Shown here piece by piece: positions 1 through 64,000 of a stretch of DNA of 64,000 nt; within the stretch, counting starts at the first letter, position 1; every line of letters begins with the position of its first letter. The stretch comes from Candidatus Thiodiazotropha endoloripes (lineage in GTDB: Bacteria > Pseudomonadota > Gammaproteobacteria > Chromatiales > Chromatiaceae): positions 1,674,001 to 1,738,000 of the forward strand of contig NZ_LVJW01000003.1 of assembly GCF_001708965.1 (NCBI RefSeq), given 5' to 3'. The notes below the pieces were generated by a model. That model made no database searches. It saw only the letters and a program-made list of their open reading frames with translations, and had not been told where the DNA came from. A program made the position numbers and the translations under genes.

Positions 1-257
1 AGGATACCGTACTCCGGTGCATCTTCATCAGAAGGTTCCCAGAAAGGTGAGAGGAAGAACTCCCTGAAGGTGAAATCCTCAAACAGAAACCCAAGTCCCT
101 CCATGGTGATGAAGACAAAGATACCGATAATGAAGATGATGGCGGAGATGCCGGCAAAGAAGACAATAAGCTGAACAAACTTATCAATGTACCAATCTAG
201 GTCCCGACGGTCGAAGTCCTCGGTTTTGGTTACCTTCATAGGAATGGCTTCGGGCAT
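1..257 (-). CDS. pstC: Phosphate ABC transporter permease PstC, N-terminal part (cut by window edge)
   Basis: Inner-membrane permease subunit of the high-affinity phosphate importer. Only the first 85 or so residues are inside the window; the rest lies beyond base 1. The readable part begins MPEAIPMKVTKTEDF and then has one clear hydrophobic segment (LIVFFAGISAIIFIIGIFVF), which fits the first transmembrane helix of PstC, followed by FREFFLSPFW, typical of this family. The start ATG at 257-255 lies one base after the TGA of the phoU-like gene (TGAAATG), with a GGAGGG ribosome site just inside the phoU end, so the two are translationally linked. Identification rests on the short N-terminus plus pstS/phoU context. 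Confidence 0.75.
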   Translation of the reverse strand, partial: MPEAIPMKVTKTEDFDRRDLDWYIDKFVQLIVFFAGISAIIFIIGIFVFITMEGLGFLFEDFTFREFFLSPFWEPSDEDAPEYGI

Positions 258-258
258 T

Positions 259-1332
259 TCAGGCACCCTCCCCACGAAGCAGTTCCATCAGGTCCTTAAT
301 CAGTACGGCAAGCTGGTGGTAGAGATGATCAAAGTCATGACTGTCCTCATCATGGGGGATTTCGCCAAGCTCCCACTCCAGTGCAGAGGTATGGAACGGC
401 AGTTTCGGCAGATAGGATTCAATATTGCCTTGCAGGCTGATGATTACATGTTGATCTGAGATCTCTTTTTCAGTCATCTGCTCGAGGCTGTTGATGCCCG
501 CCTGACTATAGTCGATACCCTTGCTTTGCAGAAATGTGGCAAGATTACTGTTGATCTCTGCGGCTGCAACACTTCCCGCGCTGCTGTATCTGCCCACATC
601 GGGGTGGTTACGACGGGCAATTGCTTCGGCCAGTTGGGAGTGACTGCTGTTGTCCTCATCGACAAACAGGATGTTGAAGATTTTAGGTTTCTTCTGCTCA
701 CCGGTGACGGCAAATATCGTATCCTCACAGAGGTTTTTTGATTGATCGGCGATACGCTTGAGCTGGGTGAAGACGACAAAGATCGCCAGCACTTCAGCCA
801 CCCGCTGACGATCGTCATTGGCCATCATCTCGGTATAGACGACGTCAAGATTGTGTTCCAGTTCATCCGCCATGACCATGGTGCTTTTTGCCAGTTCCGC
901 ATTCAGTTCGGTGAATGCCTTGATCGACTGTTTCAGCATCAGCATGGTTTCACCCGCAACCCGGTCCAATTCTCTGCTGAGATTGCCACTGGGCGGTTCT
1001 GAGAGCTGCGCGGATTCACGGGCTATGGTGACTGCATAATCACCAATACGTTCCAGCTCGATATTGGCGCGGATCACCGATGAGAGCAGACGTAGATGGC
1101 CACCGCTGGGGATATGAATAGCAAAAAAACGGTGACAGATCCGATCGATTTCCCGCATACAGCGATTGATCGGGTTGTCATTCAATACCGTGGTAAAGGC
1201 GAGTTTTCGATTACCGGTCTGTAAGGCGTAAACCGAGTTCTTAACAGCCTCCTGAACCTGTGCCCCCATTTTGGCGACTCGGTCGTGTAGATCTTTGAGG
1301 TCTCGTTCTAATCGTTCTTCAAGATGGGACAT
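259..1332 (-). CDS. phoU: PhoU domain protein fused to a degenerate low-molecular-weight phosphatase domain
   Basis: 357 residues, well above the roughly 220-240 of ordinary PhoU. Residues 1-210 are helical PhoU repeats (IGDYAVTIARES and LKRIADQSKNLCE motifs), the negative regulator linking the Pst transporter to PhoR/PhoB. Residues about 219-345 resemble a low-molecular-weight tyrosine phosphatase/arsenate reductase fold: FNILFVDEDNSSHSQLAEAI aligns with the P-loop V-C-x-G-N-x-C-R-S. The nucleophile Cys is Asp225 and the P-loop Arg is His231, so the domain is probably catalytically dead and may bind phosphate or a partner. It lies between pstS and pstC, an uncommon place for phoU. The PhoU call is sure; the role of the second domain is inference. 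Confidence 0.88.
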   Translation of the reverse strand: MSHLEERLERDLKDLHDRVAKMGAQVQEAVKNSVYALQTGNRKLAFTTVLNDNPINRCMREIDRICHRFFAIHIPSGGHLRLLSSVIRANIELERIGDYAVTIARESAQLSEPPSGNLSRELDRVAGETMLMLKQSIKAFTELNAELAKSTMVMADELEHNLDVVYTEMMANDDRQRVAEVLAIFVVFTQLKRIADQSKNLCEDTIFAVTGEQKKPKIFNILFVDEDNSSHSQLAEAIARRNHPDVGRYSSAGSVAAAEINSNLATFLQSKGIDYSQAGINSLEQMTEKEISDQHVIISLQGNIESYLPKLPFHTSALEWELGEIPHDEDSHDFDHLYHQLAVLIKDLMELLRGEGA

Positions 1333-1384
1333 TGATTAATGCTCCGTGGGTAGACCGTTTATTATCTTGGCTATGCCGTACACA

Positions 1385-1434
1385 CCGGATTGGTTGGTCT
1401 GACATTCTGGAAATCAGACCACCAACCAATCCGG
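1385..1434 (-). promoter_or_regulatory. Long hairpin between pstS and phoU
   Basis: Arms at 1385-1402 and 1414-1434 pair over 18 bp with a 3-base bulge and an 11-base loop. There is no T-run after it on the minus strand, so it is not a simple intrinsic terminator. Its place directly after pstS suggests an mRNA-stabilising or attenuating stem that keeps the binding protein more abundant than the downstream subunits. Confidence 0.6.
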
Positions 1435-1459
1435 GATTATGTTGAGTCGGGTCTGAGTA

Positions 1460-2344
1460 TCAGTTGCAACTCACATCTCTGGTCGGGGCGTAGCCTTTTT
1501 TCTTCAGGATGCACTGGCCCACATCACTCTTTACCCAGTCCATATACTCTTTGATTTTGCCTGCAGGCTCACCATTGGTGTACATCAGCAGGGGACGGGC
1601 AATTGGGTAGCTGCGATCGCTGGCGGTTGAAACGCTGGGATTGACACAGGTTTCACCTGCCTGCTTGGCGATACAGGCCATTTTGATATGATCAGTCGCA
1701 TAGGCCAGACCGCTGTAGCCGATAGCGCATGGGGTTTTCTCTACCAGGTCGACTACATCTTTAGAGCCGTGCATGTCGAGGGTTCCCTGACGGAATTTGC
1801 CTTTTTTGCCGAGCACCGCCTTTTTAAAATAGGCGTAGGTACCGGAGTTGTTCTGCCGACTGACGACCACAATTTTATCACTCTTACAGCCCGGTACACT
1901 CAGGCCGAGATCAGACCACTTGGTGGCTTTACCGCCACGGGCAAATACTGCTTTCAGTTGATCGTAATTGAATTCAGTTGCTGGATTGTTGCTGTGAATG
2001 AAGACAGCAAGGGCATCGTAGCCGACCACGTGCTCGATGGGGCTCTGACCTTTTTTCTCAGCCAGTTTGATCTCTTTCGATTTCATCTTTCGGCTGGCGT
2101 TGGCGATATCGACAGTACCATTGATCATCGCGGCAATACCGGTGCCTGACCCACCACCGGATACGGCAATCGCCACTTTGGAATCGATTTTTCCATACTC
2201 CTCGGCCCACGCCTGGGCAACATTCACGAGCGTATCTGAACCTTTGTTCTGAACAACAGTACGATCAGCGGCATTAACTGTTTGTGCAGAGAACAATAAG
2301 AGAGCGGCTGCCATTGGTAGGGCAGTGGATCTTAGAATCTTCAT
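1460..2344 (-). CDS. pstS: Phosphate ABC transporter periplasmic substrate-binding protein PstS
   Basis: 294 residues with a Sec signal peptide (MKILRSTALPMAAALLLF, cleavage near VNAAD). The mature part has the PBP-like phosphate-binding features: an early NKGSDTLVNVAQ phosphate loop, SGGGSGTGIAAMINGTVDIANASR, and SRQNNSGTYAYFKKAVL. It captures phosphate in the periplasm for PstCAB. First gene of the unit, preceded by a GAGGGGAAAC ribosome site and, about 140 bp upstream, an array of PhoB boxes. Paired cysteines near the end (VGQCILKKKGY and DVSCN) may form a disulfide. Confidence 0.95.
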   Translation of the reverse strand: MKILRSTALPMAAALLLFSAQTVNAADRTVVQNKGSDTLVNVAQAWAEEYGKIDSKVAIAVSGGGSGTGIAAMINGTVDIANASRKMKSKEIKLAEKKGQSPIEHVVGYDALAVFIHSNNPATEFNYDQLKAVFARGGKATKWSDLGLSVPGCKSDKIVVVSRQNNSGTYAYFKKAVLGKKGKFRQGTLDMHGSKDVVDLVEKTPCAIGYSGLAYATDHIKMACIAKQAGETCVNPSVSTASDRSYPIARPLLMYTNGEPAGKIKEYMDWVKSDVGQCILKKKGYAPTRDVSCN

Positions 2345-2478
2345 GTTTCCCCTCAGACGGTTTGTTTGTAGAATTACGAGCTTTTTCAGAAAGCTTCTTT
2401 GTCTTTCACTGTAACGGTTGCCTGTCAGGACAGGACCCTCTTTGAGTTCCCTATTGGAGAAGGTGCGACTGCGCTAAC

Positions 2479-2533
2479 AAATATTACAGTAAGATTACAA
2501 TAATATTCCAGAAATATTACAGCTATATGACAG
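2479..2533 (-). promoter_or_regulatory. Tandem PhoB box array upstream of pstS
   Basis: Reading the minus strand from 2533 down, five 11-bp units run without gaps: CTGTCATATAG, CTGTAATATTT, CTGGAATATTA, TTGTAATCTTA, CTGTAATATTT. PhoB half-sites are CTGTCAT plus four A/T-rich bases, an 11-bp period, so this is at least two full Pho boxes plus a further unit. It lies 135-190 bp before the pstS start. The rest of the 2345-2837 gap is A+T rich with no gene seen. Confidence 0.82.
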
Positions 2534-2837
2534 TTAGGAAATAAAAGACTGGTCAGAATATCTATTGATTTATTAGATTTATTATAAAGAAGTGACTGTA
2601 TCTAATTGTAATTAATGAATATATTCATTATTCAATAAAATAATTACTTATGGTTTCACTCTGTTTTGTTATATTTTTCATCACTTGAAATGGCAGATTT
2701 GGAAAGTTAAAACTGTGGCAGGTTTGAACTGTATTACGAAGCTGTAAACAAGCCCTGCTTAAGATTAGCTGACGGGTAGAAGTCGCTGGAAATTCATACT
2801 GAAAAACAGAGTGCCGCACTGGGCTTGGTTGGTCGTT

Positions 2838-3341
2838 ATGAGTATCAGAAAAGCATTGGAAAAATGGAATGGCAAATCTGTAGATGAGATCAGCAGATTA
2901 TATGACCTCTATGGAACTGATAATGATTTTGCCAGGATCATTATCCCACTGTTCAGACAACCGGATTGTGAATCCGGGGCGACCTGGATGATGAAGCGAT
3001 ACCTGGAAGATCATAAGCATATCGACGATGCATCCCAGGATGAGGTTTTTAAAACGCTTAAAAGTTTGAATCACTGACAATCGAAGTTACACCTGCTTCA
3101 ATGCCTGAGCTATTTCAAAATATCAAATGCAAACAAGAGAAGACTGGAGTTGTTTTTAAGAGAGTGTTTAACAAGCAGCAATAAATTTGTCAGGGCCTGG
3201 GCCTATAACGGCTTTTATGAATTGGCGATTCAGCATCCTCAATACATGGAAGAGACAAAATCCTTTTTTGAAATGGCCATGCGGGATGAGGCGCCATCAG
3301 TAAAGGCCAGAATCAGAGATGTCATGAAACAAGAGTTTTAG
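2838..3341 (+). pseudogene. Helical-repeat (HEAT-like) protein interrupted by one in-frame TGA
   Basis: One continuous frame of 168 codons is open from ATG 2838 to the stop at 3339-3341 except for a single TGA at 3075-3077. The first half (MSIRKALEKWNGKSVDEI to KTLKSLNH) and the second (QSKLHLLQCLSYF to RIRDVMKQEF) read as one protein with paired amphipathic helices, such as FVRAWAYNGFYELA and VKARIRDVMKQEF, typical of HEAT-like repeats. A GTG at 2811 is an alternative start. The second half has no convincing ribosome site of its own. The simplest reading is a recent nonsense mutation; programmed readthrough or a sequencing error cannot be excluded. No function is assigned. The 3342-3597 gap after it holds nothing I can support. 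Confidence 0.65.
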
Positions 3342-3597
3342 AGTCGGTTAAATTCTGATTATCTGAGTCTGCAACTCCTGACATACGAGATGGAGCATAT
3401 CTTTCTGCTGGGTGAATGATTGCCGCATGGTGAAACTCCAAAGGCGAAATCGTGTATTGGCGCATACGAAGGTATGGAATTGACCTGGTTGGCTTGGTGT
3501 ATTGGACAGAAAATACAGCACTGGCAATGCGGCATTCCAACCAATTCTGTTTTTCCAGCTTCCATGGAGCCTCCTTGCTCCACTTCACGTTATAAAA

Positions 3598-4227
3598 TTA
3601 TGCTCCGAGAGCGACAGGTTCATAACCGGCCTGTAGTGCACCGATTTCATGTAAATAGGATAGTAGGTGGTTAACAGCCTCTGCTACACTGATCTGATCG
3701 GCCTGAATGTGAACCTCAGGTTTTTCAGGTGCTTCGTAAGGACTGTCGATCCCGGTAAACTGTTTTATTTCACCACGTTGGGCTTTCGCATATAATCCTT
3801 TGGGGTCACGTGTCTGGCAAACTTCAAGATTGGCGTCCACATAAACTTCAATGAACTGACCCTCTGGAAGAATCTTCCTGACCAACCGGCGGTCATCCCT
3901 GAAGGGAGAAATGAATGCAGCGAGGGTGATCAGTCCGGCATCTGCCATCAGTTTTGCCACTTCACCTACCCGGCGAATGTTCTCCTGGCGGTCCTGATCA
4001 CTGAAGCCCAGGTCGTTGCACAGGCCATGGCGTACATTGTCCCCATCAAGCAGATAGGTGTGGTAGCCCTGGCCGGTCAGGATCTGTTCCAGGGCGCCGG
4101 CGATGGTCGATTTACCGGATGCACTCAATCCGGTGAACCAGATAACCAGAGGTCGCTGGGTTTTCTGATCAGATCGGGTTTGCTGGTCCACAGGGTGTGA
4201 GTGCCAGACGATATTACTGTTGCTCAT
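3598..4227 (-). CDS. cysC: Adenylylsulfate (APS) kinase CysC
   Basis: 209 residues, the usual length. It phosphorylates APS at the 3' hydroxyl to give PAPS, the substrate of the CysH encoded next. The Walker A loop is GLSASGKST (residues about 33-41), followed by [11 protein letters not shown] and the family-typical [20 protein letters not shown] and [10 protein letters not shown]. Its start has an AGAACAG-type leader about 10 bases upstream. It sits 178 bp downstream of cysH and in the same direction, so it may share the transcript. No sulfate adenylyltransferase gene is present in the window. Confidence 0.95.
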
Positions 4228-4405
4228 TGACTGTTCTCCATAGGTTGATATTCATAAACCTTGAATCACTGATTAATCCTTCAATGCAGACAATACTGGT
4301 TTGTTGCAATTGAACCGGCATACGCCGAAATCATGTGGAACTGATCAGAGATTCGTTGCTTGTTAAATAGTCAGATGGTGGTGGTGATTTAATCGCTTAA
4401 GCGGA

Positions 4406-5128
4406 TTATTCGTGAATGCCACACTCCCGCTTCAATCCGAAAAACCGGGTCTCTTCCTCCTGCATGCCCAGTTTCATCGGCTGGCTGGTATGTGTATCAC
4501 CGACGGAGGCGTATCCCTGTTCCCATAAAGGGTGGTATGGCAGGTCATATTTCCGCAGATAGCGATGCACGTCTCGGTTATGCCAATCGATGATCGGATG
4601 GACTTTGAAACGGCCATCCTGAATCCGTACCACCGGCAGGGAGGATCTGGTGGTTGATTGTTGGCGGCGTAATCCGGCAAACCAACAGCCGACATCAAGA
4701 TGGTTCAATGCACGTTGCAACGGTTCGACTTTGTTGATCCGGTTGTAGTGCTCGATACCAGAAAGACCCTTTTCCCAAAGACGACCATAACGCCGCTCCT
4801 GCCAGGCCGGTGAATGAAGCGGGCGGTAGATTTGCAGGTTTAACTTCAACTGCTCTGTCAGTTGATCGATGAAGCTGTAGGTCTCAGGAAAGAGATAACC
4901 GGTATCCACCAGAACCACAGAAATATCCGCTTGAATCTCTGTGACCATATGCAGCATCAGCGCCGACTGTATACCGAAACTTGAGGTCAGCACATGACTG
5001 CCCGGCAGATAGTTCAAGGCCCATTCCAGACGATCCTCAGCAGTTCGCTTTTCGAGTTGATGATTGAGGTGTTGCAGATATTTTTCATCAACCATCTCCG
5101 GCGCGGTAATCGAGTCAAGGTGTGCCAT
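4406..5128 (-). CDS. cysH: Phosphoadenylyl-sulfate (PAPS) reductase CysH
   Basis: 240 residues. It reduces PAPS to sulfite using thioredoxin or glutaredoxin. [14 protein letters not shown] is the PP-loop region, [13 protein letters not shown] follows, and the protein ends in ECGIHE, the catalytic-cysteine tail of the family. There is no Cys-Cys pair or CxxC ([12 protein letters not shown] holds a single Cys), so it lacks the [4Fe-4S] cluster of APS reductases and should use PAPS, in agreement with cysC. Its start overlaps the end of cysI by 14 bases. Confidence 0.94.
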
Positions 5129-6803
5129 GGTAGTCCTCAGCAGGATTGATTACCGGCTTGATCAGGCCGTAGCGGATGGTGAAGTCACCGAAACCTTCAT
5201 TGGCCAAACGCTTTTCAGAATACAGCTTGAACAGACGATCCAGTGTTTTCAGCAGTTCATGCTCATTGAGGTTTTTTCGATAGAGACGATTCAGCCTCAA
5301 TCCGGTACCGTCCCCACCCAATTGCAGATTGTAACGGCCAGGACCTTTACCGATCAGACCTATCTCAGCCACATAGGGGCGAGCGCAGCCATTGGGGCAG
5401 CCGGTCATACGCATCACAATAGCGCTTTTTTCGATATCATAGTTATTGGTGATCTTCTCAATCCGGTTCATCAACTCTGGAAAATAGCGCTCTCCCTCAG
5501 CCATAGCCTGGGGGCAGGTTGGAAGCGCGACACAGGCGATGCTGGCAAGCCGGGTTGGACTTTGACGATCACTCAACAGGCCGTGCTGAAGTGCCAGTTG
5601 TTGAATACGATCTTTTTGTGTTTCAGGTACTCTGGCAACGATCAGGTTCTGGCTCGGGGTGATGCGGAAGTCACCCTGGTGGATGCCGGCAATCTCCCGT
5701 AAGCCGCTCATCAGGGTTGCTCCGGGGGTGTCGGCAATGCGTCCATTCTCAATGTAGAGGGTCAAATGCCATTCGCCGCTACTATCTTCGAGCCAACCAT
5801 AGCGATCGCCCTGACTGGTAAAATTAACCGGTTTCGCTGTTTCAAAATGGATACCGGCACGCTTCTCCACTTCCGCTTTAAAGGCGGTCACTCCCATGCG
5901 CTCAATGGTGTATTTGAGTCGTGCATGACGACGGCTGATACGATCACCGAAGTCACGCTGCACGGCCACTACGGCTTCCGCTACCGCCAGGGTATGTTCA
6001 GGTGAGACAAATCCCAGTTCATCAGCCAGACGGGGAAAGGTGGTGTTGTCGTCATGGGTGGCTCCCATACCGCCACCCGCCAGGACATTAAAACCGAGCA
6101 GACGATCAGCCTGCGCAATAGCGACAAACCCAAGATCATTGGTATAGACATCCACGTCGTTATGTGGCGGTATCGCAATGGCGGTCTTGAATTTGCGGGG
6201 CAGGTAGGTTTCACCATAGAGCGGTTCGGTTTCACCACCGGCCACAGCCTCGCCATCAAGCCAGATTTCATGATAGGCCCTGGTTTTCGGTAGCAGATGC
6301 TCACTGATCCGTTTTGCCCACTGGTGAACCTGCTGATGCAAAGAGGAGTCATGGGGATTGGGATTGCAGAGCACATTGCGATTCACGTCGCCGCAACCAC
6401 CGATGGAGTCGATCATTACCTGATTGATCCGTTTGATCAGTGGTTTCAGGTTGGCTTTCAGAATGCCGTGGTACTGAAAAGTCTGGCGGGTGGTGAGGCG
6501 GATGGTGCCGTTACCCAGGTCCCGCCCGACAGTGTCGATGGTCAGCCACTGCTGTGGTGTGCAGACGCCACCGGGAAGGCGTGCCCTTAACATGAAGCTG
6601 TAGTAGGGTTCGAGAAACTGTTGCTGTCTCGACAGCCGCAGATCCCGGTTGTCCTGCTCATAAAAGCCATGAAATTTACTGATTTGTGCATCATCCGCTA
6701 ACAGGGCACCGGTTGCCTGATCCGCCATGCTCTCCATCAAAGTACCACGCAAGTAGCGGCTGTTCGCCTTGATCAATTCATTGGGATTGAGCTTGATATC
6801 CAT
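5115..6803 (-). CDS. cysI: Sulfite reductase (NADPH) hemoprotein subunit CysI
   Basis: 562 residues, usual length. It reduces sulfite to sulfide at a siroheme-[4Fe-4S] centre. The cluster cysteines are visible as [10 protein letters not shown] and [20 protein letters not shown] near residues 425-490; [14 protein letters not shown] is the conserved N-terminal siroheme-contact segment. It overlaps cysJ by one base (TGATG) and cysH by 14 bases, so cysJ-cysI-cysH is one tightly coupled unit, the enteric order. Confidence 0.96.
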
Positions 6804-8584
6804 CAGTAGACGTCTCTCTGGTAGCGTCCCTGGATGCGCAGGGATTGAATGTAATCTGCAGCCGACGCTTCATCATGTCCGCCATGGGTTTGGGCAACAG
6901 CGAGCAGGGACTGGTAGACCCCACGCTCCATCTCAACGCCACCACAGACATAGAGATGGGCGCCCTCCTGCAGCCAGTGGTAGAGTTCGGCTCCCTCTTC
7001 ATAGAGTCGTGCCTGGACATAGGTGCGTTCCTGGTTGTCCCGTGAGAAGGCCAGGCTGATACGTTCCAGCAGGCCCGATTTACGATAGTGGAGCCAGTCG
7101 GTCTGGTAGAGAAAATCCCGGTGGAAGTGGCGGTTACCAAATACCAGCCAATTATGACCATGAGTACCAAGGCTCTCCTGCTGCTGCAGAAATGCCCGAT
7201 AGGGGGCGATACCGGTACCTGAACCGACCATGATCATAGGCGTATCAGGTGAAGCGGGTAGTCTGAAACTTGGATTCTCAACAACATAAACTCCGAGCCG
7301 GTTTGTCTCTTCGATCCGACGGGTCAGATCCCCTGAAGCACCACCCAGGTGGTTGCGTCCATGACTCTGGTACTGCAGTGTGGAAACTGTCAGATGTATC
7401 TCATCTTCAAAGGCGCGTTGACTGGAGGCAATGGAGTAGAGTCTGGAGTGCTGATGGTGCAGGAGTTCTACCAGACTTTGCTCATCAACTTCTGCCGGGA
7501 AGCCAGCTACCAGGTCGATCAACTGGCGATCGCTGACAAAATTCCGTAGCTGTTCAATATTCTCACTCAGGTTACGCAGGTGAGGGTCATCAGTCAGAGA
7601 TGACCAGGCTCTGACCACGCCGGGATGGAGCTGGGTCAGTTCAAGTCGTTCGACCAGTGCCCGATTCAAAGTCATCTCATCACTGCCCAGTGTCACCTTT
7701 GCCTCTGCGGACAGGGCGGTGATCGAGAGCAGTTCGTCGATCATTGCCTGGTCATTGCGAAAGTAGAGACCCAAGGTGTCACCAGGTTGAAACTTGATCA
7801 GTTGCGGATCGATCTCAAGACTCAGGTGGTGGACCTCGGACAGGGCGTCTTCCGTGGTGATTCGGCGACGCTCAATCAACTCGGCCTGGTAAGGATTATT
7901 GCGGTCATATCGGACATTGGCAGACCGTTGCAGTGGAATCACCAGTGCCTGATCGTCCGGTTGATGCTGTTTCACGGTAGCATGGATCTGTTGCTGCCAG
8001 CTTTCGGCTTCTGGTTCAAAGTCCACATCTGCATCAACTCTGTCGAGCAGACGCTTTGCGCCATGTTCATCGAGCAGGCGTTCGAGTGTTTTACCGGCCT
8101 GGCAGTATTGATCGTAACTGGAGTCACCCAGGCCAAATATGGCGTATTGCAGATCTGACAAGGAGGAAGTTTTTTTACTCTGCAGATAGCTGAACAGTCC
8201 ATACGCACTCTCGGGCGGTTCGCCTTCACCCTGGGTGCTAATCACGACGATGAGTAGTTTCTCTTTGGCAAGATCACGGGGACGGTAGTTTTCGGCTGAG
8301 ACCAATCGAGGTGCATAGCCGGATGTCTGAAATCGATCCGCAAGCTGTTCTGCCACACTCTGTGCATTACCACTCTGAGTGGCATACAACAATGTCAGCG
8401 CTGGTAACTCATTGGCAGCCTGTTTGAGTTTCGGCTGATAGGTAGCCAGAGCTGCCAGATATCCACTGGCCCAAACCAGTTGTTCACTGTTGAGTCCTTC
8501 AATCGACTGTTGCAGACGGATGAGCTGAAAATCATCCAGTGGATGTGCGGGAAAATGCTCTCTGCTTTTAACTGCGACTTCCAT
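6803..8584 (-). CDS. cysJ: Sulfite reductase (NADPH) flavoprotein subunit CysJ
   Basis: 593 residues. It passes electrons from NADPH through FAD and FMN to CysI. The N-terminal flavodoxin domain (LLYATQSGNAQSVAEQLA, residues about 66-83) is followed by the FAD domain (RLYSIASS) and the NADPH domain (MVGSGTGIAPYRAFLQQ, LYVCGG), ending IQGRYQRDVY as the family does. First gene of the cysJIH unit, divergent from cysB, which probably activates it in response to acetylserine. Confidence 0.96.
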   Translation of the reverse strand: MEVAVKSREHFPAHPLDDFQLIRLQQSIEGLNSEQLVWASGYLAALATYQPKLKQAANELPALTLLYATQSGNAQSVAEQLADRFQTSGYAPRLVSAENYRPRDLAKEKLLIVVISTQGEGEPPESAYGLFSYLQSKKTSSLSDLQYAIFGLGDSSYDQYCQAGKTLERLLDEHGAKRLLDRVDADVDFEPEAESWQQQIHATVKQHQPDDQALVIPLQRSANVRYDRNNPYQAELIERRRITTEDALSEVHHLSLEIDPQLIKFQPGDTLGLYFRNDQAMIDELLSITALSAEAKVTLGSDEMTLNRALVERLELTQLHPGVVRAWSSLTDDPHLRNLSENIEQLRNFVSDRQLIDLVAGFPAEVDEQSLVELLHHQHSRLYSIASSQRAFEDEIHLTVSTLQYQSHGRNHLGGASGDLTRRIEETNRLGVYVVENPSFRLPASPDTPMIMVGSGTGIAPYRAFLQQQESLGTHGHNWLVFGNRHFHRDFLYQTDWLHYRKSGLLERISLAFSRDNQERTYVQARLYEEGAELYHWLQEGAHLYVCGGVEMERGVYQSLLAVAQTHGGHDEASAADYIQSLRIQGRYQRDVY

Positions 8585-9001
8585 TGGGACGTCTCCAATA
8601 TCTGATATTCGGGTGTATTGGGAGAGAATATTGGAAGAGATGTATTATCTTTGAAAGTAATAAATATTGATAAATAATCAAAATATCAGATATAAGGCCG
8701 GACTCCTGTCTACCTCAGTGCCATACCGATGAAATGACATCAAGCGGTAATCAGCTTGTGCCATCGGTCCCGATCAATGGGCGCAGACTATTAACACGAT
8801 TACCGTAAAATGATCTGTAATTTGGTGTTGTTGTCAAGGTGGATAACAATTTATTCATCGCACCAGCCAATCCATTGACTCTGGTGGCTGGAGTAATTCC
8901 GAAAGCCATGGTTGGTGGATGGGGAAACCGGATGGCAATATTGTGCAGCCGGTATTATCATGTAATAAAATATATTTCGATATATAATCATTATTTAAGA
9001 T
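8585..9001. promoter_or_regulatory. Divergent cysJ/cysB promoter region
   Basis: 417 bases between two divergent genes. It is A+T rich at both ends (8631-8700 and 8965-9000) and should carry the cysJIH and cysB promoters and CysB sites. CysB sites have a loose consensus and I cannot mark them with confidence. No gene seen. Confidence 0.5.
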
Positions 9002-9925
9002 ATGGAACTGAGACAATTAACTTCGCTGGTTGCCCTCGAAGAGTCGGGGTTTAACGTCACTCTGGCGGCCAAACACCTGTTCCTGGTGCAGTCGGCGGTC
9101 TCTCAACATCTCGCACAGCTGGAGCAGGAGTTGGGTACCCAGCTGTTCATGCGCAAAGGCAAACGCTTGATTGGGCTCACTGCAGCAGGCGAGGAGGTTC
9201 TCAATTATGCTCGCCAGGCGCTAGCCATTCGTGAAAATATTCTGGATGTCGGACGGGAGCATGTGGAAGAGGGTAGTGGTTTGTTGCGCATCGGTACCAC
9301 CCATACTCAGGCCTGTTATGTACTTCCAGCTGTCATCCGTGCATTTCGTAAGCAATTCCCGCAGGTCAATCTGCAGATCAATCAGGGGACACCACAACAG
9401 CTGGTTGAGCTGGTAGTCACTGACCGGGTCGACTTTTCAATCTGTACAGAAGAGCTGGGGGAAAACTCCACCCTCACAGCGATTCCCTGTTATCGCTGGA
9501 ATCGGAGTCTGATCGCCTTGAAGGGTCATCCGGTGTTGTCTGAAAGGCCCCTCTCCCTGGAACGTATCTGTAACTACCCTCTGATTACCTATACATTCGG
9601 TTTTACCGGCGCCAATCATATGCAGACCACCTTTGCCCGGGCAGGACTGCAACCCAACGTAGTGCTGACTGCGGCCGATACCGATGTGATCAAGACATAC
9701 GTTCGTGAGGGTATGGGCATTGGGCTGATCGCCAGCATGGCATATTTGCCGGAACTCGATCCTGATCTGGAGACAAGAGATTTGAGCCATATGCTGCCTT
9801 GGGAGACAACCTGGGTTGCCTATCACAAAGATAAATATCTGCGTCGCTATCAGAAACGATTCATCGATCTGTTGGAGCAGATGATTCTAGATAATGGAGC
9901 GGCAAAACTCGAAGAAGAAAACTGA
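9002..9925 (+). CDS. cysB: LysR-type regulator CysB
   Basis: 307 residues. Winged helix-turn-helix at residues 1-60 (VQSAVSQHLAQLEQELG), then a periplasmic-binding-like effector domain. GTTHTQACYVLP and AADTDVIKTYVREGMGIGLI are diagnostic of the CysB/Cbl branch, which senses acetylserine, sulfate or APS. Divergent from cysJIH, which it most likely controls. CysB rather than Cbl is favoured by its place at the assimilatory operon. Confidence 0.92.
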   Translation: MELRQLTSLVALEESGFNVTLAAKHLFLVQSAVSQHLAQLEQELGTQLFMRKGKRLIGLTAAGEEVLNYARQALAIRENILDVGREHVEEGSGLLRIGTTHTQACYVLPAVIRAFRKQFPQVNLQINQGTPQQLVELVVTDRVDFSICTEELGENSTLTAIPCYRWNRSLIALKGHPVLSERPLSLERICNYPLITYTFGFTGANHMQTTFARAGLQPNVVLTAADTDVIKTYVREGMGIGLIASMAYLPELDPDLETRDLSHMLPWETTWVAYHKDKYLRRYQKRFIDLLEQMILDNGAAKLEEEN

Positions 9926-9993
9926 AATTGTTTGGTGGAAGAAATGCTGAAAGCATCCGCTGTTGATGTGTATCTGAAGTTTGCTGGTGCGGC

Positions 9994-10860
9994 ATGATGG
10001 CATCCTTGGCTGGGAGCTGAGTGGTGCAGATACCAAAGCGACGCCTATCAGTGATCCGGCCAGGTAGATAGTGTCATGCAGATCGCTTACCCTTTTTAGT
10101 GAGCCCTGGAACATCTCAAGACGAACATTGACAAAGTGATTGTAGAGATAGGTTGTGTCAGTGGCTTGAAGCACATGGCAACCATGACCGGAGAGTTGAT
10201 TAATCTGTTTTCTGACCGGATGACGGAGTGTTGATCGTCGTGGGCAGTGCTTCAACCAACCTGATACCATCTATCGACAGTCAGGTATTGCTTGAGGAAG
10301 GATCCCATTACCATCGGCTGGTGGAGTAGACATTGGTCTATACAGGCATCGTACGTATGCCACAGATGGCAATTGCAGCAAAAGTCCCATTTGCAGGGGA
10401 GTGGGTAGATTTAATGGCCCAGTATTACACAACAACAGCAGATATCTATCGCATCTTTGGTGAACTACCGGTGGGCACCGGTTTGTTGGCCACTGCCGAC
10501 AATGGTGAAAAGAGTATCGATGGTTTTGAATGGCCTCTGGTAAGGATGCTGGAACTGGATACCGATGCCAACAATAGGGACAGATGGAAGCGATTTATTG
10601 AGTATCTTGCTGAACAGCAGCTACGCCTGATTCAATATCGCTGTGAACGGCTGCTTGCTAAGCCCTTACTCTCCAGCAATGCGCCCCTGGTTAGAGCGGG
10701 TTTAAGGCGATTTCTTACCAAGCGGATCGGTCGTCGATTGAGCCACCCTCACGTAGGTATCGAGTCTCTGTTCGCCAGTGGTGAAAGCATTGCCTTCAAG
10801 GAAGCTGAGTGCGCCCCAGCAGTAGCGATGGCCAGCCTCGCTCTGGAGGGATCGAAATGA
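9994..10860 (+). pseudogene. Decayed hydantoinase/oxoprolinase-type, H4MPT-linked C1 pathway gene
   Basis: Coding-like pieces run in three frames. 9999-10067 reads GILGWELSGADTKA (the family's N-terminal IGWDxGGAHxKA motif) then a TAG. 10130-10234 reads DKVIVEIGCVSGLKHMATM then TGELINLFSDR, then a TGA. A frame open from about 10220 reads VLIVVGSASTNLIPSID, meets TAG at 10327-10329, and continues TLVYTGIVRMP, PFAGEWVDLMAQYYTTTADI, TADNGEKS to 10860. These match, from memory, the ASKHA-like protein found with tetrahydromethanopterin C1-transfer genes (TIGR03123 type). Two frameshifts and at least one nonsense codon indicate a pseudogene. The last 175 codons form an open frame but lack the N-terminus. 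Its end overlaps pabB as ATGA. Confidence 0.68.
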
Positions 10861-12248
10861 ACTTTGAGGTAATCACCTTTCCCTATCAGCAGAATAGCGC
10901 GGCGTTATTCGAAGCCATCGCTCATCTGCCCTGGGCCGCTTTTCTCGATAGCTGTCATCCCTACACAGAACAGGGGCGTTACGACATACTCTCAGCCGAC
11001 CCCCAGACTGTGCTGATCACCCGGGGCGAACACACCCGGATTGTACCGAGCGGTGGTTCGATGCGCCTCTCGACAGAGGATCCCTTTCAGTTGCTGAGCG
11101 ATTCACTGGGGCCAATCCAGCAGAGTGTGGAGGATCTGCCTTTTTGCGGTGGAGCGATCGGCTACTTCGGTTATGACCTGGCACGCCGTCTGGAAAGCCT
11201 GCCGTCGTTGGCAGAAGATGTGGAACAGCTACCGCAAATGGCGGTTGGTATCTATGACTGGTCACTGGTTGTGGATCACCAGCAACAGTGCAGCTGGCTG
11301 GTTGGACAAAACCCCGCCAGACTGGAAAGGTTTCGGCGTATGTTGCTCAGTGTGGCAGAAAATAGCTCAAAACCGGCAAATCTCTCCCCATACCGGGTAG
11401 TGGGCAGTATTTGCTCTAATATGAACCGGGAAGAATATCTGGCATCCCTGGCCAGAATCAAAAAATACATTCAGGATGGTGACTGCTATCAGGTTAATTT
11501 CGCCCAGCGCTTTTCAGTTACCGCAAAGGGCGATACCTGGCAGGCATACAAAGGACTCAGGCAGCTCAATGCCGCCCCCTTTGCGGCCTATCTGAGTACC
11601 CCGGATTGCCAGATAATGAGTTCATCTCCGGAGCGTTTTCTGGAACTTCGCAACGGCCTGGTTGAGACCAAACCGATCAAGGGAACAGCTCCGAGGGGAG
11701 AGGATTCCATCGAGGATATGATGCTGGCTGAGATGTTGAAAAACAGCAGCAAGGATCAGGCAGAGAATCTGATGATCGTCGATCTGTTGCGCAACGACCT
11801 GGGCAAGGTCTGTGCCACCGGCACTGTTACCGTACCGGAGCTGTTCAAATTGGAGAGCTTCGCCCGGGTACACCATCTTGTGAGCAAGGTGTGTGGTGAG
11901 CTGGCAGCCGGTGAAAATGCCCTCTCTTTACTGCGTGCCTGCTTTCCCGGTGGCTCGATAACCGGTGCGCCAAAGTTGCGTGCCATGGAGATTATCGAAG
12001 AGCTGGAACCCCACAGACGGGGCATCTACTGCGGCTCCATTGGTTATGTCAGTTTTGATGGGGATATGGATACCAATATTGCCATCAGGACCATGGTTCA
12101 TGCCCAGGGTATTACCAGACTCTGGGCGGGCGGCGGGATAGTCGCTGACTCCGATCCCGAAGCGGAGTATCGGGAGACCTATCATAAAGCATCCGCTCTG
12201 TTCGATCTGCTACAGCGTATGGAACAGATGAATTCCGAATGTGGGTAG
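10857..12248 (+). CDS. pabB: Aminodeoxychorismate synthase component I PabB
   Basis: 463 residues from the ATG at 10857, which has a GGAGGGATCG ribosome site; an upstream in-frame start at 10809 is less likely. It makes 4-amino-4-deoxychorismate from chorismate with glutamine-derived ammonia for folate. The chorismate-binding domain has SSSPERFLEL, KPIKGTAPRG (the PIKGT lysine separates PabB from TrpE), GSITGAPKLRAMEIIEELE and IAIRTM. Flanked on both sides by decayed genes of what appears to be a C1 cofactor cluster; pabB alone is intact, as expected since folate synthesis needs it. Confidence 0.93.
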   Translation: MNFEVITFPYQQNSAALFEAIAHLPWAAFLDSCHPYTEQGRYDILSADPQTVLITRGEHTRIVPSGGSMRLSTEDPFQLLSDSLGPIQQSVEDLPFCGGAIGYFGYDLARRLESLPSLAEDVEQLPQMAVGIYDWSLVVDHQQQCSWLVGQNPARLERFRRMLLSVAENSSKPANLSPYRVVGSICSNMNREEYLASLARIKKYIQDGDCYQVNFAQRFSVTAKGDTWQAYKGLRQLNAAPFAAYLSTPDCQIMSSSPERFLELRNGLVETKPIKGTAPRGEDSIEDMMLAEMLKNSSKDQAENLMIVDLLRNDLGKVCATGTVTVPELFKLESFARVHHLVSKVCGELAAGENALSLLRACFPGGSITGAPKLRAMEIIEELEPHRRGIYCGSIGYVSFDGDMDTNIAIRTMVHAQGITRLWAGGGIVADSDPEAEYRETYHKASALFDLLQRMEQMNSECG

Positions 12249-12457
12249 TCAAGTTCGTAGGCATTCTGTTCGATGCGGACAATCTGGGAAACTGGTTGAC
12301 ACTTTTGGATTTTTTGGTGGTTGCAAATGAGTATCCTGAGCTGCATATGATCGTGTATAGCTGGTTGGAAGAGCAGGCTTGCAATGGCCGCCCCTGTAAA
12401 GTGTTGGGCTGGTATCCCGTTTCAGGATGTGCGTTCCACGCGCTGTTCAGTATATGA
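12239..12457 (+). pseudogene. Remnant of an amino-acid-kinase family gene
   Basis: A 72-codon frame starts MWVVKFVGILFDADNLGNWL. It closely resembles the MWVVKLGGSLxxSxxLxxWL start of the small amino-acid kinases (MfnE-like) that accompany H4MPT-linked C1 genes, but the glycine loop is damaged (GGS to VGI) and similarity fades after about 25 residues. The family is about 200 residues. A shifted frame continues to 12507 (SVYDWDLHGM), which may hold a further piece. It overlaps the pabB end by 10 bases, as in an operon. Relic identity is moderately supported by context. Confidence 0.5.
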
Positions 12458-12509
12458 CTGGGATCTGCATGGGATGATCGTTAAATAGGCCCAGATTCAG
12501 GGAAGTTTT

Positions 12510-14606
12510 TTACCAATTCATCGTTTTGCTGGCAGTGGCTTGGCTACCGAAATCATAACGAAGTGTCAAACCCGCATAGATATTCCTGTCTGGCGCCGGT
12601 TCGAAGTATCGTCCACCGAATGTGTTGATGCGCACATTACCGTTGTATTGTTTATCAAACAGGTTGTTCACGCCGATGAACGGGGAGAGTTCCCATGGAC
12701 CGAAGAAGCGGCTGTAACCCACTCTAAGATCAGCCAGGGCATAGCCATCATTGGTGACCGTGTTGGCATTGTCTGCATAGATCTCATCCACATAGAGGGC
12801 AGTCAATTGGCTGTAAATACCATTCGGGTGGGTATAGGAGAAATCAGCACTGAACAGATTTTCCGGCACGCCAGGTATTACATTGCCACTGAAATCATTG
12901 CCGTTGTCATCGATGAATTTCTCAAATTCAAAGTTTGAATAGGTGTAGGCGAGGGTGGTGATCAGAGTGTTAAAAAGTTCAAAGACAACTTGGGCCTCGA
13001 GCCCATTGCGACTGGATTCGCCTGCATTTTCATAGTAGGTGATATCATCGATTTCGAACGGGACCAGTTCGTCTGTGACATCCATGGCGAAGAGTGCCAG
13101 ATCATATCTGATCCTGTCATCCAATGCCCCTTTAACCCCGATTTCATAGCCAGTGGCAACCTGCGGTTCCAGGTCCTGATTGAAACCGGCACCGTCAGGA
13201 TCTCGCAGCTCCACTGCGGCGGGAGACTCAAATGAGCGGGATAGGTTGGCGTATAGGTTGATATCCTCTCTTGGGGTGTAACGAAATCCCAGAGTTGGGC
13301 TGAACTTGCTGAAGCTGCGGTCACCGGAATCGTCTCCATTGCTGAGAAAATCATCCTCCAGTTCGAAGTCGAGATGGTCGTAGCGGCCACCAAGTGTCAG
13401 TTCCATGGTCTCATTGATGCTGTATTCATTTTGCAGATAGAGTCCGATATTGTCGACCTGCTCATCCTGATCCTGGATTTTGGTACCAAGATTCTCACCG
13501 GCAAGCAGGTAGCGTTTTCTGTCGTCCTCCTGCCTGTCCATATCGATACCGATGGTGAATCGATTGCCATGAGTGTTAATCGGGGCCTTGTGGGTGTACT
13601 GGACACCACCGCCATAGGCGAAACGATCCAGTACGATACCGTGGCCTGTTGCTCCGATTGGCAGACGATTGGCGAGGTCACGCCACACATAGTAGTTGCG
13701 TACTCTGAGTTCACCTTGTTCGCCGAGTGGGTTTTCAAAGACGAAGCCTACCCTTGTCTGTTCCAGTTCCTCTCCTGAATCGAGGGATTTGTTCCTTGTC
13801 CAGGCTGCCGTTGGATCATCCTCGACCAGTTGTTCAGTTAAACCACCCGGGTCATCCGCTTGTGGAGAATCTGTGTAGTTGATTACTGTATTAAAGCGAC
13901 CGCCTCCATCCAGATCGAAGCTGAACTTGCTGTTTAACGCACTCTGTTCTGTTGCGCTTTGATCCCGATAGCCGTCATAACTCATGTCAGACAGATTAAC
14001 CAGATAATCAAAAGATTCAGTTTGCCCGCCAAACTTGATCTGGTGCTTTTGAAAACCATCTTCACCAAAGGTCGGGCGTACAGAGATAAACGGAATTTCT
14101 GGGGGCTCTTCCGAACCGATTAAAATAGCCCCTCCGGATGCATTTCCATAGAGCGCAGAGACCGGTCCGCGAATAACCTGCATGTTGCCGATTGAACCGA
14201 TATCGATACTGTCAACATTAGCCTGTCCGTCCGGCAGTGTTTCCGGAATGCCGTCAACAATTATCTTGATACCCCGGATACCAAATGCGGAACGGGCTCC
14301 GAACCCACGGATCGAAATCCGAAGGTCTTGTGCAAAGTTATAACGGTTCTGCATGAAAATACCCGGGATATGAATCAACGACTCATCCAGGCCCAGTTGC
14401 GGTTCTGAAAACTGGATTGTCTGCTGCTGCACGATACCGACAGCAGCAGGTACTTTTTCTAGAGGTTTCTCCACCCGGGTTGCGGTAACAGAAATCTCAT
14501 TGAGGATTGATGTCTGCGCTGTTACCTCTGCCGATGAATATGTACTGAGTTGTACCATAACTGTTGCAGTAACAAGAGAGATGAGTTGACGGGGTAGCGG
14601 TAACAT
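12510..14606 (-). CDS. TonB-dependent outer-membrane receptor (FecA/siderophore-like)
   Basis: 698 residues with an N-terminal signal peptide (cleavage near SSAEV). A TonB box-like segment (NEISVTATRVEKP) leads into a plug domain with IRGFGARSAFGIRGIKIIVDGIPETLPDGQ and VIRGPVSALYGNASGGAI. A 22-strand barrel follows, with family motifs YEIGVKGAL, GYALADLRVGY and NNLFDKQYNG, ending in an aromatic (Trp). It imports a ligand that cannot be named from sequence; FecA-type ferric chelate uptake is the best guess. Nothing resembling a partner transporter or sigma/anti-sigma pair is adjacent. Confidence 0.88.
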   Translation of the reverse strand: MLPLPRQLISLVTATVMVQLSTYSSAEVTAQTSILNEISVTATRVEKPLEKVPAAVGIVQQQTIQFSEPQLGLDESLIHIPGIFMQNRYNFAQDLRISIRGFGARSAFGIRGIKIIVDGIPETLPDGQANVDSIDIGSIGNMQVIRGPVSALYGNASGGAILIGSEEPPEIPFISVRPTFGEDGFQKHQIKFGGQTESFDYLVNLSDMSYDGYRDQSATEQSALNSKFSFDLDGGGRFNTVINYTDSPQADDPGGLTEQLVEDDPTAAWTRNKSLDSGEELEQTRVGFVFENPLGEQGELRVRNYYVWRDLANRLPIGATGHGIVLDRFAYGGGVQYTHKAPINTHGNRFTIGIDMDRQEDDRKRYLLAGENLGTKIQDQDEQVDNIGLYLQNEYSINETMELTLGGRYDHLDFELEDDFLSNGDDSGDRSFSKFSPTLGFRYTPREDINLYANLSRSFESPAAVELRDPDGAGFNQDLEPQVATGYEIGVKGALDDRIRYDLALFAMDVTDELVPFEIDDITYYENAGESSRNGLEAQVVFELFNTLITTLAYTYSNFEFEKFIDDNGNDFSGNVIPGVPENLFSADFSYTHPNGIYSQLTALYVDEIYADNANTVTNDGYALADLRVGYSRFFGPWELSPFIGVNNLFDKQYNGNVRINTFGGRYFEPAPDRNIYAGLTLRYDFGSQATASKTMNW

Positions 14607-14921
14607 ACTTCACTCCGGATGAGAAAACTGCATATCCTCAATAAGAGACAGTAGATTGGATTGGGTTGATCGCCATGTAAGACCGTAATCAGGCAGCACC
14701 CAAGCCTGTTCCTGGCCATTTTTTGTCTTTTTTCACCTCGTATGACATTCAACTGAATTAAAGACCAGTTAACTTTTATACTAAGTTATTAATAGTAAAA
14801 AGATTGTTGGACATTATTTCATCATGGGCCCATTTCTGAATAATATACTATTTTCCCTGAACCAATCTGGTTTCAATCTGAGCCATAAGATCATATACAA
14901 TACACCAAAAGGGAATCCAAA

Positions 14922-14969
14922 ATGGACATCGCTATGATTAAAGCTAAAGGACCGTTCAGAGACGAATGA
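14922..14969 (+). CDS. Possible 15-residue leader peptide before the diguanylate cyclase
   Basis: ATG 14922 to TGA 14967-14969 encodes MDIAMIKAKGPFRDE. A GGGAATCC ribosome-site-like stretch lies 6-12 bases upstream, better than any before the next gene, and the stop overlaps the ATG of the cyclase as ATGA. This suggests translational coupling. It could also be a chance frame. The rest of the 14607-14921 gap is A+T rich with no gene seen. Confidence 0.4.
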   Translation: MDIAMIKAKGPFRDE

Positions 14970-16297
14970 TCAATAAAATCATGTTGGTCGATGGTTCTAA
15001 CGCGTCGCGGGAGGTGCTCATCCGACGCTTACAGGTTGCTATGCCTGAAATTCATATCTCAAGCTGCGCAACGGCAAACGAGACTCTGGCCCGCATCGCA
15101 GAGGAGCGCTTTTCACTGATCACCACCGCACTGCTGCTACCTGATATGGATGGGCTGGATCTGTGTCGGAAAATACGCAGCAGTAAAAGACATCGCTACA
15201 CCCCCGTGATTGTGGTCTCATCCGATGCTGATCAACGCTTGCTGCATGAAGGTTACAATGCCGGTGTCACCGACTATTTTGATAAAGCCCATGGCTATAT
15301 GGCATTTGGTCAATTCATCAAATCGTTTCTGGCACGCAACGCTGACCTCTTTGGCCGTATCCTCTATCTGGAAGATAGTAAAACAGCCATTGCCTCAACA
15401 CGACAGATGCTGGAAGCACATGGTATGGAAGTGGTTCATGCCAGCTCTGTGGAAGAGGCGTTGAATCTGCTGGAAAAATCCCGTCAAGCTAATGAAAGGA
15501 GTTTTGATCTGGTCATTACAGATTTTCACTTGCAGGGTCAAATGACCGGTGGGGATCTGCTCTACTCAATCCGAGTCCGGCAACACTACTCACAACAGGA
15601 ACTACCCGTGTTGGTGACCACCGGCAATGAAGATATTAAGACCCAGGTGGCGGTGTTTAATGCAGGTGCCAATGATTTCGTGAATAAGCCTCTGGTGGAA
15701 GAGGTGGTAATGGCCCGGGTGCGTGCCTTGTTATTGGTTAAATTTCAATATGACACCTTACGCCGGCAGGCAGCAAATCTTGAACAAATGGCCACGACAG
15801 ATGCCCTGACCTCAACTCATAATCGGCTCTATCTGGTAGAAGCAGGTGAAACATTTCTCACAGAGCGGAATGATGGATGGGTGATTATCATCGATCTTGA
15901 TCATTTCAAAATGATTAATGACACGGAAGGACACCTGGTTGGCGATCAGGTATTGATTGCGATGGGAAAGTTGTTGAATCAATTATTTCAGGATGGATTG
16001 CCGGTCCGCTTCGGCGGAGAGGAATTTGTTGTTCTGGCTCATGGTGAAGCGATACCCTCTCGCTGTGAAGCGATGCGCAAAGCGGTTGAGGCACTCAAGC
16101 CAGGTGGTGTTGAGGTTACTGTGAGTATTGGTCTGGTTGCAGTCGAAGCCCAACCTGGAAAAGACCTGAACAGCTTACTCGGTCTGGCTGACAATGCCCT
16201 CTATGCAGCCAAGGATGCGGGTAGAAACAGAGTTTTCATCTACGACGCGAATGCCAATGCTGTACCTTACACTTCTGTCAAAGAAACCACGGATTGA
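14966..16297 (+). CDS. Response regulator with two receiver domains and GGDEF diguanylate cyclase (PleD-like)
   Basis: 443 residues. REC1 about 4-120, REC2 about 131-260, GGDEF about 280-435. Output is c-di-GMP synthesis: the active-site motif is RFGGEEF and the metal/substrate site IIIDLDHFKMINDTEGH. REC2 keeps the phospho-acceptor Asp (LVITDFHLQG) and a Lys (FVNKPL). REC1 lacks it (LITTALLLPDMDG has Thr where Asp is expected) and may be a dimerisation adaptor, as in PleD. No RxxD inhibitory site precedes GGEEF (the region is FQDGLPV). No cognate histidine kinase is adjacent. Confidence 0.9.
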   Translation: MINKIMLVDGSNASREVLIRRLQVAMPEIHISSCATANETLARIAEERFSLITTALLLPDMDGLDLCRKIRSSKRHRYTPVIVVSSDADQRLLHEGYNAGVTDYFDKAHGYMAFGQFIKSFLARNADLFGRILYLEDSKTAIASTRQMLEAHGMEVVHASSVEEALNLLEKSRQANERSFDLVITDFHLQGQMTGGDLLYSIRVRQHYSQQELPVLVTTGNEDIKTQVAVFNAGANDFVNKPLVEEVVMARVRALLLVKFQYDTLRRQAANLEQMATTDALTSTHNRLYLVEAGETFLTERNDGWVIIIDLDHFKMINDTEGHLVGDQVLIAMGKLLNQLFQDGLPVRFGGEEFVVLAHGEAIPSRCEAMRKAVEALKPGGVEVTVSIGLVAVEAQPGKDLNSLLGLADNALYAAKDAGRNRVFIYDANANAVPYTSVKETTD

Positions 16298-16391
16298 ACT
16301 TGGACTCGGTTTCCTAACCTGAGTCTAACTTGATACATCGGATCGATTGGAAATCTATTGAAAAGAGCACCCGGTCTGATACATACACCTT

Positions 16392-16403
16392 GTACATATG
16401 TAC
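16392..16403. promoter_or_regulatory. Perfect 12-bp palindrome upstream of ndh
   Basis: GTACATATGTAC, 210 bases before the NDH-2 start, in a 316-base gap (16298-16613) with no gene. It could be an operator for ndh; a palindrome this short can occur by chance in A+T-rich DNA. Confidence 0.3.
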
Positions 16404-16613
16404 GGTAATGTGACAGCTAAGTTATTGTTGGACTTAACGAAATTGGCGCACTATCCTAGCTCTATCATCACAGATGGATGATGATCAGCAGATCGTTTTG
16501 AGATGTCAGAAACCTCAGCTAATACGAGTCTGAATTGAAATCGGAAATGGAATTTGTCTGCTTCCTGACTCTCAGTCAATCTGTTTAAGCACATAGTCAA
16601 CTTGGAGCCACTG

Positions 16614-17924
16614 ATGTCGGAATCACCGAAAATCGTTGTTGTTGGCGGCGGCGCTGCCGGTCTCGAGCTCGCAACCCATCTTGGCAGACGTTTAGGCAAG
16701 CATGACAAGGCACAGGTAACCCTGATCGATGCCACCCGAACCCATGTATGGAAACCGTTACTCCATCAAGTGGCTGCCGGTACATTCGATCCGGCACAAC
16801 ATGCACTTGGTTATCTGGCACATGCCCGTTGGAACCACTATCGATTCCGTCTTGGCATCATGCAGGATCTGGATCGGGTAAAGCGTGAGATTGTTCTGGC
16901 GCCACTGCACAACGAGCAGGGAGAGGAGCTGATTCCAAGTCGCAATTTCTCCTATGACTACCTGGTTTTTGCCGTTGGCAGTGTGAGTAACGATTTTGGT
17001 ATTCCCGGTGTTCAGGAGCACTGCTTGATGCTAGATACAAAATCTCAAGCAAGCCATTTTCAACAGCAGTTACTGGAAGCTCTGATCAAGGCCAATACCC
17101 AAAAAGAAGCGTTAAAGGATGGCCAGTTGGATGTGGCCATTGTGGGAGCCGGTGCGACCGGTGTTGAACTGGCAGCTCAGCTCCATCAGGTGACCCGGCA
17201 GATCGCCCAATACGGATTTGAGACCATTCAGCCGGACCGCCATATCCATCTGCATATCCTGGATGCCGGGCCAAGAATACTGCCGGCTCTACCGGAAAAG
17301 CTCTCAAGTCAGGTACAACAAGAGCTCGAGAGTCTGGGTATTCAGGTGCATGTCTCGCAAATGGTCACCAAAGTCACCGCGGATGCGGTTCACACCGACT
17401 CCGGTCTGGTGATTCCCGCCGCGATCAAGGTATGGGCTGCAGGTATCAAAGGCCCAGATTTTCTTGCTCAGCTCGATCTCACCGTCAACCATATCAATCA
17501 GCTTAAGGTTCACGGTGATCTGACCCTTGAAGATGATGAGCGTATCTATGCGATCGGAGACTGTGCCGCCTGCGTAATGAATGAGCAGGGGGATCTGGTA
17601 CCACCCAGGGCCCAGGCTGCGCATCAACAGGCCTCATTTGTCGCCAAAGCGCTGGTCAAAAGGATAAAGGGACAGAGCTTTGACAAGCGATACATCTACC
17701 ATGACTACGGCTCACTGGTAACGCTGGGTCGATACAGCACCGTCGGCAGTCTGATGGGAGCCATTACCGGCAGTGTACGGGTAAGTGGCTGGATCGCCAG
17801 ATGGGTCTATTTGTCTTTGTACAAAATGCATCAGTTGACCTTGTTCGGCTGGTGGAGAACCGGATTGACCACACTGGCCAGGATGCTTAGACGCAGTATC
17901 GATCCTGCAATAAAACTGCATTAA
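16614..17924 (+). CDS. ndh: Type II NADH dehydrogenase (NDH-2), FAD-dependent
   Basis: 436 residues from ATG 16614 (MSESPKIVVVGGG), which has GGAG seven bases upstream; an in-frame TTG at 16602 is less likely. It passes electrons from NADH to quinone at the membrane surface without pumping protons. The FAD Rossmann motif is IVVVGGGAAGLELATHLGRR, the NADH motif VAIVGAGATGVELAAQL, and YAIGDCAAC is the second FAD-contact motif. The C-terminal amphipathic stretch (WIARWVYLSLYKMHQLTLFG) fits membrane attachment. Monocistronic by spacing. Confidence 0.94.
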   Translation: MSESPKIVVVGGGAAGLELATHLGRRLGKHDKAQVTLIDATRTHVWKPLLHQVAAGTFDPAQHALGYLAHARWNHYRFRLGIMQDLDRVKREIVLAPLHNEQGEELIPSRNFSYDYLVFAVGSVSNDFGIPGVQEHCLMLDTKSQASHFQQQLLEALIKANTQKEALKDGQLDVAIVGAGATGVELAAQLHQVTRQIAQYGFETIQPDRHIHLHILDAGPRILPALPEKLSSQVQQELESLGIQVHVSQMVTKVTADAVHTDSGLVIPAAIKVWAAGIKGPDFLAQLDLTVNHINQLKVHGDLTLEDDERIYAIGDCAACVMNEQGDLVPPRAQAAHQQASFVAKALVKRIKGQSFDKRYIYHDYGSLVTLGRYSTVGSLMGAITGSVRVSGWIARWVYLSLYKMHQLTLFGWWRTGLTTLARMLRRSIDPAIKLH

Positions 17925-18156
17925 ACGGGAAAAAAGAGAAACAGGTTGTCAATTATGAGCCTATTGAGTGTCTAATGGAGAGGATTTACCGCAATTGCCT
18001 GAGTAAAAACCGTAAAACAATTGAGATTGCATTGAAATATTCCGTGCATTTTGCGGTTTTTTAGCACTTAATTCGAACCCAGTCCGCCATTTATCTACAA
18101 ACTCTCTGGATTGTTGTGATAGATTATTCGTGCAACTGAATGGAGGGGCCCTCACG

Positions 18157-18720
18157 ATGCAGACCGTCATGCCCATTCTGGCGCTGGACCAGGCTGGCAA
18201 TCCAAGTCGCTGGCTTAACCAGGAAAAGGCAATACACCTGATTGCAACCGATCGGGTATTGGCTCCTTTGGGCCAGCAAACCCGTGTTGTCCGAGGCGGC
18301 ATCAATGCATTGACCGGTCTGCAGTCCTGCATCGAGGTCTCATCCATTCTGCTTACCCGTTCAAAGGTGCAACCCCACCTCTGGTCCGAATCCTATCAGC
18401 CACCTTTGACCAATCGGGCCCTGTTTGCCCGGGATGGTCATCTCTGTCTCTACTGCGGCAAGCAGTTTCGAAACAGTGAACTGACACGAGATCATGTGAT
18501 ACCGAAAAGTCGGGGAGGCACAGATGCCTGGTCCAATGTGGTCAGCTGCTGTTATCGCTGTAATCATCTGAAGGGGGCCAGAACACCAGGCGAGTGGGGG
18601 GTTGAGCTGCTGGCAATACCCTATGCTCCCTGCTATGCAGAGCACCTCATGTTACGTGGAAAGAACATTCTGGCCGATCAGGCCGAATTCCTGTTGGCAA
18701 GGGTCCGGCGGGTTTCCTAG
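18157..18720 (+). CDS. HNH endonuclease family protein
   Basis: 187 residues from ATG 18157, preceded by GGAGGGG at a good distance; the GTG at 18130 would place the ribosome site inside the gene. The HNH core is CLYCGKQF, LTRDHVIPKSRGGTDAWSN and CYRCNHLKG (two CxxC zinc ligands, DH and N). This small, chromosomal, single-domain type is common in proteobacteria and its role is unknown; nothing nearby suggests a phage or restriction locus. It ends 4 bases past the convergent msrB stop. Confidence 0.88.
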   Translation: MQTVMPILALDQAGNPSRWLNQEKAIHLIATDRVLAPLGQQTRVVRGGINALTGLQSCIEVSSILLTRSKVQPHLWSESYQPPLTNRALFARDGHLCLYCGKQFRNSELTRDHVIPKSRGGTDAWSNVVSCCYRCNHLKGARTPGEWGVELLAIPYAPCYAEHLMLRGKNILADQAEFLLARVRRVS

Positions 18721-19163
18721 TCCTGGATTTTCTTCAGTGACAGGGCATTGATGCAGTAGCGTAATCCGGTCGGTGGAGGCCCATCGGGAAAGACGTGCCC
18801 CAAATGGGCGTCGCAGGTATTGCAGAGCGTCTCAACCCGCTGCATGCCATGGGAGTTATCCGCATGATAGGCAATGGCATTGATCTGTGCGGGCTGTGTG
18901 AAAGAGGGCCAGCCTGTACCGGAATCAAACTTCTGCTGTGCGTCAAACAACAGCGTATCACAGCAGGCACAAGCGTAACGACCGGGTTCAAACAGGCCGC
19001 ACATCTCTGAACTGAACGGTCTCTCCGTACCTTTCTGGCGGGTAACGTGAAAGGCCTCTGGAGAGAGTATCTCGCGCCATTCTGTGTCGCTTTTGACAAC
19101 CTTGCGATCCGCAGCCGGGTTGCCCTGATTGGCGAATTCCAGGATTTTTTGCCAGGTTAACAT
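18717..19163 (-). CDS. msrB: Peptide-methionine (R)-S-oxide reductase MsrB
   Basis: 148 residues. It repairs R-methionine sulfoxide in proteins using thioredoxin. Zinc ligands are CACC and CNTC; FDSGTGWPSF and the catalytic RYCINALSL segment (RxCxN) are present. A C-terminal Cys is the nucleophile, and the family's usual length is matched. Convergent with the HNH gene, with overlapping stops. Confidence 0.95.
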   Translation of the reverse strand: MLTWQKILEFANQGNPAADRKVVKSDTEWREILSPEAFHVTRQKGTERPFSSEMCGLFEPGRYACACCDTLLFDAQQKFDSGTGWPSFTQPAQINAIAYHADNSHGMQRVETLCNTCDAHLGHVFPDGPPPTGLRYCINALSLKKIQD

Positions 19164-19839
19164 TTTATCCTCATAACTCCGGAGTGTTTCAGAAACCGTT
19201 CATAACCAGCTTGCTTGGGAAGCAGCAGTGAAACCAACCACACACTTTGATTGCAATCTTGGATATAGTTCAACTTGCTTCTTGTATATCCAAAACAACT
19301 ACTTAATATCTATACAAAACTTATTGTTAGGGTCGCTCTGTCCATTGCAGGTGTTGTTGATTGATCAGTTTCACGGTCATGTTTGGGATTACTCGATAAA
19401 GTATATTCAAGAATTTGGTTTTACCAATCTAAATTTCGTGTCTCTCCCTGCAAGTTGTTCGAGGGTCTGCTTTACATACTGGTCAGCACCTATCTTGGTT
19501 TCATTGGCTCTTTGCTGGATCACAGGCGTTATACAATTTCTGGGATAACCTGACGTAGTTCTAGATTGACGTAGCGATACTGTGCTCTTAGTGAAAAGTG
19601 TTAATATCGGCCTTTGACACAGAACATATGACTGCATTCTATTTCGTTTCAAATCCAGTGCTGATGCCATAATTATCACCGCAGGATGTCTGTTGGCAAA
19701 AACAGATGGGAGGGACGATGTGTGATCAGAATATGCGCGGTGAGATTTGCCTTGAGCTGCTTGTCTGTATCCCGCTCAGATTGATCGTCATCTATCAGAT
19801 CCAACTGATATTGAATCCCTGCAACATCGAACTGTCCAA
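19164..19839. other. 676-base gap without a supportable gene
   Basis: Short frames exist on both strands. A minus-strand stretch at about 19407-19560 reads protein-like (IGADQYVKQTLEQLAG) and could be the tail of a lost gene, but has no start, ribosome site or recognisable family. I see no RNA gene or strong repeat. Confidence 0.4.
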
Positions 19840-20139
19840 TCATGGCAACAATTCAGGTCGATTCCTTGAGGGAGAGAAATCAGCCGGGCCGCTGTTCTCC
19901 TGAAAACGGATCCCGTTTTGAGGGCAATGGCATCGGCCTCTGTTACCGAAGCTTTGCAGATTGAGCTGCTCACATTCTGAGGGATTACCCACCGCGGGTA
20001 TCACGAGGGGTTGTTTGCTGAACTTGTTATAGTCCGCCGGTGTGTGTAGATGGCAGGTTATCTCCTTGGCCTGAAGGGGACTGCAGAAAAGCACGCTGCA
20101 CAGGCTTGCACCTGTAAGCAGACGAGCCTGGTTACTCAT
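19840..20139 (-). CDS. Small secreted Cys-containing protein, last gene of the Zur operon
   Basis: 99 residues from the ATG at 20139, which overlaps the stop of the DUF3299 gene by 8 bases (GATGAGTAA). The N-terminus is a signal peptide (LLTGASLCSVLFC, cleavage near LQAKE). The mature part has five Cys (TCHLH, SECEQL, RCHCPQ), possibly metal or disulfide sites. Not recognised. Its coupling to the DUF3299 gene and the ABC exporter suggests a periplasmic part in the same metal-related job. Confidence 0.55.
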   Translation of the reverse strand: MSNQARLLTGASLCSVLFCSPLQAKEITCHLHTPADYNKFSKQPLVIPAVGNPSECEQLNLQSFGNRGRCHCPQNGIRFQENSGPADFSPSRNRPELLP

Positions 20140-20659
20140 CGTATGGCGCGACTTCTTCTGCCTGCAGTTGATAGCCGGCGGTGGCGAGATCACTGTTGAA
20201 GGACTTGGCGCTGAGGACTCCGGTAACCCAGACGGTATCGAAAGCCTGGCGGATCTTTGCATCCCGCTTTGGCACCTTTACATAGACGGTCTGATTGGCG
20301 GGTGGAGGCGGTACATGAATACAGGCGCCATAGTAGGGTACCAGGAGAAATTCACTCAGCTTCTTCCCGTCTCCTTCAATCGGCACCACAAAACCCGGTA
20401 TCCTGACCCGTTTTCCATCCAGACTCTCCACTACTGGCGCCACCTTCCAGGCCGCCTCAAGTTCATCCATGATTTTCTGCGCTCTGGGGTCATTATCATC
20501 AAGCTCACTGATATCGCCGAACTGGTTCATGATTTTGTCAGGACGATAGTCCTCCGGGATCATCGCATCCCACTCCAGCTCTTGGGCTGTTTCTGCCTGT
20601 ATGGAGCCTGCGGAGAGCTGAAATGCTACAAAAACCAGTATCGCAAGCCAGTGTTTCAT
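20132..20659 (-). CDS. DUF3299 periplasmic protein
   Basis: 175 residues with signal peptide (MKHWLAILVFVAFQLSAG, cleavage near IQAET). Contains the DUF3299 hallmark segment GFVVPIEGDGKKLSEFLLVP followed by YYGACIHVPPPPANQTVYV. The domain is widespread as a secreted or lipoprotein partner of MacB-type ABC systems and zinc-regulated loci; its biochemical role is not known. CIH and the Pro run may hold a metal. It starts 51 bases after the permease gene. Confidence 0.88.
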   Translation of the reverse strand: MKHWLAILVFVAFQLSAGSIQAETAQELEWDAMIPEDYRPDKIMNQFGDISELDDNDPRAQKIMDELEAAWKVAPVVESLDGKRVRIPGFVVPIEGDGKKLSEFLLVPYYGACIHVPPPPANQTVYVKVPKRDAKIRQAFDTVWVTGVLSAKSFNSDLATAGYQLQAEEVAPYDE

Positions 20660-20710
20660 CTGTTGACCTCAAGTGTACTTTTTGTAGGTGATCAAATAGT
20701 TAACTACACA

Positions 20711-21973
20711 TCAGATACGCATGCTCATACCGTCTGAGAGAGAGTAGCGATAAGCACGATAGCCGGGTATTAGGCCAATGATCAAACTGGAAGTTCCAAC
20801 CAGGCCCAGGATAATCCACTCCCGCAGTGAGGGGAAGCCGATCGGCAGGTGTAGGCCATAGCGACTTTCGATAACAGGCTGGCCGAGCACCAGGCCGGTA
20901 TAGAGCAGCAGCAAGCCAAGCGCGATCCCCAGCAGGCTTAGTAATAGGCTTTCGCCGGTGACCAGTAGCAGGATGTGTCCCGGACGGGCCCCCACCGATC
21001 GCAGTATCGCCATCTCCCGGCGCCGTTCATTGAGACCCGCCAGCATCACAGTGAGCATCCCGATCAGGCCCACAAACACCACCAGGACCGTGACGACCAG
21101 TAACGCATTCTCTGCCACTCCCATCATGTCCCAGAGCTGCTGCAGCGCCACCCCAGGGAGAATCGCCAACAGAGGTTCCTTACGATAATCGTTGATCGCC
21201 CGTTGAACCCGGAAGGTGGCGATTTTACTCTTCAATCCTACCAGAAAGGCGGTGATCGCCTTCGGTGTCAGATTCTTTTCCAGTGCCTCCTCAGCACTGA
21301 TCTGCAGTCCGGCAACCTGTCTGCCGGCTATCCAGTCTTTATGGATCGCCTCAATACCTTCCAGTGGAACGTGGACGGTACGATCGACCGGTGTGCCGGT
21401 GGGTTGGAGTATACCCACCACCTCGAACGGTTTGTCATCATGCAGTGTGAAACTGGTCTTGCCGGCGCCATGGGCGATGATGATCTTCTCACCGACTTGA
21501 TAGCCGAGCTTGCGGGCCACCTCCTGTCCCAAAACAGCTTCATAGACCTGTTTGAAAGGCTGGCCCTGGTTGAAGGTCAGGCTGTTTTTGTTGCCATATT
21601 TGTAATATCGGAAATAGTCCTGATTGGTGCCCATCACCCGATAGCCCTTGTGTGAATCCCCAAGAGAGATGGGGATGGTCCACTTCACCAGGTCGTGTTC
21701 GGCAAACTTTTTATAGCTCTTCCAGGAGATGTTGTTAGTGGCGTCACCGATACGGAATATCGAGTAGAGCAACAGGTTGATCGAGCCACTGCGGGCGCCA
21801 ACCACCAGATCCGTGCCTGAAATGGTGTGCGCAAAACTGTTGCGTGATTCCACCCGTAAGCGCTCGACAGTCAGTAGCAGTGAGACACTCAGGGCGATGC
21901 TGATCAGGATCAGCCCCGCCGTATATCGGCGATTGAAGAGGCTTTTCAAGGCAAGGGAGAGGATCGCCATCAC
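20711..21973 (-). CDS. FtsX/MacB-type ABC transporter permease
   Basis: 420 residues. One N-terminal transmembrane segment (TAGLILISIALSVSLLL), a large periplasmic MacB-core domain (residues about 35-290), then three transmembrane segments (ALLVVTVLVVFVGLIGML, HILLLVTGESLLLSLLGIAL and WIILGLVGTSSLIIGLIPGY) with the FtsX domain motif RRREMAILRSVGA. It is the MacB/LolC architecture, a mechanotransmission exporter working with periplasmic partners. It overlaps the ATPase gene by 4 bases (ATGA). Confidence 0.92.
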   Translation of the reverse strand: MMAILSLALKSLFNRRYTAGLILISIALSVSLLLTVERLRVESRNSFAHTISGTDLVVGARSGSINLLLYSIFRIGDATNNISWKSYKKFAEHDLVKWTIPISLGDSHKGYRVMGTNQDYFRYYKYGNKNSLTFNQGQPFKQVYEAVLGQEVARKLGYQVGEKIIIAHGAGKTSFTLHDDKPFEVVGILQPTGTPVDRTVHVPLEGIEAIHKDWIAGRQVAGLQISAEEALEKNLTPKAITAFLVGLKSKIATFRVQRAINDYRKEPLLAILPGVALQQLWDMMGVAENALLVVTVLVVFVGLIGMLTVMLAGLNERRREMAILRSVGARPGHILLLVTGESLLLSLLGIALGLLLLYTGLVLGQPVIESRYGLHLPIGFPSLREWIILGLVGTSSLIIGLIPGYRAYRYSLSDGMSMRI

Positions 21974-22686
21974 AGCCCCTCCCGATCGGCCTGGTTGAGC
22001 TCATCCAGCGCGATATGGCGCTCGAACAGGGATGCAAGCTGACGGTCGTGGCTGACAAACAGCAGGGTCGACCCGGACTCGTCACACTCCTGGAACAACA
22101 ACCTTAGAAAAGCCTGCCGCATATCGCTGTCGAGGGCGGAGGTGGGTTCATCAGCGATGATGATCTCGGGTGCGCCGATCAAGGCCCGGGCCGTGGCGAC
22201 CCGTTGCTGCTGTCCAACACTGAGTTCCGTCACCGGGCGATGGATGAGACTCTCGTGGGCCATATCCAGGTGTGTCAGCAGACGCATCGCTTCAGCGTGA
22301 AGATCGCCACTCGATTCGGTAGCCTTCTGTTTGCGTAGCTGTGAGAAACGGCAGGGCAGGGTGACATTCTCCAACACGGACAGGTAGGGGATGAGATTGA
22401 ACAGCTGGAAGACAAATCCGATGTGATCGGAGCGGAAATGGTCCCGCCTGGCGCCGCTGAGACGGTTGATCGTCTCACCGAGGACCGTTACCTCACCACG
22501 GGTTGGTAGATTGACCCCGGCGAGCAGTGCCAACAGGGTGCTCTTGCCGCTACCACTGGCGCCTCCAATGAAGATTCGTTCGCCACGGGGTACTTCAAGA
22601 TCCGCTATGTGCAATACCTCAGGCAGGTTCTTACGCCAACCAAAACGAAGGTCTTTTAACAGTATGGCAGCGGTTTGTGGCATCAA
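21970..22686 (-). CDS. ABC transporter ATP-binding protein (MacB/LolD type)
   Basis: 238 residues with Walker A GASGSGKST, signature LSVGQQQRVATARAL, Walker B IIIADEPTSALDS and the switch His in FVSHDRQL. It pairs with the permease encoded next. It starts 5 bases after the zrgA stop, so translation is probably coupled. Confidence 0.94.
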   Translation of the reverse strand: MMPQTAAILLKDLRFGWRKNLPEVLHIADLEVPRGERIFIGGASGSGKSTLLALLAGVNLPTRGEVTVLGETINRLSGARRDHFRSDHIGFVFQLFNLIPYLSVLENVTLPCRFSQLRKQKATESSGDLHAEAMRLLTHLDMAHESLIHRPVTELSVGQQQRVATARALIGAPEIIIADEPTSALDSDMRQAFLRLLFQECDESGSTLLFVSHDRQLASLFERHIALDELNQADREGL

Positions 22687-22691
22687 ATATC

Positions 22692-23306
22692 TCAGAATTC
22701 CAGGGTATTGTTTCCGGGTGTTAAGTCTATCTTCTGCTGCCCCTTTTTAGAAATACTCTGTACCTCAAGCTGTTCTGTACCTGGAAAGCGTTTAAAGAGG
22801 TCAAATTCAATCTTTTCCAGCCGTGAGGGTTGCTCACATCGAAAACTGTAGTGCGCAGTGAAATCACTATGACTCTCTTCTTCGTGCTTGTGTTCGTGAT
22901 CATGATCATGGTCATGTCCGTCATGTTCGGACAGTGGGGACTCCACTTCAATTGACACAGGATTGCATTGGGCGGCAGAGGAGAGGGTGAATATCAGATT
23001 AGGCTGATTCAGAGTATCCATAGCGGCCTCCACCGCATTGACCTGTTTCTCGGATTTCGGTTGATGCTCAAAACCGACAATATTCATTGCAGGAGACTGA
23101 AACTCGAGCTCAAGGGTGGAGCCGTCCAGGGCAATTAACAACTGCGCTTCTCCATGGACATGGGCTTCATGCTGCTCATGGTGGGAATCATCCCCATGGG
23201 TATGGGCTTCATGTTCTCCGTGGTGTGAATCTGCCGCATGGAGTTGGCTGGAGGCGGCAAAAAGTGAGCAGGAAAGAAGGATGAGTCCCTGGTTGGTCTT
23301 GGTCAT
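22692..23306 (-). CDS. zrgA: ZrgA (DUF2796) zinc-binding periplasmic protein
   Basis: 204 residues with signal peptide (cleavage near LHAAD). Two His-rich blocks, residues about 27-52 (SHHGEHEAHTHGDDSHH and a second HEAHVHGEA) and about 128-147 (HDGHDHDHDHEHKHE), flank the conserved core LELEFQSPAMNIVGFEHQP. ZrgA was described as part of a Vibrio zinc importer with an FtsX-like permease and ATPase, the same partners found here. First gene of the operon; a Zur box lies 32 bases upstream. Confidence 0.93.
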   Translation of the reverse strand: MTKTNQGLILLSCSLFAASSQLHAADSHHGEHEAHTHGDDSHHEQHEAHVHGEAQLLIALDGSTLELEFQSPAMNIVGFEHQPKSEKQVNAVEAAMDTLNQPNLIFTLSSAAQCNPVSIEVESPLSEHDGHDHDHDHEHKHEEESHSDFTAHYSFRCEQPSRLEKIEFDLFKRFPGTEQLEVQSISKKGQQKIDLTPGNNTLEF

Positions 23307-23337
23307 GGCGATATGATCTCCTGATAAATCAATTTAA

Positions 23338-23356
23338 AATGTTATAACATAACATT
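23338..23356 (-). promoter_or_regulatory. Zur operator
   Basis: AATGTTATAACATAACATT is an exact 8+3+8 palindrome and matches the gammaproteobacterial Zur consensus AATGTTATANTATAACATT except in the centre. It sits directly before zrgA. The remaining 23357-23781 gap holds no gene that I can support; it should also carry the promoter for the next gene. Confidence 0.85.
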
Positions 23357-23781
23357 ATCAAAAAGTAATGAGACGAGCACACTTTTCAAAAATTGACCTG
23401 CTGAAACAGGCAAATGGGGAAAACCCCTTTGTGGAAATGGCCGTTCATCATTCTTAGATTGAAGTCGAACCGACCAACCTTGTCACGTCTAGCATACTTG
23501 AGATCAACGAATAGTTCCCTCATTAAGCTACAAGATTCGTCGTTATGAAACAAAAATTAAATACTTTCAATGACACTATTTGTGGCCGATAAAATAGAGG
23601 GCAGGGTGGTCATACCCGACTGTATTATGATGAGACAAAGTCAGTCCTAAAGCGTGTAGTTGATAAGAGTGCGCTTACATCAAGTTAGTGATTTTTTACC
23701 AATAGACAGATTTTTAAACAGCTATACTAGGTACACAGATTACTAGGATAAAATAACAACGAATTTGAAGAGGATATCAGG

Positions 23782-24864
23782 ATGTTTGTCGTGACCAATC
23801 GTGAAGTGATTCAGAATGCAAACGGCCTCGATCAGTTTGGTAAAAGGCCGAACGCAAAAGGACCCAATGAGCTACGTCTGGCTGAAGTTAAAAAGCGGGG
23901 AACGGGGTGGTCTGTTAACTATCTGGATGACGAGCTTAAGAAAACTGAAGTTGAAAAGCTAAAAAAAGAGTTCCGGTTAACGGTCGATCCGCAACAGCCA
24001 CACTACGCCAGTCTAAGAGTTGCCTGTGAGCTTACCCGTAGAGCGCGTAAAAATCGTCGTCATATCCTTTTCTTTATCCATGGTTACAACAATGACCTGG
24101 AAGATGTGATAGAGACTGCAAGCTATCTGGAAAAGCACTATGGTGTAGAAGTATTCACATTCTCCTGGCCAGCTAACGGCGGTGGTGTTTCCGGTGTCTT
24201 GAACTATAGATCAGACAAGCGTGATGCACGTGCTTCTGCCGGTGCCTTGGATCGGGTTCTGGCGATCAGTTTTCGCTATTTCAAGTTGCTTACAGAAGCG
24301 AGAAGGCTGGAACTCTACGAGATGGCCAAGAACAAGCACCCGGATAATGCCGCGCAATGTGAGGACCTCTATGTTCGTCTGCTGGAAAAAGAGTGTCCAT
24401 TCACCGTCAATGCCATGTTTCACAGTATGGGTAACTACCTACTCAAGCAGGTGATTAAAAGTACAAGCAACGAAGGCAATCACCTGCTTTTTGACAATGT
24501 CATTCTCTGCCAGGCGGATGCCAACAACCTTGAACATGACCAATGGGTTGATCAGATCCGATTTCGGAACCGTCTCTATGTCACCATCAATGAGAACGAC
24601 TACGCCTTGCGTGCCTCACGAGCAAAGGCAGGATCAGAACAGTTGGCCCGGCTTGGTCACTATGTGCGCAATCTGTCGAGTCGAGATGCCCATTACATCA
24701 ATTTTACCGATGCATCCTGGGTCAGATTCTCGCATGCACCATTTGCCAAGCCGGCTGAGAAAAATGAGAAAGTCCAGGAGTTCTTCGCGAGTGCTTTCAG
24801 TGGTGGTTCACCCGAAAGTGGTTTGCGCTACTATCCGGAAGGTAACTTTTTTTCAGTTGGGTAA
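23782..24864 (+). CDS. DUF900-type alpha/beta hydrolase
   Basis: 360 residues, no signal peptide. FFIHGYNNDLEDVIETASYL and FTFSWPANG are the oxyanion-hole and strand motifs of the DUF900 esterase/lipase-like family; the nucleophile is likely Ser in AMFHSMGNYLL. Substrate unknown. Downstream the next genes are small hypotheticals. It has GAAGAGGATATC as ribosome site. Confidence 0.82.
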   Translation: MFVVTNREVIQNANGLDQFGKRPNAKGPNELRLAEVKKRGTGWSVNYLDDELKKTEVEKLKKEFRLTVDPQQPHYASLRVACELTRRARKNRRHILFFIHGYNNDLEDVIETASYLEKHYGVEVFTFSWPANGGGVSGVLNYRSDKRDARASAGALDRVLAISFRYFKLLTEARRLELYEMAKNKHPDNAAQCEDLYVRLLEKECPFTVNAMFHSMGNYLLKQVIKSTSNEGNHLLFDNVILCQADANNLEHDQWVDQIRFRNRLYVTINENDYALRASRAKAGSEQLARLGHYVRNLSSRDAHYINFTDASWVRFSHAPFAKPAEKNEKVQEFFASAFSGGSPESGLRYYPEGNFFSVG

Positions 24865-24882
24865 CTATTAAAACTGAAGAAA

Positions 24883-25011
24883 ATGACAGAATCCCATGAC
24901 AAAGACGTACTAACTGATATGGCAGGGCGTATCTACGTGAAATCCACATGCCTTAACAAAGGTAAGCGTGGTGGATTCTACGTAGCAGACGATAAAAAAG
25001 GGCTATTTTAG
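24883..25011 (+). CDS. Possible 42-residue protein containing a palindromic element
   Basis: ATG 24883 to TAG 25009-25011, preceded by AACTGAAGAAA. The C-terminal half (RIYVKSTCLNKGKRGGFYVA) is encoded by a 53-bp element that has a relative at 30643-30695, where the same frame reads YVKCRHFVSGDNGRFYVA but lacks a start. Either a small gene family or a palindromic repeat that happens to be open. Low certainty. Confidence 0.35.
   Translation: MTESHDKDVLTDMAGRIYVKSTCLNKGKRGGFYVADDKKGLF
24933..24985. repeat. 53-bp palindromic element, copy A
   Basis: Left arm CTACGTGAAATCCAC, right arm GTGGATTCTACGTAG, loop 23 bases. Same length, the same outer 11 bases (CTACGTGAAAT) and nearly the same last 17 bases as copy B at 30643. 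No flanking duplication could be judged. Confidence 0.6.
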
Positions 25012-25019
25012 GATTGAAT

Positions 25020-25487
25020 CTAGAATGACGGTTCTACATCAGGATCAGCACCTGAAAGAACATTATCGATCTGAATCATGGCGTTCATCTTTAATATGAT
25101 CTCTTCCAGTGCACTCAGACCTTCAATTGTTTCATAGGTTTGGTCTTTGATCGAGAAACTGATGGAGATATTCAGTTTTTGTTCTTTTTCATCGAAAACA
25201 GGCTCAATATCCACATTCCCACCAGAGGCTGCAAATGCATCCAGTGTGGATTTGAGATGCTTGGTTGGCTTCATCTTCTGGAACTCATTATAGAGGTCAG
25301 CAAACTCAAAGTCGGTTATGTCATATTTACCTTTTAATTCACTGTACTGAGAATCAGAGAGACTGGCATTAACCTCGTGGCTGTTATCGACATATTTCTT
25401 GCCTAACTCTTTCTCCATATTTTCCAGATAGAATTTGGCCATTTCAACAACAAGTTCATCGTGCTGTTCTACAAGTAAGTTAGTCAT
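25020..25487 (-). CDS. Hypothetical acidic protein
   Basis: 155 residues, acidic, no signal peptide or membrane segment. Helical N-terminal half (VVEMAKFYLENMEKELGKKY) and a beta-rich second half (LNISISFSIKDQTYETIEG). The start at 25487 follows no strong ribosome site. Not recognised. Stops 8 bases from the small frame on the other strand. Confidence 0.55.
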   Translation of the reverse strand: MTNLLVEQHDELVVEMAKFYLENMEKELGKKYVDNSHEVNASLSDSQYSELKGKYDITDFEFADLYNEFQKMKPTKHLKSTLDAFAASGGNVDIEPVFDEKEQKLNISISFSIKDQTYETIEGLSALEEIILKMNAMIQIDNVLSGADPDVEPSF

Positions 25488-26348
25488 GCTAGATCACATA
25501 TCCATAAAAGTTGGAATTTGGAAAAGGCGATATTTTACCGATGTTTCAACTGATCACAAAATAATTTCACTATCCTTTCATGGTCTGATTAGAGCAAGCT
25601 GGGTATTACGGTCAAAGCGTAGACCTAATCGGTGGCGGTATCTTCATGAATCTAGCCGGGTTTAAGAGACAAAGAATTGGCGCGTATTTTATGAACCAGT
25701 TTGTCTTGTGGGCAAGGTAATTGCTTGATGCTGCAGTAAAACCATCACATTACTGGCAAGTGAAGTAAACCCCGATGAGGCTCGGAATGGACGTATTTGG
25801 CTCTATTAACAGTTCGGCATAGAATTCAACTACGAGGTTTCACCAGGGCTGCTCTGGGGTGTCATAACCTATAGTGGTTGACGAACTTAGCACCGTATCT
25901 TCTTGGGAGGCAACATATAAAAAATATTCACACAATGCGTTTGCCTATGAGATTCTTGATCAAATAGATACCCTTGAACACAAGCTATTGTGTCTGAAAC
26001 AGGATCAAGATGGGAGGGGTAATCACACCTTCCAGATCACCTGGTGGACATCTGCGTAGTCTGTTCTCTAATCAATCTACTATTCTTGAGAGACGATATA
26101 GCAATGACGGGCTCACAAATTGCCGATCTCATCCACGATTTATTGTCTCTGTTTTTAACTCCGCTATGACCTCGTTTTAAGGCGCTCCAGCCGACTGTCC
26201 AGACTCCTCCAGGATCGGGTTAGGGTGAAATCCCTGAAATGCGATGACCATAAATGAATATATCATGCATTCATGAAACGATTGCCAACGTCTGATACCC
26301 TGAGGTTGCACAACTCATTAACAGTGATAAAAATGGACTATTGAGGCT
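25488..26348. other. 861-base gap with a possible gene relic
   Basis: No intact gene. A plus-strand stretch at about 25597-25722 reads GYYGQSVDLIGGGIFMNLAG then FKRQRIGAYFMNQFVLWA before a stop, and about 25822-25881 reads FNYEVSPGLLWGVITYSG in another frame; these look like pieces of one lost coding sequence. A 61-codon frame at 25874-26059 has no family or clear ribosome site. The last 100 bases are likely the promoter of the ABC operon. Confidence 0.35.
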
Positions 26349-27614
26349 ATGTGGAAATATCTTTTGATCGGCTCATTGGCGCTAATCATAAGCTGCAGTG
26401 ATCAGCAGTCTGACCTGACTGTACTCATGGTCTGGGCACATGCAGGTCAGGCAGTTGAAAGAAAGGTGCTTGAACAACAAGTAAAACGTTTTAATAGCTT
26501 ACAGACAGAGATACAAGTCCAGCTTACATTTATCCCTGAGCAGTCCTACAATGCTCAGGTGCAAGCAGCTGCAGTAGCTGGCGAACTGCCTGATATGCTT
26601 GAATTTGACGGTCCCTTTCTCTACAACTATGTCTGGCAAGGTCACTTGGAACCTTTGGATAAGTTGCTAAGCGCGAAGTTGCAGGAAGAACTTCTGCCGT
26701 CAATTCAAAAGCAGGGCCATTATCTTGGCAAATTTTACGCTGTTGGCACTTTTGATTCCGGACTAGGACTATATGCAAGGCGCAGTGCACTCAAGGATAC
26801 CGGTGTGCAAATTCCATCCGGGCCTGATAATGCCTGGACAGACGACGAATTTGCTACTGTGCTGGCAGCACTCGCCTCTCGTGATCCTGACGGTAGGGTA
26901 TTGGACCTGAAGCTCAACTATTCAGGCGAATGGTTTACCTATGCTTTCTCCCCATTGCTGCAATCAGCCGGGGGAGATCTTATCGATCGCAACGACTATC
27001 AATCTGCAGAGGGGATTCTGAATAGTCCTCAATCGGTAAGGGCCATGAAAGCTCTGCAGAACTGGTTTACCCGTGGCTACATAGATAGCAATGTGGATGA
27101 TGCTGCCTTTGTCAGCGGCCGTGTTGCACTTTCGTGGGCCGGACACTGGGAATACTCTCGCTATGCAGAGGCGCTGGGTAGCGATCTTGCCCTTTTACCG
27201 CTGCCTGACCTTGGCAAGGGTTCGCGCACAGGCCAGGGTTCTTGGGTATGGGGTATCACAAAGCACAGCAAAAACCCTCAGGCAGTCGTACGATTGCTCG
27301 AGTTTCTGCTCCAGCCAAACGAGGTCCTCGTGATGGCTGCAGCCAATGGGGCAGTACCGGCCACTCGCACGGCCATCGCTCGCTCGCCATTGTATGGCGA
27401 CAAAGGGCCGCTGCAACTGTTTGCCCGGCAGTTGCAAGGGGGATTCTCCGTACCACGTCCACAAACGCCTGCTTATCCAGTCATTACATCGGCTTTTCAG
27501 CAGGCTTTCATCGATATACGAAACGGTGGTGACATACAAAACGCGATGGATAAGGCGGCGACTGAGATCGATCAGGACATTCGTGATAACAAAGGTTATC
27601 CTCAGGTGGATTGA
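26349..27614 (+). CDS. Sugar-type ABC transporter substrate-binding lipoprotein
   Basis: 421 residues of solute-binding family 1 (MalE/UgpB-like). Lipobox LIISC with Cys16 as the lipidated residue. Core motifs: LPDMLEFDGPFLYNYVWQG, NYSGEWFTYAFSPLLQSAGG and FVSGRVALSWAGHW. GAGG four bases before ATG. First of a four-gene importer operon with 21, -4 and 15 base junctions. The substrate is likely a sugar or polyol; no catabolic gene is adjacent to say which. Confidence 0.92.
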   Translation: MWKYLLIGSLALIISCSDQQSDLTVLMVWAHAGQAVERKVLEQQVKRFNSLQTEIQVQLTFIPEQSYNAQVQAAAVAGELPDMLEFDGPFLYNYVWQGHLEPLDKLLSAKLQEELLPSIQKQGHYLGKFYAVGTFDSGLGLYARRSALKDTGVQIPSGPDNAWTDDEFATVLAALASRDPDGRVLDLKLNYSGEWFTYAFSPLLQSAGGDLIDRNDYQSAEGILNSPQSVRAMKALQNWFTRGYIDSNVDDAAFVSGRVALSWAGHWEYSRYAEALGSDLALLPLPDLGKGSRTGQGSWVWGITKHSKNPQAVVRLLEFLLQPNEVLVMAAANGAVPATRTAIARSPLYGDKGPLQLFARQLQGGFSVPRPQTPAYPVITSAFQQAFIDIRNGGDIQNAMDKAATEIDQDIRDNKGYPQVD

Positions 27615-27635
27615 ACAGAGGTCGCCAACCAGATC

Positions 27636-28544
27636 GTGCCGATTATGAGACAACCGTTATTGGATAGTCGGAACTTTATCGCCGCCTTTATGAGTGCCCC
27701 GGCACTAGTAGGGTTGTTGCTGTTTGTTGTGGTGCCATTTCTGTTCGCTGTGGCGCTCAGCTTTACCAACCTCCGACTCGGTTCGCCGCTGCCCCTCGAA
27801 TGGATGGGGTTCGAGCAGTATCGCCGTATCTTTTCCGACCCTTCTTTCGTTCGCGCCCTGCTGAATAATCTGGTGTTCGTGGTCGTGGTGGTGCCGTTGC
27901 AGACAGTCTTGGCGCTTGTTCTGGCATTACTGCTCAATCGACGGCTCTACGGCATCACATGGTTCCGTACTTTGTTCTTCATGCCCGTAGTGTTCCCACT
28001 TTCATTAGTAGCCGTTGTCTGGGTATTGATTTTCGCTCCGGGACCCAATGGAATGATGAACGCTTTTCTGGATCTGGTCAGCTTAGGTAACTGGACCCCA
28101 CGTGATTTCCTTCACGATCCGTACTTTGCGTTGCCGGCGATCATGTTGACCTCGATCTGGCAGGGTACCGGCTTCCAGATGGTCATCCTGCTTGCCGGCC
28201 TACAGGCCATTCCAGCGGAACTCTACGAAGCCGCCGCTATTGACGGCGCCGGCCGTCGGCAGCAATTCTGGCATATCACGCTGCCTCAACTTCGCAATAC
28301 GTTGATCTTCGTCGTGCTGGTGACCACCATTCTTGCCTCCCGGTTGTTCGATCAGGTGCAGATCATGACCCAAGGTGGTCCTAATGATGCTTCCACCACT
28401 GTGATGTTCGAAACGGTAGAAGCCGCCTTTGCGCGTCAACAGGTGGCGCGAGGCGCAGCCATGACTGTAATCTTGTTTCTGGTGGTGTTGTTGATCACCA
28501 GGCTGCAACGCCGAGTCGCTCGCCAGGAACGGGAGGTGACATGA
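27636..28544 (+). CDS. Sugar ABC transporter permease 1 (MalF/UgpA-like)
   Basis: 302 residues from GTG 27636, or 299 from the ATG at 27645. Six hydrophobic segments, the first at about residues 18-42 (APALVGLLLFVVVPFLFAVA). The EAA loop reads ELYEAAAIDGAGRRQQFWHI, the coupling helix that docks on the ATPase. Overlaps the second permease by 4 bases. Confidence 0.92.
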   Translation: MPIMRQPLLDSRNFIAAFMSAPALVGLLLFVVVPFLFAVALSFTNLRLGSPLPLEWMGFEQYRRIFSDPSFVRALLNNLVFVVVVVPLQTVLALVLALLLNRRLYGITWFRTLFFMPVVFPLSLVAVVWVLIFAPGPNGMMNAFLDLVSLGNWTPRDFLHDPYFALPAIMLTSIWQGTGFQMVILLAGLQAIPAELYEAAAIDGAGRRQQFWHITLPQLRNTLIFVVLVTTILASRLFDQVQIMTQGGPNDASTTVMFETVEAAFARQQVARGAAMTVILFLVVLLITRLQRRVARQEREVT

Positions 28545-29371
28545 CGCACCGTTCGTTCCTCCCAATGATTTATTTGTGCCTTTTGCTCTTTGGGCTGCTG
28601 TTTATCAGCCCAATTGGTTTCATGCTGGCCGGCAGTTTGAAGCCGGATGCCCGGGTTTTAGTGGAGGCGGGGGATTGGCGTGCCTTCTGGCCTGCCGGGG
28701 TGACGCTGGATAATTATCGGGATGTGTTTGCCCGCGTGGACTTTGCCCGCTACCTGCTTAACTCCCTGTTCATCAACGGGATGATCGTGGGAGCGGGGCT
28801 GCTGGTGAATTCCCTGGCCGGTTACGCCTTTGCCCGTCTACTATGGCGCGGGCGTGACGTACTATTCGGTCTGGTGTTAGCGGTGATGATTATTCCCCTC
28901 GAGGCTATTGCCGTGCCCCTTTTCTACATGGTGTCGCTGGTCGGTTGGCGTGATACATATTTAGTGCAGATTTTACCGTTCATCGCTAATGCATTCTCCG
29001 TCTATCTGTTCTACACCCATTTCATCGGTCTGCCGCGCGAACTAGAGGAGGCGGCGCGTATCGATGGCGCTGGAGTGCTACGCACCTATTTCAGTATTAT
29101 TCTGCCCAATGCTAAGTCGGTTTTCGCAACCGTTGCAATACTGACCTTCCTTTCCCAGTGGGGCGCCTTTCTCTGGCCGCTGATGGTCACCAGCAGCGAG
29201 ACCGTGCGACCATTACCGTTGGCCATTGCCACATTTCATAGCCTGCCGCCACTGCAATGGGGGGATATCTTAGCTTTCGGTGTGATGATGGTGCTACCGA
29301 TTCTGGTGGTGTTCCTGCTGTTTCAGCGTTGGTTCGTTCGCGGTGTTGCCCACACCGGTATAAAAGGGTAA
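28541..29371 (+). CDS. Sugar ABC transporter permease 2 (MalG/UgpE-like)
   Basis: 276 residues with six hydrophobic segments. The EAA loop reads ELEEAARIDGAGVLRTYFSI, followed by LPNAKSVFATVAILTFLSQW, standard for MalG-type subunits. Starts within the last codons of permease 1 (ATGA). Confidence 0.92.
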   Translation: MTHRSFLPMIYLCLLLFGLLFISPIGFMLAGSLKPDARVLVEAGDWRAFWPAGVTLDNYRDVFARVDFARYLLNSLFINGMIVGAGLLVNSLAGYAFARLLWRGRDVLFGLVLAVMIIPLEAIAVPLFYMVSLVGWRDTYLVQILPFIANAFSVYLFYTHFIGLPRELEEAARIDGAGVLRTYFSIILPNAKSVFATVAILTFLSQWGAFLWPLMVTSSETVRPLPLAIATFHSLPPLQWGDILAFGVMMVLPILVVFLLFQRWFVRGVAHTGIKG

Positions 29372-29386
29372 GGGGGGTAGGGCGCT

Positions 29387-30490
29387 ATGGCCGACGTTGA
29401 ATATCGACATGTTGATAAGATCTTTGAAGAGGGCACAAAAGCCCTCGAGAAGTTCAGCCTGGCAGTCGAAGATGGGGAGATGATGGTGCTGGTGGGGCCG
29501 TCGGGTTGTGGTAAGTCGACAGCCTTGCGGCTGTTGGCAGGATTAGAAGCGGTGAGCAATGGTGAGCTGTTGATCGGTGGCAAGCTTGTGAACGAGTGTT
29601 CACCACAACACCGTGATATTGCGATGGTGTTTCAGAATTACGCGCTCTACCCACACATGACCGTACGTCGAAATCTTGAGTTCCCCTTGCGGATGATGAA
29701 GCTGTCCAAGTCCGAAATAGCCCGGCGGGTTGAGGATGCTGCCCACTTGTTGACTCTCACGGATCTACTGGAAAAGCGGCCTCGGCAGTTATCAGGTGGT
29801 CAACGCCAGCGGGTCGCTATGGGGCGGGCCATGGTGCGTCAACCACAAGTGTTCCTCATGGATGAGCCACTGTCCAACCTGGATGCCAAGCTACGTACTC
29901 AGATTCGTGCCGAGATCATCCGTCTGCAAAAAAGCTCGGGAGTCACGACGATCTACGTCACTCACGATCAGGTTGAAGCAATGACATTGGGCGACCGCAT
30001 AGCGGTACTCAACGCGGGAAAACTACAACAGGTAGGACCACCGCAGGAACTCTATGAGCATCCTGCCAACACTTTTGTCGCGGTCTTCCTGGGTAATCCA
30101 GGCATGAACATCTTTGATGCGACGCTGAACAGAGATACTGGGATGCTTCAACTCGCCGCCGGTACTTGGCAGATCCCATTCGAACCGCTGTTGGTACGTA
30201 AACCCTCACTGACAGAGTACATGGAAGGACCAATGTTGGCGGGCCTGCGTCCGGAAATGTTTTCAACATCGACTTCGGGTGCCGAGATGACCGTAGAAAG
30301 TGTCGAGTCGCTAGGACACGAATGTCTGGTATATTTCACGGCATCATGCGTAGTACCTGGTGGGGATCAGAAAACACAGGTCGCTCGCTTGCCTGGCCCA
30401 GCACTTTATGGAACAGGGAATAGCATCCAATTAGGCTTCGACCCGGAACGGCTGCACTTCTTTACAGCAGACGGCGATGCAATAGCTTGA
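29387..30490 (+). CDS. Sugar ABC transporter ATP-binding protein (UgpC/MsmK-like)
   Basis: 367 residues. Walker A GPSGCGKST, signature LSGGQRQRVAMGRAMVR, Walker B VFLMDEPLSNLDA, switch His in YVTHDQVEAMT. A C-terminal TOBE-type regulatory domain follows from about residue 240. Starts 15 bases after permease 2 with AAGGGGGG-type ribosome site. Such ATPases often serve several sugar importers. Confidence 0.93.
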   Translation: MADVEYRHVDKIFEEGTKALEKFSLAVEDGEMMVLVGPSGCGKSTALRLLAGLEAVSNGELLIGGKLVNECSPQHRDIAMVFQNYALYPHMTVRRNLEFPLRMMKLSKSEIARRVEDAAHLLTLTDLLEKRPRQLSGGQRQRVAMGRAMVRQPQVFLMDEPLSNLDAKLRTQIRAEIIRLQKSSGVTTIYVTHDQVEAMTLGDRIAVLNAGKLQQVGPPQELYEHPANTFVAVFLGNPGMNIFDATLNRDTGMLQLAAGTWQIPFEPLLVRKPSLTEYMEGPMLAGLRPEMFSTSTSGAEMTVESVESLGHECLVYFTASCVVPGGDQKTQVARLPGPALYGTGNSIQLGFDPERLHFFTADGDAIA

Positions 30491-30642
30491 TAGCTGTAAT
30501 CGATAAAGACAGAAACCCAGAATAGTGGCCTCCAGACCATCCATTCCGTGTAATAACAGACCAATACCCAATTAAAATTCGCAAATTATGGTGGAGTATA
30601 TTCCTGGTATATCAGATGTTTAGAGCCTCTATGGACGTACTC

Positions 30643-30695
30643 CTACGTGAAATGTAGACACTTCGTGTCAGGGGACAATGGTAGATTTTACGTAG
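30643..30695. repeat. 53-bp palindromic element, copy B
   Basis: Begins CTACGTGAAATGTAGAC and ends GTAGATTTTACGTAG; the arms pair imperfectly. Same length and ends as copy A at 24933, same orientation; the pair brackets the ABC importer operon. The surrounding 30491-31005 gap is A+T rich (especially 30760-30905) with no gene seen. Confidence 0.55.
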
Positions 30696-31005
30696 CGTGT
30701 CGTTATTATTGCTCTGGTACCATGTCATGTGGTTTTGGAATGAGGGATCATAGCTCTGATGTATAAAGCATTAAAATATACATCTAAAAACAGTGAGATA
30801 TAGAACATATTTAATATATATACTTAACTATATTCTCCTGAATAAGCAAATTGCATATATGTTCATAATGTATATTATGTTAAATATACATTATGTCATA
30901 TCTCTCCTTTCATGCGTCCAATGAACGTTCGACGTCCAAGTATCTTTGTAAATACAGTTGTAAAAAAAGGATGGCTATTTAGGGATGGATGATTTGTCGA
31001 TCAGT

Positions 31006-31947
31006 CTATTGTTCAGAAAAGCTGATCGGGGCGTAGGCGTTTGCATTGACAAGCAATGTAAAGATATCCGGGCGTGAGTAGTGACCGACAACGTCCAGGG
31101 TTCTGCGCGCCATAGCGGCCCGTTCGATATCGATTTCGGCATATAAAATACCCTCCTCATTGCGAAGCGGACCGGCGACGAGCTCCCCGCCGGGTGCGAT
31201 GATCGCCGAGTCGCCGCCGTTGATCCACTCATCGGCATCGGGATAGAGGGTGGCACGCGCTTCCAGGTCGTCAGGCATGTCAGAGGCATGCAGCAGGGTG
31301 CCGCTGTTGATCACCCAGCAGCCGGCTTCCCGGGCTATGTGTCGCATGCTGCCGAGCCAGTCTTCACCGCTGTCATAGGTCGGCGCGATATAGATATCGA
31401 TGCCTTGGGCATACAACGAATATCGGCTCAGCGGCATGTAGCTTTCCCAGCAGATCAGGGTGCCGATACGACCGACCGGCGTATCGACAACTCGTAGGCC
31501 CGAGGCGTCCCCCGCTCCCCAGACCATACGCTCCGGATTGGTGGGCATGAGCTTGCGATGCCTGTTCATTAACATGCCATCAGGACCGATGGTCGCAACC
31601 GTGTTGTAGAGGGTCGCTCGACTGCACCCGTGGTCGCGTTCGTGCATGCCGCAAACCACAGTCAGCTGATGTTTCCGCGCCGCTTGATAGAGAGGATCGA
31701 GCTGATTGCTTTCGAGATCGACGGCATTCTCTAGCAGGCGCTTGTGAAGTGCCTCGGTGGTACCCCAATCGCCACCAGGGCGCAGGCGCCAGATCCACGC
31801 CGGGTAGCCGGGAATGAACGCCTCGGTGAAGACGACCATCTCGGCACCCTGGGAAGCTGCCTGGTCGAGCAGGTCGACGGCGCGGGCAATGGTGGCATCG
31901 CGGTTCAATACCACGGGTGATTTCTGCACAACAGCTACTTTGCTCAT
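31006..31947 (-). CDS. Nitrilase-superfamily carbon-nitrogen hydrolase
   Basis: 313 residues from ATG 31947 with CCGGAG nine bases upstream. Catalytic Glu in VVFTEAFIPGYPAW, Lys in NRHRKLMPTNPER, Cys in TLICWESYMPLSR: the branch 1 (true nitrilase) pattern, which converts nitriles to acids plus ammonia; aliphatic or aromatic substrate cannot be told. Directly downstream of the DUF4242 gene on the same strand (29 bases apart). Local G+C is higher than in neighbouring genes. Confidence 0.9.
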   Translation of the reverse strand: MSKVAVVQKSPVVLNRDATIARAVDLLDQAASQGAEMVVFTEAFIPGYPAWIWRLRPGGDWGTTEALHKRLLENAVDLESNQLDPLYQAARKHQLTVVCGMHERDHGCSRATLYNTVATIGPDGMLMNRHRKLMPTNPERMVWGAGDASGLRVVDTPVGRIGTLICWESYMPLSRYSLYAQGIDIYIAPTYDSGEDWLGSMRHIAREAGCWVINSGTLLHASDMPDDLEARATLYPDADEWINGGDSAIIAPGGELVAGPLRNEEGILYAEIDIERAAMARRTLDVVGHYSRPDIFTLLVNANAYAPISFSEQ

Positions 31948-31976
31948 CGAGTCGCTCCGGTAGTGGTTTAGACGCC

Positions 31977-32249
31977 CTATTGCGCCGTCGTGGAATCCAG
32001 CAGTCCCCTGACCTCTTCCACCCGGTCCGCCGGAAACCCGCTCATTTCGGCATGTTGCAGTATAATGTCGGCATCTGGTGCGATATAGACGCAATAGAAC
32101 TTGTTTTGGGTAAGATAGCTATGAACCCATTGAATCTGATTGCCCAGCTTGTCGATGACCTCATTGGACATGGCGGCGCCGCCTTGACGCTCTTTCTGAC
32201 TCATGTCACCGGCACCGGGGATCTCGCGCTCAATCATGAATTTAGGCAT
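31977..32249 (-). CDS. DUF4242 small protein
   Basis: 90 residues. MPKFMIEREIPGAGDMS, LGNQIQWVHSYLTQNKFYCV and YIAPDADIILQHAEMSGFPA are the characteristic segments of DUF4242, a ferredoxin-like fold whose one studied member (SCO4226 of Streptomyces) binds nickel. Probably co-transcribed with the nitrilase; divergent from the regulator at 32452. Confidence 0.9.
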   Translation of the reverse strand: MPKFMIEREIPGAGDMSQKERQGGAAMSNEVIDKLGNQIQWVHSYLTQNKFYCVYIAPDADIILQHAEMSGFPADRVEEVRGLLDSTTAQ

Positions 32250-32451
32250 ATCTGAATCCTCATAAAGTATGTTGTTGAACAGCCATTGGTTAAGCCCGCC
32301 GGCCTGTGCTGTAATCGTGGTAGCGCAGACGACAAAAAACCTGCAGAAAGCACTAAGCTTTTCCTAAGAAAATAAAACACGTGCGAATATATAGGGTTAT
32401 GCCAACCAAAATCATTGTGAGTCGGCTTGAATTCGGATCGGGATCGGCTCA

Positions 32452-34113
32452 ATGCCGGAATTGAGCGGAGAGCGGAAGGCGCCCATACGCATCGGATCAT
32501 GGTGGTTTCATCCGGAACTCAATCGCCTCCGGGATGGCAACTCGGTCATCCACCTAGAACCCAAGGCAGCACTGGTATTGCAGCGCCTGGTTGAGCGTGC
32601 CGGTGAACCTGTGACCCGCCAGGAACTGCTCGACACCGTGTGGCAGGACGTGGTGGTGAGCGATGACGCACTCACTCAGGTGATCATCAAGTTGCGCAAG
32701 GCGTTGGGCGACAGTTCCCGCGATCCAAGTTACATCCAGACCATACCCAAGCGGGGCTACTGTCTGCTGGCGGATGTAGACGCCGGGACCGGTTCCGCTG
32801 ATGCCTTCATTGAGCAGCCCAAGCAGGACCAGCCGGGAACTAATCCCTATCTAATGCCAGTGGTTGTGACCTTGGTTATCCTGTCTGCCGCCGTGATCCT
32901 TGGTTACCAGTTTGTCTACGCCCCGTCTCTGGACGACAGAGGGTTGGATCCGGTCGAAGTCGTCGTTGCCGAAGACGCGACGCTGACAATTATGCCCTTC
33001 GAGGCTATTTCCGGGAACGCGCGCGAGCAACGATTCGCCCGCGGTATGCACGCCGATCTGATTACAGACCTTGCCGGCCTGCCCGACCTGGCAATCATCA
33101 ATCCGTCAGTCAGCAACGCGGTCCCGATTGCGGCTCGTTACCAGGTCTATGGCAACGTGCAGCAGTCCGGTGGACTTATCGGCGTGCATATACGTTTGGT
33201 GGATACTGCGTCGCAAAGGCAATTGTGGTCGCAACGCTATGAGCGGGCACTGGACGACATCTTCCAGGTCCAGCGTTCGATCAGCCGCGATGTGGTGGAT
33301 CAACTTGCCATCCAGGTCTCCACTGCGGACCTGGAGCGTCTGGCCAGCCGTTACACACCAAACCTGCTGGCCTACGAGGATTTTCTTAAAGGCCAGGCTG
33401 AGTTGCTACTCCGCGACCGCGATGCCAACAGTAGGGCTCGCCGCTGGTACCGGCAGGCCATCGAACACGATCCGAACTTCGCCCGCGCCTATGCCGGACT
33501 GGCCTTGAGCTATGCGGCCGATTTCCGCAACCATTGGGCCCAGGACGGTGGGAAGGCGTTGCAAAAAGCCCAGGAGATGGCGCAGACAGGCGCGCAGATT
33601 GATCAGGATATCGCCGAGGTGCATTGGGTCCTCGGCTATGTCACAGCGCAACACAGGCAGCACGAAGTAGCGCTGATACATTTGCGACGGGCGTTGGAGG
33701 TTGATCAGTCCTATGCCGATGCCTACGCGCTCATCGGAGGTATAAACACCTATCTCGGCAGACCTGAGCTCAGCATCGACCAGCTGCGCACTGCCCTGCG
33801 CCTCAACCAGAATGCCGGATACCTCTATTATCTGCTGCTTGGGCGGGCATACTACTTCATGGGAAGGTACGAACAGGCACTGATCAATCTGCGCGAATCC
33901 CTGGCGCGCAATCCGACCAATCTCGAAACACACATCTACCTGCTGGCGACAGCGTTTGCACAGCAAGATACCGACACGGTTGATTGGGAGATCGAAGAGA
34001 TTCGAATGATCGAACCGGGATTCAAGGTAAATACCTGGCTGGAGACTTATCCGATGACAGACGAGAGGCAACGCAAAGAGTTGGAGGATATTTTGATCCG
34101 TGTGGAGTCGTAA
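32452..34113 (+). CDS. CadC-like membrane regulator: winged helix, TM segment, TPR
   Basis: 553 residues. OmpR-type winged helix at about 12-105 (ALVLQRLVERAGEPVTRQEL and YIQTIPKRGYCLLADV), one transmembrane helix at about 131-150 (YLMPVVVTLVILSAAVILGY), then an extracytoplasmic part with a TolB/FlgO-like segment (LTIMPFEAISGNAREQRFAR) and at least four TPR repeats to the end. It is a one-component regulator without receiver. Divergent from the DUF4242-nitrilase pair across 202 bases, which it probably controls. High local G+C shared with those two genes suggests joint acquisition. Confidence 0.87.
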   Translation: MPELSGERKAPIRIGSWWFHPELNRLRDGNSVIHLEPKAALVLQRLVERAGEPVTRQELLDTVWQDVVVSDDALTQVIIKLRKALGDSSRDPSYIQTIPKRGYCLLADVDAGTGSADAFIEQPKQDQPGTNPYLMPVVVTLVILSAAVILGYQFVYAPSLDDRGLDPVEVVVAEDATLTIMPFEAISGNAREQRFARGMHADLITDLAGLPDLAIINPSVSNAVPIAARYQVYGNVQQSGGLIGVHIRLVDTASQRQLWSQRYERALDDIFQVQRSISRDVVDQLAIQVSTADLERLASRYTPNLLAYEDFLKGQAELLLRDRDANSRARRWYRQAIEHDPNFARAYAGLALSYAADFRNHWAQDGGKALQKAQEMAQTGAQIDQDIAEVHWVLGYVTAQHRQHEVALIHLRRALEVDQSYADAYALIGGINTYLGRPELSIDQLRTALRLNQNAGYLYYLLLGRAYYFMGRYEQALINLRESLARNPTNLETHIYLLATAFAQQDTDTVDWEIEEIRMIEPGFKVNTWLETYPMTDERQRKELEDILIRVES

Positions 34114-34186
34114 ATCTGATTAGGGAACGCTTAAGTTTTTAAACTCTTATCTGGACGTCCAGGTGCCCTACTTATTGTAATAAAAC

Positions 34187-36124
34187 CTATAAACCGAAAT
34201 TTTTCAACATTTGCATTAACTCCTTGTTATCCGGATTGGCTTCAACAGCCTTCTTCAGCATCTGTTTTGCTTCTGATGTTTCTCCAACTGCAGCCCTTAT
34301 TCTCGCCAGCATAACCCAAGCCTGAATTAATTGAGGGTCCAATTCAACCGCCTGGCCAAAGGCACTGATAGCGGCCGGTATATTTCGTTTGGTTAAAGCC
34401 ACACCACCAATCACCATTTGAATTTCCGGAAAATCCGCCTTATCCAACAAAGACTGCTGGTACTCTCTCATGACTTTCTTAATCATCAATCTTTCAGATA
34501 ATGTCACTTTCTCTGGAGTTGTCTCCAGAAATGCTTTAATCGCTTCCAGGCGTACGCTTCTTACAGAATCATTCAATAGCGGGATTAATATTTGGGCCTT
34601 GCTTGTATGGGGTGAATATACAATAAGATTGGCCGCTGCCGTTCGAACCCAGGCATTATCATCTGTAAGCAAGGGTTCTATTTCTCGAAAGTCTAACTTG
34701 CCAGCAGCAGGAAACAGACGTTCCAGTGCAGTGGCTCGAACAATTGCCGGTAGTTTTTGGTCATTGGCCAATTCCAAATGCTGTTTGACACTCTGGTAAT
34801 CAATCCTGTTTTCTGTGGGATTGAATACTTCAGCAAAATGGTTCGTATTATGCTGCACTTTTGGATGACGCTTGGCTATCTCTTCTTTAGCCCAGGAAGC
34901 TGTTTTATCCTGGTGGCAGTTGTTACAGACATTGGGAACATCCATTTTCTCAGATAAATCTGGTCTTGGAATACGGAAGCTGTGATCTCGCCGTCCATCC
35001 ACTACCATGTAATGGCGCTCAGGCATGTGGCACTCGATACATTCAGCCCCTTCACTACCCAACTGATGAAAGTGATGATCGGTCGAATCGTAATTTTTTT
35101 TGTTTAAGGAGGGAAACAATCCATTACCTTGGTGATTGTGACACTGAGTGCACAAGGCATTACCTTCAGCTTTCAACCTGTAGCTGTGTGTATCATGACA
35201 ATTACTGCATTTAACCCCTTTCTCGTACATCTTCGATTGTAAAAAAGAACCATACACGTAAACCTCATCCTGTATCTGGCCATCAGGAAAATAGAGACCA
35301 TGACTCAGAAGTGAGAGTCGATAATTATTATCGTAGTAACTACCGGGTTCAGGGCTGTTGGCACTAATTGGCTCCCGTCGAGAGTGGCAACCGGCACAGA
35401 GGTTTATTTCTGATTCAGGTTTATTTCTCAAATATGCTGCAGTTAAACCCTTTGTGTTGGTTCCTTTCCAAGTGTTGGTTACATATTTTTCGGGTTCATT
35501 TGCCCAGGAAAGATGGGCTTCCCCTGGGCCATGACAGGCTTCACAACCGACGCCGATTTCAGCCTGGTGACTGGTATAGCGATTATTGAGTGGGTCGTAG
35601 TTTTTTTGATAGTCAGTAGCATGGCATTCTGCACAGCGTGAGTTCCAGTTTTTGTACGATCCCGTCCAGTGCATACCAGTACCAGCAGAAGTATCCTCTT
35701 CAGGATAGAGATGGTACCAGCGATTGTTATCACTATCCCAGGCCACATCCAAAGCTTGTAAATGCCCCCTGCCCGTCTCTACGAGATATTGCTGCAATGG
35801 TGTGACGCCTACGACTGAATGCACTCTGAATCGTTCGGTTTTATCCTCTCCATTGTCAGCAATGACATAATAATCCTCGCTTTCCTTCAGGAATCGATAA
35901 GTGAAGCCCGCATGTCCGAATTTGGTATTATTAAAATCGCCTAGAACATTGGCTGATTCCGGTCTTCTCCAGGCCCAGCTGTGATGGGAATTGGACCAAG
36001 CCATATATTGCACCTGGTGACAGCTTTCACATGTGGATGAACCTGTGTATTTTGGCGACTTTTCAGCTGAAGAGGCGATGCCTGAAAGAATATAAAGAAA
36101 TAAAAAAAAACTAATAATTTTCAT
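34187..36124 (-). CDS. Octaheme c-type cytochrome with HEAT and TPR C-terminus
   Basis: 645 residues from ATG 36124, which gives a proper signal peptide (MKIISFFLFLYILSGIAS). Eight CxxCH heme sites in order: CESCH, CAECH, CEACH, CAGCH, CSNCH, CTQCH, CIECH, CNNCH, all before about residue 430. Then HEAT-like repeats (RATALERLFPAAGKL, VRTAAANLIVYSP, VRLEAIKAFL) and two TPRs at the end. Resembles cytochrome c554-type multiheme domains. Likely periplasmic electron carrier or oxidoreductase; the substrate is unknown. Follows the sulfatase gene, but a terminator-like hairpin stands between. Confidence 0.88.
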   Translation of the reverse strand: MKIISFFLFLYILSGIASSAEKSPKYTGSSTCESCHQVQYMAWSNSHHSWAWRRPESANVLGDFNNTKFGHAGFTYRFLKESEDYYVIADNGEDKTERFRVHSVVGVTPLQQYLVETGRGHLQALDVAWDSDNNRWYHLYPEEDTSAGTGMHWTGSYKNWNSRCAECHATDYQKNYDPLNNRYTSHQAEIGVGCEACHGPGEAHLSWANEPEKYVTNTWKGTNTKGLTAAYLRNKPESEINLCAGCHSRREPISANSPEPGSYYDNNYRLSLLSHGLYFPDGQIQDEVYVYGSFLQSKMYEKGVKCSNCHDTHSYRLKAEGNALCTQCHNHQGNGLFPSLNKKNYDSTDHHFHQLGSEGAECIECHMPERHYMVVDGRRDHSFRIPRPDLSEKMDVPNVCNNCHQDKTASWAKEEIAKRHPKVQHNTNHFAEVFNPTENRIDYQSVKQHLELANDQKLPAIVRATALERLFPAAGKLDFREIEPLLTDDNAWVRTAAANLIVYSPHTSKAQILIPLLNDSVRSVRLEAIKAFLETTPEKVTLSERLMIKKVMREYQQSLLDKADFPEIQMVIGGVALTKRNIPAAISAFGQAVELDPQLIQAWVMLARIRAAVGETSEAKQMLKKAVEANPDNKELMQMLKNFGL

Positions 36125-36130
36125 AACAAA

Positions 36131-36163
36131 AACGGACTGCATTTTAAAATGATGCAGTCCGTT
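36131..36163 (-). terminator. Intrinsic terminator after the sulfatase, 6 bases before the cytochrome start
   Basis: Perfect 12-bp arms, 36131-36142 and 36152-36163, loop 9 bases; the minus strand continues TTTTTG, as for a Rho-independent terminator. It stops 20 bases past the sulfatase gene but almost touches the ATG of the cytochrome, so it could also control the latter by attenuation or by masking its ribosome site. Confidence 0.75.
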
Positions 36164-36183
36164 GATTGTGACTTCCAAGTAGT

Positions 36184-37755
36184 TTAACGATTAACGGGAA
36201 AACTCGACCTTTCCATCTCCTTCAATATCTTCATCGCTTTGAGTGATCGATAGTTGATACCGGAAGCACTCAGGCTGGAACCTGATTGAAATGGGTAGCC
36301 ATCCAGAGAAGCCAGGAACTCCTGTACCTTGGCCTGAATAGGTACGAATAACCACATGTTGTCAGCGTACCAGCGCAAATATCCCAGCTTGCCTTCTTGC
36401 CACATGATTTCGTAAGGATCGGCCTTCAGGTTGATAATTAACGGCCAGGAGGGTGTCTCCCTGATTGCCGTGTTGATGCCACCCTCCAGGGTCGCAAAAT
36501 GGACCTTCCAATCATTCCAGCGAACGGCATTCAATTCACCACCCTGTCCAAAATAGTAGATCTCTTCACGCGGACCCTGATTGGTTTTGCCCTTGAAATA
36601 AGAAGAGAAATCATAGCCATCCAGGTGGACTTTCCACTCTTTACCGTTGGCCTTGTATCCCTTTTTCAGCTTTTCAACGATTCCAGGTTGTCCGGCGGCT
36701 GCCATGAGTGTGGGAATCCAGTCTTCATGAGACATGATATCACCGATCTTACTGCCCGGTTTGATGGTCCCAGGCCAACGAACCACAGCTGGCACGCGGA
36801 ATCCACCTTCCCAGGTTGTACCCTTCTCGCCATGGAATGGTGTGATGCCGCCATCAGGCCAGGAAATCGTCTCTGCGCCATTGTCTGTACTGTAGATAAC
36901 AATGGTGTTATCGGCGATACCCAACTCATCCAGTTTGTCCAAAAGCTGGCCTACATGACCATCATGTTCGACCATGCCGTCTGGGTAGAGTCCTATGCCG
37001 GTTACACCCCGAGATTCTTTCTTTAAACGAGTCCAGACATGCATCCGTGTACCCGTAACCCAGGTGAAAAAAGGCTTTTTCTCATTGTGGGCACGTTCGA
37101 TAAAATCCAGCGCGGTGGCGACAAACTCGTCATCAGCGGTTTCCATACGCTTGCGCGTCATCGGTCCGGTATCTTCGATCTTGCCACCTGCGGTGGATTT
37201 GATCACGCCCCGTGGGCCATATTTTTTAATGAACTCCGGGTCTTTCGGATAGTAGTAGGTTTCGGGTTCTTCCTCCGCATTCAGGTGGTAGAGATTTCCG
37301 AAAAACTCATCGAATCCATGGTTGGTCGGCAGGTGCTTGTCACGGTCGCCCAGATGGTTTTTACCGAACTGGCCCGTTGCATAGCCTTCCTGCTTCAGCA
37401 AGTCGCCAAGTGTAGGTGCCCAATCGGGAATGCCGTGGTCTGATCCGGGCATACCGATGGTTAACAGGCCGGTGCGAAAAGGATGCTGCCCCATGATGAA
37501 AGCGGCTCTGCCCGCGGTACAGCTCTGTTGGGCATAGTAGTGCGTCAGCATCGCACCCTCTTTTGCGATCCGGTCTATATTTGGTGTTTCATAACCCATG
37601 ATGCCATGGTTGTAGGCGCTGATATTGTGGGTACCGATATCATCACCCCAGATCACCAGAATATTGGGTTTGCTGGTCTCTGCATAAGTAAAACTACTAA
37701 ATGCGAATATTATTAGAATTAAAAGAGTTCTACATGAAAGATCGGTTAAGTGCAT
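36184..37755 (-). CDS. Secreted arylsulfatase-family sulfatase
   Basis: 523 residues with signal peptide (LLILIIFAFSSFTYAE). VIWGDDIGTHNISAYN holds the Asp pair for calcium; AQQSCTAGRAAFIMGQ holds the formylglycine site of the C-x-A-x-R kind; GQFGKNHLGD and STDNGAETISW complete the active site. It hydrolyses a sulfate ester in the periplasm; the substrate is unknown. Maturation needs a formylglycine-generating enzyme, not encoded here. Terminator follows at 36131-36163. Confidence 0.92.
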   Translation of the reverse strand: MHLTDLSCRTLLILIIFAFSSFTYAETSKPNILVIWGDDIGTHNISAYNHGIMGYETPNIDRIAKEGAMLTHYYAQQSCTAGRAAFIMGQHPFRTGLLTIGMPGSDHGIPDWAPTLGDLLKQEGYATGQFGKNHLGDRDKHLPTNHGFDEFFGNLYHLNAEEEPETYYYPKDPEFIKKYGPRGVIKSTAGGKIEDTGPMTRKRMETADDEFVATALDFIERAHNEKKPFFTWVTGTRMHVWTRLKKESRGVTGIGLYPDGMVEHDGHVGQLLDKLDELGIADNTIVIYSTDNGAETISWPDGGITPFHGEKGTTWEGGFRVPAVVRWPGTIKPGSKIGDIMSHEDWIPTLMAAAGQPGIVEKLKKGYKANGKEWKVHLDGYDFSSYFKGKTNQGPREEIYYFGQGGELNAVRWNDWKVHFATLEGGINTAIRETPSWPLIINLKADPYEIMWQEGKLGYLRWYADNMWLFVPIQAKVQEFLASLDGYPFQSGSSLSASGINYRSLKAMKILKEMERSSFPVNR

Positions 37756-37987
37756 TTATCCTCCCAGTGTAGATAGGCACTGTTGGAAAATCTTATAATT
37801 CAGAACTCTAAGTTAGTCAGATACCACTTACTATACAACCATTTATTTACCACAGTATTACTAAGAGCACATGAGTGTAGTATAATTCGGCATCCTGACA
37901 AGAATTAAGATCATTACTGAGTTGGTTGAAAACACTATTATTTAATCCCACCCTATCTTGGGATCCAGAAGTAACCTTGGCAATGAA

Positions 37988-38887
37988 TCAAAATGAGGCA
38001 CTGAAGAATAGTGTCGGTCCTCTGAAATCGTAATCGAAGCTGCCATTCAGCCTATCGCCATCAGCATCTAGATCATAGCTGTAGTAGGCATAGCCGAGTC
38101 CGAATCCAAAATGCTCATTGAGCGCATATTCGAGCATCCCGGCGAAGTTGAGCAAACGGCCTTCATAATCATCATATTCCAATGCAAATATCTGTCCCCA
38201 GCCACGAAAATAGAGATTAGGTGTAAAGGCATAGGATCCATGCAGGCCGATTACCGGTAGCGGAACGGTAAAACCACTATCATAAGTACGCTCTCCTTCC
38301 CCCTCTATTTCCACTTCATTGCCACTGGCCTGATCAACAGCAACGAGACTGCCCCTACCGGAAAGCTCCAGGTCAAAGCGGGTTACATGCAAACCTAACA
38401 GTAGCCCCCACTCTTTTTTACCGTCATTGAAAAAAGAATATCCATAGGCAAGACGATAGACTTCGCTATCGAACCGGCTCTCGAGCCTGGAACCAACCGA
38501 CCAAAGAATATCGTCGGTTGTGACACCTTCCCTGCCGAAAGTTGTCGAGCCGTTGCGACTGAGTTCGACATAAGAGAAATCCATCATGTGGTGTGGGCTG
38601 AAACGATAGGTGATATCTAACAGTGGTAATGTTTCCCGTTCAGACAGATCCAGATCATCTTCGAAGGAGAGCTCTTCACCAATTACACCCTGTTCTGAGT
38701 CTACTTCTATTTCCGTACTGGTGAGTGCACGAAATCCTGACAAACGAATATTGATCCTATCGTTATATTCTGAACCGAAAAATGCATCATCAGCACGGCT
38801 GATATTAGTCATGCTTATTATCACTGTTAAGGTAATTATAGTGTGTGTAATGAGATGGCTAATGATCTTATTCATGCTGTGATTCAC
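37988..38887 (-). CDS. Outer-membrane beta-barrel protein
   Basis: 299 residues. Signal peptide (IITLTVIISMTNISRAD) after an optional second start (MNKIISHLI). Alternating hydrophobic strands, such as RINIRLSGFRAL, EVYRLAYGYSF and FGFGLGYAYYSYDLDADGD, and a C-terminal Phe (LFFSASF), the BAM signal. No family name recalled. Single gene; gaps of 232 bases before and 486 bases after. Confidence 0.8.
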   Translation of the reverse strand: MNHSMNKIISHLITHTIITLTVIISMTNISRADDAFFGSEYNDRINIRLSGFRALTSTEIEVDSEQGVIGEELSFEDDLDLSERETLPLLDITYRFSPHHMMDFSYVELSRNGSTTFGREGVTTDDILWSVGSRLESRFDSEVYRLAYGYSFFNDGKKEWGLLLGLHVTRFDLELSGRGSLVAVDQASGNEVEIEGEGERTYDSGFTVPLPVIGLHGSYAFTPNLYFRGWGQIFALEYDDYEGRLLNFAGMLEYALNEHFGFGLGYAYYSYDLDADGDRLNGSFDYDFRGPTLFFSASF

Positions 38888-39373
38888 CCTTATTTAGGCT
38901 GGTTGGTTCTCTATCCGGTCATCAGTAGATAGGATGGGTGAGTGCCCCGATCGTTTGTTATCAAAATTTAAACCTTAACTGTTTAAGAATTGTTCTCCAT
39001 CTGCTGTCAATTTACCCCTATATGCTGTTTAGCGATCCGAAAAACCTGTTTTGTAATATGGGATGCATCTAATAAAAGAAAGTTTAGATCAATTCCATGA
39101 TTTGGAAATACAGGAAGGTCAAGAAAAACCCTAGCTAAACTAGGTGATAGACTTTCAATCACATTATCTCTTTTAGAATTATTTTTGATTTGCATCCACC
39201 CTATCAAATCACGTCTCAACTAAAGCTAGCTCGGGAAATTGATATCCGACTATTTTGGATAAATGATCAATAATCATGGATGTTTAAACATTCAACTTCC
39301 GTTCAAATCCAACCATACTAAGTTTCACCGGCCGAGTTGAACATAAATGATCCGATTACGTCAGGAGCACAAC
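38888..39373. other. 486-base gap, A+T rich
   Basis: A 70-codon minus-strand frame at 39007-39219 (ending SHITKQVFRIAKQHIGVN) has no ribosome site or known family and is not called. The plus-strand end carries the AGGAG site of the next gene. No RNA gene or strong hairpin noticed. Confidence 0.4.
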
Positions 39374-39763
39374 ATGAACACTCAAACAAAAGATCTGCAC
39401 CGGGAATTCGATACGATCCTAGAAAACTTCGAGGAGCTTTTCAGTCAAGGTAACATGGCCGAGATCGCAGGATTCTATTCCGATAACGCAATGCTGCTAC
39501 CGGCCGGCAGTGATTTCATCCAGGGGCGTCAGGCGATTGAGACCTACTGGCAGGAGGCCGTCGACATGGGGATTAGTCGCATCAAGATCGATCTCATGGA
39601 ACTGGAACAGCATGGCGATTCTGCCACTGAAGTCAGTCGTTACACCATGTTCGATGCCGAAGAGTCCATACTGGACCAAGGTAAAGGCATCATGATCTGG
39701 AAGTATGATGGGAATGCCTGGAAGATGCACCGTGATATCTGGACGAGTAATTCAGCTTATTAG
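39374..39763 (+). CDS. SnoaL/NTF2-like small protein (YybH/DUF4440 type)
   Basis: 129 residues from ATG 39374 with AGGAG eight bases upstream. FDTILENFEELFSQGNMAEI, FYSDNAMLLPAGSDFIQG, IETYWQEAVDMGI and MIWKYDGNAWKMHRDIW form the cone-shaped NTF2 fold used as a ketosteroid isomerase-like or ligand-binding domain. Function cannot be assigned. Lies 59 bases before the amidohydrolase and in the same direction. Confidence 0.85.
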   Translation: MNTQTKDLHREFDTILENFEELFSQGNMAEIAGFYSDNAMLLPAGSDFIQGRQAIETYWQEAVDMGISRIKIDLMELEQHGDSATEVSRYTMFDAEESILDQGKGIMIWKYDGNAWKMHRDIWTSNSAY

Positions 39764-39822
39764 AGAGCATTGCTGCGGTAACCACTAACTGATTCCAGGC
39801 CCATATATTCAGCCGAAACACT

Positions 39823-40737
39823 ATGATCAGACATTTCGAAACCTATGTGATCTCTGCCCTGCTCTCACTCATTGCTCTCCTTTCGCCACCGAGTTTCAGC
39901 GGCGAAGGGCTGACAAAACTGGCTGATACGCATCTGCACTGGAAGTGGAATCAAAAAGAGGTCACGGAACCTGAACAGGCTATAAAAATCCTACGTGATA
40001 ACCAGGTCACCTTGGCGGTGGTTACCGGTACCCCACCGGAACTGGCATTGGAGCTGCACCAGTTGGCACCTGAGCTGGTGATACCCATTTATGGGGTCTA
40101 TCAGGGCCGGATCGACTGGTCGAACTGGTATCGGGATAAGTCAATGGTTGGGCGTGTTCGGCAGGCACTGGCAACGGGGCGCTACCGGGGTATTGGTGAG
40201 CTGCATATGATCGGTGGCTTTGTATCGGATTGGAAACACCCGAATATCGCTGCTTTGTTTCAACTTGCTGCCGATTTTAATGTGCCAGTGCTGGTCCACA
40301 CAGAGTTTTCCAGGGCCAATTATCTGATCGGCTTCTGTAGCGCACACCCTAAAACCCGCTTTTTGTGGGCACATGCGGGTTCCGTTCTGCCACCGGTTGA
40401 GGTGGCTCGTGCATTAGACCAGTGTGCTAACCTGAGTGTGGAGCTGTCAGCTCGTGATCCGTGGCGGCATGTGGGTATGCGTATTGCGGATGAATCGGGT
40501 CGGTTGAAAAAAGAGTGGCATGATCTGGTCATCGCGTACGCCGACCGATTCATGATCGGCTCAGACCCGGTTTGGCCAGTTGAGCAACTCAATCCCTGGG
40601 ACGAACCTGATACGGGATGGCAGCATCTGACTCGCTTCCTCAATTTTCATCGTAACTGGTTAGAGCAGCTGCCTGATGAAGTTGCTCAAAAAGTGGGTTA
40701 TCAGAATGCGTTTGATTACTTTAAATCACAAAAATGA
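39823..40737 (+). CDS. Secreted amidohydrolase-family (TIM-barrel) protein
   Basis: 304 residues with signal peptide (ISALLSLIALLSPPSFSG). Metal-site candidates: DTHLHW (HxH), GELHMIGG, VLVHTEF, LWAHAG and the final Asp in MIGSDPVWP. This is the amidohydrolase-2 layout, related to decarboxylases and lactonases; substrate unknown. Shares direction with the NTF2-like gene. Confidence 0.82.
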   Translation: MIRHFETYVISALLSLIALLSPPSFSGEGLTKLADTHLHWKWNQKEVTEPEQAIKILRDNQVTLAVVTGTPPELALELHQLAPELVIPIYGVYQGRIDWSNWYRDKSMVGRVRQALATGRYRGIGELHMIGGFVSDWKHPNIAALFQLAADFNVPVLVHTEFSRANYLIGFCSAHPKTRFLWAHAGSVLPPVEVARALDQCANLSVELSARDPWRHVGMRIADESGRLKKEWHDLVIAYADRFMIGSDPVWPVEQLNPWDEPDTGWQHLTRFLNFHRNWLEQLPDEVAQKVGYQNAFDYFKSQK

Positions 40738-40954
40738 CCTTTGAAACCTTTCCCCATGATCTTGTTATTTATATAAATGGTTAATTATCAATAGCTTAAA
40801 TAACAATATATGCTTGATAATACCGGACGGCAGATCAACATCGCAGTCAGTCTACAAAGTTCCTCACCCGTTAAATCCGCAATACAAACAAGCAGTTAAT
40901 AACCATCTTTTAGGCGGGGTAAAGATCGCTGCAAAATAAGCTCCTATCATTGAA

Positions 40955-41037
40955 TTTAACGTTAAATGTCGACAATTAGTCCTTGTATTGCATATACCAA
41001 CACTGAATATCGTTAAATTTAAGGTGAAATGTCGACA
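40955..41037 (+). promoter_or_regulatory. Two operator-like direct repeats upstream of mqo
   Basis: TTTAACGTTAAATGTCGACA at 40955-40974 and TTTAAGGTGAAATGTCGACA at 41018-41037: 18 of 20 bases equal, exactly 63 bases apart, about six helical turns, both with the palindrome TGTCGACA. Position suggests cooperative binding of a regulator of mqo; TGTCGACA-centred sites are seen with some GntR-family regulators. The rest of 40738-41110 holds no gene. Confidence 0.6.
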
Positions 41038-41110
41038 GTTTTCCACTATATTGCGCTGCAGCATCTGTACCCTACCCATTTTAGTGTTTGATGAAACCGG
41101 AGGCAGCCGT

Positions 41111-42637
41111 ATGACGATGCATAAGACCGATGTGCTTTTGATTGGTGGTGGCATCATGAGCAAAACACTGGCAATGCTGGTGACACAGCTCGATTCCTCG
41201 CGTCATATCACGGTGGTCGAGCAAGCGGCAACATTAGCCACCGAAAGCACCCATGCCTGGAACAATGCGGGCACCGGACATGCGGGCTATTGCGAACTCA
41301 ACTACACCCCACAGCAAAGTAATGGTGAGATCGCCATTGAAAGAGCGTTGGGGATAAACGCCCGCTTCGAGGAGTCCCTGCAGTTTTGGAGCGGATTGGT
41401 TCGCAAGGGTGCACTGTCGAAACCTTCGGCCTTTATTAATCCTGTGCCCCATATGAGTTGGGTGGAGGGAAAAGAGAGCGTCAGCTACCTCAAGCAGCGC
41501 CGGCAAGCACTGGTCACTCATCCGCTGTTCGAAGAGATGGAATATGCGGATGATCCGGCCACTCTAAAAGAGTGGTTACCTCTTATGATGGCTGAGCGTG
41601 ATATGGGGCAACCCATGGCGGCCACACGAGTGGCACACGGCACAGACATAAACTTTGGCGAGCTGACCCGTTCGATGGGTGAGCATCTTTCTCATGAGGA
41701 ATCTGTCGACTATTGGCTTTCAACCGAGGTCTTGGGATTGAAGAAGGTGGGAGATCGCTGGCATGTGACAACCAAACACGCCCTTGCCGGAAAACGTACC
41801 ATCGAGGCGCGTTTCGTATTTGTCGGTGCAGGTGGTTGTGCCCTGTCTCTGATGCAAAAGTCAGGCGTTGATGAGGTTCGAGGTTATGGCGGTTTCCCGG
41901 TCTCTGGGATCTGGCTTGCCAGTGAAAACATCAAAGCCGCAGCTACTCACAACGCCAAGGTTTATGGCCTGCCACCTGTCGGTGCACCTCCTATGTCGGT
42001 ACCGCATCTCGATACCCGGGTGATCGATGGTCGCCCTGCCCTGCTGTTCGGGCCTTTTGCCGGCTTCACCACACGTTTTTTGAAAAGTAGCAGTCTGTTT
42101 GATTTGGTCAATTCGATACGCTCCCATAATCTCAAGCCGATGATGGAAGTTGCAAAAGAGCATTGGGCGTTAACCCGTTATCTCATCAAAGAGGCCATCA
42201 GTTCCGGTGATCAGCGTCTCGACCAGCTACGCACCTTTATGCCTTCGGTAAAGCCGGGTGAGTGGCATCTTCGCCCAGCCGGACAGCGGGTTCAGATCAT
42301 CAAGCTGGATGAGAAAGGTCGTGGCAAGTTGCAGTTCGGCACCGAGGTGATCAAGACAGCCGATCGCTCACTCGCCGCTTTGCTAGGCGCTTCCCCTGGA
42401 GCCTCTGTCAGCGTATCAGCCATGATGGATGTTATCGAGGATTGTCTACCTGATTTGCTGCAAGGTGAAGCAAGACAGCGCCTTGAAGAACTGATCCCTT
42501 CCTATGGTCACTCTCTGGATGATGATCTCGATTTGGTGCATTCGGTACGACGCTATACCTTGGAGACTCTGGATCTGGATGAGCGAAAACCAGCAGAAGT
42601 TCCTGAGCAAGGTGAGTTTTTAAAAACAGGCAGTTGA
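41111..42637 (+). CDS. mqo: Malate:quinone oxidoreductase Mqo
   Basis: 508 residues from ATG 41111, preceded by GGAGG at a good distance; an upstream in-frame extension to 40988 overlaps the operator repeats and is unlikely. Membrane-associated FAD enzyme of the TCA cycle oxidising malate to oxaloacetate with quinone as acceptor. FAD motif DVLLIGGGIMSKTLAMLV; AWNNAGTGHAGYCELNYTP and FVGAGGCALSLMQKSG are typical of the family. Confidence 0.96.
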   Translation: MTMHKTDVLLIGGGIMSKTLAMLVTQLDSSRHITVVEQAATLATESTHAWNNAGTGHAGYCELNYTPQQSNGEIAIERALGINARFEESLQFWSGLVRKGALSKPSAFINPVPHMSWVEGKESVSYLKQRRQALVTHPLFEEMEYADDPATLKEWLPLMMAERDMGQPMAATRVAHGTDINFGELTRSMGEHLSHEESVDYWLSTEVLGLKKVGDRWHVTTKHALAGKRTIEARFVFVGAGGCALSLMQKSGVDEVRGYGGFPVSGIWLASENIKAAATHNAKVYGLPPVGAPPMSVPHLDTRVIDGRPALLFGPFAGFTTRFLKSSSLFDLVNSIRSHNLKPMMEVAKEHWALTRYLIKEAISSGDQRLDQLRTFMPSVKPGEWHLRPAGQRVQIIKLDEKGRGKLQFGTEVIKTADRSLAALLGASPGASVSVSAMMDVIEDCLPDLLQGEARQRLEELIPSYGHSLDDDLDLVHSVRRYTLETLDLDERKPAEVPEQGEFLKTGS

Positions 42638-42798
42638 TTCGATTGATCAGTATGAATCGATGGATGCTCGTCTCGGTCAGAGCAGGCTTTCTACTAAGGG
42701 GCTCGAATCGATTTGCTATATTGCAAACTATGTAATTGCATCGCATGGGATTTAAATCGTAGCCGGAATTCTAGTTTCAGCTCCACATGTCAGCAGAC

Positions 42799-43437
42799 TC
42801 AAGCGATTAATTTCTCAACTCCATCAGCCAGAGCATTGCCTAAATTCATGTGTTGTTCCAAGTCCAGGTGAACACCATCAACCCTACTCGTGTTCGTTAC
42901 CATTCCCGCATCGAAAAAAGCACAATCATTCTCACTGGCTACATGTTTAATGGCGGCAGCCAATCCAACCGCCTTTTTCTCAGCTCCTTCAAATTTTGCT
43001 GCAATCTCACCCTTTGGCACTTGTATGGCTGGTGGAGCTATGACCAAAATTTTTGGATTTGGCATGCCAGGTTCTATTGGGGCCTTTCGAATGGCTATGA
43101 TTAAACTGTTAATACCCTGGGCGGCATGCCATGCATTATGGTTATGCATTGATTGGAAATCGTTGGTGCCAAGGAAAAGCATAACCAGAGACAACGGAGA
43201 GTTGATTTCAATTCTCTGCTCCAGACCAACCAAGCCATTTCGGCCTGCTTTGAAGGGATCTTCAAATACGGTTCTTCGTCCATTCAGGCAATCCTCGATG
43301 ATCCGTACTTGATTACCTCGATGTAGCAGTTCAAGTTCTAGAACTCCAGGCCAACGTTGATTGAAACTAAACCGGTCTCTGGTACCAGGAATAATCCCCC
43401 AACTGAGAGAGTCGGCATAGAGCAAGATCTGCTTCAT
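42799..43437 (-). CDS. SGNH/GDSL-family esterase
   Basis: 212 residues from ATG 43437 (MKQILLYADSLSWGIIPG). Block I ADSLSWG, block III GTNDF and block V DGVHLD (catalytic Asp-His) are present. Related to lysophospholipase L1/arylesterase types but has no signal peptide, so it probably acts in the cytoplasm on acyl or acetyl esters. Confidence 0.87.
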   Translation of the reverse strand: MKQILLYADSLSWGIIPGTRDRFSFNQRWPGVLELELLHRGNQVRIIEDCLNGRRTVFEDPFKAGRNGLVGLEQRIEINSPLSLVMLFLGTNDFQSMHNHNAWHAAQGINSLIIAIRKAPIEPGMPNPKILVIAPPAIQVPKGEIAAKFEGAEKKAVGLAAAIKHVASENDCAFFDAGMVTNTSRVDGVHLDLEQHMNLGNALADGVEKLIA

Positions 43438-43847
43438 AGTGAATCCACCAAATGTTTTGTCTATTCGTAATAAAAAGGATAAGGGTTCAATCAGGGCGAC
43501 GCCAAACATAGTAAACCAAGGATCGCATTATGAACATTGTTGAATTTGGTTGAGATATTACATTGTGAGATATAGAAAGATTTGATTGAGATATCCAGCT
43601 TGTAAGTCAATCCGATCTCAGATCCGCATCTACTTACATGAGATCTTTGGTATGTTACACGATAGCATCTGATAGTTAATGAAAAATCGATAATAATTGA
43701 ATGTATATTGCTTATTAATCAATATATTACATGGTTTTTCTATAATTTTTCTAGATCATGTACTGATCAAGACCTAGGGGTTATCACCTATTTGAGAAAT
43801 CTCCTGTTGATATTAGTATTAGCGCAGAGATACATGGAGAGAAATCG
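43438..43847. other. 410-base gap, A+T rich
   Basis: No gene supported. A 64-codon frame at 43708-43902 runs out of frame through the next small gene and lacks support. The last 20 bases hold the GGAGAG ribosome site of the gene at 43848. Confidence 0.4.
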
Positions 43848-44075
43848 ATGTCCACAATCAATCAAGTCAATAATTTATCTAATGCATCTGCGGCACAGCT
43901 AAATCGCAGTGACAGAATCAGTGGATCATCATCTCAATACTGTAGTGATTGGTTTACTGATAGTTCAGTTGATTCCTCACTATCGTTAACCGCATCCAAC
44001 TGTTTTGACGCTGGCACCTCAATAGAGCAAATGTGCCAGAGTATCCTGTCTTGTCTCAGTGATAGTTCACTTTAA
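43848..44075 (+). CDS. Small Ser-rich hypothetical protein
   Basis: 75 residues from ATG 43848 with GGAGAG nine bases upstream. About one quarter Ser; repeated SS and SxS patterns (ISGSSSQYCSDWF, SSVDSSLSLT), four Cys (QYCSDW, SNCFDA, QMCQSI, SCLSDS). No signal peptide or membrane helix. Could be a small secreted peptide or an uncharacterised regulator; no family recognised. Convergent with lexA, 26 bases apart. Confidence 0.5.
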   Translation: MSTINQVNNLSNASAAQLNRSDRISGSSSQYCSDWFTDSSVDSSLSLTASNCFDAGTSIEQMCQSILSCLSDSSL

Positions 44076-44101
44076 TCACTTATTAACTAATCATCACACG
44101 C

Positions 44102-44701
44102 TTAGTAATACCTAATTAATCCTCTTAATATTCCCTGGATCTGAATTTGATCAGGCTTGTAGACCATGGCGCTCATGGCTGTATTGGCTGGGTGAAGAAT
44201 GATCTTACCTGGCTTTTGCTCTAGACGTTTCAAGGTTGTCTCCTGTTGATCGATCAGCGCTACGACTATGTCGCCATTAGCCGCCGCTGCAGACTGCTCA
44301 ATGACTACATAATCTCCATCAAAGATTCCCTCATCGATCATCGAATCTCCGGATACCTGGAGGGCATAGCGGGGATTGCCGCCAGTCATAGGGTTCGGCA
44401 CTGAGATGCTTTCAGTTTGCTCGACAGCCTCAATGGGTCGTCCAGCAGCGATGCGACCTAACATCGGTATCCCCTGCTCTGGCTGGTCTGTTGATACCAG
44501 TCGAATACCACGCTGTTTTCCTGCCATTGGCTCGACCAGGCCAGCTACTACCAATGCCTGAATATGTTTGTGCAGGGATCCCCGGGAACTCAGCCCAAGT
44601 CGTTGGCAGAGTTCATCGTAGGTTGGTGGTTGTTGCATGATCTCCGCATCACTTCGAAGAATGTCATAGATCTCTTGCTGTCTTCTGGTTAATCGCATCA
44701 T
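44102..44701 (-). CDS. lexA: LexA-type repressor
   Basis: 199 residues. Winged helix at 1-65 (MRLTRRQQEIYDILRSD, YDELCQRLGLSSRGSLHKHI), S24 peptidase at about 85-195: Ala-Gly cleavage site in GRIAAGRPIE, catalytic Ser in VSGDSMIDEGI, Lys in ETTLKRLEQ. It is shorter in the HTH recognition part and diverged enough to be a second LexA (LexA2-like) rather than the canonical copy. Divergent from the helicase-exonuclease pair across 63 bases containing a nested operator, so likely controls itself and mrfAB. Confidence 0.92.
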   Translation of the reverse strand: MMRLTRRQQEIYDILRSDAEIMQQPPTYDELCQRLGLSSRGSLHKHIQALVVAGLVEPMAGKQRGIRLVSTDQPEQGIPMLGRIAAGRPIEAVEQTESISVPNPMTGGNPRYALQVSGDSMIDEGIFDGDYVVIEQSAAAANGDIVVALIDQQETTLKRLEQKPGKIILHPANTAMSAMVYKPDQIQIQGILRGLIRYY

Positions 44702-44712
44702 AGGGCTTGTTT

Positions 44713-44758
44713 GTTCTCCTGTTGTTCTCTATTCTAGACTAGAGAACAGATAGAGAAC
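44713..44758. promoter_or_regulatory. Nested LexA-type operator between lexA and mrfA
   Basis: GTTCTC at 44713-44718 and 44724-44729 mirror GAGAAC at 44742-44747 and 44753-44758. The four half-sites are symmetrical about 44735.5: each pair is spaced 11 bases, one helix turn, and the inner inverted pair is 12 bases apart. It covers most of the 63-base shared promoter and ends six bases before the helicase ATG. Confidence 0.8.
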
Positions 44759-44764
44759 AGCCCG

Positions 44765-47176
44765 ATGAGCAGACCCGCAGAATCGATTCACTCAGATACC
44801 GGCCTACCACTTTGCCAAACTCCCGATCAATTTGCAGATCAGCTGCGACATCGCAATGCCGAGCGGATTACCGGTGAATTGACCATACCAGCCCGAGCAG
44901 GCAAATTTGCCCCATTTCCTGATGATCTTGATCCTCGGCTGGCTCGCGCCTTGATCAGCAGAGGGATTAAGCAGCTCTACTCTCATCAGGCCACTGCCTG
45001 GAGCGCAATTCAGTCGTTGCAACATACCGTGGTCGTCACGCCAACCGCTTCCGGAAAGACTCTCTGCTACAATCTGCCAGTTTTGCAGGCTGCACTGCAA
45101 AATCGCGCAAAATCACTCTACCTGTTTCCCACCAAAGCTCTGGCTCAGGATCAGGTCGCCGAAATCAATGAGATAAATCGCTCCGAGTCACTTGGAATTC
45201 GTGCTTTCACCTTTGATGGCGATACCCCCGGTGATGCGCGAAAAGCTGTCCGGACCCGGGGCGATATTGTGGTCTCAAATCCGGATATGCTGCATCAGGG
45301 TATCCTGCCTCACCACACAAAGTGGGCACAGTTTTTTGAAAATCTACGCTATGTGGTTATCGATGAGATGCACACCTATCGAGGCGTTTTCGGATCGCAT
45401 GTGGCGAATGTGATTCGGCGTTTGCAGAGGGTCTGTAAATTTTATGGATCTGAACCGCAGTTTATTCTCTGTTCAGCCACCATCGCCAATCCGGCCGAGC
45501 TGGCCAGGGAACTGATCCATGCAAAGGTATCGGCGATTACCGAAAGCGGTGCTCCACAAGGGGCCAGACATCTGCTGCTGTGGAATCCTCCGGTTGTCAA
45601 CCATGACCTGGGCATACGGGCATCAGCCCGCTCCCAGAGTACACGGATTGCCAAGAGTGCCGTAAAGCATGGGCTACAGAGTATCGTCTTTGCTCAATCC
45701 CGACTGATGGTCGAGGTCCTGACCAAATATCTGAAAGACAATTTCGATCATGATCCCCGCTACCCATCACGAATCGCGGCCTATCGTGGAGGCTACCTGC
45801 CCACCGAGCGCCGCTCATTGGAGAAGCGACTGCGTCAAGGAGAGATCGATTGTGTGGTTTCGACCTCTGCGCTTGAGCTGGGTGTGGATATTGGCTCACT
45901 GGATCTCGCAATCCTCAACGGTTATCCGGGCACCATCGCTGCAACCTGGCAGAGACTGGGACGTGCGGGTCGACGTCAACGTTCAGCAATCGGGGTTCTG
46001 GTCGCCAGCAGCCTGCCACTGGATCAATACATCATTCGCAATCCGGAGTTTTTCCTGGGAGCCTCACCGGAACAGGCTCGAATCGATCCGGATCAATTGC
46101 TGATTCTATTGGATCACATCCGATGTGCTGCCTTTGAGCTGCCATTCAAAGAGGGCGACAGATTTGGCAAACAGGATCTGTCAGAGATGCTCAGCTATTT
46201 GGAGGAACATGGCATTTTACATCGGGAGGGTAAACAGTGGCATTGGATGGCAGACAGCTATCCGGCTAACAGTGTCAGTCTTCGATCCGTTGCAGAAGGT
46301 AACTTTGTGGTCATCGATACGACGGACGGAGAAAAGCGAATCATAGCTGAAGTCGATTACAGCTCAGCTCCCATGACCCTTTATGAGGGAGCCATCTATA
46401 TGATTCAGTCAATGCCCTATCAGGTTGAAAAACTCGATTGGGAGGGGCGAAAGGCTTTTGTAACTCAGACAAAGGCCGACTACTACACCGATGCCATTGA
46501 CTATACACGACTTAAAATTCTGCAAAACTTCGAATCGCAAGCGCACTTCCGCTACCAGGTATCCCAGGGGGAAGTACATCTGGTTACCCGGGTTGCCGGT
46601 TACAAGAAGATCCGCTACTACACCCATGAAAACGTGGGTTATGGAAAGATCGATCTGCCTGATCAGGAGATGCACACCACCGCAGTCTGGTGGCAGATCA
46701 ATCCCATTGCACTGGATCAAGCCTTTGCTTCACGGCAGGCGGCACTGGACGGATTTCTCGGTGCCGGTTATGCCATGCATGTTATCGCAACCATGCGCAT
46801 GCTCTCAGAACCACGGGATATCGGCCGGGCCGTTGGGGATGGTCAGGACCGCTGGTATGCGAGCCTGGAGAACAGTGGCCGTGGCACTCTGAGTGATCGC
46901 AGCGGACAAAACATCGATCCAGCCAGTCTGGAACAATTCACGCCGACACTGTTTCTCTACGACAACTATCCAGGTGGCATCGGGATAACAAATCCGCTTT
47001 ATGAAATTCGCACGAGGATTGTTGCTGATGCACGAAATCTGGTTGAGTCTTGTGACTGTGCTTGTGGTTGCCCAGGATGTATCGGTCCGATTCTGGCAGG
47101 GGATGAACAGGGTCGCAGTTCAGCCAAAGAGTCTGCCCTAACCGTTCTTTCCCTGCTATCGAACGATGAATCTTAA
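44765..47176 (+). CDS. mrfA: DExH helicase with DUF1998 domain (MrfA/YprA-like)
   Basis: 803 residues. Walker A TPTASGKTLCYNLP, DExH box VVIDEMHTYRG, SATIANP (motif III), helicase C domain with STSALELGVDIG and QRLGRAGRR. The C-terminal DUF1998 domain has a Cys cluster CDCACGCPGC. In Bacillus subtilis MrfA (YprA) is a 3'-5' translocase needed with MrfB for mitomycin C repair outside nucleotide excision repair. Here too it is followed by the MrfB-like nuclease gene, with an 11-base overlap, and shares its promoter with lexA. Confidence 0.92.
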   Translation: MSRPAESIHSDTGLPLCQTPDQFADQLRHRNAERITGELTIPARAGKFAPFPDDLDPRLARALISRGIKQLYSHQATAWSAIQSLQHTVVVTPTASGKTLCYNLPVLQAALQNRAKSLYLFPTKALAQDQVAEINEINRSESLGIRAFTFDGDTPGDARKAVRTRGDIVVSNPDMLHQGILPHHTKWAQFFENLRYVVIDEMHTYRGVFGSHVANVIRRLQRVCKFYGSEPQFILCSATIANPAELARELIHAKVSAITESGAPQGARHLLLWNPPVVNHDLGIRASARSQSTRIAKSAVKHGLQSIVFAQSRLMVEVLTKYLKDNFDHDPRYPSRIAAYRGGYLPTERRSLEKRLRQGEIDCVVSTSALELGVDIGSLDLAILNGYPGTIAATWQRLGRAGRRQRSAIGVLVASSLPLDQYIIRNPEFFLGASPEQARIDPDQLLILLDHIRCAAFELPFKEGDRFGKQDLSEMLSYLEEHGILHREGKQWHWMADSYPANSVSLRSVAEGNFVVIDTTDGEKRIIAEVDYSSAPMTLYEGAIYMIQSMPYQVEKLDWEGRKAFVTQTKADYYTDAIDYTRLKILQNFESQAHFRYQVSQGEVHLVTRVAGYKKIRYYTHENVGYGKIDLPDQEMHTTAVWWQINPIALDQAFASRQAALDGFLGAGYAMHVIATMRMLSEPRDIGRAVGDGQDRWYASLENSGRGTLSDRSGQNIDPASLEQFTPTLFLYDNYPGGIGITNPLYEIRTRIVADARNLVESCDCACGCPGCIGPILAGDEQGRSSAKESALTVLSLLSNDES

Positions 47177-48380
47177 AACCAAACTCAGCCGGCTTCAGAG
47201 CCAGGCTGGTGGCCGGCAAAACTCCCCTGCTCTGTCTCGTCAACCGAACGGTTTGACGATACCCCATCGTGTCGGCCAACCGAACAGGGATAGCAACCAC
47301 AAGCACCACTCAGACAGCAGACTTGCCAAGCAGCTTCAGGGCAAACTGATCGCTGAGGGGGTAATCCAGATCGAAAAGCAGATTCCACTGAACTCAAAAC
47401 TTGGAGCAATTGAATTAAGTGAATTGCAAACTGCTCCGCAATTGCCAGGCGATGAGCATGCAAAACTGAAAAACTTCTACCTGGATACTGAAACCACCGG
47501 TCTTTCGGGAGGAAGCGGCACCCTCGCATTTCTTATTGGCTATGCCTGGCAGGAACGATCAGCAATTTGCCTGCGTCAGTTGGTGATCACCCGTTTTTCA
47601 GCTGAAGCAGACATGCTGGAACAGTTTGCATCGGGGCTTGAGGCGGCAGAACGTTTAGTCAGTTACAACGGCAAAAGCTACGACCTGCCCCTATTGATCA
47701 GCCGTTTTCGCATCAGCTCCCGTAAGCAACAGATTGATCGCCTGCCCCATCTCGATCTGCTGCACCCCACCCGGCGTCTGTTTCGTCACCACTGGCCAAA
47801 TTGCCGTCTCACTACACTGGAGCAACGCCTGCTCGGTTTTTATCGGGTTGACGATCTTCCCGGATCAGAAGCTCCTGCCGCCTGGTTTGACTACCTGCAG
47901 CGTGGTTCTGATCAAAAACTGCTTAAGGTAGTCGAGCACAATCAGAGTGATATAGTTTCATTGGTTGTGGCTCACACAGAGCTCGCGAGTATAGCCCGGA
48001 ATCCGGATCGTTGTGATCTGGACCTCTACAGTCTGGCTCGCTGGATTGGGGAGTTCGATAAAGAGCAGGCTTGCGGCCTGTTGAGGAAGCGAGTCGAACA
48101 GACCGATGAAAAGAGCAAGGGGTATCTGGCTCACCTATTGCAGAAGTCGGGGGACTGGCAGGGTGCTACCCAACTCTGGTATCAACTTGCTCAGAATCGT
48201 TACCCGGAGGCCCTTGAAAAACTTGCAAAATACCACGAACACGTGAGCAAGGATCTAGACGCGGCACGTCATTATTGTCGGCAGCTTCCAGATTGCCAGG
48301 CACGCACCCATCGTTTAAGACGCCTGCAGCGCAAGGCAGACCTTCGGCTGAGTCGGGCTCGTCAATCGACTATTCTGTAA
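47166..48380 (+). CDS. mrfB: DEDD-type 3'-5' exonuclease (MrfB/YprB-like)
   Basis: 404 residues. The RNase H-like exonuclease domain at about 98-280 has KNFYLDTETTGLSGGSGT (DxE), LVSYNGKSYDLPLLISRF (second D) and VEHNQSDIVSL (H..D). C-terminal helical region with TPR-like character (WYQLAQNRYPEALEKLAKY). It starts inside the helicase gene, so the two are coupled; in B. subtilis MrfB works with MrfA on DNA crosslinks. Last gene of the LexA-linked pair. Confidence 0.9.
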   Translation: MNLKTKLSRLQSQAGGRQNSPALSRQPNGLTIPHRVGQPNRDSNHKHHSDSRLAKQLQGKLIAEGVIQIEKQIPLNSKLGAIELSELQTAPQLPGDEHAKLKNFYLDTETTGLSGGSGTLAFLIGYAWQERSAICLRQLVITRFSAEADMLEQFASGLEAAERLVSYNGKSYDLPLLISRFRISSRKQQIDRLPHLDLLHPTRRLFRHHWPNCRLTTLEQRLLGFYRVDDLPGSEAPAAWFDYLQRGSDQKLLKVVEHNQSDIVSLVVAHTELASIARNPDRCDLDLYSLARWIGEFDKEQACGLLRKRVEQTDEKSKGYLAHLLQKSGDWQGATQLWYQLAQNRYPEALEKLAKYHEHVSKDLDAARHYCRQLPDCQARTHRLRRLQRKADLRLSRARQSTIL

Positions 48381-48543
48381 AGCCAGCAGTATCACACTCC
48401 CCCCGTCCTGCTGGGCGAAATAGGTTGAATCCAACATTCGAAATACTGCGTAAAGTTATTAAGGATCCGGATTAATAATAACGAGCCTGTTTGTCTTCTG
48501 TTATCTGACAACTGATTTCATACAGAATAGAGAGGTAATTTCC

Positions 48544-49455
48544 ATGATAAGCCTTTTTCCTGTATCAACCGGCGGTCGACTTGAAAAAAACAATCTACTC
48601 AGCATACACCCCAGGTTCTACGAACCTTTATGGCTGTCACTCCTGAATATGGCCTGGGTTGTGGAAGCCAGAGATCCATACTCCGGTGGCCATCTTTGGC
48701 GAGTCTCCCAATATTGCAGGTTGCTCTCTCATGCCCTTGGTTTGGACAGGTCCGAGGTTGCTAGGATAACCCTGGCCGGTTTTTTACACGATCTCGGTAA
48801 GGTGGCAATTGCCGACATGGTACTGAAGAAACCGACAAGACTCTCTGAAAGTGAGTATGAGATGATCAAAACTCATCCTTCGGTCGGTGCCCGTATCATT
48901 GATGGACACCCTTTGGCACCGCTCGTCCAAAGCTCAATTCTACAACACCATGAACGTCCCGATGGAGCCGGTTATCCCTATGGTTTGGATGAGGAAGGCA
49001 TCGACACGGGCTCAAGAATTGTCTCCATTTGTGATGCCTTTGATGCCATGACAAGTACCCGCCCATACCGGCAGGGTATGTCCATTGCCAAAGCATTGAA
49101 AATAATAAAGTTTAATCTGCATACCCAATTTGATGGGAATTTCGGACATGTTTTCCTCGAACTCGGCCGCAGAGGCGCGTTCTCTTCGATAATTGGGCAC
49201 TCCTATGATGGAATACCTCTGCAGTCCTGTTTGCTCTGTGGACCAACCATTGCGTTACATAAAAACCAACAAAGCGGTGACCTGGTCTATTGTCCCAATT
49301 GCGGATCTGAGTCAGTCGTTGAAACTCTCAATCATAGGTGGCACATCACACCAACCGGGAAACGAGGTTCGGTGATGGCCAGACAAACGCAAATCGACAC
49401 TGATCTGATACAGGAATTGATCCAGTCGAATGCCGCCCATCTCCTACCCGTGTAG
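48544..49455 (+). CDS. HD-GYP domain protein with C-terminal zinc ribbon
   Basis: 303 residues. HD-GYP phosphodiesterase fold at about 30-215: GGHLWRVSQYCRLL, GFLHDLGKVAIAD, KTHPSVGARI, HHERPDGAGYPYGL, CDAFDAMTSTRPYR. Predicted to hydrolyse c-di-GMP or cGAMP. C-terminal Cys pairs CLLCGP and CPNCGS form a zinc ribbon-like unit not usual in this family, replacing the typical sensory domain. GAGAGGTAATTTCC gives the ribosome site. The next gene begins 10 bases later. Confidence 0.88.
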   Translation: MISLFPVSTGGRLEKNNLLSIHPRFYEPLWLSLLNMAWVVEARDPYSGGHLWRVSQYCRLLSHALGLDRSEVARITLAGFLHDLGKVAIADMVLKKPTRLSESEYEMIKTHPSVGARIIDGHPLAPLVQSSILQHHERPDGAGYPYGLDEEGIDTGSRIVSICDAFDAMTSTRPYRQGMSIAKALKIIKFNLHTQFDGNFGHVFLELGRRGAFSSIIGHSYDGIPLQSCLLCGPTIALHKNQQSGDLVYCPNCGSESVVETLNHRWHITPTGKRGSVMARQTQIDTDLIQELIQSNAAHLLPV

Positions 49456-49465
49456 TCGAATTGAT

Positions 49466-50449
49466 ATGAATATAAGAGAGAGACAAAGAGGCAAACCAGC
49501 TAATCTGGGGATTGTGTGGGTTGGTTTCTGTTTGCTGTTTACTTCTGTTCAGAGCAGTGCAGGAGCCCTCTACAAGAATGGCTTTGATGTTACAGATGCG
49601 ATCATCGAGGTTTCTGAGATTTTGCCTGGCGGACCTCCCCGTGATGGAATTCCGGCGATTGATAAACCTCAGTTTGTGCATGCCAAAGATGCAGACTTTT
49701 TACAACCAGAGGACCGTATTCTTGGGGTTGAGAGGAATGGTGTCGTAAAGGCCTATCCAATCAATATTTTGAACTGGCATGAAATTGTGAATGACCACTT
49801 CAAACAGGAACCGATCGTCATCACTTTCTGTCCACTCTGTGGTACAGGTATGGCATTCGAAGCGACGGTCAGAGGCAAACCGCTTAAATTTGGCGTTTCT
49901 GGCCTACTCTACAACAGTGATGTACTGCTCTATGACCACGCCAGTGAGTCTTTATGGTCACAGATCATGAAGCAGAGTATCAGCGGTAAACATCAGGGAG
50001 AGCGTTTAAGTCATGTTCCCTTACAACACACGAATTGGGCAGACTGGTCTGATCGATATCCGGATACACTGGTACTATCTGATGACACAGGATTTTCTAG
50101 AAACTACCAGCGCTCACCCTATCAGGGCTACGAAAAAAGTCGGGATCTCTACTTTCCGGTAGAGTTTCGAGCCAAGGGCTATCATCCGAAGGAGCGGGTA
50201 CTGGGATTGGAAATTAACGACAGCTACAAGGCCTATCCATTCATTGAATTATCTAAAACAGATGGATTGATCGAAGAGAATCTGGCTGGTCAACAGTTGA
50301 CAGTTAAATTTGATATTCAACACCAGACAGCCAATGCCTATGACCTGTCGGGTAATTTATTGCCAAGCACCACAGCTTTCTGGTTTGCCTGGTATGCCTT
50401 TCATCCTCAAACAGAGATTTTCAGAGCGACTGATAGAGAAATGAAATAA
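49466..50449 (+). CDS. DUF3179 secreted protein
   Basis: 327 residues from ATG 49466 with signal peptide (IVWVGFCLLFTSVQSSAG). DUF3179 hallmarks: ILNWHEIVNDHFKQEPIVIT, TFCPLCGTGMAF, GVSGLLYNSDVLLYDH and SLWSQIMKQSISG. The CPLC pair resembles a metal or disulfide site. No function is established for the family. Follows the HD-GYP gene closely (10 bases), so may be co-transcribed. Confidence 0.88.
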   Translation: MNIRERQRGKPANLGIVWVGFCLLFTSVQSSAGALYKNGFDVTDAIIEVSEILPGGPPRDGIPAIDKPQFVHAKDADFLQPEDRILGVERNGVVKAYPINILNWHEIVNDHFKQEPIVITFCPLCGTGMAFEATVRGKPLKFGVSGLLYNSDVLLYDHASESLWSQIMKQSISGKHQGERLSHVPLQHTNWADWSDRYPDTLVLSDDTGFSRNYQRSPYQGYEKSRDLYFPVEFRAKGYHPKERVLGLEINDSYKAYPFIELSKTDGLIEENLAGQQLTVKFDIQHQTANAYDLSGNLLPSTTAFWFAWYAFHPQTEIFRATDREMK

Positions 50450-50476
50450 TAAGTTTCAGTCTTAGTAAAGCTACCA

Positions 50477-50499
50477 GGGTCTGTTAACACGAATCCAAT
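50477..50499. repeat. 23-bp repeat, copy 1
   Basis: GGGTCTGTTAACACGAATCC plus AAT; the copy at 56931-56953 differs at one base. Sits between DUF3179 and DUF3047 genes. A third site at 60533 shares only GGCCTGTTAA. Confidence 0.5.
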
Positions 50500-50517
50500 C
50501 GGCTTCCTGGAACCATC

Positions 50518-51156
50518 CTATTCAGCCGAAAAGAAGATATCTGCGTACCAGGCTGTTGCCATGGATTCCGTATTATCCGTATCGGTCATGATAGCAACCA
50601 CTTCAATGGTCTTTATCTCTTCACCGAAAAAATTCTTGAAGTCCTGTCTGACATTACGTTTTTCCATTTGCCACTGACCTGCCTGCTGATCACCGGATTT
50701 AACGGCGAGCATCATGGATTGGTCTGTATAAGCACTGGCCCAAACACTACTCACAGGCTGACTGCTTGACCAGACATAGTTCATGGAACGTGTTCGCCAT
50801 GGCGCCCAGCCACCCTCTTTTACGACATAGATACGTGCCGGGTAGTCATCTCCTGCTTTAGATTGCTCGTCTGGCTTATCCAATACCCGTTCGATTTTCC
50901 AGCGCCAGTTCAGGTATGGGGTTTTATCCAGATTGACCTTGATCTTTTTGGCCAAGGCTGAAGCACTGCCCTGACTGATCGCCTTAAGACTGGGTGGTTC
51001 TCCCTTTTCATCGACGGCCTGATAGGTTGTATTGTCCTTGAAACTGACTTCGGTCCAATCCTCAACCGGTAACATATCGACTATGACACTTTGATCTGCG
51101 ATGACGACTGCAGGCAGCATTGTCAGAAGAGCGGAAAAACCAGTTTGTGTTCGCAT
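50518..51156 (-). CDS. DUF3047 periplasmic protein
   Basis: 212 residues with a signal peptide (LLTMLPAVVIADQ). Core LNWRWKIERVLDKPDEQSKA, DYPARIYVVKEGGWAPW and MNYVWSSSQP are family hallmarks. Ends WYADIFFSAE. Function unknown; usually single or near c-type cytochrome or phosphonate genes elsewhere. Convergent with DUF3179. Confidence 0.87.
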   Translation of the reverse strand: MRTQTGFSALLTMLPAVVIADQSVIVDMLPVEDWTEVSFKDNTTYQAVDEKGEPPSLKAISQGSASALAKKIKVNLDKTPYLNWRWKIERVLDKPDEQSKAGDDYPARIYVVKEGGWAPWRTRSMNYVWSSSQPVSSVWASAYTDQSMMLAVKSGDQQAGQWQMEKRNVRQDFKNFFGEEIKTIEVVAIMTDTDNTESMATAWYADIFFSAE

Positions 51157-51297
51157 TGGAATATCCTAATTTATCCGGTGACCATAAATATTGCATTCAG
51201 TCACTGTTAATCTGCGATAGTATAGACAGCCTCAGTACAAAGCGTACTAGGTTTATACTCGCAAACCAACGATTAGGATTCAAAATAGCTCTGTTGT

Positions 51298-52569
51298 TTA
51301 CCCGATCTGATGAAGTTTTGATTCTTCATCACATGAGATTGTTACCGCAATCTCCTGGCTAACATGTTTTTCATCGATCAGACAGGCTTTTGCACCATCG
51401 ATGGAAGGCATTTCGTACATCACTTTTCGCAGTAGACCCTCCATGACACCACGTAATCCTCTGGCGCCGGTGCCACGCTCGAGAGCCTGACGGGCAATGG
51501 CAGTCAGTGCATCCTCGGTAAATTCCAGTTTAACCCCCTCGAACTCAAACAGCCTCTGATACTGCCGTTGTAGAGCATTACGGGGTTGTGTCAGGATTTT
51601 CACCAAGGCCTGTTCATCCAGGTCATGTAAAGCGGTAATTACCGGAAAACGACCAATAAACTCCGGAATCAGGCCAAAATGGCGTAAATCCTCAGGCTGT
51701 ACCTCTTCAAATAGTCTCAGTTGATCATAGGCCTTGCTTGTATCCGAGAGATCGACATGGAATCCGATTCCTCCCTTACCGGTATTCATCCGTTTCTCCA
51801 GCAGACGCTCAAGCCCGGCGAATGCCCCGCCTGCGATGAACAGGATGTTCCGTGTGTCGATAAAAAGCTCTTCACCAGACTCTTTTCGACCCTTCTGACT
51901 CAATTTTACCCGGGTACCTTCCACCAGTTTCAACAGGGCCTGCTGCACCCCTTCTCCCGAGACATCCCGGGTTCCATGGGTAGATTCGCCGGAACGAGCC
52001 AGCTTATCGATTTCATCGATATAGATAATTCCCCATTCGGCCAGTTCCCGATTACCATCCGCACTGTCAAGCAGACGCACGATGATACTTTCCACATCTT
52101 CGCCTACATAACCTGCCTGGGTCAGGGTAGTTGCATCGGCAATTACAAATGGTACGCCGACAACACGTGCCAGAGTACTTGCCAGCAGGGTTTTTCCAGT
52201 ACCAGAGGGACCAAGCAGCAGGATGTTCGATTTCTCAATCTCGACTTCCTGGTCGTTACTGGTTGGCACCTGCGTGTTGTTGTACTCCATACTGAGGCGT
52301 TTGTAGTGATTGTATACCGCAACAGCCAGAGTCTCTTTTGCCAGCCCCTGATCAACCACATAACGATCCAGCTGCTCTTTCAACTGGGTTGGTTTAAGCA
52401 TATTCTCAAACGGTTTAGTGGTGGAGCGACGTCTACCCCAGCTGGCAACAACCTGGGCTGCCAGGCGTACGCACTCCTCACAGATATGCCCCTCGATGCC
52501 GGCAATCAGTGGGATATCCGGTGTCTGTTGTTCACCACAGAAAGAGCAGTGTTTGTTGTTTTCAGTCAT
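51298..52569 (-). CDS. clpX: Nif-linked ClpX-type AAA+ unfoldase (ClpX2)
   Basis: 423 residues. Zinc-binding N-domain CSFCGEQQ...CEEC, Walker A GPSGTGKT, Walker B IIYIDEIDKLARS, sensor and ClpX C-domain GARGLRGVMEG. The IGF tripeptide (GGIGFHVDL) for ClpP docking is present, so it can act with ClpP. Last gene of the nifV unit, as the clpX2 of Azotobacter vinelandii follows nifM; there it is linked to turnover of NifB and NifEN. It is probably a second copy, not the housekeeping clpX, as no clpP is next to it. Confidence 0.92.
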   Translation of the reverse strand: MTENNKHCSFCGEQQTPDIPLIAGIEGHICEECVRLAAQVVASWGRRRSTTKPFENMLKPTQLKEQLDRYVVDQGLAKETLAVAVYNHYKRLSMEYNNTQVPTSNDQEVEIEKSNILLLGPSGTGKTLLASTLARVVGVPFVIADATTLTQAGYVGEDVESIIVRLLDSADGNRELAEWGIIYIDEIDKLARSGESTHGTRDVSGEGVQQALLKLVEGTRVKLSQKGRKESGEELFIDTRNILFIAGGAFAGLERLLEKRMNTGKGGIGFHVDLSDTSKAYDQLRLFEEVQPEDLRHFGLIPEFIGRFPVITALHDLDEQALVKILTQPRNALQRQYQRLFEFEGVKLEFTEDALTAIARQALERGTGARGLRGVMEGLLRKVMYEMPSIDGAKACLIDEKHVSQEIAVTISCDEESKLHQIG

Positions 52570-52588
52570 TGTTACTCACAACACCTGG

Positions 52589-53458
52589 CTAGGCCGGAAG
52601 TTTGGCTTGCAGACTGTTTAACCAGGACTTCTGGCAATTACGTCGCTGGCGTTCGGTAAGAATTTCCCGGATCCTTGGCGCCGCTTTTGACAAAGGCACA
52701 CGTTTTGCCGGTTTGATCTTTTCACAATAGAGGATATGCAGACCCATATCCGACTCCACGATCGGACTGATCTCATTCAACTGCATGTTAAACAGCTCTG
52801 TATCCAGTGCTTCATAGAGTTGCCCCCTCGATATTTCTCCCAGTTTGCCACCCTCCATTGCCGTGGGACACTCAGAATAGCGTTTGGCAAACTGATCAAA
52901 TCGATTCACACGACCGGCGAGTTTTTCAATTACGATCTCCATCCGGCTATAAGCTGCAGATCGGGTATTCTCAGGAAAATCCGGGTTAATCGTGATAAGA
53001 ATGTGTCGGGCAACTCGTGTTTCAGGGGTCTGAAAGCGATCATGATGCATTTCGTAAAACAGCTGGATATCGAGTTCATTGATATCAGCACCTCGAGAGG
53101 CAACTTTCTGCATCACTCCATCAAACAGCAGCTCCCGATAAAGTGCACTGCGCAGACCATCCACATTCAGCCCATTATCCTGCAGGTCGCTGGTGAACTC
53201 CTCATCACTCTGATAACGTTCAGCCACTTCCTGAACAGCACGATCCAACTGCTGTTCGGAGATAACCACAGTTTCTGCTTCTTTGGTAGCAATCACCAGA
53301 GATTCAAGATCGAAACTTTTTGTCGCTATTTTGTAAACAGCTTCATTCTCAACCGGGTTGAGTTGTGTCAGGTTCTTCTGGTATTTACTCAGCGCATTAC
53401 GCAACATGTGATAGCTGAATACCGGTGAAGCCTCTGAATTTTTTTCAGCCAAATTCAT
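52589..53458 (-). CDS. nifM: NifM peptidyl-prolyl isomerase, nitrogenase Fe protein maturation
   Basis: 289 residues. The C-terminal parvulin PPIase domain, about 145-245, reads ARHILITINPDFPENTRS, FDQFAKRYSECPTAMEGGKL and VESDMGLHILYCEKI. The N-terminal part is the SurA-like helical NifM domain. It helps fold NifH by proline isomerisation. Overlaps nifZ by 4 bases. Confidence 0.94.
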   Translation of the reverse strand: MNLAEKNSEASPVFSYHMLRNALSKYQKNLTQLNPVENEAVYKIATKSFDLESLVIATKEAETVVISEQQLDRAVQEVAERYQSDEEFTSDLQDNGLNVDGLRSALYRELLFDGVMQKVASRGADINELDIQLFYEMHHDRFQTPETRVARHILITINPDFPENTRSAAYSRMEIVIEKLAGRVNRFDQFAKRYSECPTAMEGGKLGEISRGQLYEALDTELFNMQLNEISPIVESDMGLHILYCEKIKPAKRVPLSKAAPRIREILTERQRRNCQKSWLNSLQAKLPA

Positions 53459-53919
53459 GTTCCCTCCCCGAGTCCGGGATTCAGAAAATCCAGTGCACTT
53501 TCGGGTACCAGCAGGGTTCTGCCACTAAATCGGGCATGGTAGGCGGGACCACCCGGATTATCTCTCAGGGTCTTTTCGATCTCACCTTCATCCCCTGGTT
53601 TGGCAATCACATCGCCTTTTATTACCAACGGAATCTTCGGCGTGATCTTGTCTCTGAATTCAAAACGGGTTGGTATCCAGGGATCACTTTCAAGTTGCAA
53701 CTCCTGTTCACGACAACCAACCCGTCGATTCTGGTCAATAAAGTCAACTGTGTAGATCAATTGATCCTGTAGAAAGGTACCAACATCCCGAACGTAACCG
53801 ACACTGCCCCGACGGATCAACAGTCGACCAGTAGCCTCACCGGGATAGGTGCCATCGTTACGCAGGTTGCGAATCACGCGAACTGCTTGGCCATATTCAT
53901 ACTTTGGGCGCAAGACCAT
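53455..53919 (-). CDS. nifZ: NifZ, nitrogenase P-cluster maturation
   Basis: 154 residues. The NifZ domain KYEYGQAVRVIRNLRNDGTY, RRGSVGYVRDVGTFLQDQLI, GCREQELQLE occupies residues 5-75; a second similar half (VIKGDVIAKPGDEGEIEK, SGRTLLVPESALDFL) follows, as in longer NifZ. Works with NifW and NifH on the MoFe protein P-clusters. Overlaps nifW by 23 bases and nifM by 4. Confidence 0.94.
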   Translation of the reverse strand: MVLRPKYEYGQAVRVIRNLRNDGTYPGEATGRLLIRRGSVGYVRDVGTFLQDQLIYTVDFIDQNRRVGCREQELQLESDPWIPTRFEFRDKITPKIPLVIKGDVIAKPGDEGEIEKTLRDNPGGPAYHARFSGRTLLVPESALDFLNPGLGEGT

Positions 53920-54247
53920 TCACCTGCTGACTAAGATCCATGAGTGGTACACTTACTGTTACCGGCTCATGCATATGGAATACTTTAAAGACCTTCTCGG
54001 TCAAAGCATCGGATTCAACGAAATCACTGTATGCACTGTTCAACATTCCTGCATAGAGTTGATATTTTTCATCATCACTCTCAGGCATGGCACTGATGTC
54101 ATCCAGATAGTCATGAAAGCGCTGCAGAATATGCAAGCGATTGACATGTACCACTGAAGGGTCATACTCGATTTCAAAATACTCCAGGAAGTCCTCAGCG
54201 CTACTGAGTTCATCCATATCCAGCTCGAATTCACTCTCACTCATCAT
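53897..54247 (-). CDS. nifW: NifW, nitrogenase-stabilising protein
   Basis: 116 residues. SAEDFLEYFEIEYDPSVVHV and HILQRFHDYL are family signature segments, and FKVFHMHEPVTVSVPL follows. NifW binds the MoFe protein and helps its assembly or oxygen protection. Starts with ATGATG, 19 bases after the TPR gene. Confidence 0.94.
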   Translation of the reverse strand: MMSESEFELDMDELSSAEDFLEYFEIEYDPSVVHVNRLHILQRFHDYLDDISAMPESDDEKYQLYAGMLNSAYSDFVESDALTEKVFKVFHMHEPVTVSVPLMDLSQQVNGLAPKV

Positions 54248-54266
54248 TCAGCTCCTGTATCTCATG

Positions 54267-54791
54267 TTATGCCGATACACTGTCGGTTTGACAGTTCAGC
54301 GCGTTACGGACAACTTCAAGCAGAGCCTGAGCGCCAAGACGATCCTTGGTATCAAGTTCTGCTACTTTTTCAAGGCGTTCCAGTGCGGATTCATAGTTAC
54401 CCAATCTCAGTTCCAGAAATCCAGCCCCCTTCAGAGCCAGCATGTAGAAACGGATCAGTGTCATCGAAATCATCACACCACTGCCCAAACGCCCTTCACT
54501 CAGATCCCGCCAGTCGATGGGTAATTCAAGCCTTTTACCGATCACCACCAGAACCCGTTCAGCAACGATCAGTGCCTCTGTCAACCGATGCTGGTAGTAG
54601 AAATAGCGGTAAAGCGCCACCAGTATCATGGGGTGTTCCGGTTCCAGGAAGTAGGCCCTGAGCAGATCCTTTTCCGCTTTCTCATCACCATAATTCTCAG
54701 CCGCACTATCCAGACACTGTTTGGCTTCTGAATTCAAAGCTTCGTCGAAATAGAGGTCCTCGCTATCGAAATCGAGAAGATCTACTGTCAT
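54267..54791 (-). CDS. TPR-like protein of the nif cluster (paralogue of the 61484 gene)
   Basis: 174 residues, acidic, no signal peptide. Two helical repeat units: [20 protein letters not shown] and [20 protein letters not shown], then [20 protein letters not shown]. It aligns end to end with the product of 61484-62023 (the blocks of [20 protein letters not shown], the WRDL/WNDP region, and [20 protein letters not shown]). Overlaps cysE by 4 bases. No function is known; presence in two separate nif units suggests a maturation or scaffold role. Confidence 0.8.
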
Positions 54792-55585
54792 TTCACTGAC
54801 TCCGTGACTACTGATTCTGGGTTAGCTGGTTCACAAACCAACTTGGCATCACACCGGCGGCACTCGTCCTCCGGTTTCTCACCACCGGGCAGACAGCCGT
54901 ACACACCTACCTCTCCTTCCAGGATTCGAATCCGTTCCAGCAGACAGTTGATCGCTTCGGCCACTGGATCCGGAATCAGATGGTGGTTCAGATCGAAACC
55001 GTGCTCACTGTTGACACGCTGCGTTTGAACAACTTTGGCAGGTATACCCACAACGGTTTTGTTTGCCGGCACGGCTGAGACCACGACGGAATTGGCTCCG
55101 ACCCTGACCTCTTCCCCAACCTCGATGGGACCAAGAATTTTTGCACCGGCACCTACCACCACCCGATCACCAAGTGTTGGATGACGCTTGCCTTTGTTCC
55201 AAGAAACACCGCCCAAAGTGACGCCGTGGTAGAGCGTGACATCATCCCCCACTACAGCAGTCTCTCCGATTACCACTCCCGTGCCATGATCAATAAAAAA
55301 GCGGCGTCCTATGGTTGCCCCGGGATGAATATCGATACTGGTCCAGATCCTGCCGATATAGGAGATAAGTCTCGGAAGATAACGCCACCCCCTCTTCCAC
55401 AGGCGATTGGCCATACGATAGAGCATGATCGCATGTACCCCGGGATAGGTCGTTATAATCTCCAGGCGGGTACGTGCGGCAGGATCACGATCGAATACAC
55501 AACGGATATCCTCACCCACCATTTGCCAGACAGACCCTGGACTGGAGGGTCTATCAACATCAGCGATCGCTTCACTGTTCATCAT
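54788..55585 (-). CDS. cysE: Serine O-acetyltransferase CysE/EpsC of the nif cluster
   Basis: 265 residues from ATG 55585, which overlaps the nifV stop as ATGA and has AGGAG 11 bases upstream. The left-handed beta-helix hexapeptide domain at about 80-190: [58 protein letters not shown]. It makes O-acetylserine to meet the cysteine demand of NifS during nitrogenase cluster assembly. The C-terminal tail with [13 protein letters not shown] has a Cys-rich end found in nif-linked copies. Confidence 0.94.
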
Positions 55586-56736
55586 TGACGTTTCCACTCC
55601 TGTGCGTCCTTATTGATTTCCAGATAGAAGCGGCGTAAATCTCTTGGTTCCGGTGGTTGTTTATTCTGTACTGCGTGGAGTCTCACTCTCATCAGGAGTG
55701 ATTCTGCCTGAGCCCGATTGAGGGCCATTCCCATGTCTGCATAGGCCTGAATTACTGCATGACTACCGGAGTGCTTGCCTAAGACAAATTGATGATCGCG
55801 TCCCAATTCAGCAGGATCGACACCCTGGTAATTGCGTCTGTCCTTCATCAGCCCGTCTACATGGATACCGGCTTCGTGTGTAAACACACCGGCTCCAACA
55901 AGGCTTTTCTGCCATCCAACCTTTCTGCCGGAGGCGTATTCAACCAGTTCTGATAGGGAAGAGTATCGGGTCATGTCTATCTCATGTCCCTGATCGTGAA
56001 ATCGGCGCAATCCCATCACCACCTCTTCAAGTGGCGCATTACCCGCACGTTCTCCCAGGCCATGTACAGTCGTATTGACATGTGTTGCACCACCACGAAT
56101 GGCGGCCAGGGTATTGGCGGTGGCGAGACCAAGATCATCATGAGCATGCATCTCTATCTCGATATCCGAAACAGCACGAAGATCGCGGATGGCATCGTAG
56201 ACCTGAAAGGGTTCCAGGATCCCGACGGTATCTGCAAAGCGAAACCGTCGTGCACCAGCGATTTCCGCCTGTTCGACCACCTGCCAGAGGAACTCAGGAT
56301 CAGCTCGGGAAGCATCTTCTCCACCAACGCAGACTTCAAGACCTAAATCCAGGGCTTCCTTGATACAGGGTCCAATCTGTTCAAGCACCCACTCCCTGGA
56401 ACGACCGAGCTTGTTACTGATCTGTTGGTCGGAAACCGGCATTGAGAGATCGACCATCTGTACACCTAAGCCACGACAGTGGTTGATATCCTGACTGTGC
56501 ATGCGACACCAGACCATCAGCCTGGCATGATTTACACTCGTGGCAACTGCCTGAATCGCTTCACGCTCTTCAGCACCCATTGCCGGAATGCCTACTTCCA
56601 GTTCAGAGATACCCAACTCATCGAGTGAGCGACTGATGGCAAGTTTTTCCTGTAGGGTAAATGACACCCCGGCAGACTGTTCACCATCTCTCAGGGTGGT
56701 ATCGTTGATGGTCACTGTGGATGGTTTGGATTGCAT
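55582..56736 (-). CDS. nifV: Homocitrate synthase NifV
   Basis: 384 residues. TIM-barrel HMGL-like fold: [37 protein letters not shown] (metal His), [15 protein letters not shown]. It condenses acetyl-CoA and 2-oxoglutarate into homocitrate, the organic ligand of FeMo-co. First gene of the unit nifV-cysE-TPR-nifW-nifZ-nifM-clpX, from a sigma-54 promoter 27 bases upstream. Confidence 0.96.
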
Positions 56737-56762
56737 ATGGGTCTCCTTGTTATTTAGGAGTT

Positions 56763-56778
56763 TGCAATCACTGTGCCA
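56763..56778 (-). promoter_or_regulatory. Sigma-54 promoter of nifV
   Basis: On the minus strand TGGCACAGTGATTGCA, an exact TGGCAC-N5-TTGCA -24/-12 element; transcription would begin near 56751, 15 bases before the ATG. Confidence 0.88.
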
Positions 56779-56850
56779 TTATATTTATATCTTAAAATTC
56801 AATAAGATAAAAATTTCCAATATCTGTCTGAGTGGTTGGTTACCACGAAT

Positions 56851-56866
56851 TGTAGGAAAGGCGACA
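56851..56866 (-). promoter_or_regulatory. NifA upstream activator site for nifV
   Basis: TGT-N10-ACA, TGTAGGAAAGGCGACA, about 108 bases before the expected start of transcription, the usual place for a NifA site. Confidence 0.75.
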
Positions 56867-56930
56867 ATCGTGTCATTGGGCTATCGTCACCTTGGCGATT
56901 AACAACCGGCCGACTGGATAAAGACTACTT

Positions 56931-56953
56931 GGGCCTGTTAACACGAATCCAAT
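56931..56953. repeat. 23-bp repeat, copy 2
   Basis: GGGCCTGTTAACACGAATCC plus AAT, one mismatch to the copy at 50477-50499. Lies in the 462-base gap between nifS and nifV, which is otherwise promoter, terminator and A+T-rich spacer. Confidence 0.5.
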
Positions 56954-57091
56954 AGGTCCTAAGCGGTAACAGCATTTCACGGCAGTTGTTTTAGTTACCT
57001 GCTTGCAGTTCATGCAACTCATTCTATGGTAGTCATACTTTTCGATCTGGCTTGGAGAACTCCGGAGAAGTTGTCATGTAATGCACCGATT

Positions 57092-57125
57092 CTCTTACCC
57101 TCTATTGTTTGATAGAGGATAAGAG
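57092..57125. promoter_or_regulatory. Hairpin in the nifS-nifV gap
   Basis: 14-bp arms CTCTTACCCTCTAT (57092-57105) and ATAGAGGATAAGAG (57112-57125), one mismatch, 6-base loop, no T-run. Possibly an mRNA-end or processing stem. Confidence 0.4.
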
Positions 57126-57137
57126 CTACAGATATTC

Positions 57138-57164
57138 AAAAAAATACCGCAGCACGCTGCGGTA
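57138..57164 (-). terminator. Intrinsic terminator after nifS
   Basis: Minus strand: arms ACCGCAGC and GCTGCGGT (57146-57163) with a 2-base loop, followed by seven T (57144-57138). Lies 35 bases past the nifS stop, separating iscA-nifU-nifS from the nifV unit. Confidence 0.88.
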
Positions 57165-57198
57165 AAGAACGGAGAGGAATCAGCCAGCGCTGAATAAA

Positions 57199-58425
57199 CT
57201 ATGCATAACTGGGTGCAAATGCCTTTTCAGGCTCTTCCACAGGTCCATCACCACTCCAGTAGGGGGAGAGCTGACGCAATTGAGCCACAATGGGTGGCAT
57301 CGCATCAATTACCCGCTCTATTTCTTCCATGGTGTTGTAACGTGAAAGGGATAATCTGACTGAACCGTGCGCAGCAGTAAACGGAATATCCATGGCCCGC
57401 ATCACATGTGATGGTTCCAGGGAGCCTGAGGTACAGGCAGAGCCACTGGAAGCGGCGATTCCCATCTTGTTCAACAATAAAAGTATGGCTTCACCTTCGA
57501 TATACTCAAAAGCGATATTGCAGGTATTGGGAAGTCGATTATTTGGATCTCCGGTTACAAAACAGTGGTTTACTTTCTCAAGGATCCCCTGCTCCAACCG
57601 ATCACGCATTGCCTTTACTGAAGACTTTTCGTACTCCATTGCTTCCATTGCCATTTCGCAGGCCTTACCAAGTGCAACGATCGATGCCGCATTCTCGGTA
57701 CCTGCCCGACGCCCTCTTTCCTGGTGTCCGCCCCTCAGGAGTGGACGGAAGCGTACACCTCTGCGTAGATAGAGTACGCCAATCCCTTTTGGAGCATGTA
57801 ATTTATGACCAGAAAGGGAGAGCATATCGATACAGGTATCTTTCAGATTAATCGGTAGCTTGCCTACAGCCTGGACCGCGTCTGTATGAAACAGCACGCC
57901 CGCCTGACGCGCCAATTCGGCCATCTCTTCGACAGGGAACAGTGTGCCACTCTCATTATTGGCCCACATTACAGAGACAATCGCAACATTATCTGAAAGC
58001 AGCTTATAGTACTCCTGAATATCGAGACGTCCTTTACTGTCCACTTTCAAATAGTGAACTTTGTAACCCTCTTTCTCCAAATGTTCACATAGAGTGAGTA
58101 CGGCTGGATGTTCCACCACTGTGGTGATGATCTCCTTTCTGTCAGGCTGAGCTTTGAGTGCTGACAGTATTGCGGTAGAGTCGGACTCTGTACCACAGGA
58201 GGTAAAAATTATCTCTGAGTCGTACTCTGCTCCCAGTAGTGTCTGGACCTGCTTACGGGCTTTCTTCAAAGCTCGCCCTACCTTATCGCCAAATTGATGC
58301 AAAGATGAGGGATTACCAAACTGCTCAGTAAAATAGGGCAGCATCTCCTCAACGACTTCTGGTGCCACCATAGTAGTGGCATTATTATCCAGATAGATGC
58401 CTTCAGCTGTGTCTGTACCACTCAT
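57199..58425 (-). CDS. nifS: Cysteine desulfurase NifS
   Basis: 408 residues. PLP enzyme that takes sulfur from cysteine for Fe-S cluster assembly on NifU. LDNNATT at the start, the PLP Lys in LSLSGHKLHAPKG, the catalytic Cys loop SSGSACTSGSLEPSHVMRAM. Starts 2 bases after the nifU stop; the tail is followed by a terminator. Confidence 0.96.
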   Translation of the reverse strand: MSGTDTAEGIYLDNNATTMVAPEVVEEMLPYFTEQFGNPSSLHQFGDKVGRALKKARKQVQTLLGAEYDSEIIFTSCGTESDSTAILSALKAQPDRKEIITTVVEHPAVLTLCEHLEKEGYKVHYLKVDSKGRLDIQEYYKLLSDNVAIVSVMWANNESGTLFPVEEMAELARQAGVLFHTDAVQAVGKLPINLKDTCIDMLSLSGHKLHAPKGIGVLYLRRGVRFRPLLRGGHQERGRRAGTENAASIVALGKACEMAMEAMEYEKSSVKAMRDRLEQGILEKVNHCFVTGDPNNRLPNTCNIAFEYIEGEAILLLLNKMGIAASSGSACTSGSLEPSHVMRAMDIPFTAAHGSVRLSLSRYNTMEEIERVIDAMPPIVAQLRQLSPYWSGDGPVEEPEKAFAPSYA

Positions 58426-58427
58426 AT

Positions 58428-59318
58428 CTAGGCCTCCATAGCAGCTCGACGAGCCAGTTCTTCAGCGGGCAGGACCTGAATGAATTCTCCAAGACCTTCT
58501 GCCAGATGCTGTTGTATGCCACCCAATGTCGTTGCTGCCATCTGGCAACCGGCACAGGCACCTATCATTTTCACGTAGATGTATCTACCGTCAACTTCGA
58601 CCAGTTCGACATCGCCATGATCACGCTGCAGATTAGGACGAATCTCATCCAGCAGTTCCTCGATACGTTTCATGCGCTGCAGATTAGTCAGTCCGGACTT
58701 TGGCTTCTTTATCTCTCCAGCTACTGCATTTGGATCAAAGGTTTCACCCTTTTCAGCCAGAATTCGAGTCAGAATCTCCTCAATCCCTTCATGACAGGCA
58801 GAACAACCACCACCTGCCTTGGTGTAGTTTGTTACCTCTTCCACTGTACGTAAGCCATTGGCACGAACAGTCTCTTCGATCATGACTTCATCGATGGCGA
58901 AGCATTTGCAGATCAATGCGCCCTCTTCATGATCATCCTTCCACTCTTCACCACGATAGTTGGCAACAGCGGCTTGTAGTGCTTCCCGACCCATAACAGA
59001 GCAGTGCATTTTTTCCGGCGGAAGTCCATCGAGATAATCGGCGATATCCTGATTGCTGACACCCAGAGCATCGTCGATTTTCATACCTTTGATAATCTCG
59101 GTTAAGGCTGAACTTGAAGCGATGGCTGAACCGCATCCAAAGGTTTGAAAACCTGCGTCTAGGATAACTTCGCTGTCCGGGTCGACTTTCAATGTCAGTC
59201 TCAAGGCATCGCCACATGAGAGAGAACCGACATCACCAATAGCATTGGCATCATCGACAGCACCTGCATTTCTCGGGCTAAAGAAATGCTCCTGAACCTT
59301 TTCTGAATAGTCCCACAT
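58428..59318 (-). CDS. nifU: Fe-S scaffold NifU
   Basis: 296 residues with three parts in order: IscU-like scaffold at 1-125 (Cys in [26 protein letters not shown]), a permanent [2Fe-2S] domain at about 130-190 (ICKCFAIDE and [10 protein letters not shown]), and an Nfu domain at about 215-290 ([17 protein letters not shown]). Holds transient clusters for nitrogenase. Between iscA and nifS. Confidence 0.96.
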
Positions 59319-59336
59319 ATCTTTACTCCTGATTGG

Positions 59337-59660
59337 TTAGGCGGAAAATGAGTTGCCGCAACCACAGCTGTTGGTTGCATTTGGGTTTTCGAATTTAAAG
59401 CCACTGCCTTCCATGCTATCGAGGAAGTCAACAGTAACGCCGTTCAACATGGGGGCGCTGAGGGGATCGACAAAGATCTTTAACTCTTCAATCTCGAGCA
59501 CTGCATCTTCATCATTCGCACTCTCTTCCAGAGCCATACCATATTGCAGCCCTGAGCAACCACCACCGGTTACAGAGATTCGCAATCCCCCAACCGGGGT
59601 TTCAGAACTCTTGATGAAACGGCTGATCGCCTTTTGAGCATTTTCTGTCAGTGTGAGCAT
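59337..59660 (-). CDS. iscA: IscA/HesB-type Fe-S carrier of the nif cluster
   Basis: 107 residues. Three conserved Cys: GGGCSGLQYG and SCGCGNSF. A-type carrier (IscA-nif) that passes clusters in nitrogenase assembly. First gene of iscA-nifU-nifS, 18 bases before nifU, with a sigma-54 promoter and a NifA site upstream. Confidence 0.93.
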   Translation of the reverse strand: MLTLTENAQKAISRFIKSSETPVGGLRISVTGGGCSGLQYGMALEESANDEDAVLEIEELKIFVDPLSAPMLNGVTVDFLDSMEGSGFKFENPNATNSCGCGNSFSA

Positions 59661-59674
59661 GGTCGTTTTCTCCG

Positions 59675-59690
59675 TGGCAAGTCTCTTGCA
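59675..59690 (+). promoter_or_regulatory. Sigma-54 promoter pointing right, facing the iscA promoter
   Basis: TGGCAAGTCTCTTGCA fits TGGCA-N7/8-TTGCA in the plus direction, with predicted start near 59702. It could serve the NifZ-like gene at 59853, 150 bases on. It lies inside the early transcribed region of the opposing promoter at 59711-59726. Confidence 0.6.
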
Positions 59691-59710
59691 TCTTTACTTT
59701 CCAAGTTAAC

Positions 59711-59726
59711 TGCAAGGCCTGTGCCA
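59711..59726 (-). promoter_or_regulatory. Sigma-54 promoter of iscA-nifU-nifS
   Basis: Minus strand TGGCACAGGCCTTGCA, an exact -24/-12 element; start expected near 59699, 39 bases before the iscA ATG. Confidence 0.88.
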
Positions 59727-59790
59727 CGGATCTTACTCGTAGCTTAGTTCTTGTTTTTAAAGTAATTGTCGTTTTTTTACCTAAAAATCA

Positions 59791-59806
59791 TGTTTGATAG
59801 ACGACA
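59791..59806 (-). promoter_or_regulatory. NifA upstream activator site for iscA-nifU-nifS
   Basis: TGT-N10-ACA as TGTTTGATAGACGACA, about 100 bases before the iscA transcription start. Confidence 0.75.
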
Positions 59807-59852
59807 ATCCCCATAACCGACACAGGTAACAAAACCTACAATGGAAGAGAAA

Positions 59853-60116
59853 ATGACACTTGAACAACTAACTCCAGGCGACTTGGTCTATGCGGCAAGT
59901 CATATCTATAACGATGGTGGTATACCGGATATTCCTCAGGACGCTTTATTAGCTGAGCCTGGCACTAAAGGTGTGATCATTGAGACCGGTCATTTGGAAG
60001 AGAGCCCTGAAAGGGTTCTCTATCTGGTGAGATTTGAAGACTCAGAGCTCAACCTTGGGCCGCCTACAGGATGCTGGCCTGAAGAGCTTTCAACGACAGA
60101 AATTGAGAAAAGCTAG
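59853..60116 (+). CDS. Stand-alone short NifZ-like protein
   Basis: 87 residues from ATG 59853 (91 from the ATG at 59841). LTPGDLVYAASHIYNDGG, GTKGVIIETGHLEESPERVL, LVRFEDSELNLGPPTGCWPE align with the NifZ domain: a GD turn, NDG, GxxG and a basic-to-acidic strand, ending GCWPEEL like the GCREEEL of NifZ. It is the only gene on the plus strand in this nif region. Role in nitrogenase maturation is inferred from similarity. Confidence 0.8.
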   Translation: MTLEQLTPGDLVYAASHIYNDGGIPDIPQDALLAEPGTKGVIIETGHLEESPERVLYLVRFEDSELNLGPPTGCWPEELSTTEIEKS

Positions 60117-60126
60117 GCCTACGACT

Positions 60127-60504
60127 CTATCTAGACCAACGGCGCCAGTTGATCTCATCATGCCAGCGGCCTGTCTGTATGATTTGTCTACCCCGTAGAC
60201 TGCCCCGGTAGAGGTAGATCCATGCCTGACCCCAGGGGGTTGGAATGAGTTCTCTCGTATAGGCGTGGGGATAGCCTTCCAGCCTGTCAAGATGGCTCAT
60301 GGTCAGGGCATCAACAACATAGACCTCACCTGAAATGGAAGTGCTGCCACTTTTCACCACACCAGGATAACCACCCAAGTGGAACATCTTGTAGACAGAT
60401 TGAGTTTTGTGATCGCCAAGATAGGTTGCACTGTTGAGCAGATCATGATTGACCTGTGTCCTTCTCAAAGTGCCGTAAACGAATACTCTTGATGTCGATT
60501 TCAT
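60127..60504 (-). CDS. Gamma-glutamylcyclotransferase-like (YtfP/AIG2) protein
   Basis: 125 residues. VFVYGTLRRTQVNHDLL, YKMFHLGGYPGVV, RLEGYPHAYTRELI and GQAWIYLYRG are the GGCT-like fold segments, with the Glu after LDRL as candidate catalytic residue. Family members act on gamma-glutamylamines or are uncharacterised. Convergent with the NifZ-like gene, 10 bases apart. Confidence 0.88.
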   Translation of the reverse strand: MKSTSRVFVYGTLRRTQVNHDLLNSATYLGDHKTQSVYKMFHLGGYPGVVKSGSTSISGEVYVVDALTMSHLDRLEGYPHAYTRELIPTPWGQAWIYLYRGSLRGRQIIQTGRWHDEINWRRWSR

Positions 60505-60684
60505 TGCAATAAAATCTTATTGATTTTATTCGGGCCTGTTAAGACCCTAACTATACTGCTGATTCGCCAGGAATTCACTCATCAGGTTGATGTATGAAGG
60601 AGAGAGAGTTGCAGCATCAGTTAATAAAACCCGCATGCTTTATGAGATTTATTCCTGTATATCAGGTATCCAGGAAAATCCGGA

Positions 60685-61095
60685 TCAACCGCCAAGTATC
60701 AGTTCATAAGCGCTACGTAGAAGTTCAAGCTCCACATCCGGTAATCCTCTGGCTTGGGTCAGATCAATGAATTGGGCATTTGAACTCTCTACTTCCACAA
60801 AGGGTGGATCTGTAGTTGTGATACAGGCCAATAAGATATCGATATCCTCACCGGGCACCTGGACTGTCTGCCGGTACTCACTTTCGAAAGCCAGAGTATC
60901 CTTTGCCAATCCCAATTTTTTTTCAGTATCAGTTAAAATTGCTTTCGGATGAAACACCGTGTCGGGTCGAGTGGCAACAACCGTTGAAAGATCCGGCAAA
61001 GGTGCGAAGGCGCATACCGTGTTGTTTTCAAACTTAAGAAATCTGGTGCGCGCACTGGTCGCCTGCTTATGATAGAGAATGACACGATGGTCCAT
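60685..61095 (-). CDS. Uncharacterised protein of the nif cluster
   Basis: 136 residues, no signal peptide or TM segment. Begins MDHRVILYHKQATSARTRFL, ends LELLRSAYELILGG; central TVVATRPDTVFHPKAIL and VPGEDIDILLACITTTDPPF. No family recognised. Last gene of the nif unit running from the right edge, 21 bases after the next upstream gene. Probable nitrogenase accessory protein by context only. Confidence 0.65.
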   Translation of the reverse strand: MDHRVILYHKQATSARTRFLKFENNTVCAFAPLPDLSTVVATRPDTVFHPKAILTDTEKKLGLAKDTLAFESEYRQTVQVPGEDIDILLACITTTDPPFVEVESSNAQFIDLTQARGLPDVELELLRSAYELILGG

Positions 61096-61116
61096 ATGAC
61101 TTTTCTTTTAAAAACT

Positions 61117-61491
61117 CTATTTAGGAACTGCCAGAAGCCTGGGTTCCGCTTTGATTACAGCATCATTTCCCCAGGCATTGACTGCTTCGACAAACCAGTC
61201 CGGTTTGGTCGGATGTGGTAACACAATATCATGTTCAACAAAAAAACTGCCATCCGCGTGAAACAGCAGTGTACCGAGTCGGCTTCCCTGCTCATTCATC
61301 CAGTCGCCGACCAGACTGAATTCACTATTTGAAGGGTCTCGCTCCAATCGGTAGCTCGCCTCTTCTGGTGATTTCAAGAGGATTTCAGATTTGGAAAAAC
61401 CAAGTTTTATCACTTCTTCACAGAGACGTTTGTGCACACTGTTGGCAAGTTGTTCTATCTTAAAAAAACGTACCGCAATTGTTTCATCCAT
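61117..61491 (-). CDS. Uncharacterised protein of the nif cluster
   Basis: 124 residues from ATG 61491, which overlaps the TPR gene stop by 8 bases. RFFKIEQLANSVHKRLCEEV, LFHADGSFFVEHDIVLPHP, PDWFVEAVNAWG. Mixed alpha/beta, no Cys cluster and no signal peptide. Not recognised; tight coupling to the TPR gene suggests joint function. Confidence 0.65.
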   Translation of the reverse strand: MDETIAVRFFKIEQLANSVHKRLCEEVIKLGFSKSEILLKSPEEASYRLERDPSNSEFSLVGDWMNEQGSRLGTLLFHADGSFFVEHDIVLPHPTKPDWFVEAVNAWGNDAVIKAEPRLLAVPK

Positions 61492-62023
61492 TATTTTGCT
61501 CCTCAACAATAGCATCTAACAGATCACGAATAACATTTGCCCCCACCTGATCAGCAGGGTCGATCAAGCTCAATGTGTGCAGAATCGACTCTGCTTCATC
61601 CGGTTTTTCCTGACGCAAGCGGATAAAAGCAAGCGCTTTAAGACCGTAGAGGTAGAAACGTTCAGGGCCACGTGGATCATTCCAGTCAGCAGAACCTGAA
61701 TTCAGTTGTAGCCAATCCTGATTGAAATTGCCCTGCTTTGCGGCCAGGTGCAATGACTTGATGACCAGTTTTTCTGCTATCCCGGTCTCGCCCTGATAGA
61801 AATGAAACTTGTAACGAGCGATCAGTACTTCGATCTGCTCTGGAGCAATTTGTTCCGCCTGAAGCAGAGCTTCCGACGATGCCTCCCGTGAGGAGATCAG
61901 AGACGCCGCTCTCTGCAATTCTGCATTCGCACCCGGCTCTATATCGAAGCCGAAATGCACCTCATTGCCGACCAATCGGACGACATTGGATTGGCGCTCT
62001 GATCTGTTGGAACTCTGATTCAA
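61484..62023 (-). CDS. TPR-like protein of the nif cluster (paralogue of the 54267 gene)
   Basis: 179 residues. Helical repeats: RYKFHFYQGETGIAEKLVIK, ERFYLYGLKALAFIRLRQEK, AESILHTLSLIDPADQVGAN. These align in order with the 54267-54791 product, the shared pattern being a helix pair, a WNDP/WRDL turn, another helix pair and a D-rGA/QVGAN end. No signal peptide. Overlaps its upstream gene (2Fe-2S ferredoxin) by 4 bases and its downstream gene by 8, so sits firmly inside the operon. Confidence 0.78.
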   Translation of the reverse strand: MNQSSNRSERQSNVVRLVGNEVHFGFDIEPGANAELQRAASLISSREASSEALLQAEQIAPEQIEVLIARYKFHFYQGETGIAEKLVIKSLHLAAKQGNFNQDWLQLNSGSADWNDPRGPERFYLYGLKALAFIRLRQEKPDEAESILHTLSLIDPADQVGANVIRDLLDAIVEEQNNG

Positions 62024-62346
62024 GCCCAGAATTCCTCTGCAACTTTTAGTCGCTCTACCGGTTGATCATTCAGCAGATGCTCATCATAGATAGCTGCAAC
62101 GTCCTGTTTTGAGACACCGCCATACATAATCCCTTCGGGATAGACCAGTACAGATGGTCCTTCACTACAGGGACCGAGACAGCTGGTTGTCGTAACCTGT
62201 ATCTGGTCAAACAGTTGGCGTTGTTGAAGCTGCCCATAAAACTCCTCAGCCACTTCGGTACAGTTTTTCTGACTGCAAGATGGTCTGGGATGCCCCATCG
62301 GTCGACTCTGCACACAGACAAAGACATGTTTCTTCGGTTTTGGCAT
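62020..62346 (-). CDS. Thioredoxin-like [2Fe-2S] ferredoxin of the nif cluster
   Basis: 108 residues. Cluster Cys: FVCVQSRPMGHPRPSC, QKNC and SCLGPCSEGPSVLVYPEG, the pattern of thioredoxin-fold [2Fe-2S] ferredoxins known near nif genes in Azotobacter. Likely electron carrier or cluster donor for nitrogenase assembly. Starts 21 bases after fdxB. Confidence 0.9.
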   Translation of the reverse strand: MPKPKKHVFVCVQSRPMGHPRPSCSQKNCTEVAEEFYGQLQQRQLFDQIQVTTTSCLGPCSEGPSVLVYPEGIMYGGVSKQDVAAIYDEHLLNDQPVERLKVAEEFWA

Positions 62347-62367
62347 GATAACACTCCTACGTCTTGT

Positions 62368-62703
62368 TTATGCAGCAGCAGTTTGAGGTTGATGGGTAAA
62401 ACACTGTTTCGGACAGATACGGGCACAGGAGCCACAACCGATACAGTCCATACTGTTTTTCAGGCTCATGACCATCGCGGTGTCATCTGAGAAACCATCA
62501 TCATCATCACCGTAATCGTCATCATAATCATCATCGTCGTCGAGCAGTCCTTCCACGTCTTCCCGATCGATCAGATCGAAGACATCACGGGGACATACCT
62601 TGAAACATCGACCACAACCAATGCAGTTCTGTTGATTGATTTCCATTACAAATGCGGGAGTGTACTCTTCACCACCACGGGTTAAACCGGTTATTACTGA
62701 CAT
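62368..62703 (-). CDS. fdxB: Nif-specific two-cluster [4Fe-4S] ferredoxin with Asp-rich insert
   Basis: 111 residues. CIGCGRCFKVCPRDVF and CIGCGSCARICPKQCF each bind a [4Fe-4S] cluster, as in FdxB (ferredoxin III). Between them, at residues about 52-70, lies an acidic run (EGLLDDDDDYDDDYGDDDDG) that widens the spacing. Probably supplies electrons for FeMo-co synthesis or nitrogenase. 10 bases after the DUF683 gene. Confidence 0.92.
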   Translation of the reverse strand: MSVITGLTRGGEEYTPAFVMEINQQNCIGCGRCFKVCPRDVFDLIDREDVEGLLDDDDDYDDDYGDDDDGFSDDTAMVMSLKNSMDCIGCGSCARICPKQCFTHQPQTAAA

Positions 62704-62713
62704 TGGTCTATCC

Positions 62714-62929
62714 TCAATTCATCTCTGCAGCTGCTGCTTTGTAGTCGGCTTCGGCTTCAGCCCAGGCCTGACATGCATCGTATGTGGCTTGTGCTATTGC
62801 GGGGATCTCTTCATAGGCTGCAGGCAGACGGTCTTCTACCAGGTCATGCAGTTCACCAGCTTTTTCAGTAGCTATACGCTTGGCACGCTTGGAAGCTTTG
62901 TGTATGGCTTTCAACTCTTCTTCGGTCAT
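62714..62929 (-). CDS. DUF683/CCE_0567-type NifX-associated small protein
   Basis: 71 residues from ATG 62929. All helical (EEELKAIHKASKRAKRIATE, GELHDLVEDRLPAAYEEIP, IAQATYDACQAWAEAEADY). DUF683 proteins follow DUF269 in many nif clusters; one cyanobacterial member binds metal. A longer start at 63010 would overlap DUF269 and is less likely. Confidence 0.88.
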   Translation of the reverse strand: MTEEELKAIHKASKRAKRIATEKAGELHDLVEDRLPAAYEEIPAIAQATYDACQAWAEAEADYKAAAAEMN

Positions 62930-62939
62930 AATCAACTCC

Positions 62940-63413
62940 TCACATACCCGCAACTTTTGGATGTTGTCCGATGATCTCCAGAGCCACCGAAAGCAGTTTA
63001 TCCGCCTCATCTTTCATTTTCGAAAGAGAAGCAAAGCCAAAGCGATGCACATCGCGTAATGTTTTATCCATAACCACCAGCTTACCAACGGTTATCAGTG
63101 AGCGTCCGAACCCTTCGTGAGTCAGATTCAACATGGGAACAGCCATCAGGCCACACTCTTTTTCAATAAGTGCGGAAATCGCGTTGTAAAATGCTTTCAC
63201 CCTGGATAAGGTAATTTCATCCGGATCACCAATTACAGGAATCTCCCGCTTCTTCTCCTTGGTCAGGACAAATGGTTCCAGAATCTTGGCTATCGACCAA
63301 TCATCGTAGGTACCATAGGTATCAATGGCACGCATCTGGCGTACCATCTCCTTGGCGAAGTCGGTCTCCAGGACCGGATCGTCTTCGCTGATCAGTATGA
63401 CTGCTTCATTCAT
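62940..63413 (-). CDS. DUF269 NifX-associated protein
   Basis: 157 residues. DFAKEMVRQMRAIDTYGTYD, WSIAKILEPFVLTKEKKREI, DPDEITLSRVKAFYNAISAL, NLTHEGFGRSLITVGKLVVM. This family always sits with nifX/nifE/nifN; precise role unknown, believed to act in FeMo-co handling. 4 bases after rseC and 10 before DUF683. Confidence 0.93.
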   Translation of the reverse strand: MNEAVILISEDDPVLETDFAKEMVRQMRAIDTYGTYDDWSIAKILEPFVLTKEKKREIPVIGDPDEITLSRVKAFYNAISALIEKECGLMAVPMLNLTHEGFGRSLITVGKLVVMDKTLRDVHRFGFASLSKMKDEADKLLSVALEIIGQHPKVAGM

Positions 63414-63417
63414 CAGT

Positions 63418-63903
63418 TTAACTCCTCATATGTTTCGGAAATACGACATGCTTGTAACCGTTTCCCACAACTTTAAGCAGTTGTGGCCCATAGCCTGGTG
63501 TTGAAATGTCCCTATTTGTGTACCAGCGAACCAGCAACAGACCAATCGACAAACCGGCCAGCGCCAAAAGGCTCTGCATGCCGTCGTTGATTCCTAATGC
63601 GCTGCCCATCAGGGTTATGGCCAGCATCAATATGAGAGGTAACAGATAGGCCAACACAGACGCTTTTGCGATTAATCTGCCCGGAACCCCAATCACAACC
63701 TGGTCACCAGGCTTGGCTTCTAGATCGTTATCGATTAACAATTTGTTCTTCTGTACACCAAACAGCTTGGCGACCACAGAAGTGGTACAGTTTGAACTGG
63801 CACACTGGGAGCAACCGCTTCTCGATTCGGTCTCTATCCAAATCTTATCGCCGACGACGCCGATAACCCTGGCCGACTCTTCAAGCATCTCCTGGTCTGT
63901 CAT
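63418..63903 (-). CDS. rseC: RseC/MucC-family membrane protein
   Basis: 161 residues. N-terminal cytoplasmic part with a Cys cluster SGCSQCASSNC, GQQ/KPGDQVVIGVPGRLI beta hairpin, then two membrane helices (SVLAYLLPLILMLAITLMGS and MQSLLALAGLSIGLLLVRWY). RseC works with Rnf in SoxR reduction; RseC beside nif and rnf genes suggests help to the Rnf electron path to nitrogenase. Starts 3 bases after the preceding partial gene. Confidence 0.9.
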   Translation of the reverse strand: MTDQEMLEESARVIGVVGDKIWIETESRSGCSQCASSNCTTSVVAKLFGVQKNKLLIDNDLEAKPGDQVVIGVPGRLIAKASVLAYLLPLILMLAITLMGSALGINDGMQSLLALAGLSIGLLLVRWYTNRDISTPGYGPQLLKVVGNGYKHVVFPKHMRS

Positions 63904-63906
63904 CGT

Positions 63907-64000
63907 CTACTCCTCCCAGCCTTCCTGTTCCATTTCATCAAATCTTGAGGGGTCGGCGGGAATGGTGTTGTTTATCGCTCTGGCCAGCCAACTGCCAGGT
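63907..64000 (-). CDS. C-terminus of a protein cut by the window edge, probably NifX
   Basis: 31 codons: GSWLARAINNTIPADPSRF then DEMEQEGWEE and TAG at 63907-63909. The WLARAI segment recalls the end of NifX (PPWLxRA), and nifX is the usual neighbour of DUF269. The Asp/Glu tail fits. Too short to be sure. Confidence 0.4.
   Translation of the reverse strand, partial: PGSWLARAINNTIPADPSRFDEMEQEGWEE

Follow-up and report, generated by a model that had tools for sequence, protein, structure and literature searches.

The DNA around pabB in Candidatus Thiodiazotropha endoloripes was found to be, with a probability that we put at roughly 0.86, the remnant of a methanol-to-CO2 island (H4MPT/methanofuran formaldehyde oxidation, PQQ synthesis, PQQ methanol dehydrogenase and formate dehydrogenase) in which pabB was spared as the only PabB. 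The island would have been lost by deletion and decay. One join, spanning 47.7 kb in the coordinates of an intact relative (G012), places the end of an ATP-grasp gene beside cysB; the kinase and DUF6647 genes are cut by two smaller deletions, and TIGR03123 carries stops, a frameshift and an internal deletion. The window, by which we mean the whole stretch of 64,000 nt analysed (G000:C3:1674001-1738000), belongs to a 4.46-Mb assembly of 12 contigs with an estimated completeness of 99.95% (G000). Comparisons within the genus, a group of lucinid clam symbionts, used 22 Thiodiazotropha genomes, and a wider profile search covered 113 genomes, G000 included. The features at the locus, in window coordinates, were as follows.

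9002..9925, + strand: intact CysB-family LysR regulator gene, the left flank next to the deletion junction (NF009327, E 9.8e-99)
9930..9931: large-deletion junction, cysB-downstream DNA (G012 position 90951) joined to the ATP-grasp tail (G012 position 43226)
9931..9994, + strand: last codons of the ATP-grasp gene, which precedes TIGR03123 in intact clusters
9954..10856, + strand: TIGR03123 (MfnF-like) pseudogene with several stops, a 1-nt deletion, an internal deletion of ~175 nt near 10220 and a TAG near 10328
10333..10860, + strand: residual open frame within the pseudogene, 175 aa, TTG start, judged to be no independent gene
10857..12248, + strand: intact pabB, aminodeoxychorismate synthase component I
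12239..12306, + strand: first 22-23 codons of an MfnE-like amino-acid kinase gene, the DNA collinear with G012 and G010 to 12306
12308..12419, + strand: scrap of a DUF6647 gene, 81% to G012 and G010 (E 2e-24)
12510..14606, - strand: intact TonB-dependent receptor gene, the right flank (Pfam PF00593)

A sequence-only reading of this DNA had taken the pieces upstream of pabB for a TIGR03123 protein broken over three frames, and this was borne out: the peptides it quoted fall in those frames, and the TIGR03123 profile matched window positions 10222-10842 at E 5.8e-35 with one internal TAG (hmmscan E 1.7e-35). The bit scores of 121.5 and 122.8, over model positions 129-326 and 131-326, lie below the curated cut-off of 244.1, marking the relic of a member and not a working member. 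With the intact 361-aa protein of G015 as query, pieces at 9954-10055, 10055-10219 and 10222-10854 were recovered in three frames at 50-56% identity, together covering residues 2-90 and 150-360. TIGR03123 adjoins pabB in all 12 intact congeners, and the relic has this same usual place before pabB. Window positions 9931-10220 aligned with G012 as DNA at 78%; the ATP-grasp tail at their start matched as protein over residues 303-334 of 334, reaching only E 0.045 by itself. Among control genomes, TIGR03123 matches at E <=0.001 were observed in 2 of 14, both methanogens. A DNA alignment with four relatives placed the 1-nt deletion, the stops, the 175-nt gap and the TAG near 10328 in both G000 and G008, the latter carrying additional lesions of its own. 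Sequencing or assembly error was rejected, since lesions and junctions are common to the independent assembly of G008.

The residual 175-aa frame might be read as a shortened working protein, which we consider most improbable. G000 and G008 both keep it open across 175 codons, with a well-conserved end, but about the first half of TIGR03123 is missing, the start is TTG, the conserved end carries the likely pabB ribosome-binding site, and pathway-less G007 lost 105 nt from the part of its own TIGR03123 that matches the frame. Its dN/dS was 0.26-0.34 in four relic-intact pairs, about double the 0.14 between two intact copies. The G000-G008 comparison alone, with 7 nonsynonymous and 5 synonymous changes in the relic against 8 and 19 in pabB (Fisher p 0.15), was rejected as a proof of decay because the changes are too few. 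The end of the dead gene, GGAGGGATCGAAATGA, which holds the likely ribosome-binding site and the start of pabB, was identical in G000, G008 and G010 and carried one change in G012 and one in G007; the ribosome-binding stretch differs in G016 and G015. Translation of pabB would thus start from a site kept in the last codons of a dead gene. Transcription might continue into pabB from cysB or begin at a promoter within the relic, which is a guess; at the locus the promoter scan returned 0 sigma-70-like sites versus 2.7 in shuffles, and promoter and terminator scans together returned nothing above chance.

That pabB is the sole intact gene of the group, as the sequence-only reading had it, agreed with our results: its frame is open, its product passed TIGR00553 (385 bits vs a cut-off of 328.4), and the neighbours are decayed or scraps. 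The protein scored under the cut-offs of TIGR01824 (394.9 of 408.55) and NF012009 (492.8 of 622), and also under that of the TrpE model TIGR00564 (406.1 of 517.7). The motif PIKGT, which we take to be the active-site motif of the PabB form, was present in 25 of 25 island and purA-linked PabB sequences of the genus, G000 included. Across 11 pairs, pairs with pathway-less genomes included, the dN/dS of pabB was 0.05-0.12, and the gene is under purifying selection. TrpE is encoded separately in G000, and the TrpG/PabA-family glutamine amidotransferase gene adjoining trpE (TIGR00566, 276 bits vs 121) encodes a candidate partner of PabB.

Downstream of pabB, the kinase start named in the same reading was confirmed as DNA, collinear to 12306 with two intact relatives, and was weak as protein (65% over residues 1-23, E 3e-5, measured in the sister G008). 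The DUF6647 scrap was joined after a deletion of about 1.1 kb in G012 coordinates, and its name rests on Pfam PF20352 (E 3.7e-6) in an intact gene, L044:18195-18608. A relic running from 9994 to 12457 had been proposed; the relic is real, but its left edge is the junction at 9930/9931 and the remains end near 12419. On the left flank, cysB scored 330.5 bits with NF009327, below the cut-off of 402, and its DNA was 86.8% identical to G012:C156:90951-91962. On the right, a TonB receptor gene occupies the matching side of the island, or of what is left of it, in G012, G010, G007, G016 and G008.

The intact ancestor expected in relatives was found: an H4MPT island with DNA collinear to the window is carried by congeners, and such an island was present in 12 of the 22 genomes. 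TIGR03123 above its cut-off, MCH and Fae were each observed in these same 12, and FTR in 11 of them, the exception being G011, whose contig ends near the cluster. The order in G015 (L044) is fhcD-fhcA-fhcB (opposite strand), then mptG, mtdB, an ATP-grasp gene, mch, an mptN-like gene, a CitG-like gene and fae, followed by a PTPS-domain gene, a HisA-like gene (opposite strand), a second ATP-grasp gene, TIGR03123, pabB, the MfnE-like kinase and DUF6647. FhcD, FhcA and Mch of G015 scored above NCBIfam cut-offs and mptG above TIGR00144 only, while FhcB, MptN, MfnF and MfnE stayed below theirs and carry names given by resemblance. Among intact relatives the closest PabB (93%) is that of G012, whose island is flanked by a TonB receptor gene (31.9-34 kb) and by cysB (91-92 kb). 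This island also contains pqqC, pqqE, a PQQ dehydrogenase gene, an alcohol-linked ABC transporter, a SoxH-related gene, a NuoEF-like gene and a formate dehydrogenase alpha gene.

Loss of the H4MPT pathway from this lineage, likewise proposed from the sequence, was supported by the content of G000. At E 0.001 no matches to MCH, Fae or FTR (fhcD) were observed, no second TIGR03123 match appeared at E 10 or better, and the relic was the only trace of that family. A genome search for an intact C1 set, which would have spoken for duplication, found none in G000; duplication rather than loss was rejected, the genome having no second TIGR03123 and no MCH, FTR or Fae. The PQQ methanol/ethanol dehydrogenase, termed XoxF-type in the literature on the genus, was observed in 14 of the 22 genomes (all 12 island carriers, G007 and G016) and was not found in G000, G008 or the other six pathway-less genomes. 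Two matches were present in 11 of the 12 carriers, the second copy of G001 having a TAG, and G011 had two pieces. A single PQQ dehydrogenase gene was kept without the H4MPT pathway at G007:C18:13924-15510 and at G016:C14:354543-356129.

A genus tree was built from rpoB, gyrB and trpE nucleotides with a midpoint root; rpoB was missing for G007, G012 and G019 and partial for G005 and G008, trpE was unused for G004, G006, G008, G013 and G014, and gyrB was partial for G008. One clade held G000, G008, G007, G016, G010 and G012, with intact and gutted genomes interleaved, its inner order being not firm (one support value was 65). By the tree genes the nearest genome to G000 was G016, at 94.6-96.5%. 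Elsewhere, G017 and G006, which have no island, were sister to the carriers G001, G002 and G011.

Comparison within this clade showed how the island was cut. Of the 47.7 kb bridged by the large junction, ~10 kb of G012 (72.2-77.9 and 86.7-91.0 kb) has no counterpart in G007 or G016, so the true loss may be nearer 38 kb. Further right, window position 12306 corresponds to G012 40675, positions 12308-12419 to about 39548-39436, and the TonB side resumes at about 33950. G007 keeps the G012 58.1-62.6 kb part (pqqC, pqqE), a differently broken TIGR03123, pabB and a kinase scrap, with gaps near G012 68.3-62.6, 58.1-43.1 and 40.6-34.1 kb. G016 keeps pabB and a TIGR03123 scrap of ~100 nt (68-71%; E 1e-11 vs G012 and 6e-13 vs G010), which had no match against reversed sequences used as a control, and its kinase-start scrap is short (83% over 23 nt to the window). 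G000 and G008 hold DNA that is absent from G007 and G016, and vice versa, and these different remains show that their losses differ. Nearly everything that remains in G016 also remains in G007, and for this reason three fully independent losses were dropped as a claim of what the remains show. Similarity to G012 is lost near the end of the same permease gene in both, and a decayed piece of the gene after the permease is present in G007 and not in G016. The remains therefore establish at least two losses of the pathway in the genus; a third is probable, given the tree. No lesion common to G000 and G007 was seen in the alignment; a first inactivating step may nonetheless have been shared by the two.

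The relic loci of G000 and G008 are 97.7% identical over 7.76 kb (window 9642-17400 vs G008:C20), and identity falls to 82-93% beyond ~17.5 kb. The two genomes are only 93.2% (rpoB) and 93.6% (gyrB) identical, and the excess at the relic locus suggests that recombination may have carried the gutted locus from one of the two lineages to the other. The same excess could be taken as a sign that the broken C1 fragment arrived by horizontal transfer in a lineage that never had the pathway. We regard such an arrival as very unlikely, and the shared flanks by themselves already disfavour it: the scraps are collinear with the intact G012 island in the same place between TonB and cysB, three different gaps mark deletions, and in G007 and G016 the corresponding place holds separate remains of that island.

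The survival of pabB is probably explained by the prior absence of another pabB, an interpretation drawn from the distribution of genes. Every one of the 22 genomes has at least one PabB. The island type was present in 16 and a second type, 55-57% identical to the window PabB, in 9, with both in 3. In 9 of 9 genomes the second gene lies in a hisZ-purA-pabB-RDD arrangement, while the other 13 of 13 have the purA and RDD neighbours with no match to the second pabB between them. The empty site in G000, hisZ-purA-RDD without pabB, is at L298 (G000:C3:2173500-2182500). Among pathway-less genomes, the island pabB was kept in 4 of 4 without the second pabB (G000, G008, G007, G016) and in 0 of 6 with it (G004, G006, G013, G014, G017, G018), a contrast that does not amount to 10 independent events. 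The island may also never have been present in four of the six. We infer that the cell had by then no aminodeoxychorismate synthase for folate other than the island PabB, and that the gene for it was spared because the purA-linked pabB had already gone.

Alternatively, the island was lost as described and pabB survived by chance or as the better enzyme, which we think unlikely. The independent events are few, with at least two, probably three losses in which pabB was kept (G000/G008, G007, G016) and one or two in which the island pabB was lost or never present. Against chance, the genes on either side of pabB are cut or decayed in G000/G008, G007 and G016 with pabB open, its dN/dS is still about 0.1 in pairs with pathway-less genomes, and each of the 22 genomes retains at least one pabB. 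Returning to the absence of the other pabB as the probable reason, we tentatively propose, at rather less than even odds, that the island PabB replaced the housekeeping PabB, which was then lost from hisZ-purA-RDD. The island could afterwards be discarded only around pabB, at least twice and probably three times, and one gutted locus would have spread by homologous recombination. The purA loci of three outgroup genomes had no match to the second pabB beside purA, so the purA-linked copy could be a gain. With midpoint rooting, the genus tree does not settle the order of the two pabB types in Thiodiazotropha, and a pabB tree, in which island-linked and unlinked copies are mixed across the family, does not settle which type is older.

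Matches to TIGR03123 at E <=0.001 were observed in 24 of the 113 genomes of the wider search. G043, from another genus of the same family, shows pabB flanked by a truncated TIGR03123 and a truncated kinase (L246 6505-9125); G051 has TIGR03123 with pabB (L242 7478-9918); and G055 has mptG, a CitG-like gene and fae before pabB (L245 4334-8445). MCH was not found in any of these three genomes, and their loci look like other stages of the same process, that is, candidate relics. Incomplete assembly could be the cause for G055 or G051; G043 is a single contig. Should the replacement proposed above be true, similar survivors in these three genera would turn pabB into a generally usable fossil marker of H4MPT loss. 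In two other genera of the family, pabB matches had one internal stop (G023:C57:100242-101591 and G049:C53:4747-6075).

The accessible part of a description of the H4MPT/methanofuran C1 cluster of methylotrophic Proteobacteria lists pabB among its genes (PMC4109929). The likeness lies in gene content and pabB linkage, the intact congener island having fhcABD, mptG, mtdB, mch, fae and H4MPT/methanofuran synthesis genes; unlike that cluster, the window has only pabB whole, with one pseudogene and two or three scraps. C1 genes have been described in Ca. Thiodiazotropha endolucinida, taylori, gloverae and boucheti (PMC6712303, PMC8307296, PMC11171427, PMC12172469, PMC9938160), in the same genus and pathway, and there too the genes for methanol dehydrogenase, PQQ, H4MPT and formate dehydrogenase are linked. 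According to PMC8307296, methanol and H4MPT genes occur in T. taylori, T. endolucinida and sp. RUGA, which implies that T. weberae and T. lotti are without them; PMC6712303, PMC12172469, PMC11171427 and PMC9938160 describe C1 genes where present. Methanol dehydrogenase is linked with soxYZ in PMC11237559, and methanol is not mentioned in the available part of PMC13167027. As far as their accessible text goes, the five accounts of C1 genes in the genus give presence, and relics, breakpoints and pabB are not mentioned. Our literature search, limited largely to openly available main texts, turned up no earlier description of this relic, its junctions or the pabB swap.

Patchy C1 genes in the genus are already known, and a relic of a lost pathway is ordinary as a kind; this one stands out for its exact junctions, for a loss that recurred with the same gene spared and for a testable account of why pabB was kept. 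The large single deletion, the repeated loss and the probable reason for pabB survival also go beyond the sequence-only reading. Repeated loss of H4MPT genes in bacteria has been argued (PMC5020050), with the same outcome but from absence, whereas remnants and junctions document loss here. Loss or gain behind the patchy bacterial H4MPT genes is an argued question in that source, and remnants with exact junctions make it countable. The locus would also be a natural experiment in which a borrowed pathway gene replaces a housekeeping gene, becomes indispensable and outlives its pathway. For the clam symbionts, our results indicate repeated loss of methanol use, which in the G000/G008 type went mostly through one large deletion.

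Two further features of the window were observed. A second TonB receptor gene (24-25% identical), which lies between the first receptor and a GGDEF gene in G012, G010, G007 and G016, is absent from G000 (window 14631-14867) and G008, a difference of a few kb. Window positions 26500-30500 were 97-98.6% identical to G016, with surroundings mostly at 85-96%.
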